From NCBI GenBank assembly GCA_022226955.1, contig CP092079.1, positions 1,147,053-1,211,052 on the forward strand: a stretch of DNA of 64,000 nt. The letters are read 5' to 3'. Under the pieces are notes generated by a model. It was not told the origin of the DNA, did not search any database, and worked only from the letters and a program-made list of their open reading frames with translations. This DNA comes from Nitrospira sp. GTDB lineage: Bacteria; Nitrospirota; Nitrospiria; Nitrospirales; Nitrospiraceae. The translations under genes were made by a program, and so were the position numbers. Shown here piece after piece: positions 1 through 64,000 of the stretch. Positions within the stretch are counted from its first letter, which is position 1. Each line of letters starts with the position of its first letter.

Positions 1-139
1 TCACCGCAGAATGGTTGCGGAGTTACAACGAAGAACGGCCCCATGACGCGCTGGCGGGGCTTCCGCCGACGCTGTATCGGGCCCAACTCGAAGCCAGAAG
101 TTCTCCATTGGCAGTGTCGCCTTGACGGGGGAGCTTACA
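1..139 (+). mobile_element. IS3-family insertion sequence, right end
   Basis: The window opens inside the 3' end of an IS3-family transposase gene. About 14 bases after its stop codon the sequence reads CTTGACGGGGGAGCTTACA, which looks like a terminal inverted repeat ending in the CA typical of IS3 elements. The element would therefore end near base 139. The left end and most of the element lie outside the window, so completeness cannot be judged. Confidence 0.6.
3..125 (+). CDS. IS3-family transposase OrfB, C-terminal fragment
   Basis: The first 40 codons read as the last part of an IS3-family OrfB integrase. The motif YNEERPHDALAGLPP is the characteristic end of the rve_3 part of the catalytic domain, and the tail LYRAQLEARSS then runs to a TGA stop. 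The protein would insert and excise the element by DDE chemistry, but the catalytic residues lie upstream of the window. Only truncation by the window edge is visible, so it may be intact outside. Confidence 0.75.
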   Translation, partial: TAEWLRSYNEERPHDALAGLPPTLYRAQLEARSSPLAVSP

Positions 140-279
140 GAAAGAGACAGCCGCATGGAAAACATTCAACAAAGCCAGAAGCGGGAAAGCCTGCTTGAGC
201 GGCGATTAGTCAGAGCCCTGCCAGGGAGTCGTGCAGGAGCGGTCCTTGATGCGGGCACATCTTAGGCTGTCCATGTGTT

Positions 280-343
280 GCCGAACGACGAAGCTCAGCG
301 GCGGCGCGTCAGCGCCGACGTCGGCTGGAGCGCCTTGTTATGC
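280..343 (-). other. attC-like integron recombination site
   Basis: Read on the minus strand this 64-base stretch begins GCATAACAAGGCGCTCCAGC and ends GCTTCGTCGTTCGGC. It has an R''-like GCATAAC at one edge, an R'-like GTTCGGC at the other (one mismatch to GTTRRRY), and imperfectly complementary inner arms (CGCTCCAGCCG against CGGCGG/GCTGAGC) around a GC-rich loop. This is the layout of a cassette attC (59-base element). It overlaps the last codons and stop of the methyltransferase gene, so the gene end appears to read into the site. No integron integrase and no second attC were found. Confidence 0.6.
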
Positions 344-1257
344 CGTTTTATGTATTTGGACGAATTTTCAAAAAGCATGAATTGCTCTGCCCTTTCTTCT
401 ACATCTTCGCCTACTTCTGTGTCGAAATTGATAACAAGAGCTTCAACAACTGGGTTCCGATTCTCTTCCTTTCCACCGACGTGATAGAAATGCTCTTTGG
501 TTAGGACAGTGAAATCAGACCAGAGGGATGTTATGTAATCGTTCTCTCGAAAATCATTGTGATGCCACGTCGATAAGATGAATCGTCCTTTGAAGCCAGA
601 TAACGATTGATGAAGCTGCTCTTCATGCGACCCATCCCATCCGTTGAAGTAATCGACATGACGGTCAATATACGGAGGATCACAGTAAACAATGTCGGAG
701 GCGGATGCTTCAGCGATTGTCTTTTTGAAGTCTTGACATTTAAAAACAAAGTCTTTAACACGCAGTGTCTTTGCAAGAGTTTCGACTTGATTGACGATCT
801 TTGTTACATACGCTTGTGCAAAGCGTTGGGGTTTTCTGCAGAAAGGAATATTGAACTCACCCTTTCGATTGAACCTGATCATTCCGTTAAAACCGGCTCT
901 GTTAAGAAAGAGAAAATCGAGCGGGTTTGGATTCTTATTGAACCTGTCTCGTATTGCGTAGTAGTGGCCTTCTCCATTTTCAAACAAAGCACTTCCTTCA
1001 CGGGTTAGATAGTCCTTCACAAGACCCATCGTAATTTCGCCGCTTGCGATTGAGGAATAGAAGTTAACGAGATGTGGATTGGTGTCACAGAGTACCGCTC
1101 TCTTAGGGGCGATATTAAACGCGACAACGCCTGTGCCCATAAATGGCTCGACCCACGCACCATCAAAGTCACTTGGGGCAATGCTTCTGACCCACGGCAC
1201 GAGCTTAGTTTTTATGCCCTGTGATTTTATTGGCGGTATGTTTACTTTTCTGCTCAC
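295..1257 (-). CDS. D12-class DNA adenine methyltransferase (EcoRV-type modification enzyme)
   Basis: This 320-residue Dam-like (MethyltransfD12) enzyme transfers a methyl group from S-adenosylmethionine to N6 of adenine in its target site. The AdoMet-binding motif EPFMGTGVVAFN lies near residue 37 and the catalytic DPPY motif near residue 193. The GTG start overlaps the stop of the upstream nuclease gene (GTGA), so the two are translationally coupled. Because the partner is EcoRV-like, the methylated site is inferred to be GATATC. The last ~15 residues (ALQPTSALTRRR) are encoded by an attC-like site and are probably not part of the fold. Base composition is AT-richer than the core genes, which fits horizontal acquisition. 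Confidence 0.9.
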   Translation of the reverse strand: MSRKVNIPPIKSQGIKTKLVPWVRSIAPSDFDGAWVEPFMGTGVVAFNIAPKRAVLCDTNPHLVNFYSSIASGEITMGLVKDYLTREGSALFENGEGHYYAIRDRFNKNPNPLDFLFLNRAGFNGMIRFNRKGEFNIPFCRKPQRFAQAYVTKIVNQVETLAKTLRVKDFVFKCQDFKKTIAEASASDIVYCDPPYIDRHVDYFNGWDGSHEEQLHQSLSGFKGRFILSTWHHNDFRENDYITSLWSDFTVLTKEHFYHVGGKEENRNPVVEALVINFDTEVGEDVEERAEQFMLFENSSKYIKRHNKALQPTSALTRRR

Positions 1258-2084
1258 TCTTCACCGTTCCTCTTGCCAACCACCAACGATAAATCGCCTT
1301 TTCGGTATTTCACAAACTCTCTTAGAGCAGAGATTTTCTTTGTGCCCTTCTTTCCGCTTGGAATTGTTATCTTCCGATAGTTCATCCAATAATCATCGAA
1401 CCACTTTTCACCTAGTTTATGGAACATCCCTCGACCATTTATTATGTCGTCGATGTTATTGATGCTACCAATGTTTGCGGTGTTCCCGCTGCCACCCTTA
1501 TCGCTCGCAATTCTCCATTTTTCAGCCACAAAGAACTGGAAGTTACGAACGACGGAGGCGATGGACTGCAATTCATCGATTTGATGAGCTTTTGTCTCAT
1601 CTATCGTTGCGCTTGGGGTGCGATCATAAATTATTCCTAGGCAGAAGTGCCCAGCATATGAGCCATACGGGAATTGAATGTTCTTCGTGCTCAATCTGTT
1701 CTCAAAATACTCCCCGTGAGATCCGAGCGTGAACCCATTGCAAATATGCGGTTTCCTTGGGTTTCTGTATGTTGTTTTAAAATCAACAGCGAAGCGAACC
1801 GACTCGTCATCCGCTTTCAAAAATGAGATGTCGGGATAGTAATTTTGATGTTCAGCCAATACCACCTTGTACCCGTTCGTCTGGGCAAAATTTAGAATTT
1901 TGGGGAACAGGTGAATCTCGAGAATCTTTGACACGATTTTTGTGTCCGCTGAGATGGTGTACACATTCTTATATATGTCGATGAACCCTTTGACAGTCCA
2001 TTGACCATCGCCTGTGCTAATATGGCCTTTCAGCTCAGAAACGAAGCGGGCTAGCTTTCGTGCGAAATCAGTCTTTGCAGTCAT
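1254..2084 (-). CDS. Type II restriction endonuclease, EcoRV-like (predicted GATATC)
   Basis: This 276-residue protein aligns by eye with R.EcoRV. E56, PD at 84-85, D101 and K103 match EcoRV E45, D74, D90 and K92 with identical spacing (29, 16 and 2 residues), giving the PD-(D/E)xK metal site within FAVDFKTTY. The motif GSGNTANIGSI corresponds to EcoRV GSGNTTNIGSI, the recognition loop that reads the target bases, so GATATC specificity is likely. It would cut unmodified invading DNA. The downstream methyltransferase overlaps it and protects the host. The start is the first ATG; 5' of it there is about 400 bases of non-coding DNA. It sits on AT-rich DNA next to an attC-like site, suggesting transfer as a cassette. 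Confidence 0.9.
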   Translation of the reverse strand: MTAKTDFARKLARFVSELKGHISTGDGQWTVKGFIDIYKNVYTISADTKIVSKILEIHLFPKILNFAQTNGYKVVLAEHQNYYPDISFLKADDESVRFAVDFKTTYRNPRKPHICNGFTLGSHGEYFENRLSTKNIQFPYGSYAGHFCLGIIYDRTPSATIDETKAHQIDELQSIASVVRNFQFFVAEKWRIASDKGGSGNTANIGSINNIDDIINGRGMFHKLGEKWFDDYWMNYRKITIPSGKKGTKKISALREFVKYRKGDLSLVVGKRNGEE

Positions 2085-2133
2085 TCGATATGGTCACTTA
2101 ATTAAACGGCATAAAAATATTTAGACGAATCCG

Positions 2134-2168
2134 TATAAGAACCGGATCTGCCAGTTCCGATCCTTATA
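2134..2168. repeat. Imperfect inverted repeat (16-bp arms, 3-base loop)
   Basis: The left arm TATAAGAACCGGATCT and right arm AGTTCCGATCCTTATA are complementary at 13 of 16 positions and are separated by three bases. There is no U-tract, so a terminator is not indicated. The shared TATA-n-CGGATC pattern with the palindrome at 2255-2270 suggests related binding or recombination sites. Confidence 0.55.
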
Positions 2169-2254
2169 ACACGCTACTGCTGACCGAAAACAATACGCCA
2201 TAATCCACATTCGTTCAATGTGTTGCAACTACGAGACTATGTAGCATGGGGTTC

Positions 2255-2270
2255 TATACGGATCCGCATA
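2255..2270. repeat. Near-perfect 16-bp palindrome
   Basis: TATACGGATCCGCATA is palindromic at 14 of 16 positions. It resembles the arms of the inverted repeat about 90 bases away. It could be a recombinase or regulator site; the sequence alone does not decide. Confidence 0.5.
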
Positions 2271-2419
2271 ACATGCTTCCCGTATGGAGCTTACATCCCA
2301 TCGACAATCCTACTCCTCATTTCGCATTACTATATCGCCCGGCGTAAGTCGGCTCGACACAGCGGTTCTACGCGAGGATGAGGGTCAGGTCTTACAATCC
2401 GACAACTTGCCCTCGACCC

Positions 2420-2462
2420 GTCGAATGGCACGCACTCGTTCTCACTTTTCATTATTAACCTA
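2420..2462 (+). repeat. 43-bp imperfect direct repeat, left copy flanking IS110
   Basis: This 43-bp segment containing CTCGTTCTCACTTTTCATTA matches the segment at 3667-3709 with five mismatches. The pair brackets the IS110-type transposase region in the same orientation. Confidence 0.7.
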
Positions 2463-2501
2463 AGAGGGTCAAGACCATAGGGTCAGCAACTGTCTTGAAT
2501 A

Positions 2502-3709
<1,208 letters not shown>

Positions 3710-3846
3710 CAGAAAGCTTTACAACACGAAAGTCTGGTTGAACAGGTGAAAATATGGCAGGAACCATTCTCTCACAGCCGTTACGCACTGACTTGCTTGT
3801 ACTGAGCTAGTCTGAGGTATCACGCTCACAATTGACTGCCATTTTT

Positions 3847-4302
3847 CTACTTTCGTCGTCCTCGATCCCGACGCACAGCCTCAACAATCTTTTTCCCGCT
3901 CACTGTGGCACTTCGCTTTCTCAAATGCTGCACAACCTCCACGGCATGCCGACGTTTTCGCTTGAGCAGGACATCCATCAGCACAACAGCCTCGTTGTGC
4001 TGTTCGTCCTTGGCTCCGTAGAGCAGCGTGACGGGATGGGTCTTGGCCTGTTCGGTGATCGTGGCGAGGGCTGTCGTCTTTTCTTTTAACTCAGTTTGGT
4101 AACGGCGGCGGAATTCGTCCCACTTCGCGGGATCGTGGTTGAACCATTGGCGCAGCTCGGTCGATGGAGCAATCTCCTTCAGCCAGAGATCGATGTGCGC
4201 CGTCGCCTTCGCGACGCCACGCGGCCAGAGGCGATCAACCAGCACACGGAATCCGTCAGATTTAGCCGCCGGTTCATAAATCCGTTTGATCGAGATCTTC
4301 AT
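3847..4302 (-). CDS. yeaO: DUF488 family protein (YeaO-like)
   Basis: This 151-residue cytosolic protein belongs to the DUF488/COG3189 family. The hallmark segment RVLVDRLWPRGVAK is near residue 19, followed by WLKEIAPSTELRQWFNHDP and later VTLLYGAKDEQHNEA. The biochemical role of the family is unknown. It is complete, and its start is the first ATG after the stop of the aldo/keto reductase gene, 10 bases away, so the two minus-strand genes probably share a transcript. The basic C-terminus (RKRSATVSGKKIVEAVRRDR) is longer than usual. Confidence 0.85.
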   Translation of the reverse strand: MKISIKRIYEPAAKSDGFRVLVDRLWPRGVAKATAHIDLWLKEIAPSTELRQWFNHDPAKWDEFRRRYQTELKEKTTALATITEQAKTHPVTLLYGAKDEQHNEAVVLMDVLLKRKRRHAVEVVQHLRKRSATVSGKKIVEAVRRDRGRRK

Positions 4303-4312
4303 ACCGCCTCCC

Positions 4313-5152
4313 CTACTGGCCGATGGTTTCGAGTAACGCCACCTCGTCAGTCGTCAGCGTGAATTGATCCGATGTAAGATCTTCCGCCATGTGCTGTTGG
4401 TTCGTCGTACCCGTGATCGGCAGCATGCCGACCTGCTGCGAGAAGCGAAAGACGATCTGCGCCAGGCCGGTGCAATACTTCGCCGCCATCGCCCGCACAT
4501 CCGGCTCCGTAAAGACCTCTCGATTGGCGGTGAGCAGTGAAAAGCCCTGATAGATGATCCGATGTTCCCGGCAGAGATCCCGCACCTCTTTGTCCCAGCC
4601 GAACGCGGCATAGCAGCGATTCTGCACGACCATCGGCTTATGCCTGGCCTTCGCACAGAGCAATGCCAGCTGCTCCGCCGACACATTGCTGATACCGATC
4701 ATTTTGCTCTTGCCGGATTCATAAAAAGACTCGATCGCGGCCCAGACTTCCCAATCGGCCTCGCTCAACCCGCGCCGACCATACGGTCCATGCAGTACGT
4801 ACGAATCCAGATAGTCCGTGTGGAGATGCGACAAGGAACTCTGAAAAGACTGATTGACCTGCGTCGTCAGATCGGCGTTCGCATCGTACGGCGTCCGATG
4901 ATCCTGCCCGTTGACCGATGTGAACTTTGTCTGCAGGAACAGCGATTCCCGCGTTACTCCCTGCTTCGCGATCTCCAGCAGCGCGGCGCCGACCAGCGCC
5001 TCCTGATAGTGAATGAGTTGATTGGCCGTATCGATGGCCGTAAATCCTTCCGCGACGGCTTGTTGCACCAACTGGCTGGTCGCCTCTTTCTTCCAGGCCG
5101 TACCGTACATGAACGAAGGAATCGAGATTCCGTTATATGATGTCAGAGTCAT
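4313..5152 (-). CDS. Aldo/keto reductase
   Basis: This 279-residue cytosolic TIM-barrel oxidoreductase of the aldo/keto reductase superfamily reduces aldehydes or ketones with NAD(P)H. Visible features are AIDTANQ with a following HYQEALVG (active-site Asp and Tyr region), LFLQTKFT (Lys), DSYVLHGP (His), MIGISNVSAEQL and the cofactor-binding end region ITGTTNQQHM. The ATG at 5152 is chosen because GAGGAGG lies nine bases upstream. An in-frame extension to 5296 would add about 48 residues without family similarity. The natural substrate cannot be told. Confidence 0.85.
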   Translation of the reverse strand: MTLTSYNGISIPSFMYGTAWKKEATSQLVQQAVAEGFTAIDTANQLIHYQEALVGAALLEIAKQGVTRESLFLQTKFTSVNGQDHRTPYDANADLTTQVNQSFQSSLSHLHTDYLDSYVLHGPYGRRGLSEADWEVWAAIESFYESGKSKMIGISNVSAEQLALLCAKARHKPMVVQNRCYAAFGWDKEVRDLCREHRIIYQGFSLLTANREVFTEPDVRAMAAKYCTGLAQIVFRFSQQVGMLPITGTTNQQHMAEDLTSDQFTLTTDEVALLETIGQ

Positions 5153-5279
5153 AACATCGCCTCCTCGGGACATGCTGACGGAAACAGCCCCGTCCTGTCC
5201 AGCAGGATCATCCGCTTCAGGGGCTGCTGCGCATGAAAGGCATTCCCCCTGCCTTTTGTCATCTGCTATACTTTTTCCT

Positions 5280-5633
5280 ATGTATCGCCGAATCATGCCT
5301 CATCTTTTCATCATCAGCTGGTTCGCGCTGGCGGCTTGCCTCTGGGCCACGGGCGATCTGGTCGTCGATCTGGCGTTTGAAACGCCGGATGTCACGGCCA
5401 GTGCCGAGGCCACGGCAGAAGAACCGGATAATGCCGCCGAACATCTGCTCATGCCATCCGCGCAAGCAGACCGGCTCACCACAGACACATTCACAGCCAC
5501 GCCAGTCACCGACTTCGCTGCGTCCTCACTTACTAACGCAATACCGGATACGGCAACGCCAAGAGTCTCATCCACTCCTTACTATCCTCTTAGAGACAAA
5601 CCCGTTTCCTTTTCAGTTCCTCTTCGCATCTAG
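5280..5633 (+). CDS. Hypothetical secreted or anchored protein
   Basis: This is a 117-residue protein of unknown function. Its N-terminus MYRRIMPHLFIISWFALAAC is a hydrophobic signal or anchor. The rest is Thr/Ser/Ala-rich and low in complexity (EATAEEPDNAAEH). It lies divergent from the aldo/keto reductase and about 80 bases before the Omp85-type gene on the same strand. There is no clear Shine-Dalgarno for the ATG at 5280; 5295 is an alternative start. The gene call itself is moderate. Confidence 0.4.
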   Translation: MYRRIMPHLFIISWFALAACLWATGDLVVDLAFETPDVTASAEATAEEPDNAAEHLLMPSAQADRLTTDTFTATPVTDFAASSLTNAIPDTATPRVSSTPYYPLRDKPVSFSVPLRI

Positions 5634-5711
5634 ACCCATCCAGCGTCTCCACGCTCTGCGCTCGTCCTGTTGATCGACGAGTGCCTCTTTTATTATCAAC
5701 GGAGGCCTGTG

Positions 5712-7019
5712 ATGCGGTATGTGTGCATTCTGTCACGATTCATTTCTCTTCGCGCCTGGTTATTTCCCCTGTTGAGCCTCGTCTGTGCGCTTACTGTTTT
5801 GACCGTCTCAACGACCGCACTGGCCGCACAAGACGTTGCGGAAAGCGATCCCCTTACAATTGATACCGCAAGCATTGACGGACTGATTCATACCAAACAG
5901 GAAACTATTCTCCGACTATTGCCGCGGCCTTTGCCAGCTGACTATACCCCAGCTGAGCTGGCGGAATTTGAGCGGCGGATTCGCAACCTCAGTCTCTTCG
6001 ATCACGTACAGGTCACGCGCGACGGCCAAGCCCTGACCGTGACTGTTCAGGAAAAAGTCACCTTGGTGCCGATCCTGAACTTTACCAGCGGCAGCAGCAT
6101 GAAGGACCTGAACGCCACCGTCGGGATGGTGGAATACAACCTGTTCGGCACCGGCACACAACTTGGCGGCCAATTCAATTACAGCCAGCGCGGACCGAAC
6201 GTCGAGCTCTGGCTGTCGCAACATGCCTTCGAGCCCGACCGGTGGGCGAAAGAGATCAAAGGCTTCTACAACGTCAATGGCATCCGGTTTGCCGAGTCAG
6301 CATCGACCTGGACCAGAAATCGTATTGGAAGCGAGTTAGAGCTGAGGGGGCCCTACAGCTACGGTTCGCCATTGCGGTATGAAATCGTCGCGGAATTCTA
6401 CCGCGAGCAGATCGAAGACCTGAAAGGCGGCCGCCCTCAGCCGGTCGGATACTATGTGGGCCTGATCCCTGAACTGACCTGGGACAAGTATCACTGGCAC
6501 GACCTGGTGCCGAGCGGGTATCGCATCGCATTGGAACTTCGACCCGGCTTCTTATTCGGCGCCAACCAGCAACGCCACGAAGCCAAGCTACGCTACCTTC
6601 AGGGCATCCCCCTGGGTTCACACACCGTCTTCATGATCAACAGCGTGGCGGAAGCGGTGAACAACAGCGGCAACCCGAATCATAGCCTCTTAATCGGCAG
6701 CATCGCCGGCATCCGAGGACTGTCCGACAATCTCTATCGCAACCGCGCGCAGGCCTATACCAACCTAGAATTCCGGCATGCCATTGCAGCGGCATCGCGC
6801 TGGGCGGTGCAAGGTGTCCTGTTCACCGACTTCGGCGCCTTTCAATCGTTCAAGGAGGATGGAACCCTCCAGAGCTGGCAGGGAGCCATCAATGTGGGAA
6901 CCGGCATACGCGTCATCCCCACCTTTCTCTCCAACACACTCCTGCGGATCGATGTGGGCCATCTGTTCTCGCCGGACCAGAATACGCTGGTCCAGATCGG
7001 CATCACCCAGTACTTCTAA
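5712..7019 (+). CDS. Omp85/BamA-like outer membrane beta-barrel protein with one POTRA domain
   Basis: This 435-residue outer membrane protein has a signal peptide (SRFISLRAWLFPLLSLVCAL to about ALAAQD), then one POTRA-like domain at roughly residues 40-120 (TKQETILRLLP, FERRIRNLSLFDHVQVT) and a bacterial surface-antigen barrel to the end. The barrel contains IGSIAGIRGLSDNLYRNRAQ, the conserved substrate-turn region of Omp85 proteins, and it ends in the C-terminal Phe of a BAM substrate (TQYF). BamA has five POTRA domains, so this is a smaller member of unknown cargo. The ATG at 5712 follows GGAGG by six bases, which rules against the earlier in-frame ATG at 5670. Confidence 0.8.
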   Translation: MRYVCILSRFISLRAWLFPLLSLVCALTVLTVSTTALAAQDVAESDPLTIDTASIDGLIHTKQETILRLLPRPLPADYTPAELAEFERRIRNLSLFDHVQVTRDGQALTVTVQEKVTLVPILNFTSGSSMKDLNATVGMVEYNLFGTGTQLGGQFNYSQRGPNVELWLSQHAFEPDRWAKEIKGFYNVNGIRFAESASTWTRNRIGSELELRGPYSYGSPLRYEIVAEFYREQIEDLKGGRPQPVGYYVGLIPELTWDKYHWHDLVPSGYRIALELRPGFLFGANQQRHEAKLRYLQGIPLGSHTVFMINSVAEAVNNSGNPNHSLLIGSIAGIRGLSDNLYRNRAQAYTNLEFRHAIAAASRWAVQGVLFTDFGAFQSFKEDGTLQSWQGAINVGTGIRVIPTFLSNTLLRIDVGHLFSPDQNTLVQIGITQYF

Positions 7020-7052
7020 ATGGGCTATGACGTCATTGCAGGAAAAGATCGG

Positions 7053-7077
7053 CGCGCGCGGTTTCAAACCGCGCGCG
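7053..7077. repeat. GC-rich perfect hairpin downstream of the Omp85-type gene
   Basis: Twelve-base complementary arms CGCGCGCGGTTT and AAACCGCGCGCG flank a single central base. This is a strong hairpin between the Omp85-type gene and the next gene. No U-run follows, so it may act as an mRNA 3'-end stabiliser or attenuator rather than a classical terminator. Confidence 0.6.
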
Positions 7078-7122
7078 AACTTGATAGAGTGCGCAGCGCC
7101 ACAGAAGCGGAGCACAGCACCC

Positions 7123-7437
7123 ATGGACAGCGAAGAGACACTTCCCGTCGTCGAATTGAGCGTCACACCCCAATACAGCCAGGCCAACCCCTGGGTGATT
7201 CAGGCGATCTCAGGATTCTTATCGGCGTATTTTATGGAGCACCCGGGATTCCGAGTGCTGCGACAGACCGATGAGGCCGCGTCTGGTATGCATGTGTGGA
7301 CCTGTGAGATTCCCGCTTCGCTGAAAGTGCCCCGCCTGCTCAAACGGCTGCAAGCCGACATCCCGCCATCGAAAGTCGTACCGCCTGACGAAGCAGCCCA
7401 AGCCCCGGCTCGATATGTCATCGACACCATTATCTAA
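7123..7437 (+). CDS. Hypothetical protein, 104 residues
   Basis: This is a soluble small protein of unknown function (MDSEETLPVVELSVTPQYSQ to RYVIDTII). It has no signal peptide, Cys motif or recognisable domain. It contains paired hydrophobic helices (VIQAISGFLSAYFMEH) and a basic stretch VPRLLKRLQAD. It lies 103 bases after the Omp85-type gene with an intervening hairpin. The start at 7123 is the first ATG in the frame beyond the upstream stop, and codon use looks like the core genes. Confidence 0.55.
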   Translation: MDSEETLPVVELSVTPQYSQANPWVIQAISGFLSAYFMEHPGFRVLRQTDEAASGMHVWTCEIPASLKVPRLLKRLQADIPPSKVVPPDEAAQAPARYVIDTII

Positions 7438-7657
7438 CCTTCGAATTGACCTTTAAGATATTGCCATTAGGTCAAACCTATGCGAGGCAACAATCCTCCC
7501 CCCCATAAAGCTGGGTAGAAGCACTCTGTGGAAACCTGGTACGACTGACTCCGTCACACTTCCATGCGAGGATTCCATAGCTCTAATCAACGCATAGGGA
7601 GATCCCCGTCACTAAAAAATGTCGCGAGCATCGACTCGTTTCAGGCAGAGGGAATGA

Positions 7658-7804
7658 ATGAAACTGTGTCGTGGGTGCTGTGAGCATGCCAAATTTCTTT
7701 CGCCCAAATTACTTATCGAAGGTACAGAGATACAAATTGAATGCCTACGAAAGCCATATGACATTGACTTGCTCTTGAATATAAAAAACCAATTGGGGAG
7801 ATGA
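7658..7804 (+). CDS. Cys-rich mini-protein preceding an Mrr-like nuclease
   Basis: This 48-residue open frame begins MKLCRGCCEHAKFLSPKLL and ends NIKNQLGR, with Cys at 4, 7, 8 and 29. The leading CxxCC resembles the metal knuckle of zinc-ribbon or HNH-type N-termini. AGAGGGA lies just upstream of the ATG. Its stop is four bases before the start of the nuclease-like gene on the same strand, so the pair forms an operon. The DNA is AT-rich like its partner. Function is unknown; a nucleic-acid-binding accessory or antitoxin-like partner is possible. Short length limits confidence. Confidence 0.5.
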   Translation: MKLCRGCCEHAKFLSPKLLIEGTEIQIECLRKPYDIDLLLNIKNQLGR

Positions 7805-7808
7805 ATCC

Positions 7809-8783
7809 ATGGATCCAAAGCCGGACTACACCTGCTTTCGAGTTCGAATGAAGTACACTGGTAATGATGAGAATAAGGATTACAGCAAAGACGCATGGAA
7901 CCGTAATGAAGTGGGGATTTGGTATGGGGCATGGTCTGCAGAAGATTTTAAATCAGCTCTCACTCAATCTAATCCCAAGAGGATGTTAAATGACTTGCCA
8001 GCTCAAAAACTCATTGTTGATTGGGAAGTCCAATCTCAAACAGTCAAGATGGTCGAGAGGTTTTGCAACATCAGGGATATCGACTGGATCTACGCATGCT
8101 TTGGCGAGGCTATCCATTTCGCTAAAGTTCAAGGGCCTCTACAATCTGAGGTAAACCATGATTTCAGTATAAACGGAGAGCTATGGAAGTACCGAAAAAT
8201 AGTACAGAAAAAAGTTTTCCCGCTACCCCAACTTCCTGACTTCTATAGGCTTATCCCTCAAGCCGGCAGAGGTAATATTTTTCAAACCTGGGGTAACAAT
8301 CGGGAAGCTCTTCGAATTTTAGCTAGCTGCCAAGATACGAATGAAGTAGCAAACACATTCAAACAGATGACGGACAAGGAAAGACTGGACTTCCTTGGCC
8401 CTAGTGAATGGGAGTCCTTTTGTCTAGGCTACTTGATACTTGAAAAAGAGTTTCTTCCGACTGGACTATCAGTCGGCCGAACCCTTGAGGGGCTTGATAT
8501 CGTTGGACGAAATAGTAAGACGGGGCATTCAATACTCGCTCAATGCAAGAAAGATCAAACTATCGAGGAAATCGATCAAAAGTTTATTGAGAAGGTTGAA
8601 CCCTACGGGGTAAAAGCTGATGCATACTACTTTGCCTACGGAGGCCTGAAACAACCCTTTTCTTCTCGGGTCAATGAGATTACGGGCAAGATGATGGAAT
8701 CCTGGATACAATCCGAGCCGGGCAAATCCTATTTCGCCAACTTCTTTCAATCTAGTAGCGACTCCAAAAATACACAGCGATAA
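7809..8783 (+). CDS. Putative Mrr-type restriction nuclease with an N-terminal reader-like region
   Basis: This 324-residue protein has the Mrr-cat pattern of PD-(D/E)xK nucleases near its end: E202 in EWESFCLGY, D230 in EGLDIVGR, and Q245-x-K247 in ILAQCKKD. The ~150-residue N-terminal part (FRVRM, NEVGIWYGAW, RFCNIRDIDWIYACFGEAIH) resembles the layout of EVE/PUA-like modules that read modified bases in modification-dependent restriction enzymes. That comparison is by pattern only. If right, the enzyme would cut modified foreign DNA. It forms an AT-rich islet with the 48-residue gene just upstream. Confidence 0.6.
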   Translation: MDPKPDYTCFRVRMKYTGNDENKDYSKDAWNRNEVGIWYGAWSAEDFKSALTQSNPKRMLNDLPAQKLIVDWEVQSQTVKMVERFCNIRDIDWIYACFGEAIHFAKVQGPLQSEVNHDFSINGELWKYRKIVQKKVFPLPQLPDFYRLIPQAGRGNIFQTWGNNREALRILASCQDTNEVANTFKQMTDKERLDFLGPSEWESFCLGYLILEKEFLPTGLSVGRTLEGLDIVGRNSKTGHSILAQCKKDQTIEEIDQKFIEKVEPYGVKADAYYFAYGGLKQPFSSRVNEITGKMMESWIQSEPGKSYFANFFQSSSDSKNTQR

Positions 8784-9377
8784 AATCTTGGGAGACCTAA
8801 TCCGTCACACCTCGATGCTAGGCTCTCTCCTGAAAGGGGGAGAGCCACATGCACACAGAGATTTCGCTTCATAGCACCCTGCCCATCACCATCGCTGCTG
8901 CCGAGATTCAGCAGAAGGCATGGCATCGCCTCTCCCCTTGCGTTACTGAGCAACCGCTTCACATCTCTGCATCAGATAGCCAAGGAGGGCGCCGCATAGG
9001 CTCTGTCAATTTCAGCGAACTGTCTCACTTCATCGAATAACTCAGATCCGGCCGACATCTTATTGAACAGAAACTCATTCGATTGACAGTCATCAAAAAC
9101 GAATGACTTTGGTGCTCCAGCGTCCGTCTCACGTACCTGATCCTCACAGCCAGAATTGGACCAGACATCGTGCGGAAGTCTGCATCGAAAGAACTAGAAT
9201 CGCTCGAAGAATGTGAGACGAAGGAAAGTGTGCGGGGATGACTGGGAAAAGCGAAGACTACGTCTGGCACTTTTTATTAACAGTACACAAACCGACTAGC
9301 CGGATGGCTCAAATAATTCGATGCGGCGGTCGCTCAAGTTGGAAGGAAGGCTGCGTCTATCTGGAGGTCGTCAGTTA
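8784..9377. other. Non-coding stretch after the nuclease-like gene
   Basis: About 590 bases without a convincing gene. A hairpin lies at 8821-8846. A 63-codon frame at 8849-9040 starts just after GGGGGAGAG but has no recognisable features, so I do not call it a gene. The rest looks like decayed accessory DNA. Confidence 0.5.
8821..8846. terminator. Hairpin downstream of the nuclease-like gene
   Basis: GGCTCTCTCC and GGGGAGAGCC pair at 9 of 10 positions around a short AT-containing loop, 37 bases after the nuclease stop. There is no U-run after the stem, so termination activity is uncertain. Confidence 0.4.
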
Positions 9378-9503
9378 CTATTGAGGCTTGAACCATTCCA
9401 GCACACGTTCGCAGGCGGCTTCGAGCGGGCGATCCGCCATCACCGCAATACCGGCGAGCGCCAACAGACTCATCACAACACTGGCTTCTTCAAAGTCCAT
9501 CAT
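9378..9503 (-). CDS. Small membrane-associated protein, 41 residues
   Basis: A 41-residue frame starts MMDFEEASVVMSLLALAGIA and ends RVLEWFKPQ. One hydrophobic helix (VVMSLLALAGIAVM) is followed by an amphipathic tail. AGGAGG lies eight bases before the first ATG at 9503, which is a strong ribosome binding site. An upstream extension to 9581 lacks support. No family is recognised. Confidence 0.5.
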   Translation of the reverse strand: MMDFEEASVVMSLLALAGIAVMADRPLEAACERVLEWFKPQ

Positions 9504-9552
9504 AGGAACGCCTCCTGTTGAGACGTAGCCTATCGCACTCGCCCTGCACCCG

Positions 9553-9625
9553 ATAGTCCCCAAAAGGGGGGCGCGGCTCACCTAATCGCCAACCCCCCGC
9601 ACCCCCTCCTTTTGAGGGGAACTAT
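9553..9625. repeat. Inverted repeat with ~20-bp arms between the small ORF and the DEAD-box gene
   Basis: The left arm ATAGTCCCCAAAAGGGGGG (9553-9571) is nearly complementary to the right arm CCCTCCTTTTGAGGGGAACT (9604-9623, extending to AT at 9625), with small bulges. The ~32-base spacer is C-rich. It lies just downstream of the minus-strand helicase gene and could end its transcript or be a small mobile-type repeat. Confidence 0.55.
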
Positions 9626-9658
9626 CCTAGATTCTTTAAGAGCTATGCAGGCTGCCTG

Positions 9659-11425
9659 CTAATCCCGGAACAACCTGACCGCCACCTTCTGCCCCTTAAT
9701 CCTGGTACGGCTCAATGCCTCGATCACGTCGCGCGCCATGGATTCGGGAACTTCCACGAGCGAAAACCGTTCTTCGATTTCAACGCCGCCGATCTGCGCG
9801 GACCCCAGCCTGGCTTCGTTGGCAATGGCGCCGACCAAATCGGCCGGCCTGATACCGGCGGCGCGTCCCGCCCCGATATAGACACGGGCTGAATTCGGTG
9901 TTCGGCCATGGGTCGCGCGCGCGCCAGGCCGTCCCGGCATCTCTCTGGGAGAACGAGCGCCACGAGACATGTCAGCGGACATCGGCGACGAACGGCGCGC
10001 GCCCGGGCGGGCATAGTCTTGGCGGGCATAGTCCGGCACTCTGGCTTGTACGGAGGGAATTTCCTGTTCTTCCATATTGCCGCCTTGCGCCTGATGCGCC
10101 AGCTTTACCGCCGCGGCCGCCACATCGACCAATTCAAAATCCTTCGCCAGCACCGTCACAACCGATCTGAAATGTTCCACATCGCCGGACGCCAGCAACT
10201 CGCGAATCGACGTGAGCGTCCGTTCGATCCGCTTCGTTCGCAGATCGGCCACAGAGGGCACTTGCGCGACAATGATCTTGGCCTTGGTCAGATGCTCGAT
10301 ATTCCGGAGCAGCCGATGCTCGCGCGGTTCAACGATGGTGATGGCTTCTCCTTCGCGGCCGGCCCGGCCCGTGCGGCCGATTCGATGCACATACACCTCA
10401 GGGGACGACGGCAAGTCGTAATTCACCACATGCGACACGCTCGGAATATCCAGCCCGCGCGCGGCGACATCCGTCGCCACCAGAATCTGCGTTTGCCCCG
10501 ACTTAAACGCGCCCATCACCCGGTCGCGTTGCGACTGGCTCATGCCGCCATGAATGGCTTCGGCGCGATAGTCCCGCCCCGCGAGACCGGCGGTCAATTC
10601 ATCGACTTCCAATCGAGTCCGGCAAAACACCAGCGCCGACTTCGGCGCCGCCAGATCCAACACCCGAATCAGCGCCGCTACTTTGTAGGGCCGGTTCACC
10701 ACATAGGCAGTCTGCAACACCTTCGGCGCGGCGCCGGGCTTGACCGGTTCCTTGGCAATCTTGATCTCGACCGGATTCTTGAGATGCCGATGGGCAATCG
10801 ACGCGATGCGCGGCGGCATCGTGGCGGAGAATAGCGCGGTCTGCCGCTCTGCCGGCGTCTGCGTCAGAATCGCCTCCAGATCGTCGGCAAACCCCATGTC
10901 CAGCATTTCGTCCGCTTCGTCCAGCACCACCATCTGCACATGCTTCAGTTGCAGCGTATTGCGCCGGATATGGTCGAGCGCCCGGCCGGGCGTCGCCACG
11001 ACGACATCCACACCGCGCTTGAGCGCATACAGTTGCGGTCCGATCGCCTGGCCGCCATAGACCGCCAGCACTGAGATCCGCAGTTCTTTGCCGTACCGTT
11101 GCACCGCTTCACCAACCTGAATCGCCAGCTCGCGCGTCGGCACCAGAATCAGCGCGGCGGGCCGCTGTTTCGTCCCATGGGCCAGCCGCTGCAGCATCGG
11201 CAGAGCGAACGACGCCGTCTTTCCCGTTCCGGTCGCCGCCTGCCCCAGCAAGTCGCGCCCGGCCAATAACGGCGGAATCGACTCTCGCTGAATCGGCGTC
11301 GGCTCTTCATACCCCAGTGTGTCCAGCGTCGCCAGCAGCGAGCCTTCGAGGCCGAGCGCGGCAAAGCCGGGAGAAAAGCCATGAACGGAGGGGGCGGTGG
11401 GCGGCTCAGTGTGATCGGATTTCAT
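9659..11425 (-). CDS. deaD: DEAD-box ATP-dependent RNA helicase (DeaD/CsdA-type)
   Basis: This 588-residue cytosolic RNA helicase unwinds structured RNA in ribosome assembly and mRNA turnover. All core motifs are present: the Q motif PTPIQRESIP, Walker A AATGTGKT, PTRELAIQ, the DEAD box VVLDEADEMLDMGF, motif III SATMPP, the helicase-C motif ATDVAARGLDIP and motif VI HRIGRTGRAG. A flexible Arg/Gly/Ser-rich linker follows (residues ~455-505). The end is a DbpA-type RNA-binding domain (YIGAGRAAGIRPADLVGAIA to VAVRLFRD). The domain order matches DeaD. It is followed by an inverted repeat. The pyrophosphatase gene lies 27 bases upstream on the same strand. Confidence 0.92.
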   Translation of the reverse strand: MKSDHTEPPTAPSVHGFSPGFAALGLEGSLLATLDTLGYEEPTPIQRESIPPLLAGRDLLGQAATGTGKTASFALPMLQRLAHGTKQRPAALILVPTRELAIQVGEAVQRYGKELRISVLAVYGGQAIGPQLYALKRGVDVVVATPGRALDHIRRNTLQLKHVQMVVLDEADEMLDMGFADDLEAILTQTPAERQTALFSATMPPRIASIAHRHLKNPVEIKIAKEPVKPGAAPKVLQTAYVVNRPYKVAALIRVLDLAAPKSALVFCRTRLEVDELTAGLAGRDYRAEAIHGGMSQSQRDRVMGAFKSGQTQILVATDVAARGLDIPSVSHVVNYDLPSSPEVYVHRIGRTGRAGREGEAITIVEPREHRLLRNIEHLTKAKIIVAQVPSVADLRTKRIERTLTSIRELLASGDVEHFRSVVTVLAKDFELVDVAAAAVKLAHQAQGGNMEEQEIPSVQARVPDYARQDYARPGARRSSPMSADMSRGARSPREMPGRPGARATHGRTPNSARVYIGAGRAAGIRPADLVGAIANEARLGSAQIGGVEIEERFSLVEVPESMARDVIEALSRTRIKGQKVAVRLFRD

Positions 11426-11452
11426 ACAACCTCGGCGGCACCTTTCTGATCG

Positions 11453-12136
11453 TTAGACTGACATATGCTTGGGCCACAACGACTCAAGCTCGGGAAACTT
11501 TTTGCGATAATCGGCATGACTGGCCAGAATCACTTTCATGGCCTCGTCGCGCCCATACACACTCGTGATTTCAACTTTGTGCTGCACCGACCCCGGCGCC
11601 ATTTTGTAGGTCAAGAAGTAATGCTGCAACCGGTCGATCAGCGCAATCGGACAGTCGCCGATATCCTTGAAATCGCCGTAGGCCGCATCGTCCTTCATCA
11701 CCGCGATAATCTTGTCGTCCGCCTCGCCGCCATCGGCCATGCTGAATCCCCCGATGGGAATCGCCGTGAGCAAAATATCGCTGTGGGCAATCGTCTTTTC
11801 CGTGAGCACGCAAATGTCCAGCGGATCGCCGTCGCCGACCATATTCTTGCGCTTCGCCCGCTTCCCGAACAGGCCGGCCACTTTTTCGCCGCAATAGGTT
11901 TGCGGAATGAGTCCATAGTACACGGGGCAAAAATTTGAAAACCGCTGCGGACGGTCCACTTTTAAAAAGCCGCTGTCTTTATCGACTTCGTATTTCACCG
12001 TATCGGTCGGCACGATTTCAATGTACGTCGTCACGACATCCGGAGCCTTGTCTCCGATCGACACCCCATGCCAGGGATGCGCCTTGAACATCAACCCCAT
12101 CAACCGCTGAATTGGATCCATTCCCGAACGCCCCAT
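11453..12136 (-). CDS. ppa: Inorganic pyrophosphatase (family I)
   Basis: This 227-residue cytosolic soluble pyrophosphatase hydrolyses PPi to phosphate and drives biosynthetic reactions. The family signature DGDPLDICVL sits near residue 98, with the substrate-binding segments KYEVDKDSGFLKVDR and YGLIPQTYCGEK before it and DIGDCP further on. It is longer than the ~175-residue E. coli enzyme at both ends. The ATG at 12136 is chosen because GAGGAGGA lies just upstream; the frame stays open upstream but that part has no family similarity. It is probably co-transcribed with the helicase gene downstream. Confidence 0.9.
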   Translation of the reverse strand: MGRSGMDPIQRLMGLMFKAHPWHGVSIGDKAPDVVTTYIEIVPTDTVKYEVDKDSGFLKVDRPQRFSNFCPVYYGLIPQTYCGEKVAGLFGKRAKRKNMVGDGDPLDICVLTEKTIAHSDILLTAIPIGGFSMADGGEADDKIIAVMKDDAAYGDFKDIGDCPIALIDRLQHYFLTYKMAPGSVQHKVEITSVYGRDEAMKVILASHADYRKKFPELESLWPKHMSV

Positions 12137-12381
12137 CGACTCCTCCTCTTCCTCTGAATGCCAACACTCACACGCCGGCATGCGCCTGGCGCAGCTTCCT
12201 GAACCGATCGCACGATGCAGATGAAAGACCGTGAACGGATCGCGCAGATTCACTCGCTCAGCGCCGCAAGCCGAAGCTTGAACGCTCATGCCACAGCATA
12301 CGGGGGCCGCCTGGCATGCGGCAAGACACAGAACGGTCTCTTTCGTAGGGGACAATGAACAACGGACAAGAGGAGAAACGA

Positions 12382-12582
12382 TCAGTCGTCTTCAGGCAGG
12401 TGAATCGGTCCCGCCCATTCCCCTTTGGCCAGCGCCACTTCCTGATACCCGCCATCAGGCCACTGAAACTGTCCGGCCTGGTCCACTTCCACGATAAACG
12501 GATCGGCCTCGTGCGCCACTCCCCGAAACCAATACCATCCAGCCACTCCCGGCTTGTCGAGAGTCCACCGATAGCCCGCCAT
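12382..12582 (-). CDS. Small hypothetical protein, 66 residues
   Basis: This is a short acidic, Trp-rich protein (MAGYRWTLDKPGVAGWYWFR, then EVALAKGEWAGPIHLPEDD). The GWYWFRG core looks like a small beta-barrel of unknown role. GGAG lies just before the ATG at 12582. It is divergent from hrpB. No function can be assigned. Confidence 0.6.
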   Translation of the reverse strand: MAGYRWTLDKPGVAGWYWFRGVAHEADPFIVEVDQAGQFQWPDGGYQEVALAKGEWAGPIHLPEDD

Positions 12583-12652
12583 TCTCCTCGATCCTCTCGT
12601 GCTTCCCCGCGCGGTCTGCTACAGTCTCTTCCGCGTGAGGTTGCACCCTATC

Positions 12653-15187
12653 ATGTCTCGGCTCCCAATAGAAGATGCTCTTTCGGACCTCCAGCAGGCG
12701 CTCATTCGGTCCCCCAACGGGCTCCTGACCGCCCCGCCCGGTGCCGGCAAGACCACCCGCGTGCCCCTCGCCCTGCTCGATGCCCCCTGGCTCCAGGGCC
12801 GAAAGATCCTCATGCTGGAACCTCGGCGACTGGCCGCCAGGGCCGCTGCCCAGCGCATGGCGGCGACGCTGAATGAGCGCCCTGGTGACCGCGTCGGCTA
12901 CCGCATGCGGCTCGACACGAAAGTCGGGCCGAACACGCGCATCGAAGTCGTCACCGAAGGTATTCTGACCCGATTGCTCCAACAAGATCCCTCGCTCGAC
13001 CGCTATGGCGCCGTGCTCTTCGACGAGTTCCATGAACGCAGCCTTCAGGCCGACACCGGTCTAGCCCTCTGCCTCGAATCGCAACGACTCTTCCGCTCCG
13101 ACTTGCGCCTGCTCGTCATGTCGGCCACGCTGGATTGCGGACCGGTCAGCCAGCTTCTGGGCAACGCGCCGGTCATCGTTTCCGAAGGGCGGATGTTTCC
13201 GGTCGAAACCAGCTATCTTGATGAACCCCTCACCGGCTATCTCGATGCAGCGGTCACGAAAACGATTCGCCGCGCACTCGCGCGAGATCAGGGCAGCCTG
13301 CTCGTCTTTCTTCCCGGCATGGCGGAAATTCGCCGCGTCGAACGCCAGCTGCTCGATGCTAATCTGGGATCGACGATTCACATCGCGCCGCTCCATGGCG
13401 ACCTGCCGCAGGATGCGCAAGATGCGGCCATCGCTCCGGCTCCACCGGGCACGAGAAAGATCGTGCTGGCGACCGCCATCGCCGAAACCAGTTTGACCAT
13501 CGACGGCATACGAGTCGTGATCGATGCCGGCCTGCTGCGCGTGCCGCGCTTCGATCCACGGTCGGGACTCACGCGGCTGGAAACCATTCGCGTGACGCAG
13601 GACTCCGCCGAACAGCGGCGCGGGCGGGCGGGCCGTGTGGAACCGGGCCGCTGCTACCGGCTCTGGACTGAGCGGGAACAGGCCGCGCTCGCCGCGCGCC
13701 GCCCGCCTGAAATGCTGGATGCCGATCTGACCTCGCTTGTCTTAGAGCTGGCTCTCTGGGGAACGACCGATCCTTCAGAACTCGCATGGCCGACCCCGCC
13801 GCCGGCTGGATCAGTTGCCCAGGCATCGGATCTTCTGATTCGCTTAGGCGCCTTGGATGCATCGGGACACATCACGGCCCATGGCAGACAGATGGCCGAG
13901 CTGGCGCTGCATCCTCGACTGTCCCACATGCTGTTAAAAGCCGGGCCACTGGGCCTCACCGATCTGGCTTGCGATCTCGCCGCGCTGCTGGGCGAACGCG
14001 ATCTTCTTCGTGGACCGGCAGGACGACAGCAGGCCGACATACGCAGCAGACTCGATGTCTTGCACGGCCATCGCGACCGTACCGCTGGCGCTACTATCGA
14101 TCATGGGGTGTATCGCCGCGTCACGAGTACAGCCGAGATGTGGCGCCGGCAACTCGCCAGCCGCTCAGCCAAACCATCTGCGAACATCGACCAGGACCAA
14201 CAGGCTGTCGGCAGGCTGCTCGCCCTCGCCTATCCGGATCGGATTGCGCAACGGCAAGGCGGCCAAGATAGCAATGCCGCGCGTTATGTGCTGGCGAACG
14301 GCCGTGGAGCCCTCTTCGCTACGCCTGACCCGCTTGGGTCTGAACCCTACCTCGCGATTGCCGAGCTGGACGGCGGCGCGCAATGGGCCAAGATCGAGTT
14401 GGCCGCGCCGATTTCGCAGGTCGAAATTGAAACGCTCTATGCCGACCAGATTGTCGAAACAGAGGCCGTTAGCTGGGATGAGAAGACGCAGGCGGTCCAG
14501 GCGCTGCGTCAACGGCGATTGGGCGGACTGCTGCTCTCGCAGAAAACACTTTCCAAGCCGGACTCCACCGTGATCGCCGCCACATTGCTCCAAGGGCTGC
14601 GCCAGGCCGGATTGCACACCTTGGCCTGGACGCCGGACCTGCGGCAATGGCAAGCGCGCGTGCAATTTCTCAGACGGACAGAGGGCGCCGATTCGCCATG
14701 GCCAGATCTGTCCGACGACACGTTGTTTCAGACCATGGACCAATGGCTCGACCCGTATCTCTCGGGCATCACGACGCTCGATCGTGTGAAGCGCATGGAT
14801 CTCGCCCAGCCGCTTCATGCCCTGCTAAAGTGGGATCTGCAACGGCAACTCGAACGCCTCGCCCCAACGCACATCACGGTCCCGAGCGGCTCGAATATCC
14901 GGGTGGACTATGAAAGCGCGGAGGTTCCAATTCTGGCCGTGCGGTTGCAAGAACTCTTCGGCTGCCAAGACACGCCCCGCGTGGCAGGCGGGAAAGTGCC
15001 CGTAATGCTGCATCTCCTCTCGCCGGCCAAGCGCCCGGTCCAAGTGACAAAAGACCTGGCTAGCTTCTGGAAATCCGCTTATGTCGAAGTGAAAAAAGAG
15101 CTCCGCGGGCGTTACCCCAAACATTCCTGGCCCGACGACCCTCTCACCGCTCCGCCAACGGCGAAAGCCAAGCGCCGCACGCACTGA
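12653..15187 (+). CDS. hrpB: ATP-dependent helicase HrpB
   Basis: This 844-residue DEAH-type helicase has the HrpB layout. The N-terminal RecA domain carries Walker A PPGAGKTTRVPLALL (near residue 34), DEFHER in place of DEAH, and SATLD. The second RecA domain carries ATAIAETSLTIDG and QRRGRAGRVEPGRCYRLW. Helicase-associated and HrpB C-terminal domains follow, to the characteristic end HSWPDDP. HrpB is widespread but its cellular substrate in most bacteria is unclear. The ATG at 12653 starts directly before the conserved LPIEDALSDLQQAL segment, so the 18-residue upstream extension is unlikely. Confidence 0.92.
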   Translation: MSRLPIEDALSDLQQALIRSPNGLLTAPPGAGKTTRVPLALLDAPWLQGRKILMLEPRRLAARAAAQRMAATLNERPGDRVGYRMRLDTKVGPNTRIEVVTEGILTRLLQQDPSLDRYGAVLFDEFHERSLQADTGLALCLESQRLFRSDLRLLVMSATLDCGPVSQLLGNAPVIVSEGRMFPVETSYLDEPLTGYLDAAVTKTIRRALARDQGSLLVFLPGMAEIRRVERQLLDANLGSTIHIAPLHGDLPQDAQDAAIAPAPPGTRKIVLATAIAETSLTIDGIRVVIDAGLLRVPRFDPRSGLTRLETIRVTQDSAEQRRGRAGRVEPGRCYRLWTEREQAALAARRPPEMLDADLTSLVLELALWGTTDPSELAWPTPPPAGSVAQASDLLIRLGALDASGHITAHGRQMAELALHPRLSHMLLKAGPLGLTDLACDLAALLGERDLLRGPAGRQQADIRSRLDVLHGHRDRTAGATIDHGVYRRVTSTAEMWRRQLASRSAKPSANIDQDQQAVGRLLALAYPDRIAQRQGGQDSNAARYVLANGRGALFATPDPLGSEPYLAIAELDGGAQWAKIELAAPISQVEIETLYADQIVETEAVSWDEKTQAVQALRQRRLGGLLLSQKTLSKPDSTVIAATLLQGLRQAGLHTLAWTPDLRQWQARVQFLRRTEGADSPWPDLSDDTLFQTMDQWLDPYLSGITTLDRVKRMDLAQPLHALLKWDLQRQLERLAPTHITVPSGSNIRVDYESAEVPILAVRLQELFGCQDTPRVAGGKVPVMLHLLSPAKRPVQVTKDLASFWKSAYVEVKKELRGRYPKHSWPDDPLTAPPTAKAKRRTH

Positions 15188-15243
15188 TGCCCATCATAAG
15201 TAGGATGGACCGTCTGGACCGTCTCCTCGTATAGTGCGTACCC

Positions 15244-15888
15244 ATGCGCAGGATTGTTCTTGTCATGCTCGGAGCCATCCTCTCGGCCCTCCCGGCTTCG
15301 CTCAACGCTGAATCCGGTTCATCGCTGCCGCCGCCGACCTTCGACGTGCCCTTCGATGAGATCGACCCAGCCGCCGCGCAGACGGAACTCACCCGACACA
15401 TCGCCGCATTTCTCCATCGCCTACAGACGGATTGGGGCGCGAGCTCGGAGTCCATTCGCAATACAGTGACCGGCGACATTGCACGGGACGAGGGGGAAGC
15501 CCTGGTCGTGGCGAAACATTTTGCAAATCATAGGGTGCTGGAAGGCTACAATTTCCGAGGGGGCGCGCTGATCGCCGGGCAGTATGTCGTTCTGCAGAGG
15601 CCGGTGAACGGATTGAACGAATTCATCGACTACTACGAGGCTCTCAAGACGTCCTTGACCCGTGCCTATGGGCAACCGGCACTCGACCAATCTGTCTGGA
15701 GCAACGATCTCTATCAGCCGCTTCCCGACTACTGGGGCATCGCCGTGCAAATGGGTCATCTGCGCTATCAAGCCGGATGGAATACATCCGACGGCATGAT
15801 TACCATCGCCCTTACCGGCAATCACCACAGCCGGCTCACCATCGACTATCGCAGAACCCTGTCCATCGAGCCATCTCAACAGACTTAG
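15244..15888 (+). CDS. Hypothetical secreted protein, 214 residues
   Basis: The N-terminus MRRIVLVMLGAILSALPASL followed by NAES is a typical Sec signal peptide with cleavage after Ala. The mature part has no domain I recognise; it contains ELTRHIAAFLHRLQTDWGAS, FRGGALIAGQYVVLQRP and a Trp/Tyr-rich segment DYWGIAVQMGHLRYQAGWNT. The protein is probably periplasmic. It begins 56 bases after hrpB and may be read from the same transcript. Confidence 0.6.
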   Translation: MRRIVLVMLGAILSALPASLNAESGSSLPPPTFDVPFDEIDPAAAQTELTRHIAAFLHRLQTDWGASSESIRNTVTGDIARDEGEALVVAKHFANHRVLEGYNFRGGALIAGQYVVLQRPVNGLNEFIDYYEALKTSLTRAYGQPALDQSVWSNDLYQPLPDYWGIAVQMGHLRYQAGWNTSDGMITIALTGNHHSRLTIDYRRTLSIEPSQQT

Positions 15889-15987
15889 TCCGTAGACGAT
15901 GAGCGGTAGTTTCAGGCTGTCCCAGCCTTGTGGCGATGGTCCAACCCAGCTACACTGCCATCAGAACAATCACACATCGTCGGGATC

Positions 15988-16761
15988 ATGAATAAACCAT
16001 CGACCACGCCAGGACCGCCGGCGCAACAGTCGCCGGACAACACGAAGCGAGTCACGCTGGACCGCCTGTTTTCAAAACTGGGATTGGCGAGCCGGAGCAT
16101 CGCCCAGGAATGGATCGGCGCCGGACGGGTCCGCGTCAATCAACGCGTAGTCCGAAACCCCGATACCTGGGTGGCCTGGCCGGGCGACAACATTCAGCTC
16201 GATGAACAACCGATCAAGCCGGGCGCTCCCCGGTTTATTCTCTTTCATAAACCCAAAGGGATCGTCACCACGCATCGAGACGAGCAAGGCCGGAAAACTA
16301 TTTTCGACGTCCTGCCTCCTGAACTGAACACCCTTCACGCCGTCGGACGGCTGGACCAGGCGACAAGTGGGCTGCTCCTCCTGACAAACGACACCGCCCT
16401 CTCCAGTTCCCTCACCGATCCAGCCAACCGCATCCCGCGCCGCTACCTGGTCACGGTACGCGGAGAAGTCACGGAAGCGACTCGCGTGGATAGCCAGGCG
16501 GGACTCACGGATGAAGGAGAACTATTGCGTTGCGAGAGCGTGACGATTCAGAAAAGTTCAGGGCGGGAATCGCATCTCGATGTGACGCTGACGGAAGGCA
16601 AGAACCGGGAGATCCGGCGGCTCTTCAAGGCGCTGGGGCATGAAGTCATCCGGCTGCGGCGCATTCAATACGGGCCGTTCGCCATCGACGATCTCCCGCC
16701 CGGCGCCTGGCGGGAGATCCCGATTGAGGAAGTGCGGCAGTCACTCCAATCAGGTGAATAG
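15988..16761 (+). CDS. Pseudouridine synthase, RsuA/RluB family
   Basis: This 257-residue rRNA-modifying enzyme isomerises a specific uridine to pseudouridine. It has an N-terminal S4 RNA-binding domain (RLFSKLGLASRSIAQEWI, RVRVNQRVVRNPDTWV) and a catalytic domain with GRLDQATSGLLLLTND, where the Asp is the nucleophile. The end of the domain is EGKNREIRRLFKALGHEV and LRRIQYGPF. The ATG at 15988 leaves a short Pro-rich N-terminus before the S4 domain. The family includes RluB, RluE, RluF and RsuA; RluB-like is most likely but the target base is not determined. Confidence 0.88.
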   Translation: MNKPSTTPGPPAQQSPDNTKRVTLDRLFSKLGLASRSIAQEWIGAGRVRVNQRVVRNPDTWVAWPGDNIQLDEQPIKPGAPRFILFHKPKGIVTTHRDEQGRKTIFDVLPPELNTLHAVGRLDQATSGLLLLTNDTALSSSLTDPANRIPRRYLVTVRGEVTEATRVDSQAGLTDEGELLRCESVTIQKSSGRESHLDVTLTEGKNREIRRLFKALGHEVIRLRRIQYGPFAIDDLPPGAWREIPIEEVRQSLQSGE

Positions 16762-16835
16762 ACCGAACCACACTATTTACGGCAGCGTTTCAATTGAGGC
16801 ACAAAACCCATGAGAGCCGGCTTTAATCCCCCGCG

Positions 16836-16955
16836 GGTTGCTCAAAATGGCCGTCCAGCAAGGCCGCAGCAAGCGAAGAAGCGAGCCGTACTCACAGCAG
16901 TACGGTGAGTTTCTGAGCGCGGCGAGAACGCCGCTGGCGGACTTTTTCAGCAACC
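16836..16955. repeat. 120-bp MITE-like repeat element with terminal inverted repeats
   Basis: The ends GGTTGCTCAAAA and TTTTTCAGCAACC form terminal inverted repeats (GGTTGCTSAAAA). Inside are two smaller inverted repeats, GTACTCACAGCAGTAC and CGGCGAGAACGCCG. It has no gene of its own; the frames crossing it are artefacts. The right edge lies only two bases from the stop codon of the adjacent minus-strand gene. The layout is that of a non-autonomous mobile or REP-type element. Confidence 0.6.
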
Positions 16956-16957
16956 GG

Positions 16958-17365
16958 CTAGTACCCGCGCCCAGTGCTGCCGCCGCGGCCCATCCGGTCA
17001 AGGGGAAGCGCCTCGTATCGGGTCTTCAAATCGGGGTGCGCGCTGAGAAAGCTCTTCACCCCCGCCTCATCGGCAAACACATCCTTGCTTCGCCCGCGAT
17101 AATCTTCAATCGTCAGTCCGTGCTTGGAGAGGAGCGCGCCGAGCTTCGTATTGATATCCGCGCCCATCTCTTTCATCTGCTCAGGCGACGGCCGCTGGCC
17201 CTGGCCGAACTGCTCCCCGCCCTTGAAATAGTTCGTCATCATCTCGCCGATCTCAATGCGCGCCTTCACGAACTTCTCAATGTCAGCCGGCTCCGCCGCA
17301 AACCCTTCGCTCACGAATAACGCGATCCCCAACATCATTCCAAGCATGCACTGTGTTCTTGTCAT
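16958..17365 (-). CDS. Hypothetical periplasmic protein, 135 residues
   Basis: A signal peptide (MTRTQCMLGMMLGIALFVSE, cleavage near GFAAEP) is followed by a helical soluble domain (IEKFVKARIEIGEMMTNYFK, EQMKEMGADINTKLGALLSK) and a Gly/Arg-rich end GRGGSTGRGY. No family is recognised. The C-terminus stops at the very edge of the MITE-like repeat, so the native end may have been altered by insertion. Confidence 0.6.
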   Translation of the reverse strand: MTRTQCMLGMMLGIALFVSEGFAAEPADIEKFVKARIEIGEMMTNYFKGGEQFGQGQRPSPEQMKEMGADINTKLGALLSKHGLTIEDYRGRSKDVFADEAGVKSFLSAHPDLKTRYEALPLDRMGRGGSTGRGY

Positions 17366-17471
17366 TCTAAGATCCTTTCAACGAATAGGTGTCAATGATA
17401 AACGCCTGCGGGTAGATCATACCATCCATCCTCACACATCGCAGTACGCAATACGGCCACATCCACGGCCG

Positions 17472-17750
17472 CTAGTTCGGGATATCCCTCATTCCGTCGT
17501 AGGACATGCGGGATTGGAAGGACACTTTCACCGTGTCGCCGTCCTTCACCACGGTGTCTTCCGTGCCCACTTTCTTATTCACCGAAATGAGGGCTTCGCG
17601 GCTGTCGATGAATCGAAGCAGCGGCCCCAAGCTCTCCACATTCGCTTCGATTAACTTTCTGACGGTCGTGGCCTCAGAGACGGCAACGGAAAATTCATTC
17701 TCCCCGACCGCATCTTGGATCGCTCTGCCAAACACCAATACGGTAATCAT
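17472..17750 (-). CDS. MoaD/ThiS-like ubiquitin-fold protein without the terminal Gly-Gly
   Basis: This 92-residue protein fits the MoaD/ThiS beta-grasp family: ITVLVFGRAIQDAVG at the start, TTVRKLIEANVESLGPLLR in the helix and LISVNKKVGTEDTVVKDGDT near the end. MoaD and ThiS end in Gly-Gly, which is thiocarboxylated for sulfur transfer in molybdopterin or thiazole synthesis. Here the chain ends SYDGMRDIPN, so it cannot form that thiocarboxylate unless processed. No moaE or thi gene is nearby. It may be a regulatory or structural paralog. Confidence 0.75.
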   Translation of the reverse strand: MITVLVFGRAIQDAVGENEFSVAVSEATTVRKLIEANVESLGPLLRFIDSREALISVNKKVGTEDTVVKDGDTVKVSFQSRMSYDGMRDIPN

Positions 17751-17835
17751 CGCGTTATGCTCCTCACAAATCGGCCTTCACTGGCGCTCAGGTTCATCCG
17801 ATGTCCCTCACTCGCCACGCATCGTCCATGACAGT

Positions 17836-18075
17836 TTACTGCGGACGCGCGTGGCAGCGGAAACAATCTTGCCGCTTGGGATGGCGCACCGGCAGAGGCT
17901 TGGCCGCATTCGGCTGGTGGCACGCGATACAGTCTTTCTCATTCGTCACGGCCTGATGCTCGGCATTCCTCGGAATGACCGGATTTCGGTCTTTCGGTGT
18001 CGGCAGCAACGACACTCCCGCAATGACCGCAACGGCAAAGACGACAAACCACCAATCGGCCTTTCGCAACTTCAT
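17836..18075 (-). CDS. Small membrane-anchored diheme cytochrome c
   Basis: The 79-residue protein has one N-terminal transmembrane helix (WWFVVFAVAVIAGVSLL) and two c-type heme motifs, CIACH and CFRCH, in a short periplasmic tail. Its ATG at 18075 overlaps the stop of the FAD/Fe-S dehydrogenase gene by four bases (ATGA), so the two are translationally coupled. It may accept electrons from that enzyme or a membrane complex; this is inferred from the coupling. It resembles single-helix NrfH/NapC-type or cytochrome c3-like anchors in size class only. Confidence 0.8.
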   Translation of the reverse strand: MKLRKADWWFVVFAVAVIAGVSLLPTPKDRNPVIPRNAEHQAVTNEKDCIACHQPNAAKPLPVRHPKRQDCFRCHARPQ

Positions 18076-20918
18076 GGGAAAGATGTTCCTTTATTCTGCT
18101 CCGCTGCCTCATAGGCCTCGTTCAGCAGTTGCGCCACATGTTTCACTTTGGCCCGCTCCCGCAATCCGTTTTTCATCTGGATCATGCAAGCCGGACAACT
18201 CGTCGCCACCACCTCTGCTCCGACCTGTTCCACCGCCCGGGTTTTGCGCGCCATGATCTTCCGCGACGTATCGTAATCCTTCACGATGAAGGTGCCGGCT
18301 CCACCGGCGCAACGATCGGCATCGGGCATCTCGACAAAATTGACGCCGGGGAGCGACGCAAGAATTTTGCGCGGTTCTTTGGTGACCCCGGCGGCCCGCA
18401 GGTGACAGGACGAGTGGTAGGTTACGCGCGAAGCCTGCGGCACAGCCTGGCCCATCGGCGGATGTTCCGGCGAGCGCGCCACGAACTCGGCGATATGGAC
18501 CACCTTCTTCGCCAGGTTTTCCGCCTGCCGTTTCTCGCCGCCGTCGGCAAACAATGCGGGATAATCTTTGAGCATCAGCGTGCAGGACGCGCAGCCGGTC
18601 ACGATGGTGTCATAGCCGGCAAACGAATGGATATTAAACCGGGCCCCGTCGCGGACCAGGTCCTGATGCCCGTAGGTCTGCACCGGCGTGCCGGAGCAAC
18701 GCTGCGGCGGCAAGGCCGGCTCGACGCCATGTTTCCGCAGCACTCCAATGACGGCATCTCCCACCCCATCGTCGAAATAGTTCGCGGCACAGCCGTGGAA
18801 ATAGGCGACCCGCCCCGGCGCAGGCTGAGTGCTCGGCTTCGGAATCAAGACGGCATGCCGCTCGCGCAACTGCCGGGATGCAATCCGCGGCAAAAGCAGA
18901 TCGTGCGGCAGCCGGGCGGTCGGAGCCAGGGCCTTCAGCACCCACGCAGCGCCCCATTCGATGACGCGCCTGATAACCGGCCGGTCCCAGAGAGGTTGAG
19001 TTCGTCCCAGGAATTGAAGGAACGGCTCGAACGACGTCCCCCGAGCCTGCCAGCGAAAGATCCATCCGGTGAGACGATTGGGATGCTCCGCCCGCTTCTT
19101 CAGGATGAGGTCGGAGACATCGACTCCCGCCGGACAGGCCGTCCGGCAAGACTTGCAATTGAGACAGGCCTCCACCACCCGTTTCGAGTTGAGGTAGCTG
19201 TAGTCCTTCGACGTGACGATCTCGAACCAGCCGCGAGAGCTCATGTCCTCCGATTGAAAGACATCGTAGACGGGACAGACCGCGTTGCACTTCGCGCAAG
19301 TCGCACAGGACTTCGAGAGTCTCGTGTAATCGATGTGCTCCGTGAACGGCACATCGCTGATCTTGATGCCGGGGTTGAGGACGTTACCGGGATCGAACGC
19401 CCGCTTCACATCCACGAACAGCCCATACAATTCGTCGCCGAACATTTTCCTGACGTACTCGGCGCGGATGCGGCCATCGCCATGCTCTCCACAGATCGAG
19501 CCGCCGAAGCGCGACAGCACCGTCGCATGAATCTCATGATAGGCTTGCACCATCTTGTCGAAATCCTGGCGATCATTCACATTCAGCAACGGCACGATAT
19601 GGGCATTCCCGTTGCCGATATGACCGAAGATCGCGACCGGTACCCGTTGCCCGGCGAAGAATTCTTCCAGGTATCCAATCAACTCGCTGATCCGCTCGGC
19701 CCGCACCACGACATCGTCCACAAAGTTGATCGGCTTCTTTTGCGGATCGAAACGATAGAGGGTCGGGTACAAGGCTTTGCGCGCTTTCCAGAGTTGCTCG
19801 CGACGCTCCGGATCGAACGCGAGCGTCAGCTCGCCGGCCAGCTTATAAGGCCGGCAGGCCGCCGCCATCTGCTCGGCGCGCTCATGCAGATCGACGTCGA
19901 AGGAATCCGCATCCACCTCGACCAAGAGCGTCGCGGCGGCGTCGGCTGGAATCCCATGCGTGACCCGGCCGATCAGGTCTAGCGTATTGCCATCCATGAC
20001 CTCCAGCGCGCTGGGCTGCAACCGCAGCAAGTGCGGCACCGCTTCGCCCACTTCTTCCAAATGCCTGAAATGGATCAAGGCCGTGAGCGTCGCCTTTGGC
20101 CGGTCCACTAACTTTATTGTCGCCTCGCTGACCACGCCCAATGTGCCTTCGCTGCCGACAAAGAGCTTGGGCACATCAAAAATCCCATCCGCCAGGCCGT
20201 CCGCCAGGCCGAACAGATTGTAGCCGCAACTATTTTTGCTCACGGTCGGTTTCTTGGCGGCAATGAGGTCCGCATGCGTTTGCAGCAGCACAAATAGTTC
20301 GCGCAACGCCGGCACCGTGGCCAGCATGTTTTCCAAACCCGGCTCATTCAATCCATAGGGTCGCGCATCCAGCCACTGTTCGGACGCGAGACAGAGCCGC
20401 AAACTCCGGACATTGTCTTTCACAGCGCCATACCGCAATGTGTGGGGGCCGGACGAATTGTTCGCCAACATGCCGCCGAGTTTGCACATGTCCCCGCTCG
20501 AAGGATCGGGCCCGAACAACAACCCCTGACGGCCCAATTGCCGGTTCAACTCCGCCAGCACAATGCCGGGCTGCACACGCGCCCACTTCTCTTCGCGATT
20601 CACTTCAAGAATCCGGTTCAAGCGGGAAACATCGAGGACGATGCCGCTCCCGATGGCCGATCCGGTAAGATTGGTCCCGGCGGCGCGAGGGGTGAGCGGA
20701 ATGCCACGAGCCACGGCATAGCGAATGGTCGTCGCGATATCCTCTTCAGCCTCCACGAGGACCACGGCCTTAGGTTCCATGCGATAGATACTGGCATCCA
20801 CCGCATAGGCCGTCTTTGTGGGGAAATCGTCTTTGACTTTTTCGGAGCCAAGTTGCGCACGAAGATCCGCCGCGATGGCGCGCGAACGGTCCGGCAGAAT
20901 GAGGGTTGGCGCAGTCAT
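18072..20918 (-). CDS. FAD-linked oxidase fused to Fe-S subunit (D-lactate/glycolate dehydrogenase type)
   Basis: This 948-residue enzyme joins a GlcD-like and a GlcF-like part. An FAD-binding PCMH domain (RYAVARGIPLTPRAAGTNLT, LGGMLANNSSGPHTLRYG) is followed by the FAD-oxidase C-terminal domain (FGHIGNGNAHIVPLL, GGSICGEHGDGR). Two 4Fe-4S motifs follow, CATCAKCNAVCP and CLNCKSCRTACP, and then two CCG domains (YFHGCAANYFDD, YHSSCHLRAAG, TSCPACMIQMK). Such fusions oxidise D-2-hydroxyacids such as D-lactate and pass electrons to quinone or cytochrome. The overlapping diheme cytochrome suggests an electron acceptor. A 2-hydroxyacid dehydrogenase is encoded nearby. The exact substrate is not determined. 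Confidence 0.88.
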   Translation of the reverse strand: MTAPTLILPDRSRAIAADLRAQLGSEKVKDDFPTKTAYAVDASIYRMEPKAVVLVEAEEDIATTIRYAVARGIPLTPRAAGTNLTGSAIGSGIVLDVSRLNRILEVNREEKWARVQPGIVLAELNRQLGRQGLLFGPDPSSGDMCKLGGMLANNSSGPHTLRYGAVKDNVRSLRLCLASEQWLDARPYGLNEPGLENMLATVPALRELFVLLQTHADLIAAKKPTVSKNSCGYNLFGLADGLADGIFDVPKLFVGSEGTLGVVSEATIKLVDRPKATLTALIHFRHLEEVGEAVPHLLRLQPSALEVMDGNTLDLIGRVTHGIPADAAATLLVEVDADSFDVDLHERAEQMAAACRPYKLAGELTLAFDPERREQLWKARKALYPTLYRFDPQKKPINFVDDVVVRAERISELIGYLEEFFAGQRVPVAIFGHIGNGNAHIVPLLNVNDRQDFDKMVQAYHEIHATVLSRFGGSICGEHGDGRIRAEYVRKMFGDELYGLFVDVKRAFDPGNVLNPGIKISDVPFTEHIDYTRLSKSCATCAKCNAVCPVYDVFQSEDMSSRGWFEIVTSKDYSYLNSKRVVEACLNCKSCRTACPAGVDVSDLILKKRAEHPNRLTGWIFRWQARGTSFEPFLQFLGRTQPLWDRPVIRRVIEWGAAWVLKALAPTARLPHDLLLPRIASRQLRERHAVLIPKPSTQPAPGRVAYFHGCAANYFDDGVGDAVIGVLRKHGVEPALPPQRCSGTPVQTYGHQDLVRDGARFNIHSFAGYDTIVTGCASCTLMLKDYPALFADGGEKRQAENLAKKVVHIAEFVARSPEHPPMGQAVPQASRVTYHSSCHLRAAGVTKEPRKILASLPGVNFVEMPDADRCAGGAGTFIVKDYDTSRKIMARKTRAVEQVGAEVVATSCPACMIQMKNGLRERAKVKHVAQLLNEAYEAAEQNKGTSFP

Positions 20919-21103
20919 AATGTAAAGTGGCGCATTTTAGACGGTCCAGGAGCGCCAGAACAAGACCGTGTCTGCTGTTTGATGGCCGTGCGGACCGGCC
21001 CAATCCCCGGCGCGCGTTGCTTGATAAATGAAGAAGAGTTCTCTATACCTACAGCGCTGACAGCGCCCGGTTTCTGACAAGAATTATGAGGCGACACACT
21101 CGC

Positions 21104-21688
21104 ATGAATACAGCACCCCCCCCCCATCTACTTCGGTCGGCCATCGCGGATGGCCTGCGCCGAATGGTCCCTCGGACATTGTGGCCGGTAGCGCTGAGCC
21201 TGGCGCTCTTCACGGCCGTAGGCTGCGGCTCGGTGGTTCCCTCCCGCTATATGGATCGCGCGGTTCCACATGCGACGCTGACATCGATTGCAGCCTCTCC
21301 CGACAACTATCGCGGCCGCATGGTCCTGCTCGGCGGCACAATCGTCAACGAGACCATGCGTGGGAGTCAGCTCTGGCTGCATGTCCGCAATCGCCCGCTC
21401 GATGAAGATTATATTCCGCAGCTTCCGCCAAGCCCTGACGACCCCGAAGCGGCTGAATATTGGGTCGTTGTCGAGGCAAAGCAACAATTCCCCCCTTCCC
21501 ATCATAAATGGGCCGATATGGTCCTGGCGGGATATGTTGCTGGCCGGACTCCCTCGAAAGAGGTCATTATCAAGCTGGCCTATGCGCGCGGCCGCGATCT
21601 CGATCTGTCTTCGTACGATACGTGGGATCACCCTGAATACGTCACCTATGTGCCTGCCTCGATAGCCGTTGAATTCATATGGGAATAA
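21104..21688 (+). CDS. Slp-family outer membrane lipoprotein
   Basis: This is a lipoprotein of the Slp family (starvation-inducible outer membrane lipoprotein in E. coli). The signal segment LWPVALSLALFTAVGCGS ends in a lipobox Cys. The mature part shows the family pattern MVLLGGTIVNE (Slp GG-x-I), and EYWVVVEAKQ. GAGGCG ten bases before 21104 favours this start; 21086 is an alternative in-frame ATG. The physiological role of Slp proteins is not well defined beyond stationary-phase and acid conditions in enterics. Confidence 0.75.
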   Translation: MNTAPPPHLLRSAIADGLRRMVPRTLWPVALSLALFTAVGCGSVVPSRYMDRAVPHATLTSIAASPDNYRGRMVLLGGTIVNETMRGSQLWLHVRNRPLDEDYIPQLPPSPDDPEAAEYWVVVEAKQQFPPSHHKWADMVLAGYVAGRTPSKEVIIKLAYARGRDLDLSSYDTWDHPEYVTYVPASIAVEFIWE

Positions 21689-21760
21689 CCTTCGCGGTCT
21701 CAGCCTGTCTGCTGACCGTTGCCAGATGATTCACAGACGCCGCTCCACTCGGTGCCCTCA

Positions 21761-22738
21761 ATGCCCGTACCCACTACGCCATCGCGTCCGCTGCTGTATC
21801 TTACCCGCCTGCTTCCAGAGCCGGTCTTGGCCACGCTTCGCGCAGCGTATACCTTCGTCTCCGAACCGCTGGATCGCGCGCCGACCGCCGATGAATATCT
21901 CCGCGGCTTCGCGCAGGCCGACGCGGTCATTTGCACGCTGACCGACCCCGTCACCGGCGAGTTGCTCGCCGCCGCGCCGCGCTTAAAGATCGTGGCCAAC
22001 TATGCGGTGGGCTACAACAACATCGACCTCGCCGCTGCCGCGCGGCATGGAGTCGTCATCACAAACACGCCGGATGTGTTGACCGACGCGACAGCGGACC
22101 TGACCTGGGCGCTGATGCTGGCCGTGGCGCGGCGCGTGATTGAAGGAGACCGGTGGGCGCGGTCGGGAACCTGGCCCGGCTGGGCGCCGACACAACTGCT
22201 GGGAACCGACGTGACCGGCAAGACGCTCGGCATTATCGGGATGGGACGCATCGGACAGGCGGTCGCACTGCGCGCGCAAGGGTTTCGCATGCCGGTGCTG
22301 TACAGCAGTCGCCGGCCCTGCTCCAGTCCATCTGGCAGCCCGTCCTGGATTCATCAACCGTTGGAGGAAGTCTTGAGGCAGGCCGACTTCATTTCGCTGC
22401 ACGTTCCCTTGTCGGAGACGACACGTCATCTCATTGGAGCACGCGAACTGGCCATGATGAAGCCCACGGCTGTTCTCATCAACACATCCCGCGGCCCAGT
22501 CATCGACGAAGCCGCGTTGCTCGCGGCCTTGCAACAGCGCACGATTGCCGGAGCCGGTTTGGATGTGTATGAGCGAGAGCCGCTTATGACACAGGGGCTG
22601 GAGACGCTGGCGAATACCGTGCTGCTCCCCCATGTGGGGTCAGCCACGCAGCAGGCGCGAATTACGATGGGCATGCTCTGCGTGGAAAATATTGCGGCAG
22701 TACTCGGAGGACGGCCCCCGCTAAACCCGGTGAGTTAG
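21761..22738 (+). CDS. D-isomer-specific 2-hydroxyacid dehydrogenase (glyoxylate/hydroxypyruvate reductase-like)
   Basis: This 325-residue NAD(P)-dependent enzyme reduces 2-ketoacids such as glyoxylate or hydroxypyruvate. It has the family features: VANYAVGYNNIDLAAAARHG near residue 86, the dinucleotide fold GKTLGIIGMGRIGQAVALRA, DFISLHVPLSETTRHLI, ALINTSRGPVIDEAAL-like INTSRGPVIDEAALLAAL, the catalytic Glu in DVYEREP and the catalytic His in LLPHVGSAT. A start at 21761 (ATG) puts LLYLTRLLPEPVL at the N-terminus; a TTG at 21719 would add 14 residues. It converges with the TPR gene. Confidence 0.88.
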   Translation: MPVPTTPSRPLLYLTRLLPEPVLATLRAAYTFVSEPLDRAPTADEYLRGFAQADAVICTLTDPVTGELLAAAPRLKIVANYAVGYNNIDLAAAARHGVVITNTPDVLTDATADLTWALMLAVARRVIEGDRWARSGTWPGWAPTQLLGTDVTGKTLGIIGMGRIGQAVALRAQGFRMPVLYSSRRPCSSPSGSPSWIHQPLEEVLRQADFISLHVPLSETTRHLIGARELAMMKPTAVLINTSRGPVIDEAALLAALQQRTIAGAGLDVYEREPLMTQGLETLANTVLLPHVGSATQQARITMGMLCVENIAAVLGGRPPLNPVS

Positions 22739-22749
22739 AAACATTACGG

Positions 22750-24645
22750 CTAACTGGCGAGACGGAATTCGCTCTGAACGGAGGACGCCTTGCCGCGAAG
22801 CGATTCCAGCCGTTGCGGCACATCATGAAACGACGGAATCAGCTTGTAGATGCTGACCGCCTGCTCCCATTGCGATTCGGCTTCGTATAGCATGCCCAGC
22901 TCATAGCGGATCGCCTGGCTCTTCGCCCCCTGGCAACGGGGATCCGAGAGCACCGTTTCAAGCCCGCGAATCGCCGGCTTGAAGGCGCGTTGATCCTTCT
23001 GGCACAAGGCGGTCATGAGACAAGAATCCAGATAGAACGACTCGTCGGCCTGTGCGAGCTGAAACTCGTCCATAGCGTCTTCGAACAGCCCCATATCCTT
23101 GTAGGCAATCCCCAATGTGAAATGCGCCTCATAGTCGGGCACCTGCTCTACAACTGCTGCCAATGGCGCCTCAGCGGGATCAGAGGGAATCCCCATCGGC
23201 TCAACCGAGACAGATTCAGCCGCTTCAGGAAGCTCCGAAGATGCAGCCGCCAGCCACGCACCGGGAAGCAACGGCTCTGGATCTTCCGCCAAGACTGCCA
23301 ATGGAGCCGGTTGCCCATCATCCACTTGCTCGCTTGCAGTCACAAACACAGGAGCAGTATCCGGAACCGCGTCATGATTAGGAATAGGCTGAACTTTGGC
23401 TTTCTCGATCGGCTGAGCATCGATCGGCGGATTATCCAGGACTGCGCCAGCAGGCTTAGCCGAAATCCCATACCCCATAAGCGCGGCTAAGCGGGTCACC
23501 ATGTCTGAGCCAGGCGCCAGGACCTTCACTTTCTCAAACAACTCTTCATGCAAACTCTCCATCCCCGGCTCGGGATGCAATAAGAGCAGCTCCACGGCTT
23601 TTGCGTACTGTTCAGCCGCCGCCGCTGCATTGCCTTTTTCCTCAAACAACTCGGCCGACAGCTCAATGAGCGGCACCGAGTTCGGTTCCGCAGCGAGAAA
23701 CTCCGCAACCAGCGCTTCGGCCAAGGGATAATCCTGCGCGCGCAGCGCCGCGCCGGCCAGAAAACGGTATTCGCCCAGCGCCACCTGTACATCGCCCCGC
23801 TGCAAATGCAACCGCGCGAGCAATTGACAGACCTGCGGATTCCCCGGTTCCCGTGTCAGCAATTGGTTGAGAATCGCTTCGGCCCCGGCATACTGTTTCT
23901 CGTCCATCCGCCGCGTGGCTTCCGCAAGCAAATCCAACGGCTCCGACAAGCGGCTGGCCACCGTGGCCGGCCCCCCGGATGCAACGGGTTTCCCGGAAAC
24001 GGCCCCGCTCTTTTGCACCCCCTCGACAAACTGGACGGCTTCATTGTTTTTCGGATCGATCCGCAAGACCGCGAGATACGCGTCCTTCGCTTCGTCATAA
24101 CGACCCTGCGCCGATCGTTCTCGGCCAAGTTGCAGATACACCTTGGTCGCTTCGCCCTGAAGATTTTCTTGGAGACACAGCTCGGCAACACGCTGCTGGG
24201 CATCGAGATTCGACGGATCCTGGCTGACGATTCTCTTATAGACCTCCAGCGCCTCTTTGCCTTTTCGCTCTTTGAGGTAATACTTGCCCAGCGTGAGATA
24301 GTCCTGGACCGCGCTGCTTAATAAGCCGCGTTCAGCATTGAGATCGCCAAGGTGGCGGTAGACTTCATACCGGGTGGGATCGACCTTGAGAACTTTCTTG
24401 TATGCCGCAATAGCTTTGAGCGTCGCGCCTTCCGACCGGAAACCGGCTGCCGCTTGAAGGAATGCCGCGATCGCATCCGGCACGGCGTTGCGCTTGAGAT
24501 GAAGATCCCCGATCGAGTTGTGGATGCTGCCGTCGTTCGAGACTTCTCCGGCCAGTTTCCGCCACTCCGCAATGGCCGCATCGTACTGGCCTTTGGCGGC
24601 CAATAACTGCGCAGTCTGCAGAACTTTTGTCCGATCAACGGCCAA
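22750..24645 (-). CDS. Large tetratricopeptide-repeat protein
   Basis: This 631-residue protein is built from TPR helices, for example DAAIAEWRKLAGEVSNDGSI, YLTLGKYYLKERKGKEALEV, YKRIVSQDPSNLDAQQRVAE and VCQLLARLHLQRGDVQVALG. A Pro/Ala-rich acidic linker of about 100 residues (near 400-500) is followed by further repeats (HFTLGIAYKDMGLFEDAMDE). There is no signal peptide. It is most likely a scaffold; the partner is unknown. The gene lies alone, on the opposite strand to the 2-hydroxyacid dehydrogenase gene. Confidence 0.75.
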   Translation of the reverse strand: MAVDRTKVLQTAQLLAAKGQYDAAIAEWRKLAGEVSNDGSIHNSIGDLHLKRNAVPDAIAAFLQAAAGFRSEGATLKAIAAYKKVLKVDPTRYEVYRHLGDLNAERGLLSSAVQDYLTLGKYYLKERKGKEALEVYKRIVSQDPSNLDAQQRVAELCLQENLQGEATKVYLQLGRERSAQGRYDEAKDAYLAVLRIDPKNNEAVQFVEGVQKSGAVSGKPVASGGPATVASRLSEPLDLLAEATRRMDEKQYAGAEAILNQLLTREPGNPQVCQLLARLHLQRGDVQVALGEYRFLAGAALRAQDYPLAEALVAEFLAAEPNSVPLIELSAELFEEKGNAAAAAEQYAKAVELLLLHPEPGMESLHEELFEKVKVLAPGSDMVTRLAALMGYGISAKPAGAVLDNPPIDAQPIEKAKVQPIPNHDAVPDTAPVFVTASEQVDDGQPAPLAVLAEDPEPLLPGAWLAAASSELPEAAESVSVEPMGIPSDPAEAPLAAVVEQVPDYEAHFTLGIAYKDMGLFEDAMDEFQLAQADESFYLDSCLMTALCQKDQRAFKPAIRGLETVLSDPRCQGAKSQAIRYELGMLYEAESQWEQAVSIYKLIPSFHDVPQRLESLRGKASSVQSEFRLAS

Positions 24646-24714
24646 GGCAACCCTCGATGAAGGAGAATTAGGTAAACGCTAACAGTGTCAATGGGTTTTG
24701 TCCAGGAAATGGCA

Positions 24715-24755
24715 GAAACAAAAGGGGCGTGCTTTCCCTGAAGAAAACACGCCCC
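24715..24755 (-). terminator. Intrinsic terminator of the cold-shock gene
   Basis: On the minus strand the stem GGGGCGTGTTTT / AAAGCACGCCCC pairs at 11 of 12 positions around a short loop and is followed by TTTTGTTT. It lies 24 bases after the cold-shock gene stop. Confidence 0.85.
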
Positions 24756-24779
24756 CTCACATGACGTCTCTACCGATGA

Positions 24780-24995
24780 CTAGGCTGAAAGCTCTGCTTT
24801 CAACACGTTGGCCGCTTGCGGTCCCTTGGCTCCTTGCACAATATCGAATTCAACCGGTTCGCCTTCCTTCAGAGTCTTGAATCCATCGCCCTGAAGCGCC
24901 GAATAGTGGACAAACACATCGTCGCCACTATCCAGTCTGATAAAGCCGAACCCCTTCCGATCATTGAACCACTTCACTGTCCCTTTTGTCTTCAC
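24780..24995 (-). CDS. Cold-shock domain protein (CspA family)
   Basis: This 71-residue single cold-shock domain protein binds single-stranded RNA or DNA. It carries RNP1 KGFGFI and RNP2 DVFVHYSAL, with the family opening [16 protein letters not shown]. Its AGGAGG-like site (GAAAAGGAGGATCTTG on the minus strand) lies just upstream of the ATG. A strong terminator follows. The 5' region is long; a TTGACA at 25196-25201 on the minus strand could be a -35 box, which would give a leader near 180 bases of the kind known for cold-shock genes. The -10 match is poor. Confidence 0.92.
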
Positions 24996-25286
24996 AAGAT
25001 CCTCCTTTTCTCAATGGCTACGTACAGTTACGCAGCCGGCTACACACGCCATACACAAGGCACCGATGATTGCGATGAACAGAAAAAGAGAAGTGAGAGG
25101 ATCGATCGACAGGCGTCTGCAAAAAAAATTGAATCACGCACAGAACCTATCGGTGAAATGAAAAGCGAAGTGGAAGTACCATAGCACTTTCACCTTGTCA
25201 AGGGACGCATTTGGCCCTGGCCATATTCGCATGCGGTTTACAAGGTCGTACGACTACCCTTATAGTGCCGCAACGCGCTCACGACC

Positions 25287-26387
25287 GTGGCTCTTGTGAT
25301 TCTACGAACACTACTCGACCGGTATATTTTCACTGAACTCCTCGCCCCGTTCGGGCTGAGCCTTGGTGCGCTGTGCTTCGTGATGCTCACACGGGAACTC
25401 CTGCGTCTCGTGGAACTCCTGGTCTCAAAAGGAGTCGGCCTCTGGTCGGTGTTGAAAGTCTTCGCCACGCTGCTTCCCTCGTTTCTGGTTCTGACACTAC
25501 CTATCGCCGGTATCATCGCCTCCATCACAGCCTTTGGACGCCTCTCCTTCGACAAAGAATTGGTGGCGATGCGGGCGGCGGGGCTCAGCCTGTACCGCTT
25601 GACTCAGCCAGTCCTATTGTTCGCCCTCTCGGTGTTTACGCTGACCCTCGTCCTCTCTCAATGGGGGCAGCCCTGGAGCTCGGTCAACCTGAAGAAAGTT
25701 GCGCTCAACCTGCTTCGCGATCAGCTGGTCTTGGCTCTGGAACGAGGCACATTCAATGAACCCGTCCCCAAACTGGTGATCTATATTCCCGATAGCGGAT
25801 CGGGGCAGGCGGCACCGGGGATTTTCGTATCGGACGAACGCAGCCCCAATGAACCGCGAATTATCGTAGCCGACGACTTTCAGGTTCTTATGGATCCGGA
25901 GCACGAGCAAGTCGCCCTTCGGCTCGTGAACGGCGTCATTCATAGCCAGCCAGATATCGTCGATCAATATCAACAGGTGGCCTTTACCAGTTACGACCTC
26001 AAAATGAGTCTCAACCAAAGCGGCTACGCCACGACGGAAGAGCGGCCGACGCATGCCTCCATCATCGCGCAACTCGATGCCAGCCAGTGGAAAGACACAC
26101 AGGCCTTGCGCCGCTTGATGGAATATTACAAGGATCTCGCGTTTCCCACGGCCTCATTAGTGTTTTGCCTGCTGGGCGTCCCGGTCGGCATTGTCTCCAA
26201 ACGGTCGGGGCGCATGGGAGGATTCGCGGTCGGGGTGTTGATCGTCGTCGCGTATTATATTTTGAATATCGCCTGCGAGTTTCTCGTCACCACGCTCTGG
26301 ATCTCTCCGTTTGCCGGCGCATGGATGCCGAACGGATTATTCGCGCTTCTCACGGTCTGGTTGTTCTGGAAGATGAGCTACGAATAA
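25287..26387 (+). CDS. lptF: LPS export permease LptF
   Basis: This 366-residue inner-membrane protein is one of the two permease subunits of the LptB2FG complex, which extracts LPS from the inner membrane. It has the YjgP/YjgQ layout: two transmembrane helices near the N-terminus (FGLSLGALCFVMLTRELLR, LVLTLPIAGIIASITAFGRL), the coupling segment DKELVAMRAAGLSLYRL, a periplasmic beta-jellyroll between about residues 130 and 260 and C-terminal helices (ASLVFCLLGVPVGIVSKRSG). The start is GTG at 25287. lptG follows after five bases. Confidence 0.88.
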   Translation: MALVILRTLLDRYIFTELLAPFGLSLGALCFVMLTRELLRLVELLVSKGVGLWSVLKVFATLLPSFLVLTLPIAGIIASITAFGRLSFDKELVAMRAAGLSLYRLTQPVLLFALSVFTLTLVLSQWGQPWSSVNLKKVALNLLRDQLVLALERGTFNEPVPKLVIYIPDSGSGQAAPGIFVSDERSPNEPRIIVADDFQVLMDPEHEQVALRLVNGVIHSQPDIVDQYQQVAFTSYDLKMSLNQSGYATTEERPTHASIIAQLDASQWKDTQALRRLMEYYKDLAFPTASLVFCLLGVPVGIVSKRSGRMGGFAVGVLIVVAYYILNIACEFLVTTLWISPFAGAWMPNGLFALLTVWLFWKMSYE

Positions 26388-26392
26388 CGACG

Positions 26393-27484
26393 ATGACCAT
26401 TCTCTTTCGCTATATTCTTCGCGAGTACGCCAAGATCTTCCTGATGTGCTTTTCGGGACTGATGACCATCTATCTCGTGATCGACTTTTTTGAAAAAGTC
26501 CGACGCTTTCTCAAATTCGACGCCAACATGGTCGACGTCCTCACCTATTTCGTCCTGAAGACTCCGGCCATTTCGTTTCAAATCACTCCGCTGGCGATTC
26601 TCATGGCGACGCTCCTAACCCTGGGACTCTTCGCACGCAACAATGAAATCACCGCCATGCGAAGTTGCGGAATCAGCTTGACCTGGATTGCCTCGCCTTT
26701 CCTCATCTTTGCCACGGGCATTTCCTTGATTCTCCTGAGCTTCAGCTCGACCGTGATTCCCCTGGCCTTAGAAAAGGCTGAAGAAATCAGGCTCGTCCGC
26801 ATCGAAAAGAAGCCGGCCCCCATGGCCGTCAAAGCGCCTCGCCCTTGGATCCGCATGGGATCGGACAGTCTCCTGCACATTGCGGAGGTCGAAGTCGGCG
26901 GAACGATGCTCCATCGAATCCACCTCTATCACTTTCACAACGGGTTTCGGCTAGACCGGATGACCGAAGCCGCCACTGCGGCCTATACCCCGGAGGGATG
27001 GGTGCTCCAGAACGGAAACCAGCGGCGCTTCTCCCCCGACGGATCGGTCGCGCTGCTCCAATTCGAACAGCTGCCAGTGGAGTTATCGCTGATCCCCGAC
27101 GATTTTTCGACTTGGCTAGCCGGCGACTCCGAAACGATGACGATCAGAAATATTCGTGGATACATGAGCCGGTTCAAGAATGAGGGCAGTTTATTTGCAC
27201 GCCTCCAGACCGACTACTACGGACGGCTGGCCTTTCCCTTCGTCGCGGTCATCATGGTGATCGTCGGCCTTGCCCTCAGCTTGCGCCGAAGCGGCGTTCG
27301 CGGCGGCACGATGGCGGTGGGTATCGGCCAGGCCTTTGTCGTGGGCTTCTGTTATTGGACCACGCATTCCATCGCCATTGCCTTGGGACGTGGTGGATTG
27401 CTGGCTCCCATGCTGGCGGGCTGGATCGCCAACCTGCTCTTTGCGAGCTTTGGTCTCTACCTTCTCCTCAAAGTGCGCTACTGA
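26393..27484 (+). CDS. lptG: LPS export permease LptG
   Basis: This 363-residue partner permease has the same YjgP/YjgQ fold. It begins MTILFRYILREYAKIFLMCF, a typical LptG start, and has the coupling segment ARNNEITAMRSCGISLTWIA near residue 82, a periplasmic domain and terminal helices (VIMVIVGLALSLRRSG, WIANLLFASFGLYLLLKV). The ATG at 26393 begins five bases after the LptF stop; upstream in-frame extension overlaps lptF and has no family similarity. The pair feeds the LPS transport bridge. Confidence 0.9.
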   Translation: MTILFRYILREYAKIFLMCFSGLMTIYLVIDFFEKVRRFLKFDANMVDVLTYFVLKTPAISFQITPLAILMATLLTLGLFARNNEITAMRSCGISLTWIASPFLIFATGISLILLSFSSTVIPLALEKAEEIRLVRIEKKPAPMAVKAPRPWIRMGSDSLLHIAEVEVGGTMLHRIHLYHFHNGFRLDRMTEAATAAYTPEGWVLQNGNQRRFSPDGSVALLQFEQLPVELSLIPDDFSTWLAGDSETMTIRNIRGYMSRFKNEGSLFARLQTDYYGRLAFPFVAVIMVIVGLALSLRRSGVRGGTMAVGIGQAFVVGFCYWTTHSIAIALGRGGLLAPMLAGWIANLLFASFGLYLLLKVRY

Positions 27485-27553
27485 CACCGGTTGACTGCAC
27501 GCAGACCTTCCGGTAAGTAGTGATCGAACCTGTGCGAATTAGGAGTGCGACAC

Positions 27554-28810
27554 GTGGCGAGTCGGGTTGTCATTACAGGCTTGGGCATAGTATCTCCGAT
27601 CGGCATCGGCGTGAGCACCTTCTGGAAGTCGGCCATGGCCGGACAATCGGGTATTTCGGCGATTACCTCCTTCGACCCGTTTCCCATGGATGGCTACCGG
27701 TCGAAAGTCGCCGGACAAATCCGAAACTTCTCCGCTGAACAGCACATCGGCTCTTCGCACGGCGACCGTGTCGACCGGTATGCGCAGTTTGCGCTCGCGG
27801 CCAGCCGTGAAGCCCTGTCCGACTCGGGCATGCAGATGGAGAAGGAAGCGCCCCATCGCGTCGGCGTCATCGTCGGAGCCGGCATGGGCGGCATGGTCAT
27901 GGGCGAACGGGAAATTACGCAACTCTATCTGCATCAGAAACCGCACCGCGTCCATCCCAACTTTATCCCGGTCATCACGCTGAATTCCGCTTCCGGGATT
28001 GTGGCCATGGCCACCGGCGCCAAAGGGCCCAATTTTACAATTTCCACCGCCTGTTCATCGAGCGCCCACGCACTCGGCCAGGCCTGGCACTGTATTCGAA
28101 CTGGGCAGGCCGATGCCGTCATCGTCGTCGGGGCCGACGCGAGCATTACGCCACTCGTCTTTGCCGGATTCTGTTCGCTCCGCGCGCTCTCCAGCAAATT
28201 CAATGAGCAGCCGGAACGAGCCTCGCGCCCGTTCGACCGGAACCGGGACGGATTTGTGATGGGTGAAGGCGCGGGCGCCTTGATCGTGGAGTCCCTCGCC
28301 CATGCCAAGAAGCGCAAAGCCCGCATCTACGCTGAACTCGCCGGCTATGCCGCGACAAGCGAGGCCTACCACATGGTCATTCCTCGCGAAGACGGCGAAG
28401 AAGTCGCCACCACCATGACGCTCGCATTGAAGGCTGCTGAGGTCAGCCCGTCGGAAGTGGACTACATCAACGCGCACGCCACGTCGACCACCATCGGCGA
28501 TGCCGTCGAGTCGAAAGCGATCCGGGCGCTGTTTAAGAAACGCGCGGACGCCATCGCCGTCAGCGCCACCAAATCGCTGGTCGGCCATACCTTGGGCGCC
28601 GCCGGCGCCATCGGCGCCATCGCCACGACGCTGGCCATTCATACGGGACAGATTCATCCCACGGCCAATTACGATGACCCCGATCCTGACTGTCAACTGG
28701 GCGGCCTCAGCCGCGATCCGCAAGAAAAAAAGATCCGAGCCGCGCTTCTGAACGCCTTCGGATTCGGCAGTAATAATGCCGCCGTCGTCTTGAAACGATT
28801 TCGTGCCTAA
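27554..28810 (+). CDS. fabF: 3-oxoacyl-ACP synthase II (FabF-type)
   Basis: This 418-residue condensing enzyme extends acyl-ACP with malonyl-ACP in fatty acid synthesis. The catalytic triad is visible: Cys in STACSSSAHALG, His in NAHATST and His in KSLVGHTLGAAGAI. The GTG at 27554 follows AGGAG by eight bases and is preferred over the GTG at 27545, which overlaps that site. It is followed by acp and lpxD, which suggests a role in supplying acyl chains for lipid A, although this could also be the general enzyme. Confidence 0.9.
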   Translation: MASRVVITGLGIVSPIGIGVSTFWKSAMAGQSGISAITSFDPFPMDGYRSKVAGQIRNFSAEQHIGSSHGDRVDRYAQFALAASREALSDSGMQMEKEAPHRVGVIVGAGMGGMVMGEREITQLYLHQKPHRVHPNFIPVITLNSASGIVAMATGAKGPNFTISTACSSSAHALGQAWHCIRTGQADAVIVVGADASITPLVFAGFCSLRALSSKFNEQPERASRPFDRNRDGFVMGEGAGALIVESLAHAKKRKARIYAELAGYAATSEAYHMVIPREDGEEVATTMTLALKAAEVSPSEVDYINAHATSTTIGDAVESKAIRALFKKRADAIAVSATKSLVGHTLGAAGAIGAIATTLAIHTGQIHPTANYDDPDPDCQLGGLSRDPQEKKIRAALLNAFGFGSNNAAVVLKRFRA

Positions 28811-28840
28811 GCGACTCCCGACCCACGAGGAATGACCACT

Positions 28841-29161
28841 ATGGCTGACCAAGCAATTGTCGACAAGATTATCCAGGCGCTTGCGGAATATTTGAAACGG
28901 GATGCTGGAACGATCAAAGCCGCGCACCATCTGCGCGATGACCTCGGCCTGGATTCCATGGCTGTGATCGAGTTGCTCTATAAAATTGAAGAAACGTTCG
29001 ACCTCCAAATCCCCGACCAGGATCTGGTCGGCCTGACCACCGTCGAATCCGTTGCCGCCTATGTCGAACAACGCCTGGCACCGGCAAAGCCGGCCGTGAA
29101 GAAAGCCGCTTCAAAACCTGCAACAACGAAGTCTCCCACCAAGCGGAAGGCGAAAGCATGA
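28841..29161 (+). CDS. Acyl carrier protein with a Lys-rich C-terminal tail
   Basis: This 106-residue protein carries the ACP fold for about 80 residues with the phosphopantetheine Ser in DDLGLDSMAVIELLYKIEE. Acyl chains ride on it as thioesters. The last ~24 residues (KPAVKKAASKPATTKSPTKR) are basic and low in complexity, unlike normal acidic ACPs of ~78 residues. GAGG is ten bases before the ATG at 28841; the ATG at 28832 is too close to it. The stop overlaps the lpxD start (ATGA). Confidence 0.88.
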   Translation: MADQAIVDKIIQALAEYLKRDAGTIKAAHHLRDDLGLDSMAVIELLYKIEETFDLQIPDQDLVGLTTVESVAAYVEQRLAPAKPAVKKAASKPATTKSPTKRKAKA

Positions 29162-30258
29162 ACGCGCCCTCCCCCTCGGCACCGCTCACACTGGCTCAGA
29201 TTCATCGACTCATTGGCGGGGAACTACATGGGAACGGGGCGACCGCTCTCACGACCTTGGCTAGCCTCTCGGATGCTACCGCCGAAGCTTTGGCCTTCGT
29301 GGCCAGCGACAAAGTCTTGCAGAGCAAGACAAGGATTACCGCCGGCGCGCTCCTTGCCCATCGCCACATACCGGAGCTGGCCATCCCGCACATCGTCGTT
29401 CCGAATCCTCAGCTCGCCTTTGCCCAAGTTGCCCAACAGTTTTTCGTGCCCGCCTATACTCCGCGCGGCATTGCGCCTGACCTTGCCAAAGGCGACCAGG
29501 TCGAGATCGGACCGGATGCATCGGTCTGGCCATCAGTCACTCTGGGCGATCGCGTCAGGATCGGCGCGCGCGTAACCCTATATCCTGGTGTGTTTGTAGG
29601 TTCCGACTCGGCGATCGGAGACGATTCCGTCCTATATCCGAATGTCGTGGTGCGCGAAGGCTGCTCGATCGGCGCGCGCGTCATCATCCACAGTGGAACC
29701 GTGGTGGGATCGGACGGCTTCGGCTATGTCCAACACCAGGGGAAGCACGTAAAAATTCCACAGCTGGGTGGTGTCACGATTGAGGACGACGTGGAATTAG
29801 GGGCCAACGTCACCATTGATCGCGCCACCTTGGGGCAGACGCTAATTAAGATCGGCACGAAGGTAGATAATCTGGTCCAGATCGCACACAACGTCACCAT
29901 TGGCGCGCATTCCATCGTCGTCGCGCAGGTTGGTATTGCGGGGAGTACGACTATTGGCCAGTATGTGATGATTGGAGGGCAGGCCGGATTGGCCGACCAC
30001 ATTACGATTGGAAATCAGGTCATGATTGCCGCCCGAGCGGGAGTCAATCGGAGCCTCGAACCCAATCAGATTGTCTCCGGAGCGCCAGTCATGCCGCACG
30101 AAACCTGGATGAAAGCGCAAGCCGTGATCCCCAGGCTTCCGGAGCTTCGCCAATTAGTGCGAGGTCTTGAACAACGTGTTGCGATGCTGGAAACCCAGCT
30201 CGCCCAAGCCCCTTCTCGCTCATCGACATCGAAGAAAACCACCCGTTCAAAAAAATAG
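29158..30258 (+). CDS. lpxD: UDP-3-O-acylglucosamine N-acyltransferase LpxD
   Basis: This 366-residue enzyme attaches a hydroxyacyl chain from ACP to UDP-3-O-acylglucosamine, the third step of lipid A synthesis. It has the N-terminal uridine-binding domain (TLASLSDATAEALAFVASDK) and a left-handed beta-helix of hexapeptide repeats (IGPDASVWPSVTLGDRVRIG, IGARVIIHSGTVVGSDGFGY). The catalytic His region is VQIAHNVTIG. The C-terminus carries a Ser/Lys-rich tail (SRSSTSKKTTRSKK) like that of the adjacent ACP. Translation is coupled to acp. Confidence 0.9.
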   Translation: MNAPSPSAPLTLAQIHRLIGGELHGNGATALTTLASLSDATAEALAFVASDKVLQSKTRITAGALLAHRHIPELAIPHIVVPNPQLAFAQVAQQFFVPAYTPRGIAPDLAKGDQVEIGPDASVWPSVTLGDRVRIGARVTLYPGVFVGSDSAIGDDSVLYPNVVVREGCSIGARVIIHSGTVVGSDGFGYVQHQGKHVKIPQLGGVTIEDDVELGANVTIDRATLGQTLIKIGTKVDNLVQIAHNVTIGAHSIVVAQVGIAGSTTIGQYVMIGGQAGLADHITIGNQVMIAARAGVNRSLEPNQIVSGAPVMPHETWMKAQAVIPRLPELRQLVRGLEQRVAMLETQLAQAPSRSSTSKKTTRSKK

Positions 30259-30272
30259 CTGGCTGTTTGCCG

Positions 30273-30794
30273 CTACACTCGTCCCCGCCAGAAAAACAGC
30301 CGCGCCCAATAGAATCCGGCCCACGGCAGGAGAATAGCCGGAACAATCATGACCTGTCCCATCGACGTCGCCAGCCACGACACTCCCAGCAGCACTCCAG
30401 TTCCGAGTAGATAGGCCACGGAAACAAACTGCTTTCCTCGATGCACTATCTGAGGAGCCTCGCTCTCTTTTCCCGCCTTCTTTCCCTTTTTCGTCGCCGA
30501 CCGTACTCGAGCCGCTAGCACATCGGGAAACGTCTGCAAGAGATACCAGTGATAGCGAGATTGGGCAAACCCGAGCGCGACGCCGAGTGCGATCAACCCC
30601 GTGCTCTGAAGAAAGGTCTGCCAGGTATAGAGATCCGTCGCAAAGAGCTGATACCCAAGCCCTGCGACTCCTCCTAACATGCTCACTAAGCCGACGAGAC
30701 CCGAGGGAATTAGGATGTATGTTTTGACATAGTCTCGTGCTTGTCTCGTGACCTGTTCAGGCCGCTGGACAGTAATCAACTTAGGCACAATCAC
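30273..30794 (-). CDS. Hypothetical inner-membrane protein, 173 residues
   Basis: Four transmembrane helices are visible: YILIPSGLVGLVSMLGGVAG, TFLQSTGLIALGVALGFAQ, VSVAYLLGTGVLLGVSWLAT and VMIVPAILLPWAGFYWARLF. A basic loop KKGKKAGKE separates the pairs. No family is recognised. It converges with lpxD. Confidence 0.65.
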   Translation of the reverse strand: MIVPKLITVQRPEQVTRQARDYVKTYILIPSGLVGLVSMLGGVAGLGYQLFATDLYTWQTFLQSTGLIALGVALGFAQSRYHWYLLQTFPDVLAARVRSATKKGKKAGKESEAPQIVHRGKQFVSVAYLLGTGVLLGVSWLATSMGQVMIVPAILLPWAGFYWARLFFWRGRV

Positions 30795-31302
30795 CTCACT
30801 GGATTAAGAAATGCTCGCAACGACGCGAGATAGAATCACCTGAATGATGACGCCTCATTCATCGCGACAGGCGCACCGTTGATCTTCTAACATTCATGAT
30901 CGCTAGGATCAACGTTCCTTTTCTCGATACTGACGGCCAATCGCCCCTACCAGCTTATCCGGCAACACGAATCCATTTTTTTCTCTTTGTGTGAAGGCTG
31001 GAATGACCGATTCAAGACGCATACTCTCCGCCTACAGTGGCATTCAGAAAAGATCTCTCCGCGCGTCATATTCTTATGTCCACAAAATCTGTGCGAGACC
31101 TGTGGATATCCATGGGGATGACAGCACAACTCGCATCACAGAGGCGACAACAACCTCAACGCCTATTGTTTAGGCATAGTTTCGTCATGCATATCAATGA
31201 GATTGGCTATATCCGCTCATGATAGTTGCCCACCACTAGCTATAGAGCATGCGCATGATATCAATGGGTTACAAATACGATGATCGAAGGAAGAAAAGAG
31301 AA
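30795..31302. other. Non-coding stretch between convergent and operon ends
   Basis: About 500 bases separate the membrane protein start from the end of the chemosensory operon. Short frames on both strands lack ribosome sites and features. I see no clear terminator, repeat or structured RNA. Confidence 0.5.
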
Positions 31303-33378
31303 TCAGACGGGAAGGATTTCTTCGATGGTCGCTCGTTCAAGACGTCCTAAATTCACCCACTGTTCTGCCATGGGAACAAGCGTCTTCAAGCGCAATTCAA
31401 GCGCTTCAAGACGAATGGGGAGCGAGGTTACCTTTCGATAGGCCGTGACCGTCAAAAACGATTTCAGCCCCTGGAGGAACATCATAATCGTCATCGCCTG
31501 AACCGCCTTCGCCTGATCGTGCAAGAACTCGACATGGCCGAGAACGGGATCGAGCTGCGAGGCCGTGACAAAGCTGGCCGCCTGCGCTCGAAGAGATACG
31601 AGCGCCTCCGTCATTTGCGGGACATGCGAATACACCGCCTGAAGAAACTCATTATCCTGCCGATCCAAATCGTGAAGAATACGCTCGATGGCAGAGGCAT
31701 CGACCGGCTGTTCGACCTCGCCGACTTCTTCGGCGCGATGAATCACCGCTTCCAACATGTCCCGGGCCGGCTGCATCGATCTTGATCGAGCTTTCTGCAG
31801 CTCCCGCAACGCGCTTAATAGCGGGAGCGACGACAACGTCCCGCTCGGAACGATTTCGGGATGGATATTCTGCGCACTCGTCTCGACAGCGCCGGCCCCA
31901 TCCTCATGAACCGCCGACAGGTCTTCGTCAAGAAGCGTCTGCTCATCTTCCACGACAGGCTGCGAGGGGACAGATGCCAACTGCTGAACCGCAGCGATCA
32001 CGCGGTTCAAGCCCTGGCGCAGCTGACGTAGCGACTCGGATGCCACAGCGGTTTCCGCTCCACCGACATCGCGAAGCGTGGGTAGCAGATTCGTGGCCAT
32101 GGCCTCAATGTCATCAAGATGCACGGTGGCGGCGGACTTTGCCAAATTCGTAATCCCATTGAGAACAATCCCATAGACATGCGAATGAACCGGCCCCTCT
32201 TTGCCGTCACTGAGCCGTATGAGCGCGGATTGAATTTGTGCAAGCCACTCATGAGCCTCCAGTGCAAACAGGCCTACGACTTCCTTGCCAAACCCGGCGT
32301 CGTCCTGACTCTGCGCCTCTGCCGCGGCCTCTTGATCGAGGGCTCTCTCAGATCCCTTCCCATCTCCTGCGCCAGATTGCCGCGCATGCTCTACGACACC
32401 TTGGATGGCCGTGGCAATAGCATCCAAACTTTCCAACAGCAACGTAAACTGATCCGACGCCGCCCCCATCGGCACCGCAGCGTTCGAGACCTCCTGGGCA
32501 AACGTGAGCCGTCCAACCACTGGCGCCTTTAGCGCTTCGATAATACTCACGAGCGGAGTCAGACTGAGATCGATCTGCCGGCTCTCGGCGAAGCCTGTCT
32601 CTCCCGGTTCAGCTACCTCCACGACCGGCCTGAGCGGATATTGCGCATTGACTTCTACAACAGTCCCGGTTTCTCCGGTGGTGAGCCGAACGGTCGTTCC
32701 AAGCGGATAGACCGACAACTGCTCAACAAGCGCCTTGGTGATTTCCCGCGGAAAGGTTGCCCGCTCCGCCACCAACAACTCTTTGACCGCCTCATGCGGA
32801 AAAAGCCGCGGACGATAGGGCCGTTCACTAATCAAGGCATCGAAGACATCGGAGACGCCGATGATCAGGGCCATCTCGCTGATTTGCCGCCCTTTCAACC
32901 GGTTCGGATAGCCCGTTCCATTGGTGCGCTCATGCGCCTGGCGAATCAATTCCGCCAGCCATGCGTAGTCGGAATCAGACCGCTTGATCGCCTCGTATCC
33001 CAACTCTGGATGTTGTTCGATCAATGTTCGCTCATCCACCGTTAGTCGCCCAGCTTTCGTGACCAGCGATTGAGGAACCGCGAATAATCCGATGTCGTGC
33101 ACCAACCCGGCCAGCGCCAGCCGTTCTAATTCACGCCCGTAATATCCCAGCCCCATCCCCACCTTGGTCGCCACAACAGCGACATTCAGAAGATTCATCA
33201 AGAGTGGGGATCCCGCGGGGCTAGAGAGAGCCATGACGATCAATTCGTCATTGCGTTTCAACGACGCGACCAACGATGCCGCTAAATCCTCGAGTCGATC
33301 AAGGTGAATACTCCGTTGACTTTGTACGGCCGACACGACAAGAGTCAGCTCGGATTCTGCGTCCCTATACCATGTCAT
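31303..33378 (-). CDS. HD-GYP-type protein with a C-terminal pseudo-HPt region
   Basis: This 691-residue protein ends the chemosensory operon. Residues ~60-220 form an HD-GYP domain, the family that degrades c-di-GMP: HDIGLFAVP (HD at 94-95), HPELGYEAI, AHERTNGTGYP and SDVFDALISERPYRP. Some ligands are altered: the HDIGK Lys is Leu, HHE is AHE, and the early His is missing, so activity is uncertain. The ~350 C-terminal residues resemble the 312-residue protein two genes upstream (FALEAHEWLAQIQSALIRLS; FLQGLKSFLTVTAYRK; WVNLGRLERATIEEILPV). That part looks like an HPt fold with the phospho-His replaced (TNLAKSAATVHL). Confidence 0.8.
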   Translation of the reverse strand: MTWYRDAESELTLVVSAVQSQRSIHLDRLEDLAASLVASLKRNDELIVMALSSPAGSPLLMNLLNVAVVATKVGMGLGYYGRELERLALAGLVHDIGLFAVPQSLVTKAGRLTVDERTLIEQHPELGYEAIKRSDSDYAWLAELIRQAHERTNGTGYPNRLKGRQISEMALIIGVSDVFDALISERPYRPRLFPHEAVKELLVAERATFPREITKALVEQLSVYPLGTTVRLTTGETGTVVEVNAQYPLRPVVEVAEPGETGFAESRQIDLSLTPLVSIIEALKAPVVGRLTFAQEVSNAAVPMGAASDQFTLLLESLDAIATAIQGVVEHARQSGAGDGKGSERALDQEAAAEAQSQDDAGFGKEVVGLFALEAHEWLAQIQSALIRLSDGKEGPVHSHVYGIVLNGITNLAKSAATVHLDDIEAMATNLLPTLRDVGGAETAVASESLRQLRQGLNRVIAAVQQLASVPSQPVVEDEQTLLDEDLSAVHEDGAGAVETSAQNIHPEIVPSGTLSSLPLLSALRELQKARSRSMQPARDMLEAVIHRAEEVGEVEQPVDASAIERILHDLDRQDNEFLQAVYSHVPQMTEALVSLRAQAASFVTASQLDPVLGHVEFLHDQAKAVQAMTIMMFLQGLKSFLTVTAYRKVTSLPIRLEALELRLKTLVPMAEQWVNLGRLERATIEEILPV

Positions 33379-33419
33379 AAAAACTCATTCTCCCCTTCTT
33401 CCTGCCCACACTCGATGCG

Positions 33420-34328
33420 CTAACTCGGATCTGCAAGACGCATGACCAGCGGCCGGTCGATGCGCTCGATTCTCTCTTGCGCTCCGATAAACAAGCACAG
33501 ATCGCAGAGCGTATTCATCACACGACAGACACCGCCCGTGCGTCGATGAATCTCTTCAACCGCAAGAACGGTAAAGAGCTTTTGCGAACAGCCGGCCGCT
33601 GCCAATCGGCCTTGAATATAGGCCTGCGTTTCATCCACATCAAACTGTTCCAAATGATAGCGTACGGCAATCCGCTGCATCAGCTGTGGAATGCGCGCGA
33701 TCCGCTCGCGCAATTCCGGCTGGCCGAGCAGGACGAGCGTCAGCAGAAACCGGTCGTTCATCTGATAGTTCATCAAAAGCCGGACTTCGTCGAAGATCCG
33801 ATCCTCAAGAATCGTTTGAGCCTCGTCGATGACCAAGACCGTATCGACTCCCCCCCTGGCATTCGACAGCAAATGCTCGTTCAAACGCCTCACCTGCACC
33901 GCCTTCGAGCCACCAACCGGCAATCCGAATTGATAGAGGATCTCTCCAAGAAATTGCGGTTCGGGAAGAGAGGGGTTTGCCAGCAAGGCCACATTGTACT
34001 TCGCCTTCGGCAGATCGAGAATCAGCGCGCGGCTCAGAAGCGTCTTCCCGCTTCCAATCTCACCAGTCAACATCACCGCGCCCTTGCGAGCCTGAATCCC
34101 ATACAAAATCCGCTGTCGAGCCGCCTCATGTTTCACCGAGGGAACATAGAAACGAGGGTCGGGAACATTTTCAAACGGCGCGGCCTCCAGCCCCCAATAC
34201 CGTTCGTACGTGAATCCCACCGACTCCGCAACTGTCACATCGGTCTCCATTTCACTGCCATCATATGAAGGAATAGGCTCCGGAGATATGCATAGTGAGG
34301 ACGGTGCCTGAGCAATACTGTGAGTCAT
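33420..34328 (-). CDS. ExeA/GspA-like AAA ATPase
   Basis: This 302-residue cytosolic P-loop ATPase has the ExeA layout: the leading YWGLEAAPFENVPDPRFYVP motif, Walker A GEIGSGKTLLSRAL, Walker B DTVLVIDEAQTILED and a sensor region LLTLVLLGQPELRERI, then a lid with RRTGGVCRVMNTLCD. ExeA-type proteins help assemble secretion or pilus machinery or act as DNA-transposition ATPases. Its place in this operon suggests it powers assembly or remodelling of the sensory or motility apparatus. The ATG at 34328 is two bases after the preceding gene; METDVTV at 34250 is an alternative start. Confidence 0.8.
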   Translation of the reverse strand: MTHSIAQAPSSLCISPEPIPSYDGSEMETDVTVAESVGFTYERYWGLEAAPFENVPDPRFYVPSVKHEAARQRILYGIQARKGAVMLTGEIGSGKTLLSRALILDLPKAKYNVALLANPSLPEPQFLGEILYQFGLPVGGSKAVQVRRLNEHLLSNARGGVDTVLVIDEAQTILEDRIFDEVRLLMNYQMNDRFLLTLVLLGQPELRERIARIPQLMQRIAVRYHLEQFDVDETQAYIQGRLAAAGCSQKLFTVLAVEEIHRRTGGVCRVMNTLCDLCLFIGAQERIERIDRPLVMRLADPS

Positions 34329-34330
34329 CG

Positions 34331-35269
34331 CTATGCGGCAGGTAGTAAGGCTTCGATGGCGCCTCGCTCTCGACGGCCAGCCTCCATCCACGCGTGAACG
34401 ACCGTGGGCATCGCTCGCAATCGAGTCTCCACCCGCTTAAACTGAGATGGTAGAGGCAGAACACGCTGCTCCTTCACCAACGTGAGGAAGCTCTGCAGCC
34501 CGGTGAAAAACGCCACCGCTTCGACTGCGCTCACTTGCTGAGAGGCCAACCCGAGTTCAGCCGCATGGTCCACCAAGGCGTTCCACTCAGTGGAGGTCTC
34601 GTTCCATTGACTGGCAGACTTCTGCGCCATTTCTTCAATACCGGCGGCCATGATCGGGCCAAGCCGCTGCATCGTCTGCGTATACAGCCCCTCGATCTCA
34701 GCGCCCCTCGCTAACACCTCACGTAACGATGCGGCATCGCAATGCGTCACTCCATTTCTTGTCATTCCATCAATCTGGGCAATAATCGTTTTGGTCACAC
34801 GGCAGGTCATAGTCGTACTGCCGGCCAGACGATCGGCCAAATCGGAAAGCGCAGCCAGCAACTCCTGAATTGGCATCGTAGCGGCCACCGCCTCTTCTAC
34901 TGTAGGCTCAGCATCGAACGCCACACCGGTTGCCCTGGTCAACGCATCCTGGATCCGGCCTAATTGTTTACAGAATGCCAAAAACGCAGCGGCCGAGAGA
35001 GGAATGGACGGGTTCTCGACCACTTCGACCAGGGGAAGGCCGGCGAAACTGGCCTGCTCGACTTCCTGCAGATTGATCGTCGCGGCCGATCCGCCAAGAC
35101 TCGTCAATCCGGCTTTAATCGTGCTGGCCAGCTTGAGATGCCGATCGGCCGGAGGACCTTGTTGCAATTCATCAAGCGCGACATGAATCTGTTGCAACCA
35201 CTGCTGCGCTTCTTGGGCAAATAGCGCAATCAGCTCTTTTTGAAACTCATCGTCTGCATCAACTGCCAT
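34331..35269 (-). CDS. Pseudo-HPt chemosensory protein
   Basis: This 312-residue soluble protein has an HPt-like N-terminal bundle (FQKELIALFAQEAQQWLQQI; TSLGGSAATINLQEVEQ). The segment aligning to the CheA phospho-His motif AHTLKGSAYTVGF lacks the His. The C-terminal part is shared with the HD-GYP protein two genes downstream (FFTGLQSFLTLVKEQRVLP; WMEAGRRERGAIEALLPA). It probably acts by binding rather than phosphotransfer. AAGGA lies ten bases before the ATG at 35269. No exact family is recognised. Confidence 0.6.
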   Translation of the reverse strand: MAVDADDEFQKELIALFAQEAQQWLQQIHVALDELQQGPPADRHLKLASTIKAGLTSLGGSAATINLQEVEQASFAGLPLVEVVENPSIPLSAAAFLAFCKQLGRIQDALTRATGVAFDAEPTVEEAVAATMPIQELLAALSDLADRLAGSTTMTCRVTKTIIAQIDGMTRNGVTHCDAASLREVLARGAEIEGLYTQTMQRLGPIMAAGIEEMAQKSASQWNETSTEWNALVDHAAELGLASQQVSAVEAVAFFTGLQSFLTLVKEQRVLPLPSQFKRVETRLRAMPTVVHAWMEAGRRERGAIEALLPAA

Positions 35270-35322
35270 ACTACGCCATTCCTTCACATGCCCACAGATC
35301 TACGCCTTTACGATCGATCAGT

Positions 35323-36702
35323 TTACACTCGTCCTTTGCCACTACCGAGTTGAGACGCCAACCCAGCGATTTCTCCGAGCTTGCGGGCCATATCTTCAAA
35401 CCGCTTCATCGATTGTTCAGCGGATTGCTCTGACTCCGACACACGCCTTGTCAACACAGCCGTCCGATCCCGCTCGGTCGCCAACAGCGTCTCCATCTCC
35501 TGAGACGCGGCTACCAGTTTTTCCAACTCATGGATACGACTCTCTTTTGCGCTCCCAGCTTGAATCGCCTCGGCTAATTGGCGTTCCAGCTCACTCAGCC
35601 GATTCACTTCGCGTTCAGCCTCGGCAAGGCGTCCGCTCAATTCCTCGACACGAGTCCGTTCGGCCGCCACCACGGCCTCCGTCTGTTGTACTTGCTGTTC
35701 ACAATCAGCCGCGCGATGCTCCTCATTGGCCAGCCGCGCTTCCAGGTCTTTCGTCCGCTCCACAGCAGCTTCCAAAACAGTTACTTGTTCAACTAATTTT
35801 GCCGTAGCCGCTCGCTCAGCCGTCAGTGTGGATTCCAACTGAGGCACCACACTGACCGCTTGTTGGAGATCGGCGATCTGCTGTCGAAGACTCTGAATGG
35901 AGTCCTGCTCGGACTTCAACGAGGATTCGAGAGCCAAGGCCTTCGCCTGTGCGGCGGCAAGCAGATCCTCACTACCGGCAATCTGCCCCTTCAGCGATGC
36001 ACTCTGCTGCCGCTCTTGGGCCAGCTCCGCTTCGAGGGCCTGCGCCCTGTTCGATTGATCGCCGGTGGCCTCAACCAGCTGACGCTCGACTGCCAGCTGA
36101 CCTTCCAGTTCCTTCGCTTGTACCGCCAGCACCTCCAGTTCCCCTACGCGCTTCTTCAGCCCTTCCGCTGTCACCCTCTCCGCCTGCACCTGTGCATCGA
36201 GCTCGCGGACGCGATCGACGGCCTGCTTATACGTCGCCAACTGCTCGTCGGTGATTCGAGGACCGCTCCATACATCGCCGGATGCAACCGGCTGAGGAGC
36301 CGGCGATACAGGGGAGGAAGCGGCCGCTGGCACCTGGCGTTTCTCCAGCAGCTCCAGCACCCGGTCCTTGAGGGACGTGCCCTGAAACGGTTTTTTGAGC
36401 ACGCCGTCGGCATGGCACGACTCTGCCTGTTTGGTCACCTCATCGTTCACAATCCCTGAAATCAGCAACACCGGGGTGGTGGCCAGTGACGCATGCCCCC
36501 GCACAAACGCACACACTTCATATCCGCTCTTGTCCGGCATGATCACATCCGACACCACCGCGTCCGGCCGCTCTTTCGACAAATAGGCCAGCGCCTCTTC
36601 TCCATTTGCCGCTAAGGTGACGCCCAATCCGGCTTCCGTCAATAATCGCTCCGCAACTTTTCTAACTGCGATGCTGTCATCTGCGACAAGGATCTTCGGC
36701 AT
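35323..36702 (-). CDS. Response regulator receiver fused to a long coiled coil
   Basis: Residues 1-120 form a CheY-like receiver: ILVADDSIAVRKVAERLL, the phospho-acceptor D52 in AVVSDVIMPDKSGYEV, LLISG and KKPF. The remaining ~330 residues are heptad-rich coiled coil (LEAELAQERQQSASLKGQIA and similar) with no output domain. Such receivers with coiled coils occur in FrzS-like and polarity proteins. GAAGGGAG lies just before the ATG at 36702. It may be the phosphorylated output of the hybrid CheA, acting through oligomerisation. Confidence 0.82.
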   Translation of the reverse strand: MPKILVADDSIAVRKVAERLLTEAGLGVTLAANGEEALAYLSKERPDAVVSDVIMPDKSGYEVCAFVRGHASLATTPVLLISGIVNDEVTKQAESCHADGVLKKPFQGTSLKDRVLELLEKRQVPAAASSPVSPAPQPVASGDVWSGPRITDEQLATYKQAVDRVRELDAQVQAERVTAEGLKKRVGELEVLAVQAKELEGQLAVERQLVEATGDQSNRAQALEAELAQERQQSASLKGQIAGSEDLLAAAQAKALALESSLKSEQDSIQSLRQQIADLQQAVSVVPQLESTLTAERAATAKLVEQVTVLEAAVERTKDLEARLANEEHRAADCEQQVQQTEAVVAAERTRVEELSGRLAEAEREVNRLSELERQLAEAIQAGSAKESRIHELEKLVAASQEMETLLATERDRTAVLTRRVSESEQSAEQSMKRFEDMARKLGEIAGLASQLGSGKGRV

Positions 36703-36713
36703 ACGGACTCCCT

Positions 36714-37169
36714 TCACCTCTGTTCGTAATCAATCCCTAAACGTGCTGCTGAAAGAATGGGGACATCTTCAAACTCATCGGCAAAACACTCTGCCGCATC
36801 GATATCGTTGTTGCGATAGGCCTGAATCTTTGTGGCTTCAAGCGAATGCAATACCGGCATGTCTTCATCGATACAAATCGCCAGCGCACCATCTGGTTGC
36901 TTGGCCATTAGACAGAGGCGGTGCTCCCCCTTGACGCGGACCTTCAGTTTTCCGGCGAGATCGAAAACTGGAAAGACCGACTGGCCACGGCGAATGACCG
37001 CCGAGACGAAAGGCGTACAACTGGGAATCGGAATACTGTCGTCCCAAGGAGAAATTCCGTCGACCTCTTCAGTCTTCACCGCAAGCCGGCGCCCGCCGAC
37101 TGAGAAAATAACCAGATGGTACCGTTGTGACGTAGCCACGCGCTGCCGGCCAAACGCACCCCTTAACAT
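36714..37169 (-). CDS. CheW-like coupling protein
   Basis: This 151-residue protein has a CheW domain: YHLVIFSVGGRRLAVKTEEV, a central VFPVFDLAGKL and the segment ALAICIDEDMPV. CheW proteins link receptors to CheA. The C-terminal half departs from CheW toward CFADEFEDVPILSAARLGID, which could be a partner-specific surface. The start overlaps the preceding CheW-like gene by seven bases. Confidence 0.75.
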   Translation of the reverse strand: MLRGAFGRQRVATSQRYHLVIFSVGGRRLAVKTEEVDGISPWDDSIPIPSCTPFVSAVIRRGQSVFPVFDLAGKLKVRVKGEHRLCLMAKQPDGALAICIDEDMPVLHSLEATKIQAYRNNDIDAAECFADEFEDVPILSAARLGIDYEQR

Positions 37170-37696
37170 GCAATGCCTTTCCCCATTCTATCGGATAGAT
37201 CCGATAGACGTAGCGGCACCCGTTGGGGCTGGTCCATCAATTCACCATCGCTCTGGCTAACGCCACTCAGTAGCCACCTTGTATGCAGTCCGATCGCCAC
37301 TCCATCTTCGTGCAAGACAAGCCCCACATACCAATTCCGCTCTTCACCGCGGAACTGACGCGGTAGCGGCACCATCCGCGGCCGTTCGACTTCGACCAGA
37401 CCATGCACCTGATCCACTCGGACACAGGCGCGAATTCCAGACTGAGCCAACAACACGATGCGCGTCTCCGGCCCGTCGGCCACGTACGCCAGTCCAAGCC
37501 GTCCTCCAAGATCGAGAGACGCGTATTCCTGACCTTGAACTATCAGCCGGTCGATGGAACCTCGCTCTTCTATTGTCAGCAAACCGTGAACGATATTGGC
37601 GGACAACGCGAATTGCCGTGCGTCGATTTCAACGATCAGAAATCGTTCGATTGGCGCAAGGGCAGCCGACTCGACTCGATGGCCCCTCAAACTCAT
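37163..37696 (-). CDS. Second CheW-like protein
   Basis: This 177-residue protein carries a CheW-type domain (RFLIVEIDARQFALSANIVH, EYASLDLGGRLGL, CVRVDQVHGLVEVERPRMVP). It is more divergent than the CheW upstream of the MCP gene and may serve a separate receptor or pole. The ATG at 37696 is preceded by GAGGCG. It forms a coupled pair with the next CheW-like gene. Confidence 0.72.
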   Translation of the reverse strand: MSLRGHRVESAALAPIERFLIVEIDARQFALSANIVHGLLTIEERGSIDRLIVQGQEYASLDLGGRLGLAYVADGPETRIVLLAQSGIRACVRVDQVHGLVEVERPRMVPLPRQFRGEERNWYVGLVLHEDGVAIGLHTRWLLSGVSQSDGELMDQPQRVPLRLSDLSDRMGKGIAC

Positions 37697-37765
37697 ACTC
37701 GCGCCTCGCTGATCATGCACCCTTGGTTTGGCCTACCATCCCTATCCGAACTGCGCCCGGCGGCC

Positions 37766-40700
37766 TTACGATCTGGCCGCCGACACCTGTCCAACCCATC
37801 GCTCGACCTCTTGAAGCAACGCGCGTTCTTCCACAGGTTTGGCGATATAGGAACTGGCCCCAATACTCAGCGCCATCTGACGATGCTTATCCCCCGCCCG
37901 CGTCGTCATCACGACAACCGGCGTTTGCTGCGTCTGCGGACGGCTGCGCAACGCTTGAATGACTTCCAATCCATTCAACTTCGGCATTTCCAGATCTGTA
38001 AAAATCAGCCGGTAGGAATGCGCTGACGCCTTTCGCAAGCCATCTTCTCCATCGACCGCCGTGTCGACGCGATATCCGGCGTTTTCCAACATACGTCCGA
38101 CAAATTTCCGAATGCTCAGCGAATCGTCGATCAAAAGAATCGACGCCGTCGCCGCTGCGCCGGCATCCTTGCCATGCTCAGAGTCCTGATACGGCACCAA
38201 GGCCGCCTCCGGGGCCGCCAACATCGCCGCCGACTCTCGAGACTCCCGGGCAAGCAACCGCCCCGTATCTACCACAAGCACCACATGTCCTTCGGGATCG
38301 ATCGTGGCGCCGCCGAAGCAAGACCGCTCCATTGAGCGTAACGTACCCAACGATTTGATGACGATTTCTTGACGCCCCAACAGCTCATCCACCGCCAACC
38401 CAACCGGCCCAGAAACCGTGCGCACCACGACCACCGGCATGGAGAGATCGACTGTTCCACTTTCGCGCCTGAGCAGATGTCGAAGCGAGTAGAGATCGAT
38501 GGCCTCTTCGCCCAACTGCAAAATAGCTCGCTCTCCCATATGCTGCAACGAATCCATCGTCGGCAGCGTAACCTCGCGCACATTGGGCAACGGAATCGCA
38601 TACCGCTCCGATCCCGCTCGCACCATCAACGCCGTGGCAATAAGCAGCGTCAGCGGCAAATCCAATGTAAACTTAGTGCCTACGCCGGGGAGCGACTCCA
38701 CATCGATATGGCCGCTCATGCCCTCAATCGCCCGCTTGACGACATCCAGACCGACGCCTCTCCCCGCCTGATCCCCCACCTTCTCGGCCGTAGAAAATCC
38801 TGGAGCGAAAATGTATTTCAACGCTTCGGCATCCGGCATTGCCTGAATCTGCTCTGGCCGAGCCAGTCCTAGGTTGATGGCTTTGGTCCGAATCCGTTTG
38901 AGGTCAAGACCGGCCCCATCGTCTTCCACTTCAATAATGATTGAGTTGCCTCGATGAGCGGCATGCAGGTAGACCGTGCCGACCGCGGGCTTCCCGTTCG
39001 CCACGCGAGTCCCGGCCGGCTCAATGCCATGATACACCGCATTGCGCACCAGATGGATCAATGGATCGACCAGGCGCTCCACAATCCCGGTATCCACCTC
39101 GGTATGCTCACCGGACGTCACCAACGACACTTCTTTCCCCGACGCTCTAGCAATTTCCCTGATCGCCCGGCGGAACCGTGTAAACGGAGTTCCGATGGGA
39201 ACCATGCGGGCACGCGCAATTTCATCCCGCATGCCGAGAGTGAGTTGCTGCAATTGGCTCATATCGTCATGCGCGCGGCGGATAGACCCACTGAGCTGGG
39301 ACATCGATTCCGTAATATCGGCCGTCACCTCGCTGATGCGTCTCGCCAAAATATTGAAATCGTCATACTTATCGAACTCCAGGCTGCCGAAATCGCTCAA
39401 GCCTGAAATGCCCAGAGCCGGTGCCTCCGGAGAACTAGCCGGCGCCATCGGGAATGTGAAGGTGTGCTTCTCTTCAAACGATTGCACGGCATCGACCAGC
39501 CGGGACTTGCAAGCCAAAACCTGTTGAGACAACTGCTCCAACACTCGGAGACGCTGTTCCAACCGGCCTCGGCCAATGACCAATTCACCGACCAGATTGA
39601 GCAATCGCTCTAATCGATCCCGGCTGACTCGAATCACTTCACGGTCCTCGGCGGACCGTCCATCGGAAGTTTTTCCCTGCGTTCCCTCTTCGTTAGATCC
39701 CGTAGACAATTGCGGCGGCGGCATATCGACCGCCATGACCGGAGCCGCACTCGGAGCACCGCCTTCGTGCAACATCTTTAACTCTGCCAGGACGGAGGCG
39801 AACCGTTGCTGAGTTGTCGCCAATGCCGCAGGATCGCGGCGCATCAACACACGAACGACATCGACGGCTCGGAGCAACAAGTCTGTCTGGCCAGGCTGCA
39901 CAGCCAACTGTCCGTCACGCACAGCCCCCATAAAGTCTTCAATGTGGTGCACCAGATCGCCGATGGATTGAAAGCCCACCGTATAGGCCGATCCCTTGAG
40001 CGTATGGGCTGTCCGGAACAGTTGATTGATCAATTCATTGTCCCGAACATTTCTATCCAGTCGCAAGAGATTGGCTTCCAGCGTCTCCAAATACTCCTGC
40101 GCCTCCGGCGCAAAATACGACAGCACCTCGGGGTCCAATTGCGGAATCAAGTACTCAGCCGACAGCACTGGACTCACCGCTGCGTCATTCTCATTTGGCT
40201 TCACGACTGAAGACCGCATCTCCACATGGGCAACAGGAGTTGCGGATACGGCAGCGACACCATCCCGTAACTGCGTCAGAAAACCGATCACCGATGGCAC
40301 ATCCTGCAGCAGTTGCGGCACATGCGCGGGATCGCGCCGCAGCGCGAGCCGAATAATGCCCACCGCCCGAGTCAGCCCCTCGAAAAGGGCATCGCTTAAT
40401 TCAACTCGACGCTCGCGCACCTTTCCCATGCATTCTTCCATGGGAAAGGCAATATCGCCAATAACGGTAAAGCCGACCGTATAACCGGAGCCCTTCAACG
40501 TATGAGCCGTTCGGAAGAGTCGGTGAATCGCATCGTCATCCTGTGGGTGCGCCTGCAAACTCCGAATCAGACGATCGATCGTATCCAGATACTCCACGGC
40601 TTCAGGAACAAAGTACGACAGCACCTCCGCATCGACGTTCGGCACCAGATAATCCTGGCTCAATGGAGCATCATCCCCAACAGCCTGCACGCCTGCCTCA

Positions 40701-41122
40701 TCGACAGCGATCACCTGCCCTGTTGTTTCAGCAGGGAGCAGTCCATTAGAAACAGCCAGGCATCGATCGATCGTGACCTGATCCTCACCCCCACCCTGCC
40801 CAATCACATCGAGCTGAAGCTGAACACCCTGCACAATTTCCCGCATCGCACCGACCGCGCGAAGCCAGTCTGCGTCTGCAATCGTGTGCCCCTGCTCAAA
40901 CAACGACTCCAACTGCTCGCTCAACCGCGCAATGCCGGCGAATCCATACAGCGCTGCGGCGCCTCGAATCCTATGCGCCACAATAAATTGCTCATGCAAT
41001 TGTTGCGGACTGGGGATCGCCCCATCGGCGGGATGCACGGCGCGTTTGATCTCGGCAATGCCATCGACAGCCTCGGCCACAAAAACAGCCAGAAGATTGT
41101 CCGGATCGAATTCAGCGCTCAT
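37766..41122 (-). CDS. cheA: Hybrid chemotaxis kinase CheA (three HPt domains plus receiver)
   Basis: This 1118-residue kinase phosphorylates itself in response to receptors. It has three HPt modules: H50 (VAHRIRGAAALYG), H207 (RTAHTLKGSGYTVGF) and H373 (RTAHTLKGSAYTVGF). The dimerisation helix is near 495-570 (RLERLLNLVGELVIGRGRLE). The ATPase has the N box HLVRNAVYHGIEPAG and G boxes EVEDDGAGLDL and GRGVGLDVVK. A CheW-like P5 domain and a terminal receiver follow (ILLIDDSLSIRKFVGRML, phospho-Asp in IFTDLEMP). There is no P2 domain. It resembles ChpA/PixL of type IV pilus pathways rather than flagellar CheA. Confidence 0.92.
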   Translation of the reverse strand: MSAEFDPDNLLAVFVAEAVDGIAEIKRAVHPADGAIPSPQQLHEQFIVAHRIRGAAALYGFAGIARLSEQLESLFEQGHTIADADWLRAVGAMREIVQGVQLQLDVIGQGGGEDQVTIDRCLAVSNGLLPAETTGQVIAVDEAGVQAVGDDAPLSQDYLVPNVDAEVLSYFVPEAVEYLDTIDRLIRSLQAHPQDDDAIHRLFRTAHTLKGSGYTVGFTVIGDIAFPMEECMGKVRERRVELSDALFEGLTRAVGIIRLALRRDPAHVPQLLQDVPSVIGFLTQLRDGVAAVSATPVAHVEMRSSVVKPNENDAAVSPVLSAEYLIPQLDPEVLSYFAPEAQEYLETLEANLLRLDRNVRDNELINQLFRTAHTLKGSAYTVGFQSIGDLVHHIEDFMGAVRDGQLAVQPGQTDLLLRAVDVVRVLMRRDPAALATTQQRFASVLAELKMLHEGGAPSAAPVMAVDMPPPQLSTGSNEEGTQGKTSDGRSAEDREVIRVSRDRLERLLNLVGELVIGRGRLEQRLRVLEQLSQQVLACKSRLVDAVQSFEEKHTFTFPMAPASSPEAPALGISGLSDFGSLEFDKYDDFNILARRISEVTADITESMSQLSGSIRRAHDDMSQLQQLTLGMRDEIARARMVPIGTPFTRFRRAIREIARASGKEVSLVTSGEHTEVDTGIVERLVDPLIHLVRNAVYHGIEPAGTRVANGKPAVGTVYLHAAHRGNSIIIEVEDDGAGLDLKRIRTKAINLGLARPEQIQAMPDAEALKYIFAPGFSTAEKVGDQAGRGVGLDVVKRAIEGMSGHIDVESLPGVGTKFTLDLPLTLLIATALMVRAGSERYAIPLPNVREVTLPTMDSLQHMGERAILQLGEEAIDLYSLRHLLRRESGTVDLSMPVVVVRTVSGPVGLAVDELLGRQEIVIKSLGTLRSMERSCFGGATIDPEGHVVLVVDTGRLLARESRESAAMLAAPEAALVPYQDSEHGKDAGAAATASILLIDDSLSIRKFVGRMLENAGYRVDTAVDGEDGLRKASAHSYRLIFTDLEMPKLNGLEVIQALRSRPQTQQTPVVVMTTRAGDKHRQMALSIGASSYIAKPVEERALLQEVERWVGQVSAARS

Positions 41123-41170
41123 CCTGGCCCCTTCTTACCCGGAGAATGACAGATCCTCCAGGCCATCTCG

Positions 41171-43057
41171 TTACACCAGTTTGAATTGCGACACAGAGGC
41201 CGTCAGCGTTTCAGCGAGCTTCGCCATGTCTTCCACCGTGACGCGTGTCGAATCCGTGGCTTTCTGCGTGGCCACCGCGCCGCCAGTGAAGTCCTTAATC
41301 GAGCGCCCTACCTTGTCGGTCGACGCGGTCTGCTCAACCGCAGACGAGGCGATGCTTTGAGCCAGCTCGGAGGAACGCTGGGCGATGGTCGAAATTTCTT
41401 TGAACACATCGCCCGTGCGCAACGCAGACGCCGATCCCGCTTCCACGGCCTGGGTTTCATGCTCCATCGCGACCACCGCGTCCTGGGTTTCGCTTTGGAT
41501 TACTTTCACAAGATCCGCAATCTCCCGCGTCGCCTGCGTGGAGCTTTCCGCGAGCTTTCTCACCTGATCGGCGACGACCGCGAATCGAGCGCCCGCCTCT
41601 CCGGCGCCGGCGGCCTCAATGGCCGCATTCAAGGCCAATAGGTTTGTCTGATTGGCAATGTCTCGAATCGTCGACACGATTTGAGAAATTTCCAATGACC
41701 GATCGCCAAGGGCCTTCACCTGCTTCGACATGCGTTGCACCGCGGCGCGAATACTCTGCATGTCCTGCACGGTTTCTTGGACCGCCACACGACCGCGCTC
41801 CGTCGCCTGCAACACTTGGCGTGCGGACTCAGACGATGCGCCAGCAGTTTCAGCCACCTGGCGCATCGATGCCGCCAACTGTTCGACCGCGCCCAGCGTC
41901 TTAACGGATTCGTCGGCTTGATGCTTGGCCGTACCCGACATCTGCCCGGCATTCTCTCTCAGTGTTCCGGCCGACTTATTCACGCGTTCCGCCGCTTCAC
42001 GCACTTGGCGCATCAACTGCGCAAACCGCTGAATCATGAGATTGAATCCATCGGCCAAGTTTCCGAACATATCCGCCGTAACTTCTCCGCGCTTCGTCAA
42101 GTCTCCTTTGCCGACGTCGGATACCAAGACGAGAAACTGCATCAAGCGCTTTTGCATGACGTCTCGCTCTTCCTCCGTGGACACCAGCACCGTAATACGA
42201 TCCAACATGGAGTTGAACGCTTTCGCCATATGGCCCACCTCATCGTCGCTCTCAAGCTTCGCGCGAGCTTGAAGATTGCCCGCCGCGGCTTGTTCGGCGA
42301 CATCGGCGACATGCACAATGTTTCGGGCAATATATCGAGCCAGGTAGTAGCCGACCGCGCCGCCGGACAGCAGCGCGATGAGGCCGCCGAACAGCACCCA
42401 ATTCGTACTCCGCGCCGCTTCGACCTGTCCACTCTCGTTCAACTCTTTCGCCAGTTCTCGAATCGTGGTCATCAACTCTCGCACCCGCAGTGTCGCCGTG
42501 TTGTACTTATTTGCGACTTCGACGGAGAGCGACAAATTACCCAAATCTCGCATGCTCTGTTTCTGATCTTCAGAAAGCGCCGCGGAGTAACTATCCGCAA
42601 ACGCGCTGACGGCACCGTCGGTTGCCATAAAATACTCGGCCAGCGCGGTTTTCAGCGCAGTAATATCCCTCCCTTCATTGCGCCCCGTCGCCGACTCTCG
42701 CAAGTCCGACCCTTGATAAGCCTGCAAAGGTTCCAAGGTCTGTTTCTTGAGACTCGCCAACGGCGCAATCGCATCGTCAAAATCGCTCTTTCGGGACTGA
42801 CGTCCGGCATTCAGCAACGCATCGTGATACAAACCGAGATTCGTGCTGCTGATCCCGGTGTTCGACAATGCGACCGTCGATCCGTCATAAATATGCTGCA
42901 ACTCAGTTTTGAGCCTGGTTAATCCGATAAGACCCACGAGGCCGACCATGATCATGATGACGCCGACGGCGGAAAATCCAAGAATCAACTTCGGCAGGGT
43001 TTTGAGATTTTGAAACCACGCCTGAACTGTCCACGCTGACTTGCTGTGCCTCGCCAT
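41171..43057 (-). CDS. Methyl-accepting chemotaxis protein
   Basis: This 628-residue inner-membrane receptor has TM1 ([20 protein letters not shown]), a periplasmic four-helix-bundle domain of about 160 residues, TM2 ([20 protein letters not shown]), a HAMP domain, a second HAMP-like stretch ([14 protein letters not shown]-type segment [20 protein letters not shown]) and the signalling tip [20 protein letters not shown]. It would pass ligand or redox state to CheW and CheA. No CheR or CheB is encoded nearby, so methylation would need genes elsewhere. No C-terminal pentapeptide tether is visible. Confidence 0.9.
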
Positions 43058-43161
43058 AACTCCTCCTCCTCAACCCGTAGGATAATCGGTTCGTATCGTC
43101 GTCGCGCGCTTCCCTGAGCCGCGGTCAGGCAACTCAGCGGACAGATCCACGTATCGGTTAT

Positions 43162-43659
43162 CTACTGCGCCACACCTTCCACACAGGCCAGCAGCTTCTG
43201 CACATCCATCATGCCGCTCATACGTTCTTCAATCTTGACCAGTCCTGAAAGAAACGGCCGCGACTCCGATAATCCTCTCGATGTTGCGTTCAACAAATCG
43301 TCGGGATGGATCGTGCGGATTTCCGGCACCGCGTCGATGAGAATACCGACCTGTTGCTGGCCGTGGCGCACGACCATGACAAAGGGCAACGGCGTGGCTG
43401 ACGAAATCCCAAGCGACGGGCGTAAATCCGCCAGCGGCATGACCGTTCCTCGAATATTCGCCACCCCCACTAATGTTGACGGCACCCCAGGGACTGGAGT
43501 CACGGCTTCCACTTCAAAGACTTCTCGAACATGACGCAGGTCGATGGCAAACAGTTCCCCTCCAAGCGTCACGAGGCAAATCCTCGACGGGGCAGACGGT
43601 TTGACATCTTCAGCCAGAGCCACTCTGACAGCGTAAGAAGGACTGAGCGCTGGTTCCAT
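43162..43659 (-). CDS. cheW: CheW coupling protein
   Basis: This 165-residue CheW links receptor and kinase. The conserved core is intact: RICLVTLGGELFAIDLRHVR, VPGVPSTLVGVANIRGTVMP and a later HGQQQVGILIDAVPEI. This is the most canonical of the three CheW-like proteins in the operon. It lies between the CheY-like and MCP genes. Confidence 0.88.
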   Translation of the reverse strand: MEPALSPSYAVRVALAEDVKPSAPSRICLVTLGGELFAIDLRHVREVFEVEAVTPVPGVPSTLVGVANIRGTVMPLADLRPSLGISSATPLPFVMVVRHGQQQVGILIDAVPEIRTIHPDDLLNATSRGLSESRPFLSGLVKIEERMSGMMDVQKLLACVEGVAQ

Positions 43660-43699
43660 AATCTCCCTTCAACAACCGGATTCGCCGTCTACTAGACGC

Positions 43700-44062
43700 T
43701 CAGTTCAACGCCCGCTTTACGGCGGCCAAAAGATCTTCCGCTTTAAACGGCTTCACTACATACCCGTTCGCGCCCTGCTGCTGCCCCCAGAACTTGTCGC
43801 TCTCCTGCCCCTTGGACGTGCAGAGCACGACGGGAATATTTTTGAATCGATCGTCGGCTTTCAAATCGCGGCAAGCCTGAAACCCATTCCGGCCCGGCAT
43901 GACCACATCCATGACAATAAGATCAGGGCTTTCAGAAGCGATCTTATCTTCCAGCTTATCCGCATTCGGAAATGACACCACCGTGTGGCTGGCCGCCTTG
44001 AGATATCCTTCGATCATCTGCAATTCAGCATACGAATCGTCGACAACTACGATCTTGCTCAT
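43700..44062 (-). CDS. Single-domain response regulator (CheY/PilG/PilH-like)
   Basis: This 120-residue receiver-only protein has acidic D8-D9 (VVVDDSYAELQMIEG), the phospho-acceptor D52 in LIVMDVVMPGRNGFQA, the Thr in LCTSKGQESD and the Lys in VVKPF. The segment GQQQGANGYVVKPF resembles PilH/PilG of twitching motility. It would carry phosphate from CheA to an output such as a motor or pilus ATPase. It is the second gene of the operon. Confidence 0.88.
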   Translation of the reverse strand: MSKIVVVDDSYAELQMIEGYLKAASHTVVSFPNADKLEDKIASESPDLIVMDVVMPGRNGFQACRDLKADDRFKNIPVVLCTSKGQESDKFWGQQQGANGYVVKPFKAEDLLAAVKRALN

Positions 44063-44101
44063 AACACTCGTCCTCCAGCTCCAAATAGTTGAACTCGCTC
44101 C

Positions 44102-44836
44102 CTACCGCATCGGCACAACGACACTGATTGCGCCGGCTAGGTCTCCTTCTTTCCATCCCTCTTTTCTCGTTCCGGTAATATCCCGTTCCCCTTTGGGTCC
44201 CCCGTGGCACGTCAGACACGTCGGGCCGGCATATTCGGGATCCATCACGCGCATGACCGGCTTCCCTCCCACCATCGCCGCTTTGGCATACTGCTGCCCT
44301 TTCGGATGACGGGAGTCTGCAAACAGGTGCAACACTTCCGACTCGAAATCATCCGGCTTATTGCCAGGGAATCGATAATCCATGCCCGTCAATTTCAGAC
44401 GAATGCCGGTTTTCTTGTAAAATTTTTCTCCAGACTTGCGCGCGAATACCGCAGGAATGAATCCCTTGAACGCGACACCCTGCTTATTGATCACCGGCTG
44501 CCCTTCCAACACCACTTCGCGTTCCGCTTCAAGCAGGGCTAGAAGAATGGCGCTTTGCGGAGTTCCGTTCGAGCGGCTCAAGTCCACACGCGTTTTCGCT
44601 TTGAACTTCTCAATAACCTGATGCGCGAGAAACTCGTCTGTGAACCCTTTATTGCCTTTGCTGGGATCGTTAATGAGGGCTTGATGTTCCGACACCACCG
44701 CGCGCCCCGATTTCAGCAAGGCAATCAACAGCTCTGCTGTCTCGCCCTCATCGCCTGCGCGGGCGGACGATGCCCCCCCCATCACCGTTACACACAGGGT
44801 CACACCAAGAATGAGCGCTGTGAACTGGGCCTTCAT
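44102..44836 (-). CDS. Periplasmic heme protein of the DUF3365/Tll0287 family
   Basis: This 244-residue protein has a signal peptide (MKAQFTALILGVTLCVTVMG, cleavage near ARAGD) and a Tll0287-like domain ending with one c-type heme motif CLTCHGGPKGE. Family domains (PF11845) sense redox or bind gas or heme ligands and are often tied to signalling proteins. GGAGGAG lies just before the ATG at 44836. It opens the chemosensory operon, so it may feed the MCP; that link is inferred from position. A separate respiratory role is possible. Confidence 0.82.
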   Translation of the reverse strand: MKAQFTALILGVTLCVTVMGGASSARAGDEGETAELLIALLKSGRAVVSEHQALINDPSKGNKGFTDEFLAHQVIEKFKAKTRVDLSRSNGTPQSAILLALLEAEREVVLEGQPVINKQGVAFKGFIPAVFARKSGEKFYKKTGIRLKLTGMDYRFPGNKPDDFESEVLHLFADSRHPKGQQYAKAAMVGGKPVMRVMDPEYAGPTCLTCHGGPKGERDITGTRKEGWKEGDLAGAISVVVPMR

Positions 44837-45152
44837 ATGGATCTCCTCCTTCAGGACTGGCACATCTAGTGGTTCACGCCCAAGTGTAGTCGCTTGCTCT
44901 CCATTCGCAAGAAATCGATGAAAATCGGCAATTCCAGCCGCTCACGCACGGCGCCTGAAACCGAGAGCGACCTCGGACGAACCAGAGATCTTCAGAAACG
45001 ATACTTGGCGAGAGAATGTGCCCACATGCTGCTATGTCTGCACGAATCATGAGCGCCGCAGGCAGAGGGATACCCTCGCCGCAGATTGCTGAAATCCGCG
45101 CACCGTTGTGCAGCACATGACAATTCTTGCGGATGAATGACTGCGGCCCGCG
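44837..45152. other. Intergenic region, likely promoter of the chemosensory operon
   Basis: About 315 bases separate cobQ from the heme protein gene, both on the minus strand. No gene, riboswitch or clear terminator is visible. The operon promoter should lie here, but I could not name -35 and -10 boxes with confidence. Confidence 0.45.
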
Positions 45153-46688
45153 TTACCGGCTGGCGGAGACCGCGTGCAAAAGAGGCAGGATCGTCAGATG
45201 CGACTCTAGATGGTCTGCCCATGTATCGAGCTGACAATCGAACGATTGAGAAATACCGCGCGAGACGGCGTCTGCCAAAGGCATGAGCGCCTTTCGACTG
45301 CGGATTCGGTTTATCCACGCCCGCCTGAATTCAGGCCGATCGAAAACGCCATGAAGGTACGTGCCCCACATCAAGCCGGTTTCATCCATCGCTCCATCGA
45401 AATGTTCAGCCTCTCTCTCCTCCAGGCACTCTTGACCGAGAATGAGTGGACGCATATGAAAGCAATGGCGCTGATCTCGCCCTGTCGTCTGTCCCATATG
45501 AATACAATACCCACGAACCGGCAGATGTCGGTTCGGTTCTATATGAAGCGACTCGGCCTCAACCAATTGTGTGACCTTGGTCTTAGTCAGGTGCGTGATG
45601 ACATCCAAGAGCCCAAGGCCTTCGACCTCGCCTCCAGCTTCCACGCCGTCAGGATCCGCAATACTCCGTCCCAGCATTTGATACCCGCCACAGATGCCGA
45701 CAACCTCACCTCCGCTACTCGCATGACGGCAAATCGACTCCGCCATGCCGGACTGACGTATATACGCAAGATCGTCAATCGTGTTTTTACTCCCCGGAAT
45801 CACAATGACATCCGCGCCAGCAAGATCATCCAGCGAGGCCGCATACCGCACCACCACATCGGGCTCTGCGATCAGCCGATTGAAATCGGTAAAGTTGCTC
45901 ATGCGCGGCAACAGCACCACCGCGATGTTGACGCGATCCTGAGCGAACGGAGCATGCCGATGGCGTTCAATGTCAACGGCATCCTCCTGATCCAGCGCCA
46001 GGCCGCGTAACATCGGCACGACCCCCAACACAGGAAGGCCAGTCCGCTGCTCGATAAACTTCACCCCATCGTCAAACAACGTCGCATCGCCTCGAAATTT
46101 ATTGATCACGATTCCAACCACTCGCGCGCGCTCATGCGGCGCCAGTAGGTCCAAGGTCCCAATGACCTGCGCGAACACACCGCCGCGATCGATGTCCGCC
46201 ACCAAGACGACCTGCGCATCCGCCATCTCCACAGCCGACCAATTAGCCAAATCGCGGTCTTTTAAATTCATTTCGGCCGCGCTCCCGGCCCCCTCGATGA
46301 CGATGGCCTCGTACCGGCCAGCCAGCCGTTCGTAGCTCTCCCGCACGCGCGCGGCCAGTTCCGCCCGCTGTTCAAAATAGCGTCTCGCTTCCGCCTTGCC
46401 CCACACAGTCCCTTGCACGACAATCTGCGCGCTGCGATTCGATTCCGGCTTCATCAAGATCGGGTTCATATCGGCATCGGGCTCGAGCCCGCAGGCCTGC
46501 GCTTGCAATGCCTGGGCACGGCCGATTTCCTTTCCATCCGGCGTCACGAAGGAATTATTGGACATGTTCTGCGCTTTAAACGGCGCCACTTTGACGCCTA
46601 CCCTAAGAAAAAGACGGCACAGCCCTGCCGTGATGAGACTCTTCCCGACATCCGATCCCGTGCCGAGCACCGCCAGCGCGCGCGCCAT
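45153..46688 (-). CDS. cobQ: Cobyric acid synthase CobQ
   Basis: This 511-residue enzyme amidates side chains b, d, e and g of adenosylcobyrinic a,c-diamide with glutamine and ATP. The N-terminal P-loop is VLGTGSDVGKSLITAGLCRL. The C-terminal amidotransferase class I-type part carries the Cys in GEVVGICGGYQMLGRSI and the His in YLHGVF. The ATG at 46688 shares a base with the cbiZ stop. It is the last gene of the B12 operon. Confidence 0.93.
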   Translation of the reverse strand: MARALAVLGTGSDVGKSLITAGLCRLFLRVGVKVAPFKAQNMSNNSFVTPDGKEIGRAQALQAQACGLEPDADMNPILMKPESNRSAQIVVQGTVWGKAEARRYFEQRAELAARVRESYERLAGRYEAIVIEGAGSAAEMNLKDRDLANWSAVEMADAQVVLVADIDRGGVFAQVIGTLDLLAPHERARVVGIVINKFRGDATLFDDGVKFIEQRTGLPVLGVVPMLRGLALDQEDAVDIERHRHAPFAQDRVNIAVVLLPRMSNFTDFNRLIAEPDVVVRYAASLDDLAGADVIVIPGSKNTIDDLAYIRQSGMAESICRHASSGGEVVGICGGYQMLGRSIADPDGVEAGGEVEGLGLLDVITHLTKTKVTQLVEAESLHIEPNRHLPVRGYCIHMGQTTGRDQRHCFHMRPLILGQECLEEREAEHFDGAMDETGLMWGTYLHGVFDRPEFRRAWINRIRSRKALMPLADAVSRGISQSFDCQLDTWADHLESHLTILPLLHAVSASR

Positions 46689-47422
46689 CAAGATTGCCGC
46701 TCCCGCCATCGCCGAGCCTTGGCCAAGCCGCGAGTCACACAGATGGTCACCGCCTGCCCAATTAAGGCGCCCATCACCGTGTGGGTCCCGCTATAGAGGT
46801 GCCACGGTCCCTCGCCGCGTTTCCGGCAGGCGATCACCACCGCGTCGGTCCCAGTTCCAGTGGCGCCAGGCTGCCCAGTCCAACTCGGGACGGCATGATC
46901 CCTCAACACACCTGTTTTACTTTCCGTCGCCACTTGCACCGCTCCCACCATCGCCGCACTCGATAAGCTGGCATTGGTCACGACAATGAGATTGATGGTC
47001 CCAGGCGCCATCGCACGGCGAGCCTGATCAGGAATCTGAGGCGTCTCCCCTGCGCGCACCGCATTCGTCACACCGACGGTGGCAAAACATTCCACCCAGA
47101 TTGCCCCCGAAGCAGTTCGTGCCATCGCCAACTTCGTCATGGGAACCGCCGTCATCAATCCCACAGTCCCTGAGCCTAAGCGCACGCCAAGACTGGCTGC
47201 CAGCTTCCGCAAGTACTGCGCAGGATCACCGTGGGTGGATTGGCCGGCGCTCGTATCTGGATTCGCCGCCACTTGATGATTCAAGATATACGACGCGACG
47301 GTGAGCCCGCCGCCTTGGGGAGCCGATGAAAGCACGCGCCGCTTGCCTCCAAGATCGACGATCAGCGTCTGCTTTGTCACTCGATACCGAGTCTGCATGC
47401 GTGAGGATGACTGAGCAATCAT
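46688..47422 (-). CDS. cbiZ: Adenosylcobinamide amidohydrolase CbiZ
   Basis: This 244-residue protein matches CbiZ, which removes the aminopropanol arm from adenosylcobinamide to give cobyric acid for salvage or remodelling of foreign corrinoids. Key segments are TNAVRAGETP, LIVVTNASLSSAAMVGAVQV and the motif GTGTDAVVIACRKRG followed by YSGTHTVMGALIGQAV. It is coupled on both sides: ATGA overlap with cobD and TGATG overlap with cobQ. Its place beside CobQ fits channelling of cobyric acid. Confidence 0.85.
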   Translation of the reverse strand: MIAQSSSRMQTRYRVTKQTLIVDLGGKRRVLSSAPQGGGLTVASYILNHQVAANPDTSAGQSTHGDPAQYLRKLAASLGVRLGSGTVGLMTAVPMTKLAMARTASGAIWVECFATVGVTNAVRAGETPQIPDQARRAMAPGTINLIVVTNASLSSAAMVGAVQVATESKTGVLRDHAVPSWTGQPGATGTGTDAVVIACRKRGEGPWHLYSGTHTVMGALIGQAVTICVTRGLAKARRWRERQS

Positions 47423-48531
47423 GTCCGACTCTTGTGCAGCAGGCGAGAGAGCGATTTCAACAACCGATCATTATTCTGTCGAGACCTGACCGCGACTCTG
47501 ATCGAGCGGCGATTCGCGCCTGGAACTGAGGAGCAATCTCGAATGAGCAATCCTTCATGCCGCAACTGTTCGGTCATTCTTCTCGCATGCCATCCAGGCG
47601 GCAACTCCATGAAGATGAAATTAGCATACGCAGGGAACACCTCGCAGCCCGGCAAACGCGCAAGCGCGTGGGACATTCGAGCCCGCTCGTTCACAACGAA
47701 CTGAAGACTCTTCTTCGCATGCGCCTGATCGCGCAATGCAGCCAATGAGGCCACCTGTCCCATGGCATTGACGGACCAGGGCGGCAATGCGCGGCGCAAC
47801 CGTTGAGCAACAGCCGGCGCCGCGACCGCGTACCCCACCCGCAATCCCGGCAATCCATAAAATTTTGTCAGGCTCCGCAACACCACTACCTTGGACCAGG
47901 CTGACGACAGCGGCAGAAAAGATCGTTCTGGACAATAGTCCGCAAAGGTTTCATCGACAATCAACCAGCAGCCGCGCCGCTGCGCGGCGCGCGCGAGTTT
48001 CAATACATCCGCCGCCTCGCACGCCTGCCCTGTTGGGCTATTGGGATTGCACAACAGCATCCCGTCAATCGTCCGAGATCCCTTCGTCTGCCGTTCCAAC
48101 AACTGACAGAGACGATCGATGGGCAGCGCATACTGCGTCTCCCGATCCGCGCACAGTGCCGTCACACGACCTCCGGCCCGCGCCATCGACGCGGCATACT
48201 CGGAGAATGTCGGTTGGACCAGCAGGAGACGATCGATCTTGAGCGCTCGTGGAAGAGCGTGGATCAATTCTATCGAGCCATTTCCCATTACTATCCGTGC
48301 AGGTTCGACGCACCACCGGTCAGCCAGCGTCTGACGAAGCTCCCAGCATTCGGGGTCTGGATAGTGAGGGATAAGATGACGTGCCCCGGTGATCGCGCGC
48401 CAGACATCTGGAGAAGGCCCCAGTGGGTTGATACTGGCGCTGAAATCGATGAGCGTCGCGACATCCCGCCCAAGCTCGCGCGACGCCGCATACACGTCGC
48501 CACCGTGAACGGGTTTCTTTACAGCACCCAC
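47419..48531 (-). CDS. cobD: L-threonine-O-3-phosphate decarboxylase CobD
   Basis: This 370-residue PLP-dependent enzyme makes aminopropanol phosphate, the linker of the nucleotide loop. It is an aminotransferase-fold protein with DFSASINPLGPSPDVW, NPNSPTG, LIVDETFADYCPE and the PLP Lys in LRSLTKFYGLPGLRVGYA. It overlaps the preceding cbiB gene and the following cbiZ gene. A histidinol-phosphate aminotransferase role is an alternative by family, but the setting supports cobD. Confidence 0.88.
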   Translation of the reverse strand: MGAVKKPVHGGDVYAASRELGRDVATLIDFSASINPLGPSPDVWRAITGARHLIPHYPDPECWELRQTLADRWCVEPARIVMGNGSIELIHALPRALKIDRLLLVQPTFSEYAASMARAGGRVTALCADRETQYALPIDRLCQLLERQTKGSRTIDGMLLCNPNSPTGQACEAADVLKLARAAQRRGCWLIVDETFADYCPERSFLPLSSAWSKVVVLRSLTKFYGLPGLRVGYAVAAPAVAQRLRRALPPWSVNAMGQVASLAALRDQAHAKKSLQFVVNERARMSHALARLPGCEVFPAYANFIFMELPPGWHARRMTEQLRHEGLLIRDCSSVPGANRRSIRVAVRSRQNNDRLLKSLSRLLHKSRT

Positions 48532-49475
48532 AAGACTCCCGCTCCGATCAACACCGCCAGCAAACTGGCCACCACCATCAATTGCGTCGCAAACGCGATA
48601 TCCGAGCAGCTCATATCCCGCCGGCCATCGCCAAGCACCGGGCGTTCATGGGCCACACCATCGTAAATATTGATCCCGCCCAACTGCACGCCGAGCGCGC
48701 CGGCCATCGCAGCCTCCGGCCGGCCGCTATTCGGACTCGGATGGTTGCCGCCATCGCGCCACCATGTACAAGCACTATTCAACATGCGCCGATAACTTAA
48801 AGTCACCAGTCCCGTCGCCAATACCAGCAGAAGAGCCGCGAGTCGCGCGGGAATCCAATTGGCCACATCATCAAGTCTGGCTGACGCCCACCCGAAATTC
48901 AGGTATCGCTCATTACGATGGCCGATCATCGAGTCCAAGGTATTGACTGCCTTATATGCAAGCGCGAAGGCCGGACCGCCGAGCATGAGATACAACAGCG
49001 GCGCAATGATTCCATCCGCCGTGCTCTCCGCGACCGTTTCAATCGCCGCACGCGCAACCTCCGACTCCGTCAACCGATCCGTGTCCCGGCCGACTACCAT
49101 AGACACCGCCTGGCGCGCGCCGGCCAGATTGCCTCGCTCCAACGATACACCGACCGCTCGCACATGGTCCCACAGATCCCGCCCCGCCAGCGTCGTCGCG
49201 GCCAGCACAATCGTCACGGCACTTCCGAACCAACCAGCCAGACTCTCAGCTTCTTCAATCATCCAGCGTCCGATGAGATAGACGAACAGCGGCAGGCCCA
49301 CCGCGAGTGCAAGTCCGGCAAGACGAAGCCCGAGCGGACTGCGACAGATCGCTCTCACATGATCGTCGCACCATCCTATGGCCCAACCCATGGCGCGGAC
49401 AGGATGCGGGAGCCAGCGAGGATCGCCCACGGCCAGATCGACAACCGCAGCAAGAACGAACTCACGGCCTGTCAT
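48519..49475 (-). CDS. cbiB: Adenosylcobinamide-phosphate synthase CbiB
   Basis: This 318-residue inner-membrane enzyme joins cobyric acid to aminopropanol phosphate. Motifs include DLAVGDPRWLPHPVRAMG at the N-terminus, AIETVAESTADGIIAPLLY, AYKAVNTLDSMIGHRNERY and PNSGRPEAAMAGALGVQLGG. Several transmembrane helices are visible. It overlaps cobS by four bases and cobD by 13. Confidence 0.92.
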   Translation of the reverse strand: MTGREFVLAAVVDLAVGDPRWLPHPVRAMGWAIGWCDDHVRAICRSPLGLRLAGLALAVGLPLFVYLIGRWMIEEAESLAGWFGSAVTIVLAATTLAGRDLWDHVRAVGVSLERGNLAGARQAVSMVVGRDTDRLTESEVARAAIETVAESTADGIIAPLLYLMLGGPAFALAYKAVNTLDSMIGHRNERYLNFGWASARLDDVANWIPARLAALLLVLATGLVTLSYRRMLNSACTWWRDGGNHPSPNSGRPEAAMAGALGVQLGGINIYDGVAHERPVLGDGRRDMSCSDIAFATQLMVVASLLAVLIGAGVLWVL

Positions 49476-50236
49476 GCGAGTAACAAGAGCGACGGAACCA
49501 GCAACAGAAAGAGAATTTCGATCGCTTCATTCGCAGCGCCGAGTGTATCTCCCGTAATCCCCCCAAACCACGATCTGCAACCAGCCCATGCCGCCAGCAC
49601 CATCAGAGAGCCAGCCACCAACACCATTAGCCCGCCGGCAATCCCGAACCCCCAGCCCAGCCCTGCGGCGAGAATCCCCGTTGAGATCGCAACATGATGC
49701 CAGGACAGATGCGTCAAGAACGACGAGGCCAAGCCGCCTTCAGCTCGCGCATAGGGAGAGGCCCAGGCTAGAGTGACCATCGCCCAACGCCCCACCGCCG
49801 GCATACAGAGCAACGCAGGAACTCTCAGCGCCTGAGGCAACGCCATCAACCCGGCATAGCGCAAGAGCAAAGAGAGAAACAGCCCCGTGGCGCCAATCGC
49901 GCCGATACGCGGATCGCGCATGATGGGCAGACGTTCGGCTGCGGTCCGGCCACCGGCCAACCCATCCAGCGTGTCCGCCAACCCATCCTGGTGCAATCCT
50001 CTGGTCAAGGAAACCAGCAGCACGATCAACAATACATTCACCACCACAGAGGGAAACAGCCTCGACAATCCCGCGTCGGCCAGCACCAGCCCCGCGCCGA
50101 TCAGCATCCCTACAGCGGGATACCAGGCCATCGATGCCGCCAGTTCAGCCTCCGTTGGGTCATGCCAGGCACGACTCAGCGGAACTCCTGTGAGAAACTG
50201 CCAGGCAAACACGAATGGACGAGCAATCGCTCTCAT
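49472..50236 (-). CDS. cobS: Cobalamin synthase CobS
   Basis: This 254-residue inner-membrane enzyme links adenosylcobinamide-GDP with alpha-ribazole. The family marks are FLTGVPL, AWYPAVGMLIGAG, the metal-binding segment GLHQDGLADTLDGLAGG and RDPRIGAIGATGLFLSLLLR, then GGITGDTLGAANEAIEI. The ATG at 50236 lies five bases after the cobT stop; the upstream extension inside cobT is rejected. Confidence 0.92.
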   Translation of the reverse strand: MRAIARPFVFAWQFLTGVPLSRAWHDPTEAELAASMAWYPAVGMLIGAGLVLADAGLSRLFPSVVVNVLLIVLLVSLTRGLHQDGLADTLDGLAGGRTAAERLPIMRDPRIGAIGATGLFLSLLLRYAGLMALPQALRVPALLCMPAVGRWAMVTLAWASPYARAEGGLASSFLTHLSWHHVAISTGILAAGLGWGFGIAGGLMVLVAGSLMVLAAWAGCRSWFGGITGDTLGAANEAIEILFLLLVPSLLLLA

Positions 50237-50241
50237 GGACG

Positions 50242-51294
50242 CTAGGCCTTTTCCGAGACTCCGGCTTCGCCGAACGTCGCCATTTCCGTATAAATCTTGA
50301 GAGCCGCACCGACGAGACTCATGCCCAGACAAGCGCCGGTCCCTTCACCGAGACGGAGATCGAGATCCAGGAGTGGCTTCAAGCCGAGCTGCTCCAAGAT
50401 CGCCTGATGACCGCGCTCGACCGACCGATGCGACGCGATCAGATAGTCTCGACAGCGCGGCTGCAGGCCGACAGCAATCAAAGCCGCGGCGCCGGCAATA
50501 AACCCATCCAGCACCACTGGCACCCGATCGGCCGAGGCGCCAAGGATCAAGCCGGCCAACCCCGCGATTTCCAATCCGCCCACGGTGGCCAGCACGCCAA
50601 GGGCATCGGCCCGATCAGGCCGGTGCAGGTCGAGCGCCTGCTGGATCACCGCCACTTTCCTCGCATGTCCGGCGTCGTCGATTCCGGTCCCACGTCCGGT
50701 CACTTCAGAAACCGGCCGCCCCGTCATCACCGCCGTAATCGCCGCGCTCGGCGTCGTATTGCCGATCCCCATTTCGCCAGTCCCAATGAGGCCAATGCCT
50801 TCCTCTGCCGCCTGCGCCGCCAGCTCCACTCCAACCAAAATCGCCTGCTCGGCCTGTGCGCGGGTCATCGCTGGCTCACGAAGCAGATTTCGCGTCCCAG
50901 CCATAACCTTTTTCCCAATCAGCCCTGGAACAACGCCGAAGTCATAATCGACACCGATGTCGACCACCTTCACATCCACCCCAGCATGCCGGGCCAAGAC
51001 ATTCACCCCGGCGCCGCCGCGCAGGAAGTTCAACACCATTTGCGGCGTGACTTCTCTCGGATAGGCACTCACCCCTTCCTTAGTCACTCCATGATCCGCC
51101 GCAAACGTGAACACCATGCCACGGGGAATAGCCGGTTTCAGCTCCCCGGTCATCATAACGTAATGCGCCGCTACGTCTTCCAGCCGGCCCAAACTGCCTT
51201 GCGGCTTGGTGAGACGATCCAGCCGCGCCTGCGCTTGTTTCAGTAACTGGGGATCGGGCGATTGAATCCGGTCATATAACGCCTGCAATGGCAT
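50242..51294 (-). CDS. cobT: Nicotinate-nucleotide-dimethylbenzimidazole phosphoribosyltransferase CobT
   Basis: This 350-residue enzyme activates 5,6-dimethylbenzimidazole to alpha-ribazole phosphate. Visible motifs are [50 protein letters not shown] and the catalytic Glu in [18 protein letters not shown] lies eight bases before the ATG at 51294. With BluB in the same operon it makes the native lower ligand. Confidence 0.93.
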
Positions 51295-51308
51295 TGCGAT
51301 CTCCTTCT

Positions 51309-51869
51309 TCATTTCAATCGCACAGGAATGCCACTCACGACCAGATGCGCATCGTCGGCGCCTGCCGCCAGCCATTGATTCACCCGGCCGGCCAGATCGC
51401 GAAACCTCCGCACCGTCGGCTCCGCTGGCACCAACCCCAAGCCCAACTCGTTGCTCACAATCACAACCCTGGCCTTCGTCTTCCGCATCGCTTTAAGCAA
51501 CGCGGCCACTTGCGCACGCAGATCTGATTCCGTCACGCCCGCGCCTTGCAGATTGCTGAGCCACAGCGTCACGCAATCTAATACGATGGTCCGATACCGG
51601 CTGCCGGAAGTTGAAAACCACTCCGCTAATTCAAGCGGCACTTCCGCGGTTTCCCAATCTGCCGCACGGGTGGCTTGATGCCGGGCAATCCGCGCCGCCA
51701 TCTCGACGTCGAGCCCTTGTCCGGTCGCGACAAAGGCTCGTGGGGCCTTCGATCCTGCGAGTTGGAGCGCGACATCGCTCTTACCGGAGGCCGCGCCGCC
51801 CAGCACAAAGATAATCCGGCCTGCGGCCTTCCGAGGTGTCTGACGGCTACTCGGCTTTCTTGGCGGCAT
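51309..51869 (-). CDS. cobU: Adenosylcobinamide kinase / guanylyltransferase CobU
   Basis: This 186-residue bifunctional enzyme phosphorylates adenosylcobinamide and transfers GMP to it. It has the P-loop [42 protein letters not shown] with the guanylated His, [11 protein letters not shown] and [13 protein letters not shown]. The first ~20 residues are Arg/Ser-rich. The start at 51869 overlaps the pduO gene by 23 bases. Confidence 0.92.
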
Positions 51870-52443
51870 CTCGCTCCCACAAAAATTCCGGCTCGCCTTG
51901 CGTCTTGGCCACCCAGCGCGCGAGCACAAATAAGGCATCGCTCAGCCGATTAACATACTTGACGATTGTCGGATCGACCGGCTCCACTTTCGACAGCGCC
52001 ACACAAACCCGTTCGGCCCGGCGGCATACCGTGCGAGCTTGATGCAGAAAGCTGGATACTTTCCCCCCACCCGGCAGGATAAATTCCTTCAGCGGTTCCA
52101 GATCTTTCTGGCAACGATCAATCAGTTTCTCCAGCCGCGTCACATCTTTCGCAGTCACCTGCGGCATATTTTTGAACGTCTGCCCCGGCGCTGTGGCCAA
52201 AATGCTCCCGACATCGAATAGCTTGTTCTGCACCCACCGCAATTCTTCTTCCAGCTGTTCCGCGGCAGCAAAGTCATCGACCGCATCCGCATTCATCGCG
52301 CGAACGACTCCAATCGACGCATTCAACTCATCGACCGTCCCATAAGCCTCAACCCGCAGGCTATCCTTCCAAACCTGCTGCCCGCCTGCCAAACGCGTTT
52401 TTCCAGCGTCACCGGTTCTGGTATAGACTTTCGTAATACGCAT
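51847..52443 (-). CDS. pduO: PduO-type ATP:cob(I)alamin adenosyltransferase
   Basis: This 198-residue enzyme transfers the adenosyl group of ATP to reduced cobalt. Family marks are VYTRTGDAGKTRLAGG, YGTVDELNASIGVV and RRAERVCVALSKVEPV. A BtuR-type adenosyltransferase is fused to CbiA in the same operon, so two unrelated enzymes for this reaction are encoded within 4 kb. Confidence 0.92.
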   Translation of the reverse strand: MRITKVYTRTGDAGKTRLAGGQQVWKDSLRVEAYGTVDELNASIGVVRAMNADAVDDFAAAEQLEEELRWVQNKLFDVGSILATAPGQTFKNMPQVTAKDVTRLEKLIDRCQKDLEPLKEFILPGGGKVSSFLHQARTVCRRAERVCVALSKVEPVDPTIVKYVNRLSDALFVLARWVAKTQGEPEFLWERDAAKKAE

Positions 52444-52462
52444 CGTGATTCCCTCTCAGCGC

Positions 52463-53215
52463 TCAGCCTTCCGTCCTGCTGCCCCATGATTCGGAATGAA
52501 TGAGTTGTTCAACCGGAATTCTGGCCCGCCACCCAGCCGTTTCCAAATCGGGCTGCGCGGCAAACTCGGACACGTAGCCAAGACAGAGATAGGCCAGCAC
52601 TTTCACCGGCCTGGGAATGCCGAGTACCTTCTTCACAGCCTGATGATCGAGGATGCTGACCCAGCCCACGCCGATGCCCTCCGCGCGCGCGGCCAGCCAC
52701 AGATTCTGGATCGCGCAGCAGGTGCTGTACAAGTCCGTCTCGCGCACCGTGGAGCGCCCCAGCACATGCGGGCCGCCGCGCTGGCGGCTGCACGTCACAC
52801 ACACATTCACCGGCGCCTCTTCAATCCCTTCCAGCTTCAACCCGCGATAGAGCGCAGCGCGATCTCCCTCATAGTGCGAGGCGGCCTCGGCATTCGTCTG
52901 GGTGAAGAGCTGTTTGACCGCGCGCTTCGTGGCGGGCTGGCGGATGACGACGAAATCCCACGGCTGCATAAAGCCCACCGAGCCGGCGTGATGCGCGGCC
53001 GTCAAGACTCTGGTCAACACCTCGTCCGTAATCGGCGCAGGAAGAAAGTTTCGCCGGACGTCCCGCCGCTCGAAAATCGCCCGATAGACCGCCGCCCGCT
53101 CGGACTGAGAAAACTGCCCAGCAGGCTCGACAACAGGTCGAGCCCCATCTGAACGCCTGGACAGCAAACGAGGCTTTGGCGGTTGAACCTGTTGCCTCAT
53201 GGGCCGAGTCGACAT
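52463..53215 (-). CDS. bluB: 5,6-dimethylbenzimidazole synthase BluB
   Basis: This 250-residue flavin-destroying enzyme turns reduced FMN and oxygen into 5,6-dimethylbenzimidazole, the lower ligand of B12. It has the nitroreductase-like fold with YRAIFERRDVRRNF, HHAGSVGFMQPWDFVVI and GIGVGWVSILDHQAVKKVLG. The need for oxygen suits an aerobic life. GAGGAG lies eight bases before the ATG at 53215. The first ~35 residues are basic and lie outside the domain. Confidence 0.9.
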   Translation of the reverse strand: MSTRPMRQQVQPPKPRLLSRRSDGARPVVEPAGQFSQSERAAVYRAIFERRDVRRNFLPAPITDEVLTRVLTAAHHAGSVGFMQPWDFVVIRQPATKRAVKQLFTQTNAEAASHYEGDRAALYRGLKLEGIEEAPVNVCVTCSRQRGGPHVLGRSTVRETDLYSTCCAIQNLWLAARAEGIGVGWVSILDHQAVKKVLGIPRPVKVLAYLCLGYVSEFAAQPDLETAGWRARIPVEQLIHSESWGSRTEG

Positions 53216-53284
53216 GCTTCTGCTCCTCAATTCCTTCGTTCAGACGACGCCCTCATCGTGCGCCCCGCGATCATGTCGCCACCG

Positions 53285-53872
53285 CTAGCGCGACGCCATG
53301 AAACGATCCGAGAATGCTCCGTAGGCGTTCCCCACACGAGCGGTCGCATGAATGACGCCCGCAAGGCCAACATAGAATAAGAGAGAAGACAGAGACCGGG
53401 GGAAATATCCCGCAAATCGCCCGGCAAATTCCGCCACGTGCGTGTGCTCAAATCGTCCGGAGAGAAAATAAAAGCTTCCACTGGAAATCAACTCACAGAT
53501 AGCGGTCCCGGCCAGCACCGTAGCCGACAGCGGCACCAGCGTGGACAGGGTATCGCGATGATGACTGGCATACCAACGACCGGACGCCCACAACGCGCCA
53601 TACGCCGGCAGCAAAAACCCATAGGCGGGGCTGACACAGAAGTTACTCACACCGCCCCAGGTCACCGCCACTATATCGAGGGCCGCCGCTTCAGCCAGCA
53701 ACGCGATGAAAACCCAGCGCGGCCGCAGATAGACCCCGGCGAGGAAAAAGACTGCCCACGACGCAGCAGGCAGATGATTGAGGGACGCGAAATGATGTCC
53801 GCGCGTCGCCGCGATCAACAGTGCCAGCGCAACGCCAACAACCAGTTGCACACGAGGCATGAGTCCAAGCAT
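53285..53872 (-). CDS. Membrane protein of unknown function in the B12 operon
   Basis: This 195-residue protein has about five or six hydrophobic helices (VQLVVGVALALLIAATRG, AVFFLAGVYLRPRWVFIALL, YGFLLPAYGALWASG, PLSATVLAGTAICELI). The size and helix pattern recall substrate-binding (S) subunits of energy-coupling factor transporters, but I cannot match a known family. Lying inside the B12 operon, it may take up cobalt, a lower-ligand base or a corrinoid. The start at 53872 follows AAGGAG by seven bases. Confidence 0.6.
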   Translation of the reverse strand: MLGLMPRVQLVVGVALALLIAATRGHHFASLNHLPAASWAVFFLAGVYLRPRWVFIALLAEAAALDIVAVTWGGVSNFCVSPAYGFLLPAYGALWASGRWYASHHRDTLSTLVPLSATVLAGTAICELISSGSFYFLSGRFEHTHVAEFAGRFAGYFPRSLSSLLFYVGLAGVIHATARVGNAYGAFSDRFMASR

Positions 53873-53937
53873 CTGATTCTCCTTCATGTCAGAACTACGT
53901 AAAGCCGGTTGGCGCCCTTTCGCTGAACCCCCTCCAT

Positions 53938-54153
53938 TTATCGCGCGTGGCCGTTCTTCTTGGAAACCGGCAGTACTAATCCTCCCAGGCTGACTTGCTT
54001 CAAGCACGCCGGACAGAGACAATCCTGAAACCGTTCGGCAATCCAATCCATCTGCGACTCGGTAATGCCGACCTTCCCGCACCAGCACTGATAGCCGCCG
54101 CACGAAAAGACCTCGCCGCAGGCTTCACAGGTTTTCGCGACAGGGCCTCTCAA
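53938..54153 (-). CDS. Cysteine-rich CWC family protein
   Basis: This 71-residue protein has the CWC pattern: CEACGEVFSCG, CWCGKVG and CLCPACLK, with eight or more Cys in a compact zinc-ribbon-like layout. The family role is unknown. It starts inside the stop of the CbiA-BtuR fusion (ATGA), so its dosage is tied to that enzyme. A metal-handling role in cobalt chemistry is possible but unproven. Confidence 0.8.
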   Translation of the reverse strand: MRGPVAKTCEACGEVFSCGGYQCWCGKVGITESQMDWIAERFQDCLCPACLKQVSLGGLVLPVSKKNGHAR

Positions 54154-56138
54154 AATTCGACCCCGGCTTGAGCCTTCACGCCCTTCCGAAATGGATGCTT
54201 GACTTGCTTCATCTCGGTCACGAGATCGGCCTCTTCAATCAACGCCTCCTTCGCGCCCCGCCCTGTCAGCACCACATGCTGCATCGGCGGGCGGGCGCGC
54301 AACGCGGCGCTCACATCCGCCACATCCACATACTCCTGCTGCAGCGCGATGTTGAACTCGTCGAGAATCACCATGCCGTAGGACGGATCGCGCAAAAACT
54401 CACAGACTTTTTCCCAGGCGTCTTGCGCGAATTGCGTATCTCGCTCGCGATCCTGCGTTTCCCAGGTATAGCCCTCGCCCATCCGTAAAAAGGTCACGCG
54501 ATCGCCGAACGATTTCAATGCCCGCTCTTCCGCGGTATCGATTGCGCCTTTGATAAACTGCACCACGGCCACCTTCATGCCATGCCCGATGCAACGCAAG
54601 GCCATCCCCAGCGCGGCGGTCGTCTTGCCCTTGCCGGCGCCGGTATACACGATGAGCAGGCCCTTCTCTTCTTGCGCCGTCTCAATACGCCGATCCACCG
54701 ACGCCTTGAGCCGCTCCATCTTCGCTTTATGTGCCGCTTGATCCGTCAAGTTCCCTCCTTGCACCAGTCCAGCCGCTCGGCGAGCCGCCGCCACTAGCGA
54801 CGCCGCGATCTGCGGCTGACTGGCAAAATGCAGATGGGTATAGAGTGCCACGACATTTCCAACAGATAACCCATCCGACCCCTTCGAGTCTCCCCGAGCG
54901 TCCGCGAGTCCGCAAGCATAGGTCAACGGGTCCTGTGGAACCAGCATGGAATAATGGAATTCGTGGCCGCGCGCCGTCATGCCGGCCGCGCCAAGAATAC
55001 AGGACTGGGCAAGCTTCACCGTCCGATAGCCCAGCGTCAGACCGGATTTTCGCATGACGGCTTCGGCCGCAAAGAGCCCGACCATCTCATGGGAGCGCCC
55101 TTCAAAGTCTCGAATCGCTCGGGTCAGGTACATCATGCCGCCGCATTCCGCGTAGATGGTCCCGCCGCGTCCGGCAAAATGTGCGATGGCGGTTCGCATC
55201 GCGACATTGCCGGCCAGCGCCGCGCCGTGCAACTCAGGATAGCCTCCGCCAAGGTAGAGCATTTCGACATCGGGGAGCTGCCGATCGCGTAAGGGAGAAA
55301 ACCGGATCAGCTCCGCGCCGGCCGCTTCAAGCAGGTCAAGATTGTCCTGATAGTAAAAACAAAACGCCGGGTCGTATGCGACGCCGATACGAATCGGCCG
55401 TTCCATGCCTCTGGCGACCGTGAATGGCGCAGAAACGAATGGCGCGCCACCGGCCGTCCTGGCCAGGGATTCGATCAGCGCGAGATCGATGGTTTCCGCA
55501 GCCATCGTTCCAAGCCGGTCATACAATTCCGCCGGCCCCTGTTCCATCGCCGTGACAAGACCCAGATGCCGGTCTGCGACCGTGACGGCGGCATCCGGCT
55601 TCAGATAGCCCACGACCGCGACATCCGTCTCGGCTTCCACCGCCGCCTTCAACAAGCGATAGTGCCCCTCGCCACCGACACGATTGAACAGCACACCCGC
55701 CACGCGCAGCGCCGGATCGAATCGGGCATAGCCCGACAGCATCGCCGCCGCAGAGCGCGCCATCGCGCTGCCATCGATGACAAGAAGCACCGGCGCACCC
55801 AATTGCTTTGCCAATTCAGCCGTACTGCCGATGTCGCTCACGGGCGAACTGCCGTCGAACAACCCCATCATGCCTTCCACGATGGAGAGATCCGCATTGG
55901 CAGCAGTCCGGGCGAAGCTTGCACGATTACGCTCAGCGCCCAGCATCCATCCATCCAAGTTGCGAGACGGCTGCCCGGTCACCGCCGTATGGTGACCGGG
56001 ATCGATGAAATCCGGCCCTGCCTTGAACGGCTGAACCAGGCGGCCCCGCTTGCGCAGGGCCGCCAAAATCGCCAGCGTGACCGTCGTCTTGCCAACCCCG
56101 CTCGCGGTGCCAGCAATGATCAAGCGTGGATGCCTCAT
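54150..56138 (-). CDS. Fused cobyrinate a,c-diamide synthase (CbiA) and BtuR-type adenosyltransferase
   Basis: This 662-residue fusion has two B12 enzymes in order. Residues 1 to about 460 are CbiA, which amidates side chains a and c: P-loop IAGTASGVGKTTVTLAILAA, and an amidotransferase part with the Cys in TIYAECGGMMYLTRAI and a late His in YTHLHFASQ. After a linker, residues ~490-662 are BtuR/CobA cob(I)yrinate adenosyltransferase: LIVYTGAGKGKTTAALGMAL, VVQFIKG, VILDEFNIAL and HVVLTGRGAKEALI. The two reactions are consecutive in the pathway. The ATG at 56138 lies ten bases after btuB. Confidence 0.9.
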   Translation of the reverse strand: MRHPRLIIAGTASGVGKTTVTLAILAALRKRGRLVQPFKAGPDFIDPGHHTAVTGQPSRNLDGWMLGAERNRASFARTAANADLSIVEGMMGLFDGSSPVSDIGSTAELAKQLGAPVLLVIDGSAMARSAAAMLSGYARFDPALRVAGVLFNRVGGEGHYRLLKAAVEAETDVAVVGYLKPDAAVTVADRHLGLVTAMEQGPAELYDRLGTMAAETIDLALIESLARTAGGAPFVSAPFTVARGMERPIRIGVAYDPAFCFYYQDNLDLLEAAGAELIRFSPLRDRQLPDVEMLYLGGGYPELHGAALAGNVAMRTAIAHFAGRGGTIYAECGGMMYLTRAIRDFEGRSHEMVGLFAAEAVMRKSGLTLGYRTVKLAQSCILGAAGMTARGHEFHYSMLVPQDPLTYACGLADARGDSKGSDGLSVGNVVALYTHLHFASQPQIAASLVAAARRAAGLVQGGNLTDQAAHKAKMERLKASVDRRIETAQEEKGLLIVYTGAGKGKTTAALGMALRCIGHGMKVAVVQFIKGAIDTAEERALKSFGDRVTFLRMGEGYTWETQDRERDTQFAQDAWEKVCEFLRDPSYGMVILDEFNIALQQEYVDVADVSAALRARPPMQHVVLTGRGAKEALIEEADLVTEMKQVKHPFRKGVKAQAGVEF

Positions 56139-56148
56139 GCTTGCATAC

Positions 56149-58137
56149 TCATGGCTTCGCGCTAAATGCGACCCGCACGCCGCCGAAGATCGAGCGAATC
56201 GGGACCCCGGCGCTGGCCACCTCCTCGTACTTTTCATTGAAGAGATTTTCCGCCCGCAGATAGACCTGCACCTGCTTCGTTACCTCGTACGTAGCCGCCA
56301 GCGACCACACATCGAAGGCGCGAAGGCTTTGATTATTCCCTGTGGTGTTAAACCGCGAGCCGATGTACCGGCCCGTGACGGTAATCCACATCGGCTCGAT
56401 GGGCTGATAGCCGATCACCATACTCCACTGATCGACCGGCCATCGCGGGAGCCGCGCCGCCGTATCCAGATCCCTGGTCAAGGTATTCGTATACTGCGCC
56501 TGGAAGGTCAACCCTCGGAGAAACTGCCGCTCACTAGTATAGGCATACGACAGACTAGCCTCCCAGCCCTTCGTCGAGGCATCGCCAAGTTGCTGCGGAC
56601 AAAAACTGAACGTACTAAATGGCGCACAGAACGTTGGATCGAATGTCGTCACGATCAAATTACGGTAACGATTCCAGAAAAATCCTCCGCTGAGCTTCAG
56701 CGACTTGGAGAGAAAGAACTGATCGACTCCGATATCCATGCTCTGGCTTTTCTCAGGACCGAGATTCGGATTGCCGAAATTGGGGAAGTACAACTCATTC
56801 ATGCTGGGCGCGCGGAAACCCGTTGAATAGCTCGTGCGAAACTTGGTGTCGGTCTCCTTGCTATAGTAGCCTCCGGTCAAGCGGTAGGTCGTGGCATTGC
56901 CGAACACGTTGTAGCTATCGTACCGAACTCCCGCCGTTCCAAAGAAACGATCCCACAGGTTGACCTGAGCCTGGGCAAATCCCGCGTTCGAGCTCAAGAT
57001 CCGATTGGTCAAACCGGTGTCGTTTTCGCCCTGCTGCTCGCGAAACTGATACCCACCGCTGAGCAGCAGCATCTCGGTAATACGAAAGTCATGCTGCCAT
57101 TCAATTCGATTGGACAACACGCGCGTCTCGTTCGGCGTGCCAAAGGGAGTGCTGAGCACATTGGTGGCGAGACTGCGCTGGACCGTACCGGGCAAGAACA
57201 ACGACGCCTCCTGCGCCCGTGAAAGCGTCAGCTTCTGAGACCACCATTCCGTCAACGGCTGTCGATAGCTGCCGCTGAAAATATAATCCTGGCTCCGCAT
57301 CTTCGATCCGTAGGATTCTGCCGGCGATGTTGCCGAGATACTGTCGAGCGCGACATCCGAATTGGTCCATCTGAAATTGAAATCCAACCGCCCGTCTTTC
57401 GGCAAATCCACACCCACGCGAGCGGAGCCGGTCCAGTTGCGATAAGAATCCCGCTCCGTGGCGCCGCGCCGATAGTTCACCGCGGAAAAGCTGGACGCGT
57501 CCCAGCGAGACAGCGCCAGACTGTAGTCCACAATCCCTTGCTTGCCAGAAATTGTCCCGCCTTCGCGCACCGTGGTAAACGAGCCATACTCCAGGAAGGC
57601 GCCCACGGTCGGCGGCCCCTGCCCTTTCTTCGTGGTGATATTAATGACCCCGCCCATCGCATCCGATCCGTACAACATGCTCTGCGCGCCCCGAAGAATT
57701 TCGATCCGTTCGATGTTGTCGGTCGTCAGATTGCCAAAATTGTACCCGCCGGCCGTCGCGCTATTGACGATGGCTCCATCGATGAGCACCAACGTTTGAG
57801 ATGACGTGCCACCTCGGATTCTGATACTCGCATCCGTTCCAGGGCCGCCGTTTGAAAACGCCGCCACACCTTGCGCCAAACGGAGCGCATCTATCACGGT
57901 TCGAAGGTTTTGCCGCTTCATATCCTCAGCCGTAATGACCTCCACCGCGCTCGTGACCTGCGCGGCTGGAATCGGGGTTTTCGTCGCGCTGACGACGACT
58001 TCGGGAGTCTCAATGATATCGTCCTGAGCGGCATCGGCTCCAGCCGCATCGGTCGCCACGGCAACGTCTTGAGCGATGGCCGCTCCCACAGGCAGGCTCA
58101 GAAGGCAGGCACACAACAACCAGCGGACACACAACAT
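56149..58137 (-). CDS. btuB: TonB-dependent B12 receptor BtuB
   Basis: This 662-residue outer membrane receptor has a signal peptide (WLLCACLLSLPVGAAIAQ), a TonB box-like segment ETPEVVVSATKT, a plug domain (IRIRGGTSSQTLVLIDGAIV; GSDAMGGVINITTKK) and a 22-strand-type barrel ending in an aromatic-rich strand (FGGVRVAFSAKP). It imports corrinoids across the outer membrane using TonB energy. The riboswitch upstream supports the B12 substrate. AAGGGAG precedes the ATG. Confidence 0.9.
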   Translation of the reverse strand: MLCVRWLLCACLLSLPVGAAIAQDVAVATDAAGADAAQDDIIETPEVVVSATKTPIPAAQVTSAVEVITAEDMKRQNLRTVIDALRLAQGVAAFSNGGPGTDASIRIRGGTSSQTLVLIDGAIVNSATAGGYNFGNLTTDNIERIEILRGAQSMLYGSDAMGGVINITTKKGQGPPTVGAFLEYGSFTTVREGGTISGKQGIVDYSLALSRWDASSFSAVNYRRGATERDSYRNWTGSARVGVDLPKDGRLDFNFRWTNSDVALDSISATSPAESYGSKMRSQDYIFSGSYRQPLTEWWSQKLTLSRAQEASLFLPGTVQRSLATNVLSTPFGTPNETRVLSNRIEWQHDFRITEMLLLSGGYQFREQQGENDTGLTNRILSSNAGFAQAQVNLWDRFFGTAGVRYDSYNVFGNATTYRLTGGYYSKETDTKFRTSYSTGFRAPSMNELYFPNFGNPNLGPEKSQSMDIGVDQFFLSKSLKLSGGFFWNRYRNLIVTTFDPTFCAPFSTFSFCPQQLGDASTKGWEASLSYAYTSERQFLRGLTFQAQYTNTLTRDLDTAARLPRWPVDQWSMVIGYQPIEPMWITVTGRYIGSRFNTTGNNQSLRAFDVWSLAATYEVTKQVQVYLRAENLFNEKYEEVASAGVPIRSIFGGVRVAFSAKP

Positions 58138-58174
58138 GACGATACTCCCTTGTGCTCGAGGGGTTCAGTCGATT

Positions 58175-58330
58175 CGACAGCGGACTGGGTCTCCTGACTT
58201 GCGGATCGTCGCGGCTCTGCGCCTTCCCATGCGCCGACGCGCACAGTGGCATTGTGCAGAGCTACTCCCCGCTGACAGTGGCGGCACCGTGATGGATTTG
58301 CACCATCTTCCCCGTCACCCGCGTCGTTTC
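58175..58330 (-). promoter_or_regulatory. Cobalamin riboswitch upstream of btuB
   Basis: On the minus strand the conserved pieces appear in order: GGGGAAGATGGTGCAAATCC, CACGGTGCCGCCACTGT, GCCACTGTGCG, GCGCATGGGAAGGCGCAGAG and the B12 box GCAAGTCAGGAGACC. It controls btuB and the long biosynthetic operon behind it. The 50 bases to the start codon hold no U-tract hairpin, so control of translation is more likely. Confidence 0.93.
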
Positions 58331-58412
58331 TTCAAAACACTCTTTCCTCGCGATGAGACCGTCCCCCAACAGATACGATTCGATGGCTGGGGACATGGCC
58401 ACCGAACCTATT

Positions 58413-59294
58413 TTAGACGCGACTCGATACGGACGGCATCGTCACACGCGGAAGTCCGCTGTGGGGATGCGCATCCACGACGACCTCGCAGCCATACACC
58501 TTCCGCAGAACATCGGCATGAATCGTCTCGGCAGGCGTCCCAATCTGGCAGACCTGGCCTTCTTGCAGCATGACCAGGCGATCGCAGAGCTGGCTGGCGA
58601 CATTCAGATCGTGCGAGACGATGACCACGGTCAGCGTCCGCTCATGATTCAGCCGGCGGATCAGCCCGCAGATGTCGATCTGATGATTGATGTCGAGAAA
58701 GGCCATCGGCTCATCGAGCAATAGAATCGTGGACTCCTGCGCCAAGGCCCGCGCAATCATCACTCGCTGACGCTCACCACCCGACAGATCCGACACCAGC
58801 CGGCCGGCGAACGCGTCCACATCGGCATCCACCATGGCGCGGTGAGCCACCAGCAGATCGGCATTCGATTCGTCACCCATCCCCAGGTTCCACCATCCTG
58901 TGCGCTGGTGCGGGAACCGCCCCATGAGCACCGTCTCAGCTACGGTAAAGGGAAACACCTGCGCGAACTCCTGCGGCACGACCGCGACCATCTTGGCCAG
59001 CGCGCACGGCTCAAGCCGGTCGAGCGATTGACCGGCGATCTGAATGCTCCCCAACGCCGGCCGCAATAATCCAGCCAGCAACTTCAAGAGCGACGACTTA
59101 CCAGACCCATTCGGCCCAACAATCCCCAATATCTCTCCAGGCTTGACGGCGAACGAGACGGCATCGAGCGTCCAGGCGCGTCCGGACTTGCCAGACTGAT
59201 CTGAACGATAGCGAAACGATACCCCTTCAACCGCGATGGCCGAATCGGTTGCGCAAGATCGAAGCGTCACGCCAGTTTCGTCGAGTGCCGCCAT
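58413..59294 (-). CDS. btuD: Cobalamin ABC transporter ATPase BtuD
   Basis: This 293-residue ATPase drives corrinoid import through BtuC. It has Walker A GPNGSGKSSLLKLLAGLLRP, the signature LSGGERQRVMIARAL, Walker B ILLLDEPMAFLD and the switch His in VIVSHDLN. The ATG at 59294 lies one base after the btuC stop. It is longer than E. coli BtuD (249) by both ends. Confidence 0.9.
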   Translation of the reverse strand: MAALDETGVTLRSCATDSAIAVEGVSFRYRSDQSGKSGRAWTLDAVSFAVKPGEILGIVGPNGSGKSSLLKLLAGLLRPALGSIQIAGQSLDRLEPCALAKMVAVVPQEFAQVFPFTVAETVLMGRFPHQRTGWWNLGMGDESNADLLVAHRAMVDADVDAFAGRLVSDLSGGERQRVMIARALAQESTILLLDEPMAFLDINHQIDICGLIRRLNHERTLTVVIVSHDLNVASQLCDRLVMLQEGQVCQIGTPAETIHADVLRKVYGCEVVVDAHPHSGLPRVTMPSVSSRV

Positions 59295-59295
59295 C

Positions 59296-60444
59296 TCAGA
59301 TCATCCGGTCTTTCCGCCACAGCAGGAGATAGAGAAAAAACGGTCCTCCGGCGAGGGCCGTGACAATGCCCACAGGAATTTCGGCCGGTGCAAATATCGT
59401 CCTGGCGATCGTATCCGACACAACCAGAAACATGCCTCCGACCAATGCGGAGGCCGGCAACAAGAGCCGATGGTCGGAGCCGATCACCATGCGCACGGCG
59501 TGAGGCACGACCATGCCGACAAACCCGATCATGCCGCTCACCGACACGACCGCGCCGGTGATCAACGCCGTCAGCACATAGAGCTGCTTCTTCACGCGCT
59601 CCGTGTCGATACCGAGCGATCGCGCCGTCTCTTCTCCTTGCGTCAGCACATTCAGCACCTGCGCTTTGTGGATCAAGACCGCGGACACGACCAGCACATA
59701 GATCGCGATGACCGCCAAGGCCGGATAGCCGGGCGCCGTCAGCGAGCCCATCAGCCAGGCAATGAGGCCCGCCGACCGGTTCGGCTCCATGATCGACGTA
59801 ATAAACATGATCAGCGCGGTGAGAATCGCATTCAGGATCACGCCGGCCAGCAACAGGCTATGAATGGGAAGCCGCCCCTGGGACTGGGCCAATCGATAGA
59901 TCAGCGCCAGTGCGCAGAATCCCCCGATGAATCCGAACACCGGCAAGAGCGGCAGCAGCAGCACCGTCGCACCGATTCCCAGCAACATGGCCAGCGCGGC
60001 GCCCAACGCCGCGCCGCTGGAAACGCCCAGCACATAGGGGTCTGCCAGCGGATTCCTCAAGAGCGCTTGCAGCGTAACACCGACGGCTGCCAGCGCGCTC
60101 CCAACGAGAAATCCCATCAAGACACGCGGAAGCCGCACATGGAGAAAAATCACACTGCTGGTTCCGAGGGAGGACGCATCGAGCGATCCGGTGGTCAACA
60201 GATGGCCCAATGCCGCGAATGCATCGCTCAGCGACACGGACACGGCACCGACCTGACTAGACAATAGGATGACGGCGGCGCTGGCCAGCAGCAGCCCGGT
60301 CACGATCAGACTCCAGCGTTGGCGTGTCAACATGGCGCCGGTGCGATGCCACTCGATCTGTCCCTGTGGCTCGGTCTGCCCGGGAACGGATCGGGCTCCG
60401 CCCGCCGCCGTTAGATGAGAGGGAGTCGCATGCCCGTTCGCCAT
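59296..60444 (-). CDS. btuC: Cobalamin ABC transporter permease BtuC
   Basis: This 382-residue inner-membrane permease of the FecCD/BtuC family has about ten helices. Family marks are LRLPRVLMGFLVGSALAAVG-like RLPRVLMGFLVGSALAAVGV, NPLADPYVLGVSSGAALGAA and GMIGFVGMVVPHAVRMVIG. The first ~40 residues are hydrophilic and precede TM1. It lies between btuF and btuD. Confidence 0.9.
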   Translation of the reverse strand: MANGHATPSHLTAAGGARSVPGQTEPQGQIEWHRTGAMLTRQRWSLIVTGLLLASAAVILLSSQVGAVSVSLSDAFAALGHLLTTGSLDASSLGTSSVIFLHVRLPRVLMGFLVGSALAAVGVTLQALLRNPLADPYVLGVSSGAALGAALAMLLGIGATVLLLPLLPVFGFIGGFCALALIYRLAQSQGRLPIHSLLLAGVILNAILTALIMFITSIMEPNRSAGLIAWLMGSLTAPGYPALAVIAIYVLVVSAVLIHKAQVLNVLTQGEETARSLGIDTERVKKQLYVLTALITGAVVSVSGMIGFVGMVVPHAVRMVIGSDHRLLLPASALVGGMFLVVSDTIARTIFAPAEIPVGIVTALAGGPFFLYLLLWRKDRMI

Positions 60445-60448
60445 CGTG

Positions 60449-61447
60449 CTAGCGCCTCTCGCTCGAAGACGCGCCGGAGGAGGGATGTAAGAGGTCGGCC
60501 AGCAATTCCAGCGCTTGCCCGATTCTGGGGCCTGGGCGATTCATCAAGTCGGCGGAAATCTGTCGCAGATTGTTTTGTTTGACGGCGGTCAACGTCGTCC
60601 ACTTCCGCCAGGCTTGCTGTTCACTCTCGGAAATCCCCTCGGCCTTCCCGACTGGAAACAGCAGGATCTCTGGATTCTCCTGCAGCACCACCTCCATGCT
60701 GAGCCGCGGATAGGCCGTGGCGCTTTTTGCCGCAATATTGCTCCCGCCGGCAAACCCAATCAGCTGATCGATAAAGCTCCCCGGACCAACCGTGATCAGC
60801 GGCTCGCTGTTCAGCACATAGAGCACTCGCACAGGCATGGCCCCCTGCATGCGAGTTTTGACACGGGTAATCTGCTGCCGCAGATCCATTCCAAGAGCCG
60901 TCGCTTCGGTCGAACGATCCAGCATCCGTCCCAATGTTTGGATATGGGACAACACATCTTCGACGGTCTTCGCGGACAAAATAAAGACCGGAACTTTAAG
61001 CTGATCCAGCTTGCCAATCAGATCGTGCTTCAGAAATTCCTGCGGCGCCACAATCAAATCGGGCTGGAGCGCCACAAGGGACTCCAGATTCGGATTGGCA
61101 TAACCGACCTTGGACTTGAGAGTAGCCTCTGAAGGATAGTCGCAAAACTGCGTGACCCCGACCACCTGAGTGCCGGCGCCAATCGCAAACAACATTTCCG
61201 TCACGCTCGGCGCTAGTGAAATAATCCGGCTCGGGGCTTTGGCCAGATAGACCCGACGCCCCGTGTCATCGATAAACGACCGCGACGACACATGCGCCAT
61301 AAATGGCATTCCCGTCAGAATGCCCTGTTGCCGCCGCTTCATGTCCGAACACTCCTGGTCAACACAAGCCAGCGCCTTCGGCGCGCAGGCCAGCAACACG
61401 AGACAGACAAGACCCGCTGCCCAAATATACCGGCGCTGACCGCTCAA
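60449..61447 (-). CDS. btuF: Corrinoid-binding periplasmic protein BtuF
   Basis: This 332-residue substrate-binding protein has a signal peptide (YIWAAGLVCLVLLACAPKAL) and a type III binding fold: SRIISLAPSVTEMLFAIGAG, VGVTQFCDYP, LVALQPDLIVAP and MNRPGPRIGQALELLADLLH. No ATG starts it. A TTG at 61462 lies inside the riboswitch terminator stem, so I prefer the TTG at 61447, which falls just after the U-tract. It is the first gene of btuF-btuC-btuD. Confidence 0.85.
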   Translation of the reverse strand: MSGQRRYIWAAGLVCLVLLACAPKALACVDQECSDMKRRQQGILTGMPFMAHVSSRSFIDDTGRRVYLAKAPSRIISLAPSVTEMLFAIGAGTQVVGVTQFCDYPSEATLKSKVGYANPNLESLVALQPDLIVAPQEFLKHDLIGKLDQLKVPVFILSAKTVEDVLSHIQTLGRMLDRSTEATALGMDLRQQITRVKTRMQGAMPVRVLYVLNSEPLITVGPGSFIDQLIGFAGGSNIAAKSATAYPRLSMEVVLQENPEILLFPVGKAEGISESEQQAWRKWTTLTAVKQNNLRQISADLMNRPGPRIGQALELLADLLHPSSGASSSERR

Positions 61448-61449
61448 AT

Positions 61450-61486
61450 GAAAAATCCCCAAGGCCTGATAACGACCTTGAGGATT
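61450..61486 (-). terminator. Riboswitch-controlled intrinsic terminator before btuF
   Basis: On the minus strand AATCCTCAAGG and CCTTGGGGATT pair at 10 of 11 positions around an 11-base loop and are followed by TTTTT. It lies between the cobalamin riboswitch and the coding start, so excess B12 should end transcription here. Confidence 0.85.
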
Positions 61487-61544
61487 ACACCCGCATCTTC
61501 ATCCTCGCCTGTTCCCCAGCCCTCGAGGGAACGATGGTCAATTC

Positions 61545-61695
61545 ATTGGGCAGGTCTTCTGGCTCATGGTTCATCCTACTCCCCACGCCTTCCCATCCAG
61601 CGAATGGACAGTGGCATTATTGGGTTTCGTCCCCATTCACAGCGGCGGGACCGCGAGGGATTCGCACCCTCTTCCCTTACCCAGGAATCACATTA
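61545..61695 (-). promoter_or_regulatory. Cobalamin riboswitch upstream of btuF-btuC-btuD
   Basis: On the minus strand the conserved pieces appear in order: GGGAAGAGGGTGCGAATCCC, GCGGTCCCGCCGCTGT, AATGCCACTGTCC, GGATGGGAAGGCG and the B12 box GAGCCAGAAGACCTGCC. It leads to the terminator at 61450-61486, so it works at the level of transcription. Confidence 0.93.
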
Positions 61696-61934
61696 TTGTG
61701 GAGGCACAATAGGAGACCTTGCCGAATATTGTCAAGTTCATTAATGGCCGAACCGCGTTCAGTCAGCGATGGATTCAGGCCGATCGTTCCCTCTCCCACA
61801 GAGAGAACGGCCTCGCTATGCGAGGTTAGGAACAGCCTCCGGTCGGCATGGGCTTTGCTGATCCCTCTCGATTGAAATTCTCTAGAGACCGCAACCGCCC
61901 AATGACATTCCGAACCACGAGGTCGCAGCCATCC

Positions 61935-63326
61935 ATGCGGAACATCATGATCAGCATCTGTATTATTGGACTCTTCCTTGAACTATCGGGCCTGATCTGG
62001 TCGGCCAAGAAAGACCAGCCCAGCGAGGTGTTTGTCAGACTCTCGGCCCCACCGGCCCATAACATCGAACGCCCGCTCGACAATGGCTACTTTCTGCTGC
62101 TGGGGATGGCCGCGGCAAGTGGAACCGACCCCGTCCAAACCGGATACGACATCTGGAGTGAAGCCGCGGCGAGACCGACGGAACAGGGTTACGACTTAGA
62201 CAAACCGGGCCGCACAGAGCTTCGCCTGCCGGTGGCCTATGACCGCGTCGTTCCCGAATGGCAGACCGCAGATCCGCTGGCTGAATTTCAAAACAAAGAC
62301 GCGTCGTTTCGGTCGTCGGCGCCCCTCTACGCGCCGCTCACCGCGCGATACCAGCAGTTTCTACGAATGAAATTTGAAGACTGGGGATACGGGCAGACTG
62401 GCGTTCCCCGCATCGAAGAGCTCATGGGGGCTCATCGCCTGTTTGTGGCAATCGGATTCAGCGAACAGGTCGGAACCGGTCTGGATCGGCTCGCTCTCGA
62501 CCTTGCCAAGTGGCGGAGCGTTCTACGGGAAGCCCGGACTCTCCCAGTGAAAATATTGGCAGCCGTAATCATTGAAGACGATGTCGCCCTTCTGTCGCGC
62601 ATACTGAGTCACAACACCGTCGATACGCATGTGCTGACGCACGGTCTTCATTTACTCCAGCCTCTGGCTCCCGCCGAATACTCGCTCCGCTGGCCGATTC
62701 AAAATGAATTCATGATGGGCTATCACCGCAGCCGAGCGGACCTCGCGCACAGCCCCCGGCCACCGGAAGCCGGCTCCCCAGTTCAAGCAACCGTCGCGAC
62801 CTTGGCACATCTGCCGCCCCATGCGTTTCAAAAGGTGACACACCCCAGGAGCCTGACAGGATTTGGATTTGCTTCATCCGGCCAGCGCACCTGGGAGGCC
62901 TACGCAAGCTACTACGACGCCACCATCAAAGCGGCTGAGACCATTCATAGTCCGCTTCCACGCTTGCAGGATATCGCGAAGCAATCGCAACGAACGTTCC
63001 TAGAACGGCTGGCCGACCCGATGGAGTTCGAGCCACAATGGGAACCATTCAGCCAGCGCCTGGTCGAAACGGATGCGCGGCTGCGCTTGGTCTCGCTGCA
63101 AATCCTCATGCGAAAACCTACCGCCACCGTCACCATCTCGACCAGGCTGGCAGAAGTCGGCTCGATCTACTTCGATCCCTTCACCGGACTCCCTATGTTG
63201 TGGAGCCCAACGCAAAAGAAACTCTACAGTGTTGGGAAAGACCGGCTCGACGACGGAGGAGATTCGAGTTTCGATATTAGCGTGCCGCTGCCACCTGCCT
63301 TCGCCGCCTCTTCACTGGCCTCGTAG
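61935..63326 (+). CDS. Hypothetical membrane-anchored protein, 463 residues
   Basis: An N-terminal hydrophobic helix (ISICIIGLFLELSGLIWSA) is followed by a large soluble domain, probably periplasmic. Segments such as YQQFLRMKFEDWGYGQTGVP, FVAIGFSEQVGTGLDRLALD and FDPFTGLPMLWSPTQKKLYS are distinctive, but no family is recognised. GAGG lies 12 bases before the ATG at 61935; ATG at 61902 and 61848 are upstream alternatives. It is divergent from btuF and converges with the SemiSWEET gene. Confidence 0.6.
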   Translation: MRNIMISICIIGLFLELSGLIWSAKKDQPSEVFVRLSAPPAHNIERPLDNGYFLLLGMAAASGTDPVQTGYDIWSEAAARPTEQGYDLDKPGRTELRLPVAYDRVVPEWQTADPLAEFQNKDASFRSSAPLYAPLTARYQQFLRMKFEDWGYGQTGVPRIEELMGAHRLFVAIGFSEQVGTGLDRLALDLAKWRSVLREARTLPVKILAAVIIEDDVALLSRILSHNTVDTHVLTHGLHLLQPLAPAEYSLRWPIQNEFMMGYHRSRADLAHSPRPPEAGSPVQATVATLAHLPPHAFQKVTHPRSLTGFGFASSGQRTWEAYASYYDATIKAAETIHSPLPRLQDIAKQSQRTFLERLADPMEFEPQWEPFSQRLVETDARLRLVSLQILMRKPTATVTISTRLAEVGSIYFDPFTGLPMLWSPTQKKLYSVGKDRLDDGGDSSFDISVPLPPAFAASSLAS

Positions 63327-63368
63327 AGGAATACCCACGCCACTCGCAGAAACAACACCCTCACAGCC

Positions 63369-63632
63369 TTAGCGCGACTTTTGATACTTGAGCTTAAGGA
63401 CCAAGATCGCGAGCGTCAGGATAAAGGTGATGGCATTGGTCAGAATGATCGGCCATGCCATCAGATACAGGCCGTAGATCAACCACAAAAAAACTCCAGT
63501 CGTAAACGTCAACAACATCGCCAGCGACATATCGTCGGCAGACTTTGTCATCCACGTTCGCTGCAATTGCGGCAAAAATGCAATCGTCGTGAGTGTCCCC
63601 GCAACGAATCCGATCCAATTCGTCGTCTCCAT
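63369..63632 (-). CDS. SemiSWEET-type PQ-loop transporter
   Basis: This 87-residue inner-membrane protein has three helices and matches SemiSWEET (MtN3/PQ-loop) transporters, which dimerise to carry sugars such as sucrose. The motif TIAFLPQLQRTWMTKSADDM is the PQ-loop, then FTTGVFLWLIYGLYLMAWPI and ILTNAITFILTLAILVLKLK. AAGGGATG lies just before the ATG at 63632. The natural substrate is unknown. Confidence 0.88.
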   Translation of the reverse strand: METTNWIGFVAGTLTTIAFLPQLQRTWMTKSADDMSLAMLLTFTTGVFLWLIYGLYLMAWPIILTNAITFILTLAILVLKLKYQKSR

Positions 63633-63758
63633 CACATCCCTTTCGACAGGCTTCTCCGGACAATCTCCGTCATCTGACTCAACCCCTTGCCACACTTCAC
63701 CTTCCTGTGCTACTTTACCCGGCGATTACTTGATCGATTACTCAGAAGGAGCATTATC

Positions 63759-63950
63759 GTGGCATTCTCTTGCGATCTTTGTCAGAAGAAACCGAAATCA
63801 GGGAATAACGTCAGTCACGCGAACAACAAGACCAAGCGGGTATTCAACCCCAATATTCAGACGGTTCGCGCAGTGGTCGGCGGGGCAAACAAAAAGATTC
63901 GCGTGTGCACCCGTTGCCTCCGATCAGGACTGGTCACGAAAGCCGTCTAG
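63759..63950 (+). CDS. rpmB: 50S ribosomal protein L28
   Basis: This 63-residue ribosomal protein of the large subunit has the L28 pattern: [34 protein letters not shown] and the Cys pair [10 protein letters not shown]. Two CxxC motifs keep the zinc-binding form. The start is GTG at 63759, seven bases after AGAAGGAG. Confidence 0.93.
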
Positions 63951-64000
63951 GCCCTCTTCTCCGCTCCCATTCAATCATTACGGCATCGAGAGCAGCACTC

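Follow-up and report, generated by a model that had tools for sequence, protein, structure and literature searches.

Proteins that join a reader of modified bases to a nuclease in a single chain have already been described. Fusions of the EVE-PD(D/E)XK and YTH-like-PD(D/E)XK types have been predicted to act as type IV restriction enzymes, and standalone EVE proteins are reported to have an archaeal DUF499-COG1743-SNF2 neighbourhood as a partner (PMC7641849). VcaM4I combines an EVE domain with an HNH nuclease (PMC7897488), and PADLOC includes PDC-S02, an unvalidated single-gene phage defence candidate with a nuclease at its C-terminus. Here we describe a locus that compares with these systems, found in the window (the whole 64,000-nucleotide stretch of DNA that was analysed) of a Nitrospira-type bacterium. 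It holds a 48-codon frame, ORF A, followed by a 324-codon frame, ORF B. We favour the reading, at a probability of roughly 0.6, that ORF B was acquired horizontally and is, as a single gene, a candidate modification-dependent (type IV-like) restriction endonuclease, and that ORF A is not an essential partner.

ORF A and ORF B lie in a recently acquired islet

7437-9373, no strand assigned: acquired islet of 1.94 kb; about 100 bp lie between the same flanking genes in three close relatives (blastn)
7532-7571, plus strand: upstream copy of an imperfect 40-nt direct repeat (73% match; 19 of 22 in the core, TCCGTCACACNTCNATGCNAGG)
7658-7804, plus strand: ORF A, 48 aa, starting MKLCRGCCEH, with C4-x2-C7C8 and C29 (read from the sequence)
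7809-8783, plus strand: ORF B, 324 aa, candidate reader-nuclease fusion (from sequence and HMM homology)
8783-8822, plus strand: downstream copy of the direct repeat, overlapping the ORF B stop codon by one base, with which it starts

The site is empty in three close relatives (G279, G255 and G088; loci L039, L040 and L041). By blastn, similarity to all three loci ends at 7424-7425 and returns at 9373-9378; of the two flanking genes, the upstream one occupies 7123-7437 and the opposite one lies at 9378 on the minus strand. GC content is about 0.43 at the islet and 0.58 across the window, in agreement with the initial annotation, which had described the DNA as AT-richer than its neighbours. No orthologue of ORF B was found among 174 other genomes of the family, where the best non-self match (E 0.002) is fragmentary. 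Because of the empty sites in relatives, the low GC, and this absence, we read the islet as a recently acquired insertion. No second copy was found elsewhere in the genome.

The two copies of the direct repeat flank ORF A and ORF B, and at 0 mismatches the repeat core occurs only twice in the 3.6-Mb genome, where it has no other close copy. We considered the repeat as a target-site duplication of the whole insert and rejected this, since both copies lie inside 7437-9373; the repeat may instead belong to an earlier step. The remaining 550 nt of the islet (8823-9373) contain only doubtful ORFs, at 8849-9040 on the plus strand and 9025-9270 on the minus strand, with no profile match and no RNA family. 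A search for RNA families returned none, a promoter scan gave no sigma-70-like site, and a terminator scan gave one terminator-like site that scores below the shuffle mean. The islet carries no defence gene other than ORF B.

At the same spot, a fourth relative, G115 (L042:1820-3120), carries a different insert of 1.3 kb, with a lipoprotein-like gene and a gene for a small, Cys-rich protein that looks secreted; the insertion spot is therefore variable. The Omp85-like gene that adjoins the islet (5670-7019) is missing there in L039 and L040, but L041 and L042 have it, so that variation extends over all of the 5.2-9.4 kb stretch. Further away, 5.6 kb upstream, there is a complete, AT-rich EcoRV-type restriction-modification pair at 295-2084 on the minus strand, comprising Endonuc-EcoRV (PF09233, E 3e-121) and a D12 class adenine methyltransferase (E 5e-46); an IS110-type transposase (2546-3634) comes after it. 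A nuclease that reads m6A in the same cell would need to tolerate the methylation of this EcoRV-type system.

The C-terminal half of ORF B has the features of a PD-(D/E)xK nuclease

8376-8678, plus strand: PD-(D/E)xK (Mrr-like) nuclease core, about residues 190-290 (from PDC-S02, phrog_31197, the family HMM, and Foldseek)
8412-8414, plus strand: E202, invariant across the family (alignment)
8496-8498, plus strand: D230, invariant, in a DI motif (alignment)
8541-8549, plus strand: Q245-C246-K247, which is QVT, QIT or EVT in relatives (alignment)
8580-8582, plus strand: K258, invariant in 6/6 aligned family members, candidate migrated catalytic lysine

The two frames, the 4-nt gap between them, the CxxCC of ORF A, and E202, D230 and Q245-C-K247 of ORF B are all present as the initial annotation had them. 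Only two profiles match ORF B: PDC-S02 of PADLOC (E 4e-4, residues 178-302) and phrog_31197 (E 1.5e-3, residues 153-258, hmmscan). Pfam and NCBIfam returned nothing, and no Pfam family, Mrr_cat (PF04471) included, matches at E <= 10. Searches with tblastn found no homologue of ORF B in phages, in viral contigs, in 396 genomes of its own phylum or in 399 genomes of another phylum, and the motif GIWYGAW has five chance matches in viral contigs, none of them related to ORF B. Among plasmids, tblastn gave a weak match (E 0.06) to a Natrialbaceae plasmid protein that is itself a phrog_31197 member (E 8e-30), and this protein led to three further haloarchaeal plasmid proteins and to one on a Vibrio harveyi conjugative plasmid.

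An HMM built from the four haloarchaeal relatives scores ORF B at 23.0 bits, compared to 10.4 for the best of 20,000 shuffles; with the Vibrio protein added, the score is 26.5 bits (28.3 for residues 141-324) and the best of 40,000 shuffles reaches 11.8. The match begins near residue 141-155 and spans the nuclease. In the alignment, E202, C205, G223, D230, I231, K258 and F275 are invariant in ORF B and its relatives of the PHROG 31197 type. Against viral models, Foldseek matches ORF B to Mrr-domain proteins (prob 0.95-0.98). Judged by this homology, ORF B is a distant bacterial member of the uncharacterised PHROG 31197 type family. The archaeal copies of this family have neighbours of a defence type, with genes for DUF499, a DUF1156/HmaB-like methylase, an SNF2 helicase, and AAA proteins; we take DUF1156 to correspond to COG1743, which makes this the neighbourhood also reported for standalone EVE proteins.

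Given the HMM homology, the invariant residues, and the Foldseek matches to Mrr-domain proteins, we predict with good confidence that the C-terminal half of ORF B is a PD-(D/E)xK, Mrr-like nuclease. The initial designation as an Mrr-type nuclease thus holds as a fold class, but the Pfam Mrr_cat profile does not match. Residue 247 is K in ORF B alone and T in all relatives found, whereas K258, one helix further on, never varies in the alignment and may serve as the catalytic lysine common to the family.

We also considered PDC-S02 as the true family of ORF B and rejected it. ORF B matches the PADLOC profile at E 4e-4, without a full-length match, and can be aligned by eye, but true PDC-S02 members match the same profile at E 1e-60 to 1e-83, and our own HMM, built from 20 collected PDC-S02 sequences, scores ORF B at 6.9 bits compared to 6.5 for the best of 5,000 shuffles. 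A score at shuffle level makes PDC-S02 only a cousin of ORF B. The neighbours of PDC-S02 include type I restriction-modification and SIR2-HerA genes. The N-terminal module of PDC-S02 also matches stretches of Mrr_cat nucleases and of McrB-like AAA proteins in the same phylum (L009, L010, L011, L013, L014, L018); this mobile specificity module has not been named in Pfam.

If ORF B were instead what is left of a defence gene that is decaying or inactive, its reader and nuclease no longer functional and ORF A there by chance, this would fit the occurrence of ORF B in a single genome, with no orthologue among the 174 others, and the apparently empty 550 nt behind it. But the frame is intact over 324 codons, E202, D230, Q245, K247 and K258 are all kept, and the ribosome site is good; we consider a relic very unlikely.

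The N-terminal half of ORF B is a putative reader

7809-8258, plus strand: N-terminal part of ORF B, about residues 1-150, putative PUA-superfamily (EVE/YTH-like) reader (from the predicted model)

In the predicted model, the elements of the N-terminal part follow the order beta-alpha-beta-alpha-alpha-beta-beta-beta. This AF2 model has a pLDDT of 56 and a pTM of 0.47 and was obtained with an alignment hand-forced onto PDC-S02; a single-sequence model (pLDDT 36) was of no use. The top PDB matches of the pLDDT 56 model are VcaM4I and many YTH domains, with E values of 0.07-0.5, all above 0.05. At the level of sequence, residues 1-140 score -2.5 bits against the family HMM, and 49% of shuffles score as high or higher; these residues show no significant kinship to the PDC-S02 or PHROG 31197 type profiles built here. 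The EVE/PUA-like N-terminus in the initial annotation is therefore echoed by weak fold matches in a model of low pLDDT and is not recovered by the sequence test. Going by the model, we think it somewhat more probable than the opposite that this region is a PUA-superfamily reader, and ORF B is likely a reader-nuclease fusion, the reader half being putative.

The top PDB matches of the model also include several type II enzymes, such as EcoT38I, BamHI and HindIII, found by Foldseek, and a PUA-superfamily domain is not detectable by sequence in the N-terminus. Both observations would suit an enzyme whose N-terminus is sequence-specific or targets DNA in some other way, so that ORF B could be, for instance, a housekeeping PD-(D/E)xK enzyme or an orphan of type II-like character, acting independently of modification. 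We regard this as unlikely: a sequence-specific enzyme would need a cognate methyltransferase, and there is none within the islet, whereas the order of strands and helices and the matches to VcaM4I and YTH domains favour a reader. Under our preferred reading of ORF B as a type IV-like enzyme, a divergent reader of the EVE/YTH-like kind would bind modified bases in phage or plasmid DNA that enters the cell and would thereby bring the C-terminal nuclease to cut close by.

ORF A as a probable lineage-specific frame ahead of ORF B

7647-7653, plus strand: Shine-Dalgarno-like AGAGGGA, 4 nt 5' of the ORF A ATG (read from the sequence)
7795-7800, plus strand: Shine-Dalgarno-like GGGGAG for ORF B, within the last codons of ORF A (read from the sequence)

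Placement is what speaks for ORF A. In simulated upstream regions, an ORF that starts with ATG, is 48 codons or longer and ends 10 nt or less from ORF B appears in 1.5% of cases, and such a placement together with a Shine-Dalgarno-like site in 0.25%, by criteria that were picked after ORF A had been seen. Codon usage is neutral, with a log-odds of -3.7 bits compared to -5.2 +/- 4.9 for stop-free shuffles. Translation of this putative small gene is favoured by the ribosome site and the placement. ORF A matches no profile in Pfam, NCBIfam, PADLOC or PHROG, and searches of plasmids, phages, 59 relatives and 14 genomes with a PDC-S02 gene gave no homologue.

The small gene had been proposed to form a pair with the nuclease. 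We looked upstream of 23 related nucleases, 5 of the PHROG 31197 type and 18 of PDC-S02, and none (0/23) is preceded by a comparable small Cys-rich ORF. As far as these related nucleases show, the nuclease occurs without a conserved small frame in front of it, and the collections contain no close orthologue of ORF B or of the pair. The proposed pairing is not borne out by these comparisons.

A true two-gene unit would make ORF A a zinc-binding protein, with C4, C7 or C8, H10 and C29 as ligands, that gates the nuclease as an inhibitor, a sensor or a DNA-binding adaptor. The Cys/His spacing could hold a metal; the tight spacing of the frames, the position of the ORF B Shine-Dalgarno inside ORF A, a placement seen in 0.25-1.5% of simulations, and a direct repeat that flanks exactly these two frames all agree with this. 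Weighed against the lack of any homologue or profile match, the lack of an ORF A-like frame before any of the 23 related nucleases, and the lack of codon bias, such a unit seems quite improbable. Its fullest form, in which a translationally coupled zinc-binding mini-protein silences or aims a modification-dependent nuclease and the repeat-bracketed pair is mobile as a minimal defence cassette of two genes and 1.25 kb, is more improbable still. Most likely, ORF A is a lineage-specific upstream ORF and not an essential conserved partner; perhaps it is a leader that couples translation. The two-gene claim adds little unless ORF A is made.

Comparison with known systems

The analysis links an unannotated family of haloarchaeal and Vibrio plasmids, the PHROG 31197 type, which has no Pfam or PADLOC name, to an islet on a bacterial chromosome, and it identifies the C-terminus of this family as a predicted PD-(D/E)xK nuclease. 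The active site would be unusual, the QxK lysine being replaced by T in the relatives while K258 is invariant. The family is probably a restriction family that current defence-finding tools miss.

Like ORF B, the PHROG 31197 type proteins of haloarchaeal plasmids (L089-L092) and of the Vibrio harveyi p1 plasmid (L097) have a region with W161 followed by the nuclease. They carry QVT, QIT or EVT where ORF B carries QCK, and they are found in DUF499/DUF1156/SNF2 or transposon settings, whereas ORF B stands alone. Their N-terminal halves give no significant alignment to that of ORF B, although the order of elements is similar by eye. PDC-S02 resembles ORF B in its length of about 300 aa and in having an N-terminal module before a C-terminal PD-(D/E)xK nuclease, here with the motif E, E/D and QVK; the match to ORF B is weak, covers residues 178-302, and is not significant at the N-terminus. 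Mrr (PF04471, Mrr_cat) shares with ORF B the fold class and the E-D-QxK reading, but a profile match is absent up to E 10. VcaM4I, the best PDB match of the model, likewise joins a modification reader to a nuclease; its nuclease is HNH and not PD-(D/E)xK, and the match has an E value of 0.07 and a TM of 0.18.

The initial annotation had raised the possibility of an undescribed defence unit. This is too strong because reader-PD(D/E)XK fusions have already been published (PMC7641849). ORF B resembles these EVE-PD(D/E)XK and YTH-like-PD(D/E)XK enzymes as a predicted reader-nuclease fusion in a single chain, with the acidic residues and the lysine of the PD-(D/E)xK nuclease present; it differs in that its reader is not recognised by Pfam or by profiles. 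On the best reading, the ORF B islet is not a new two-part defence system but a new, distant member of a kind already known.
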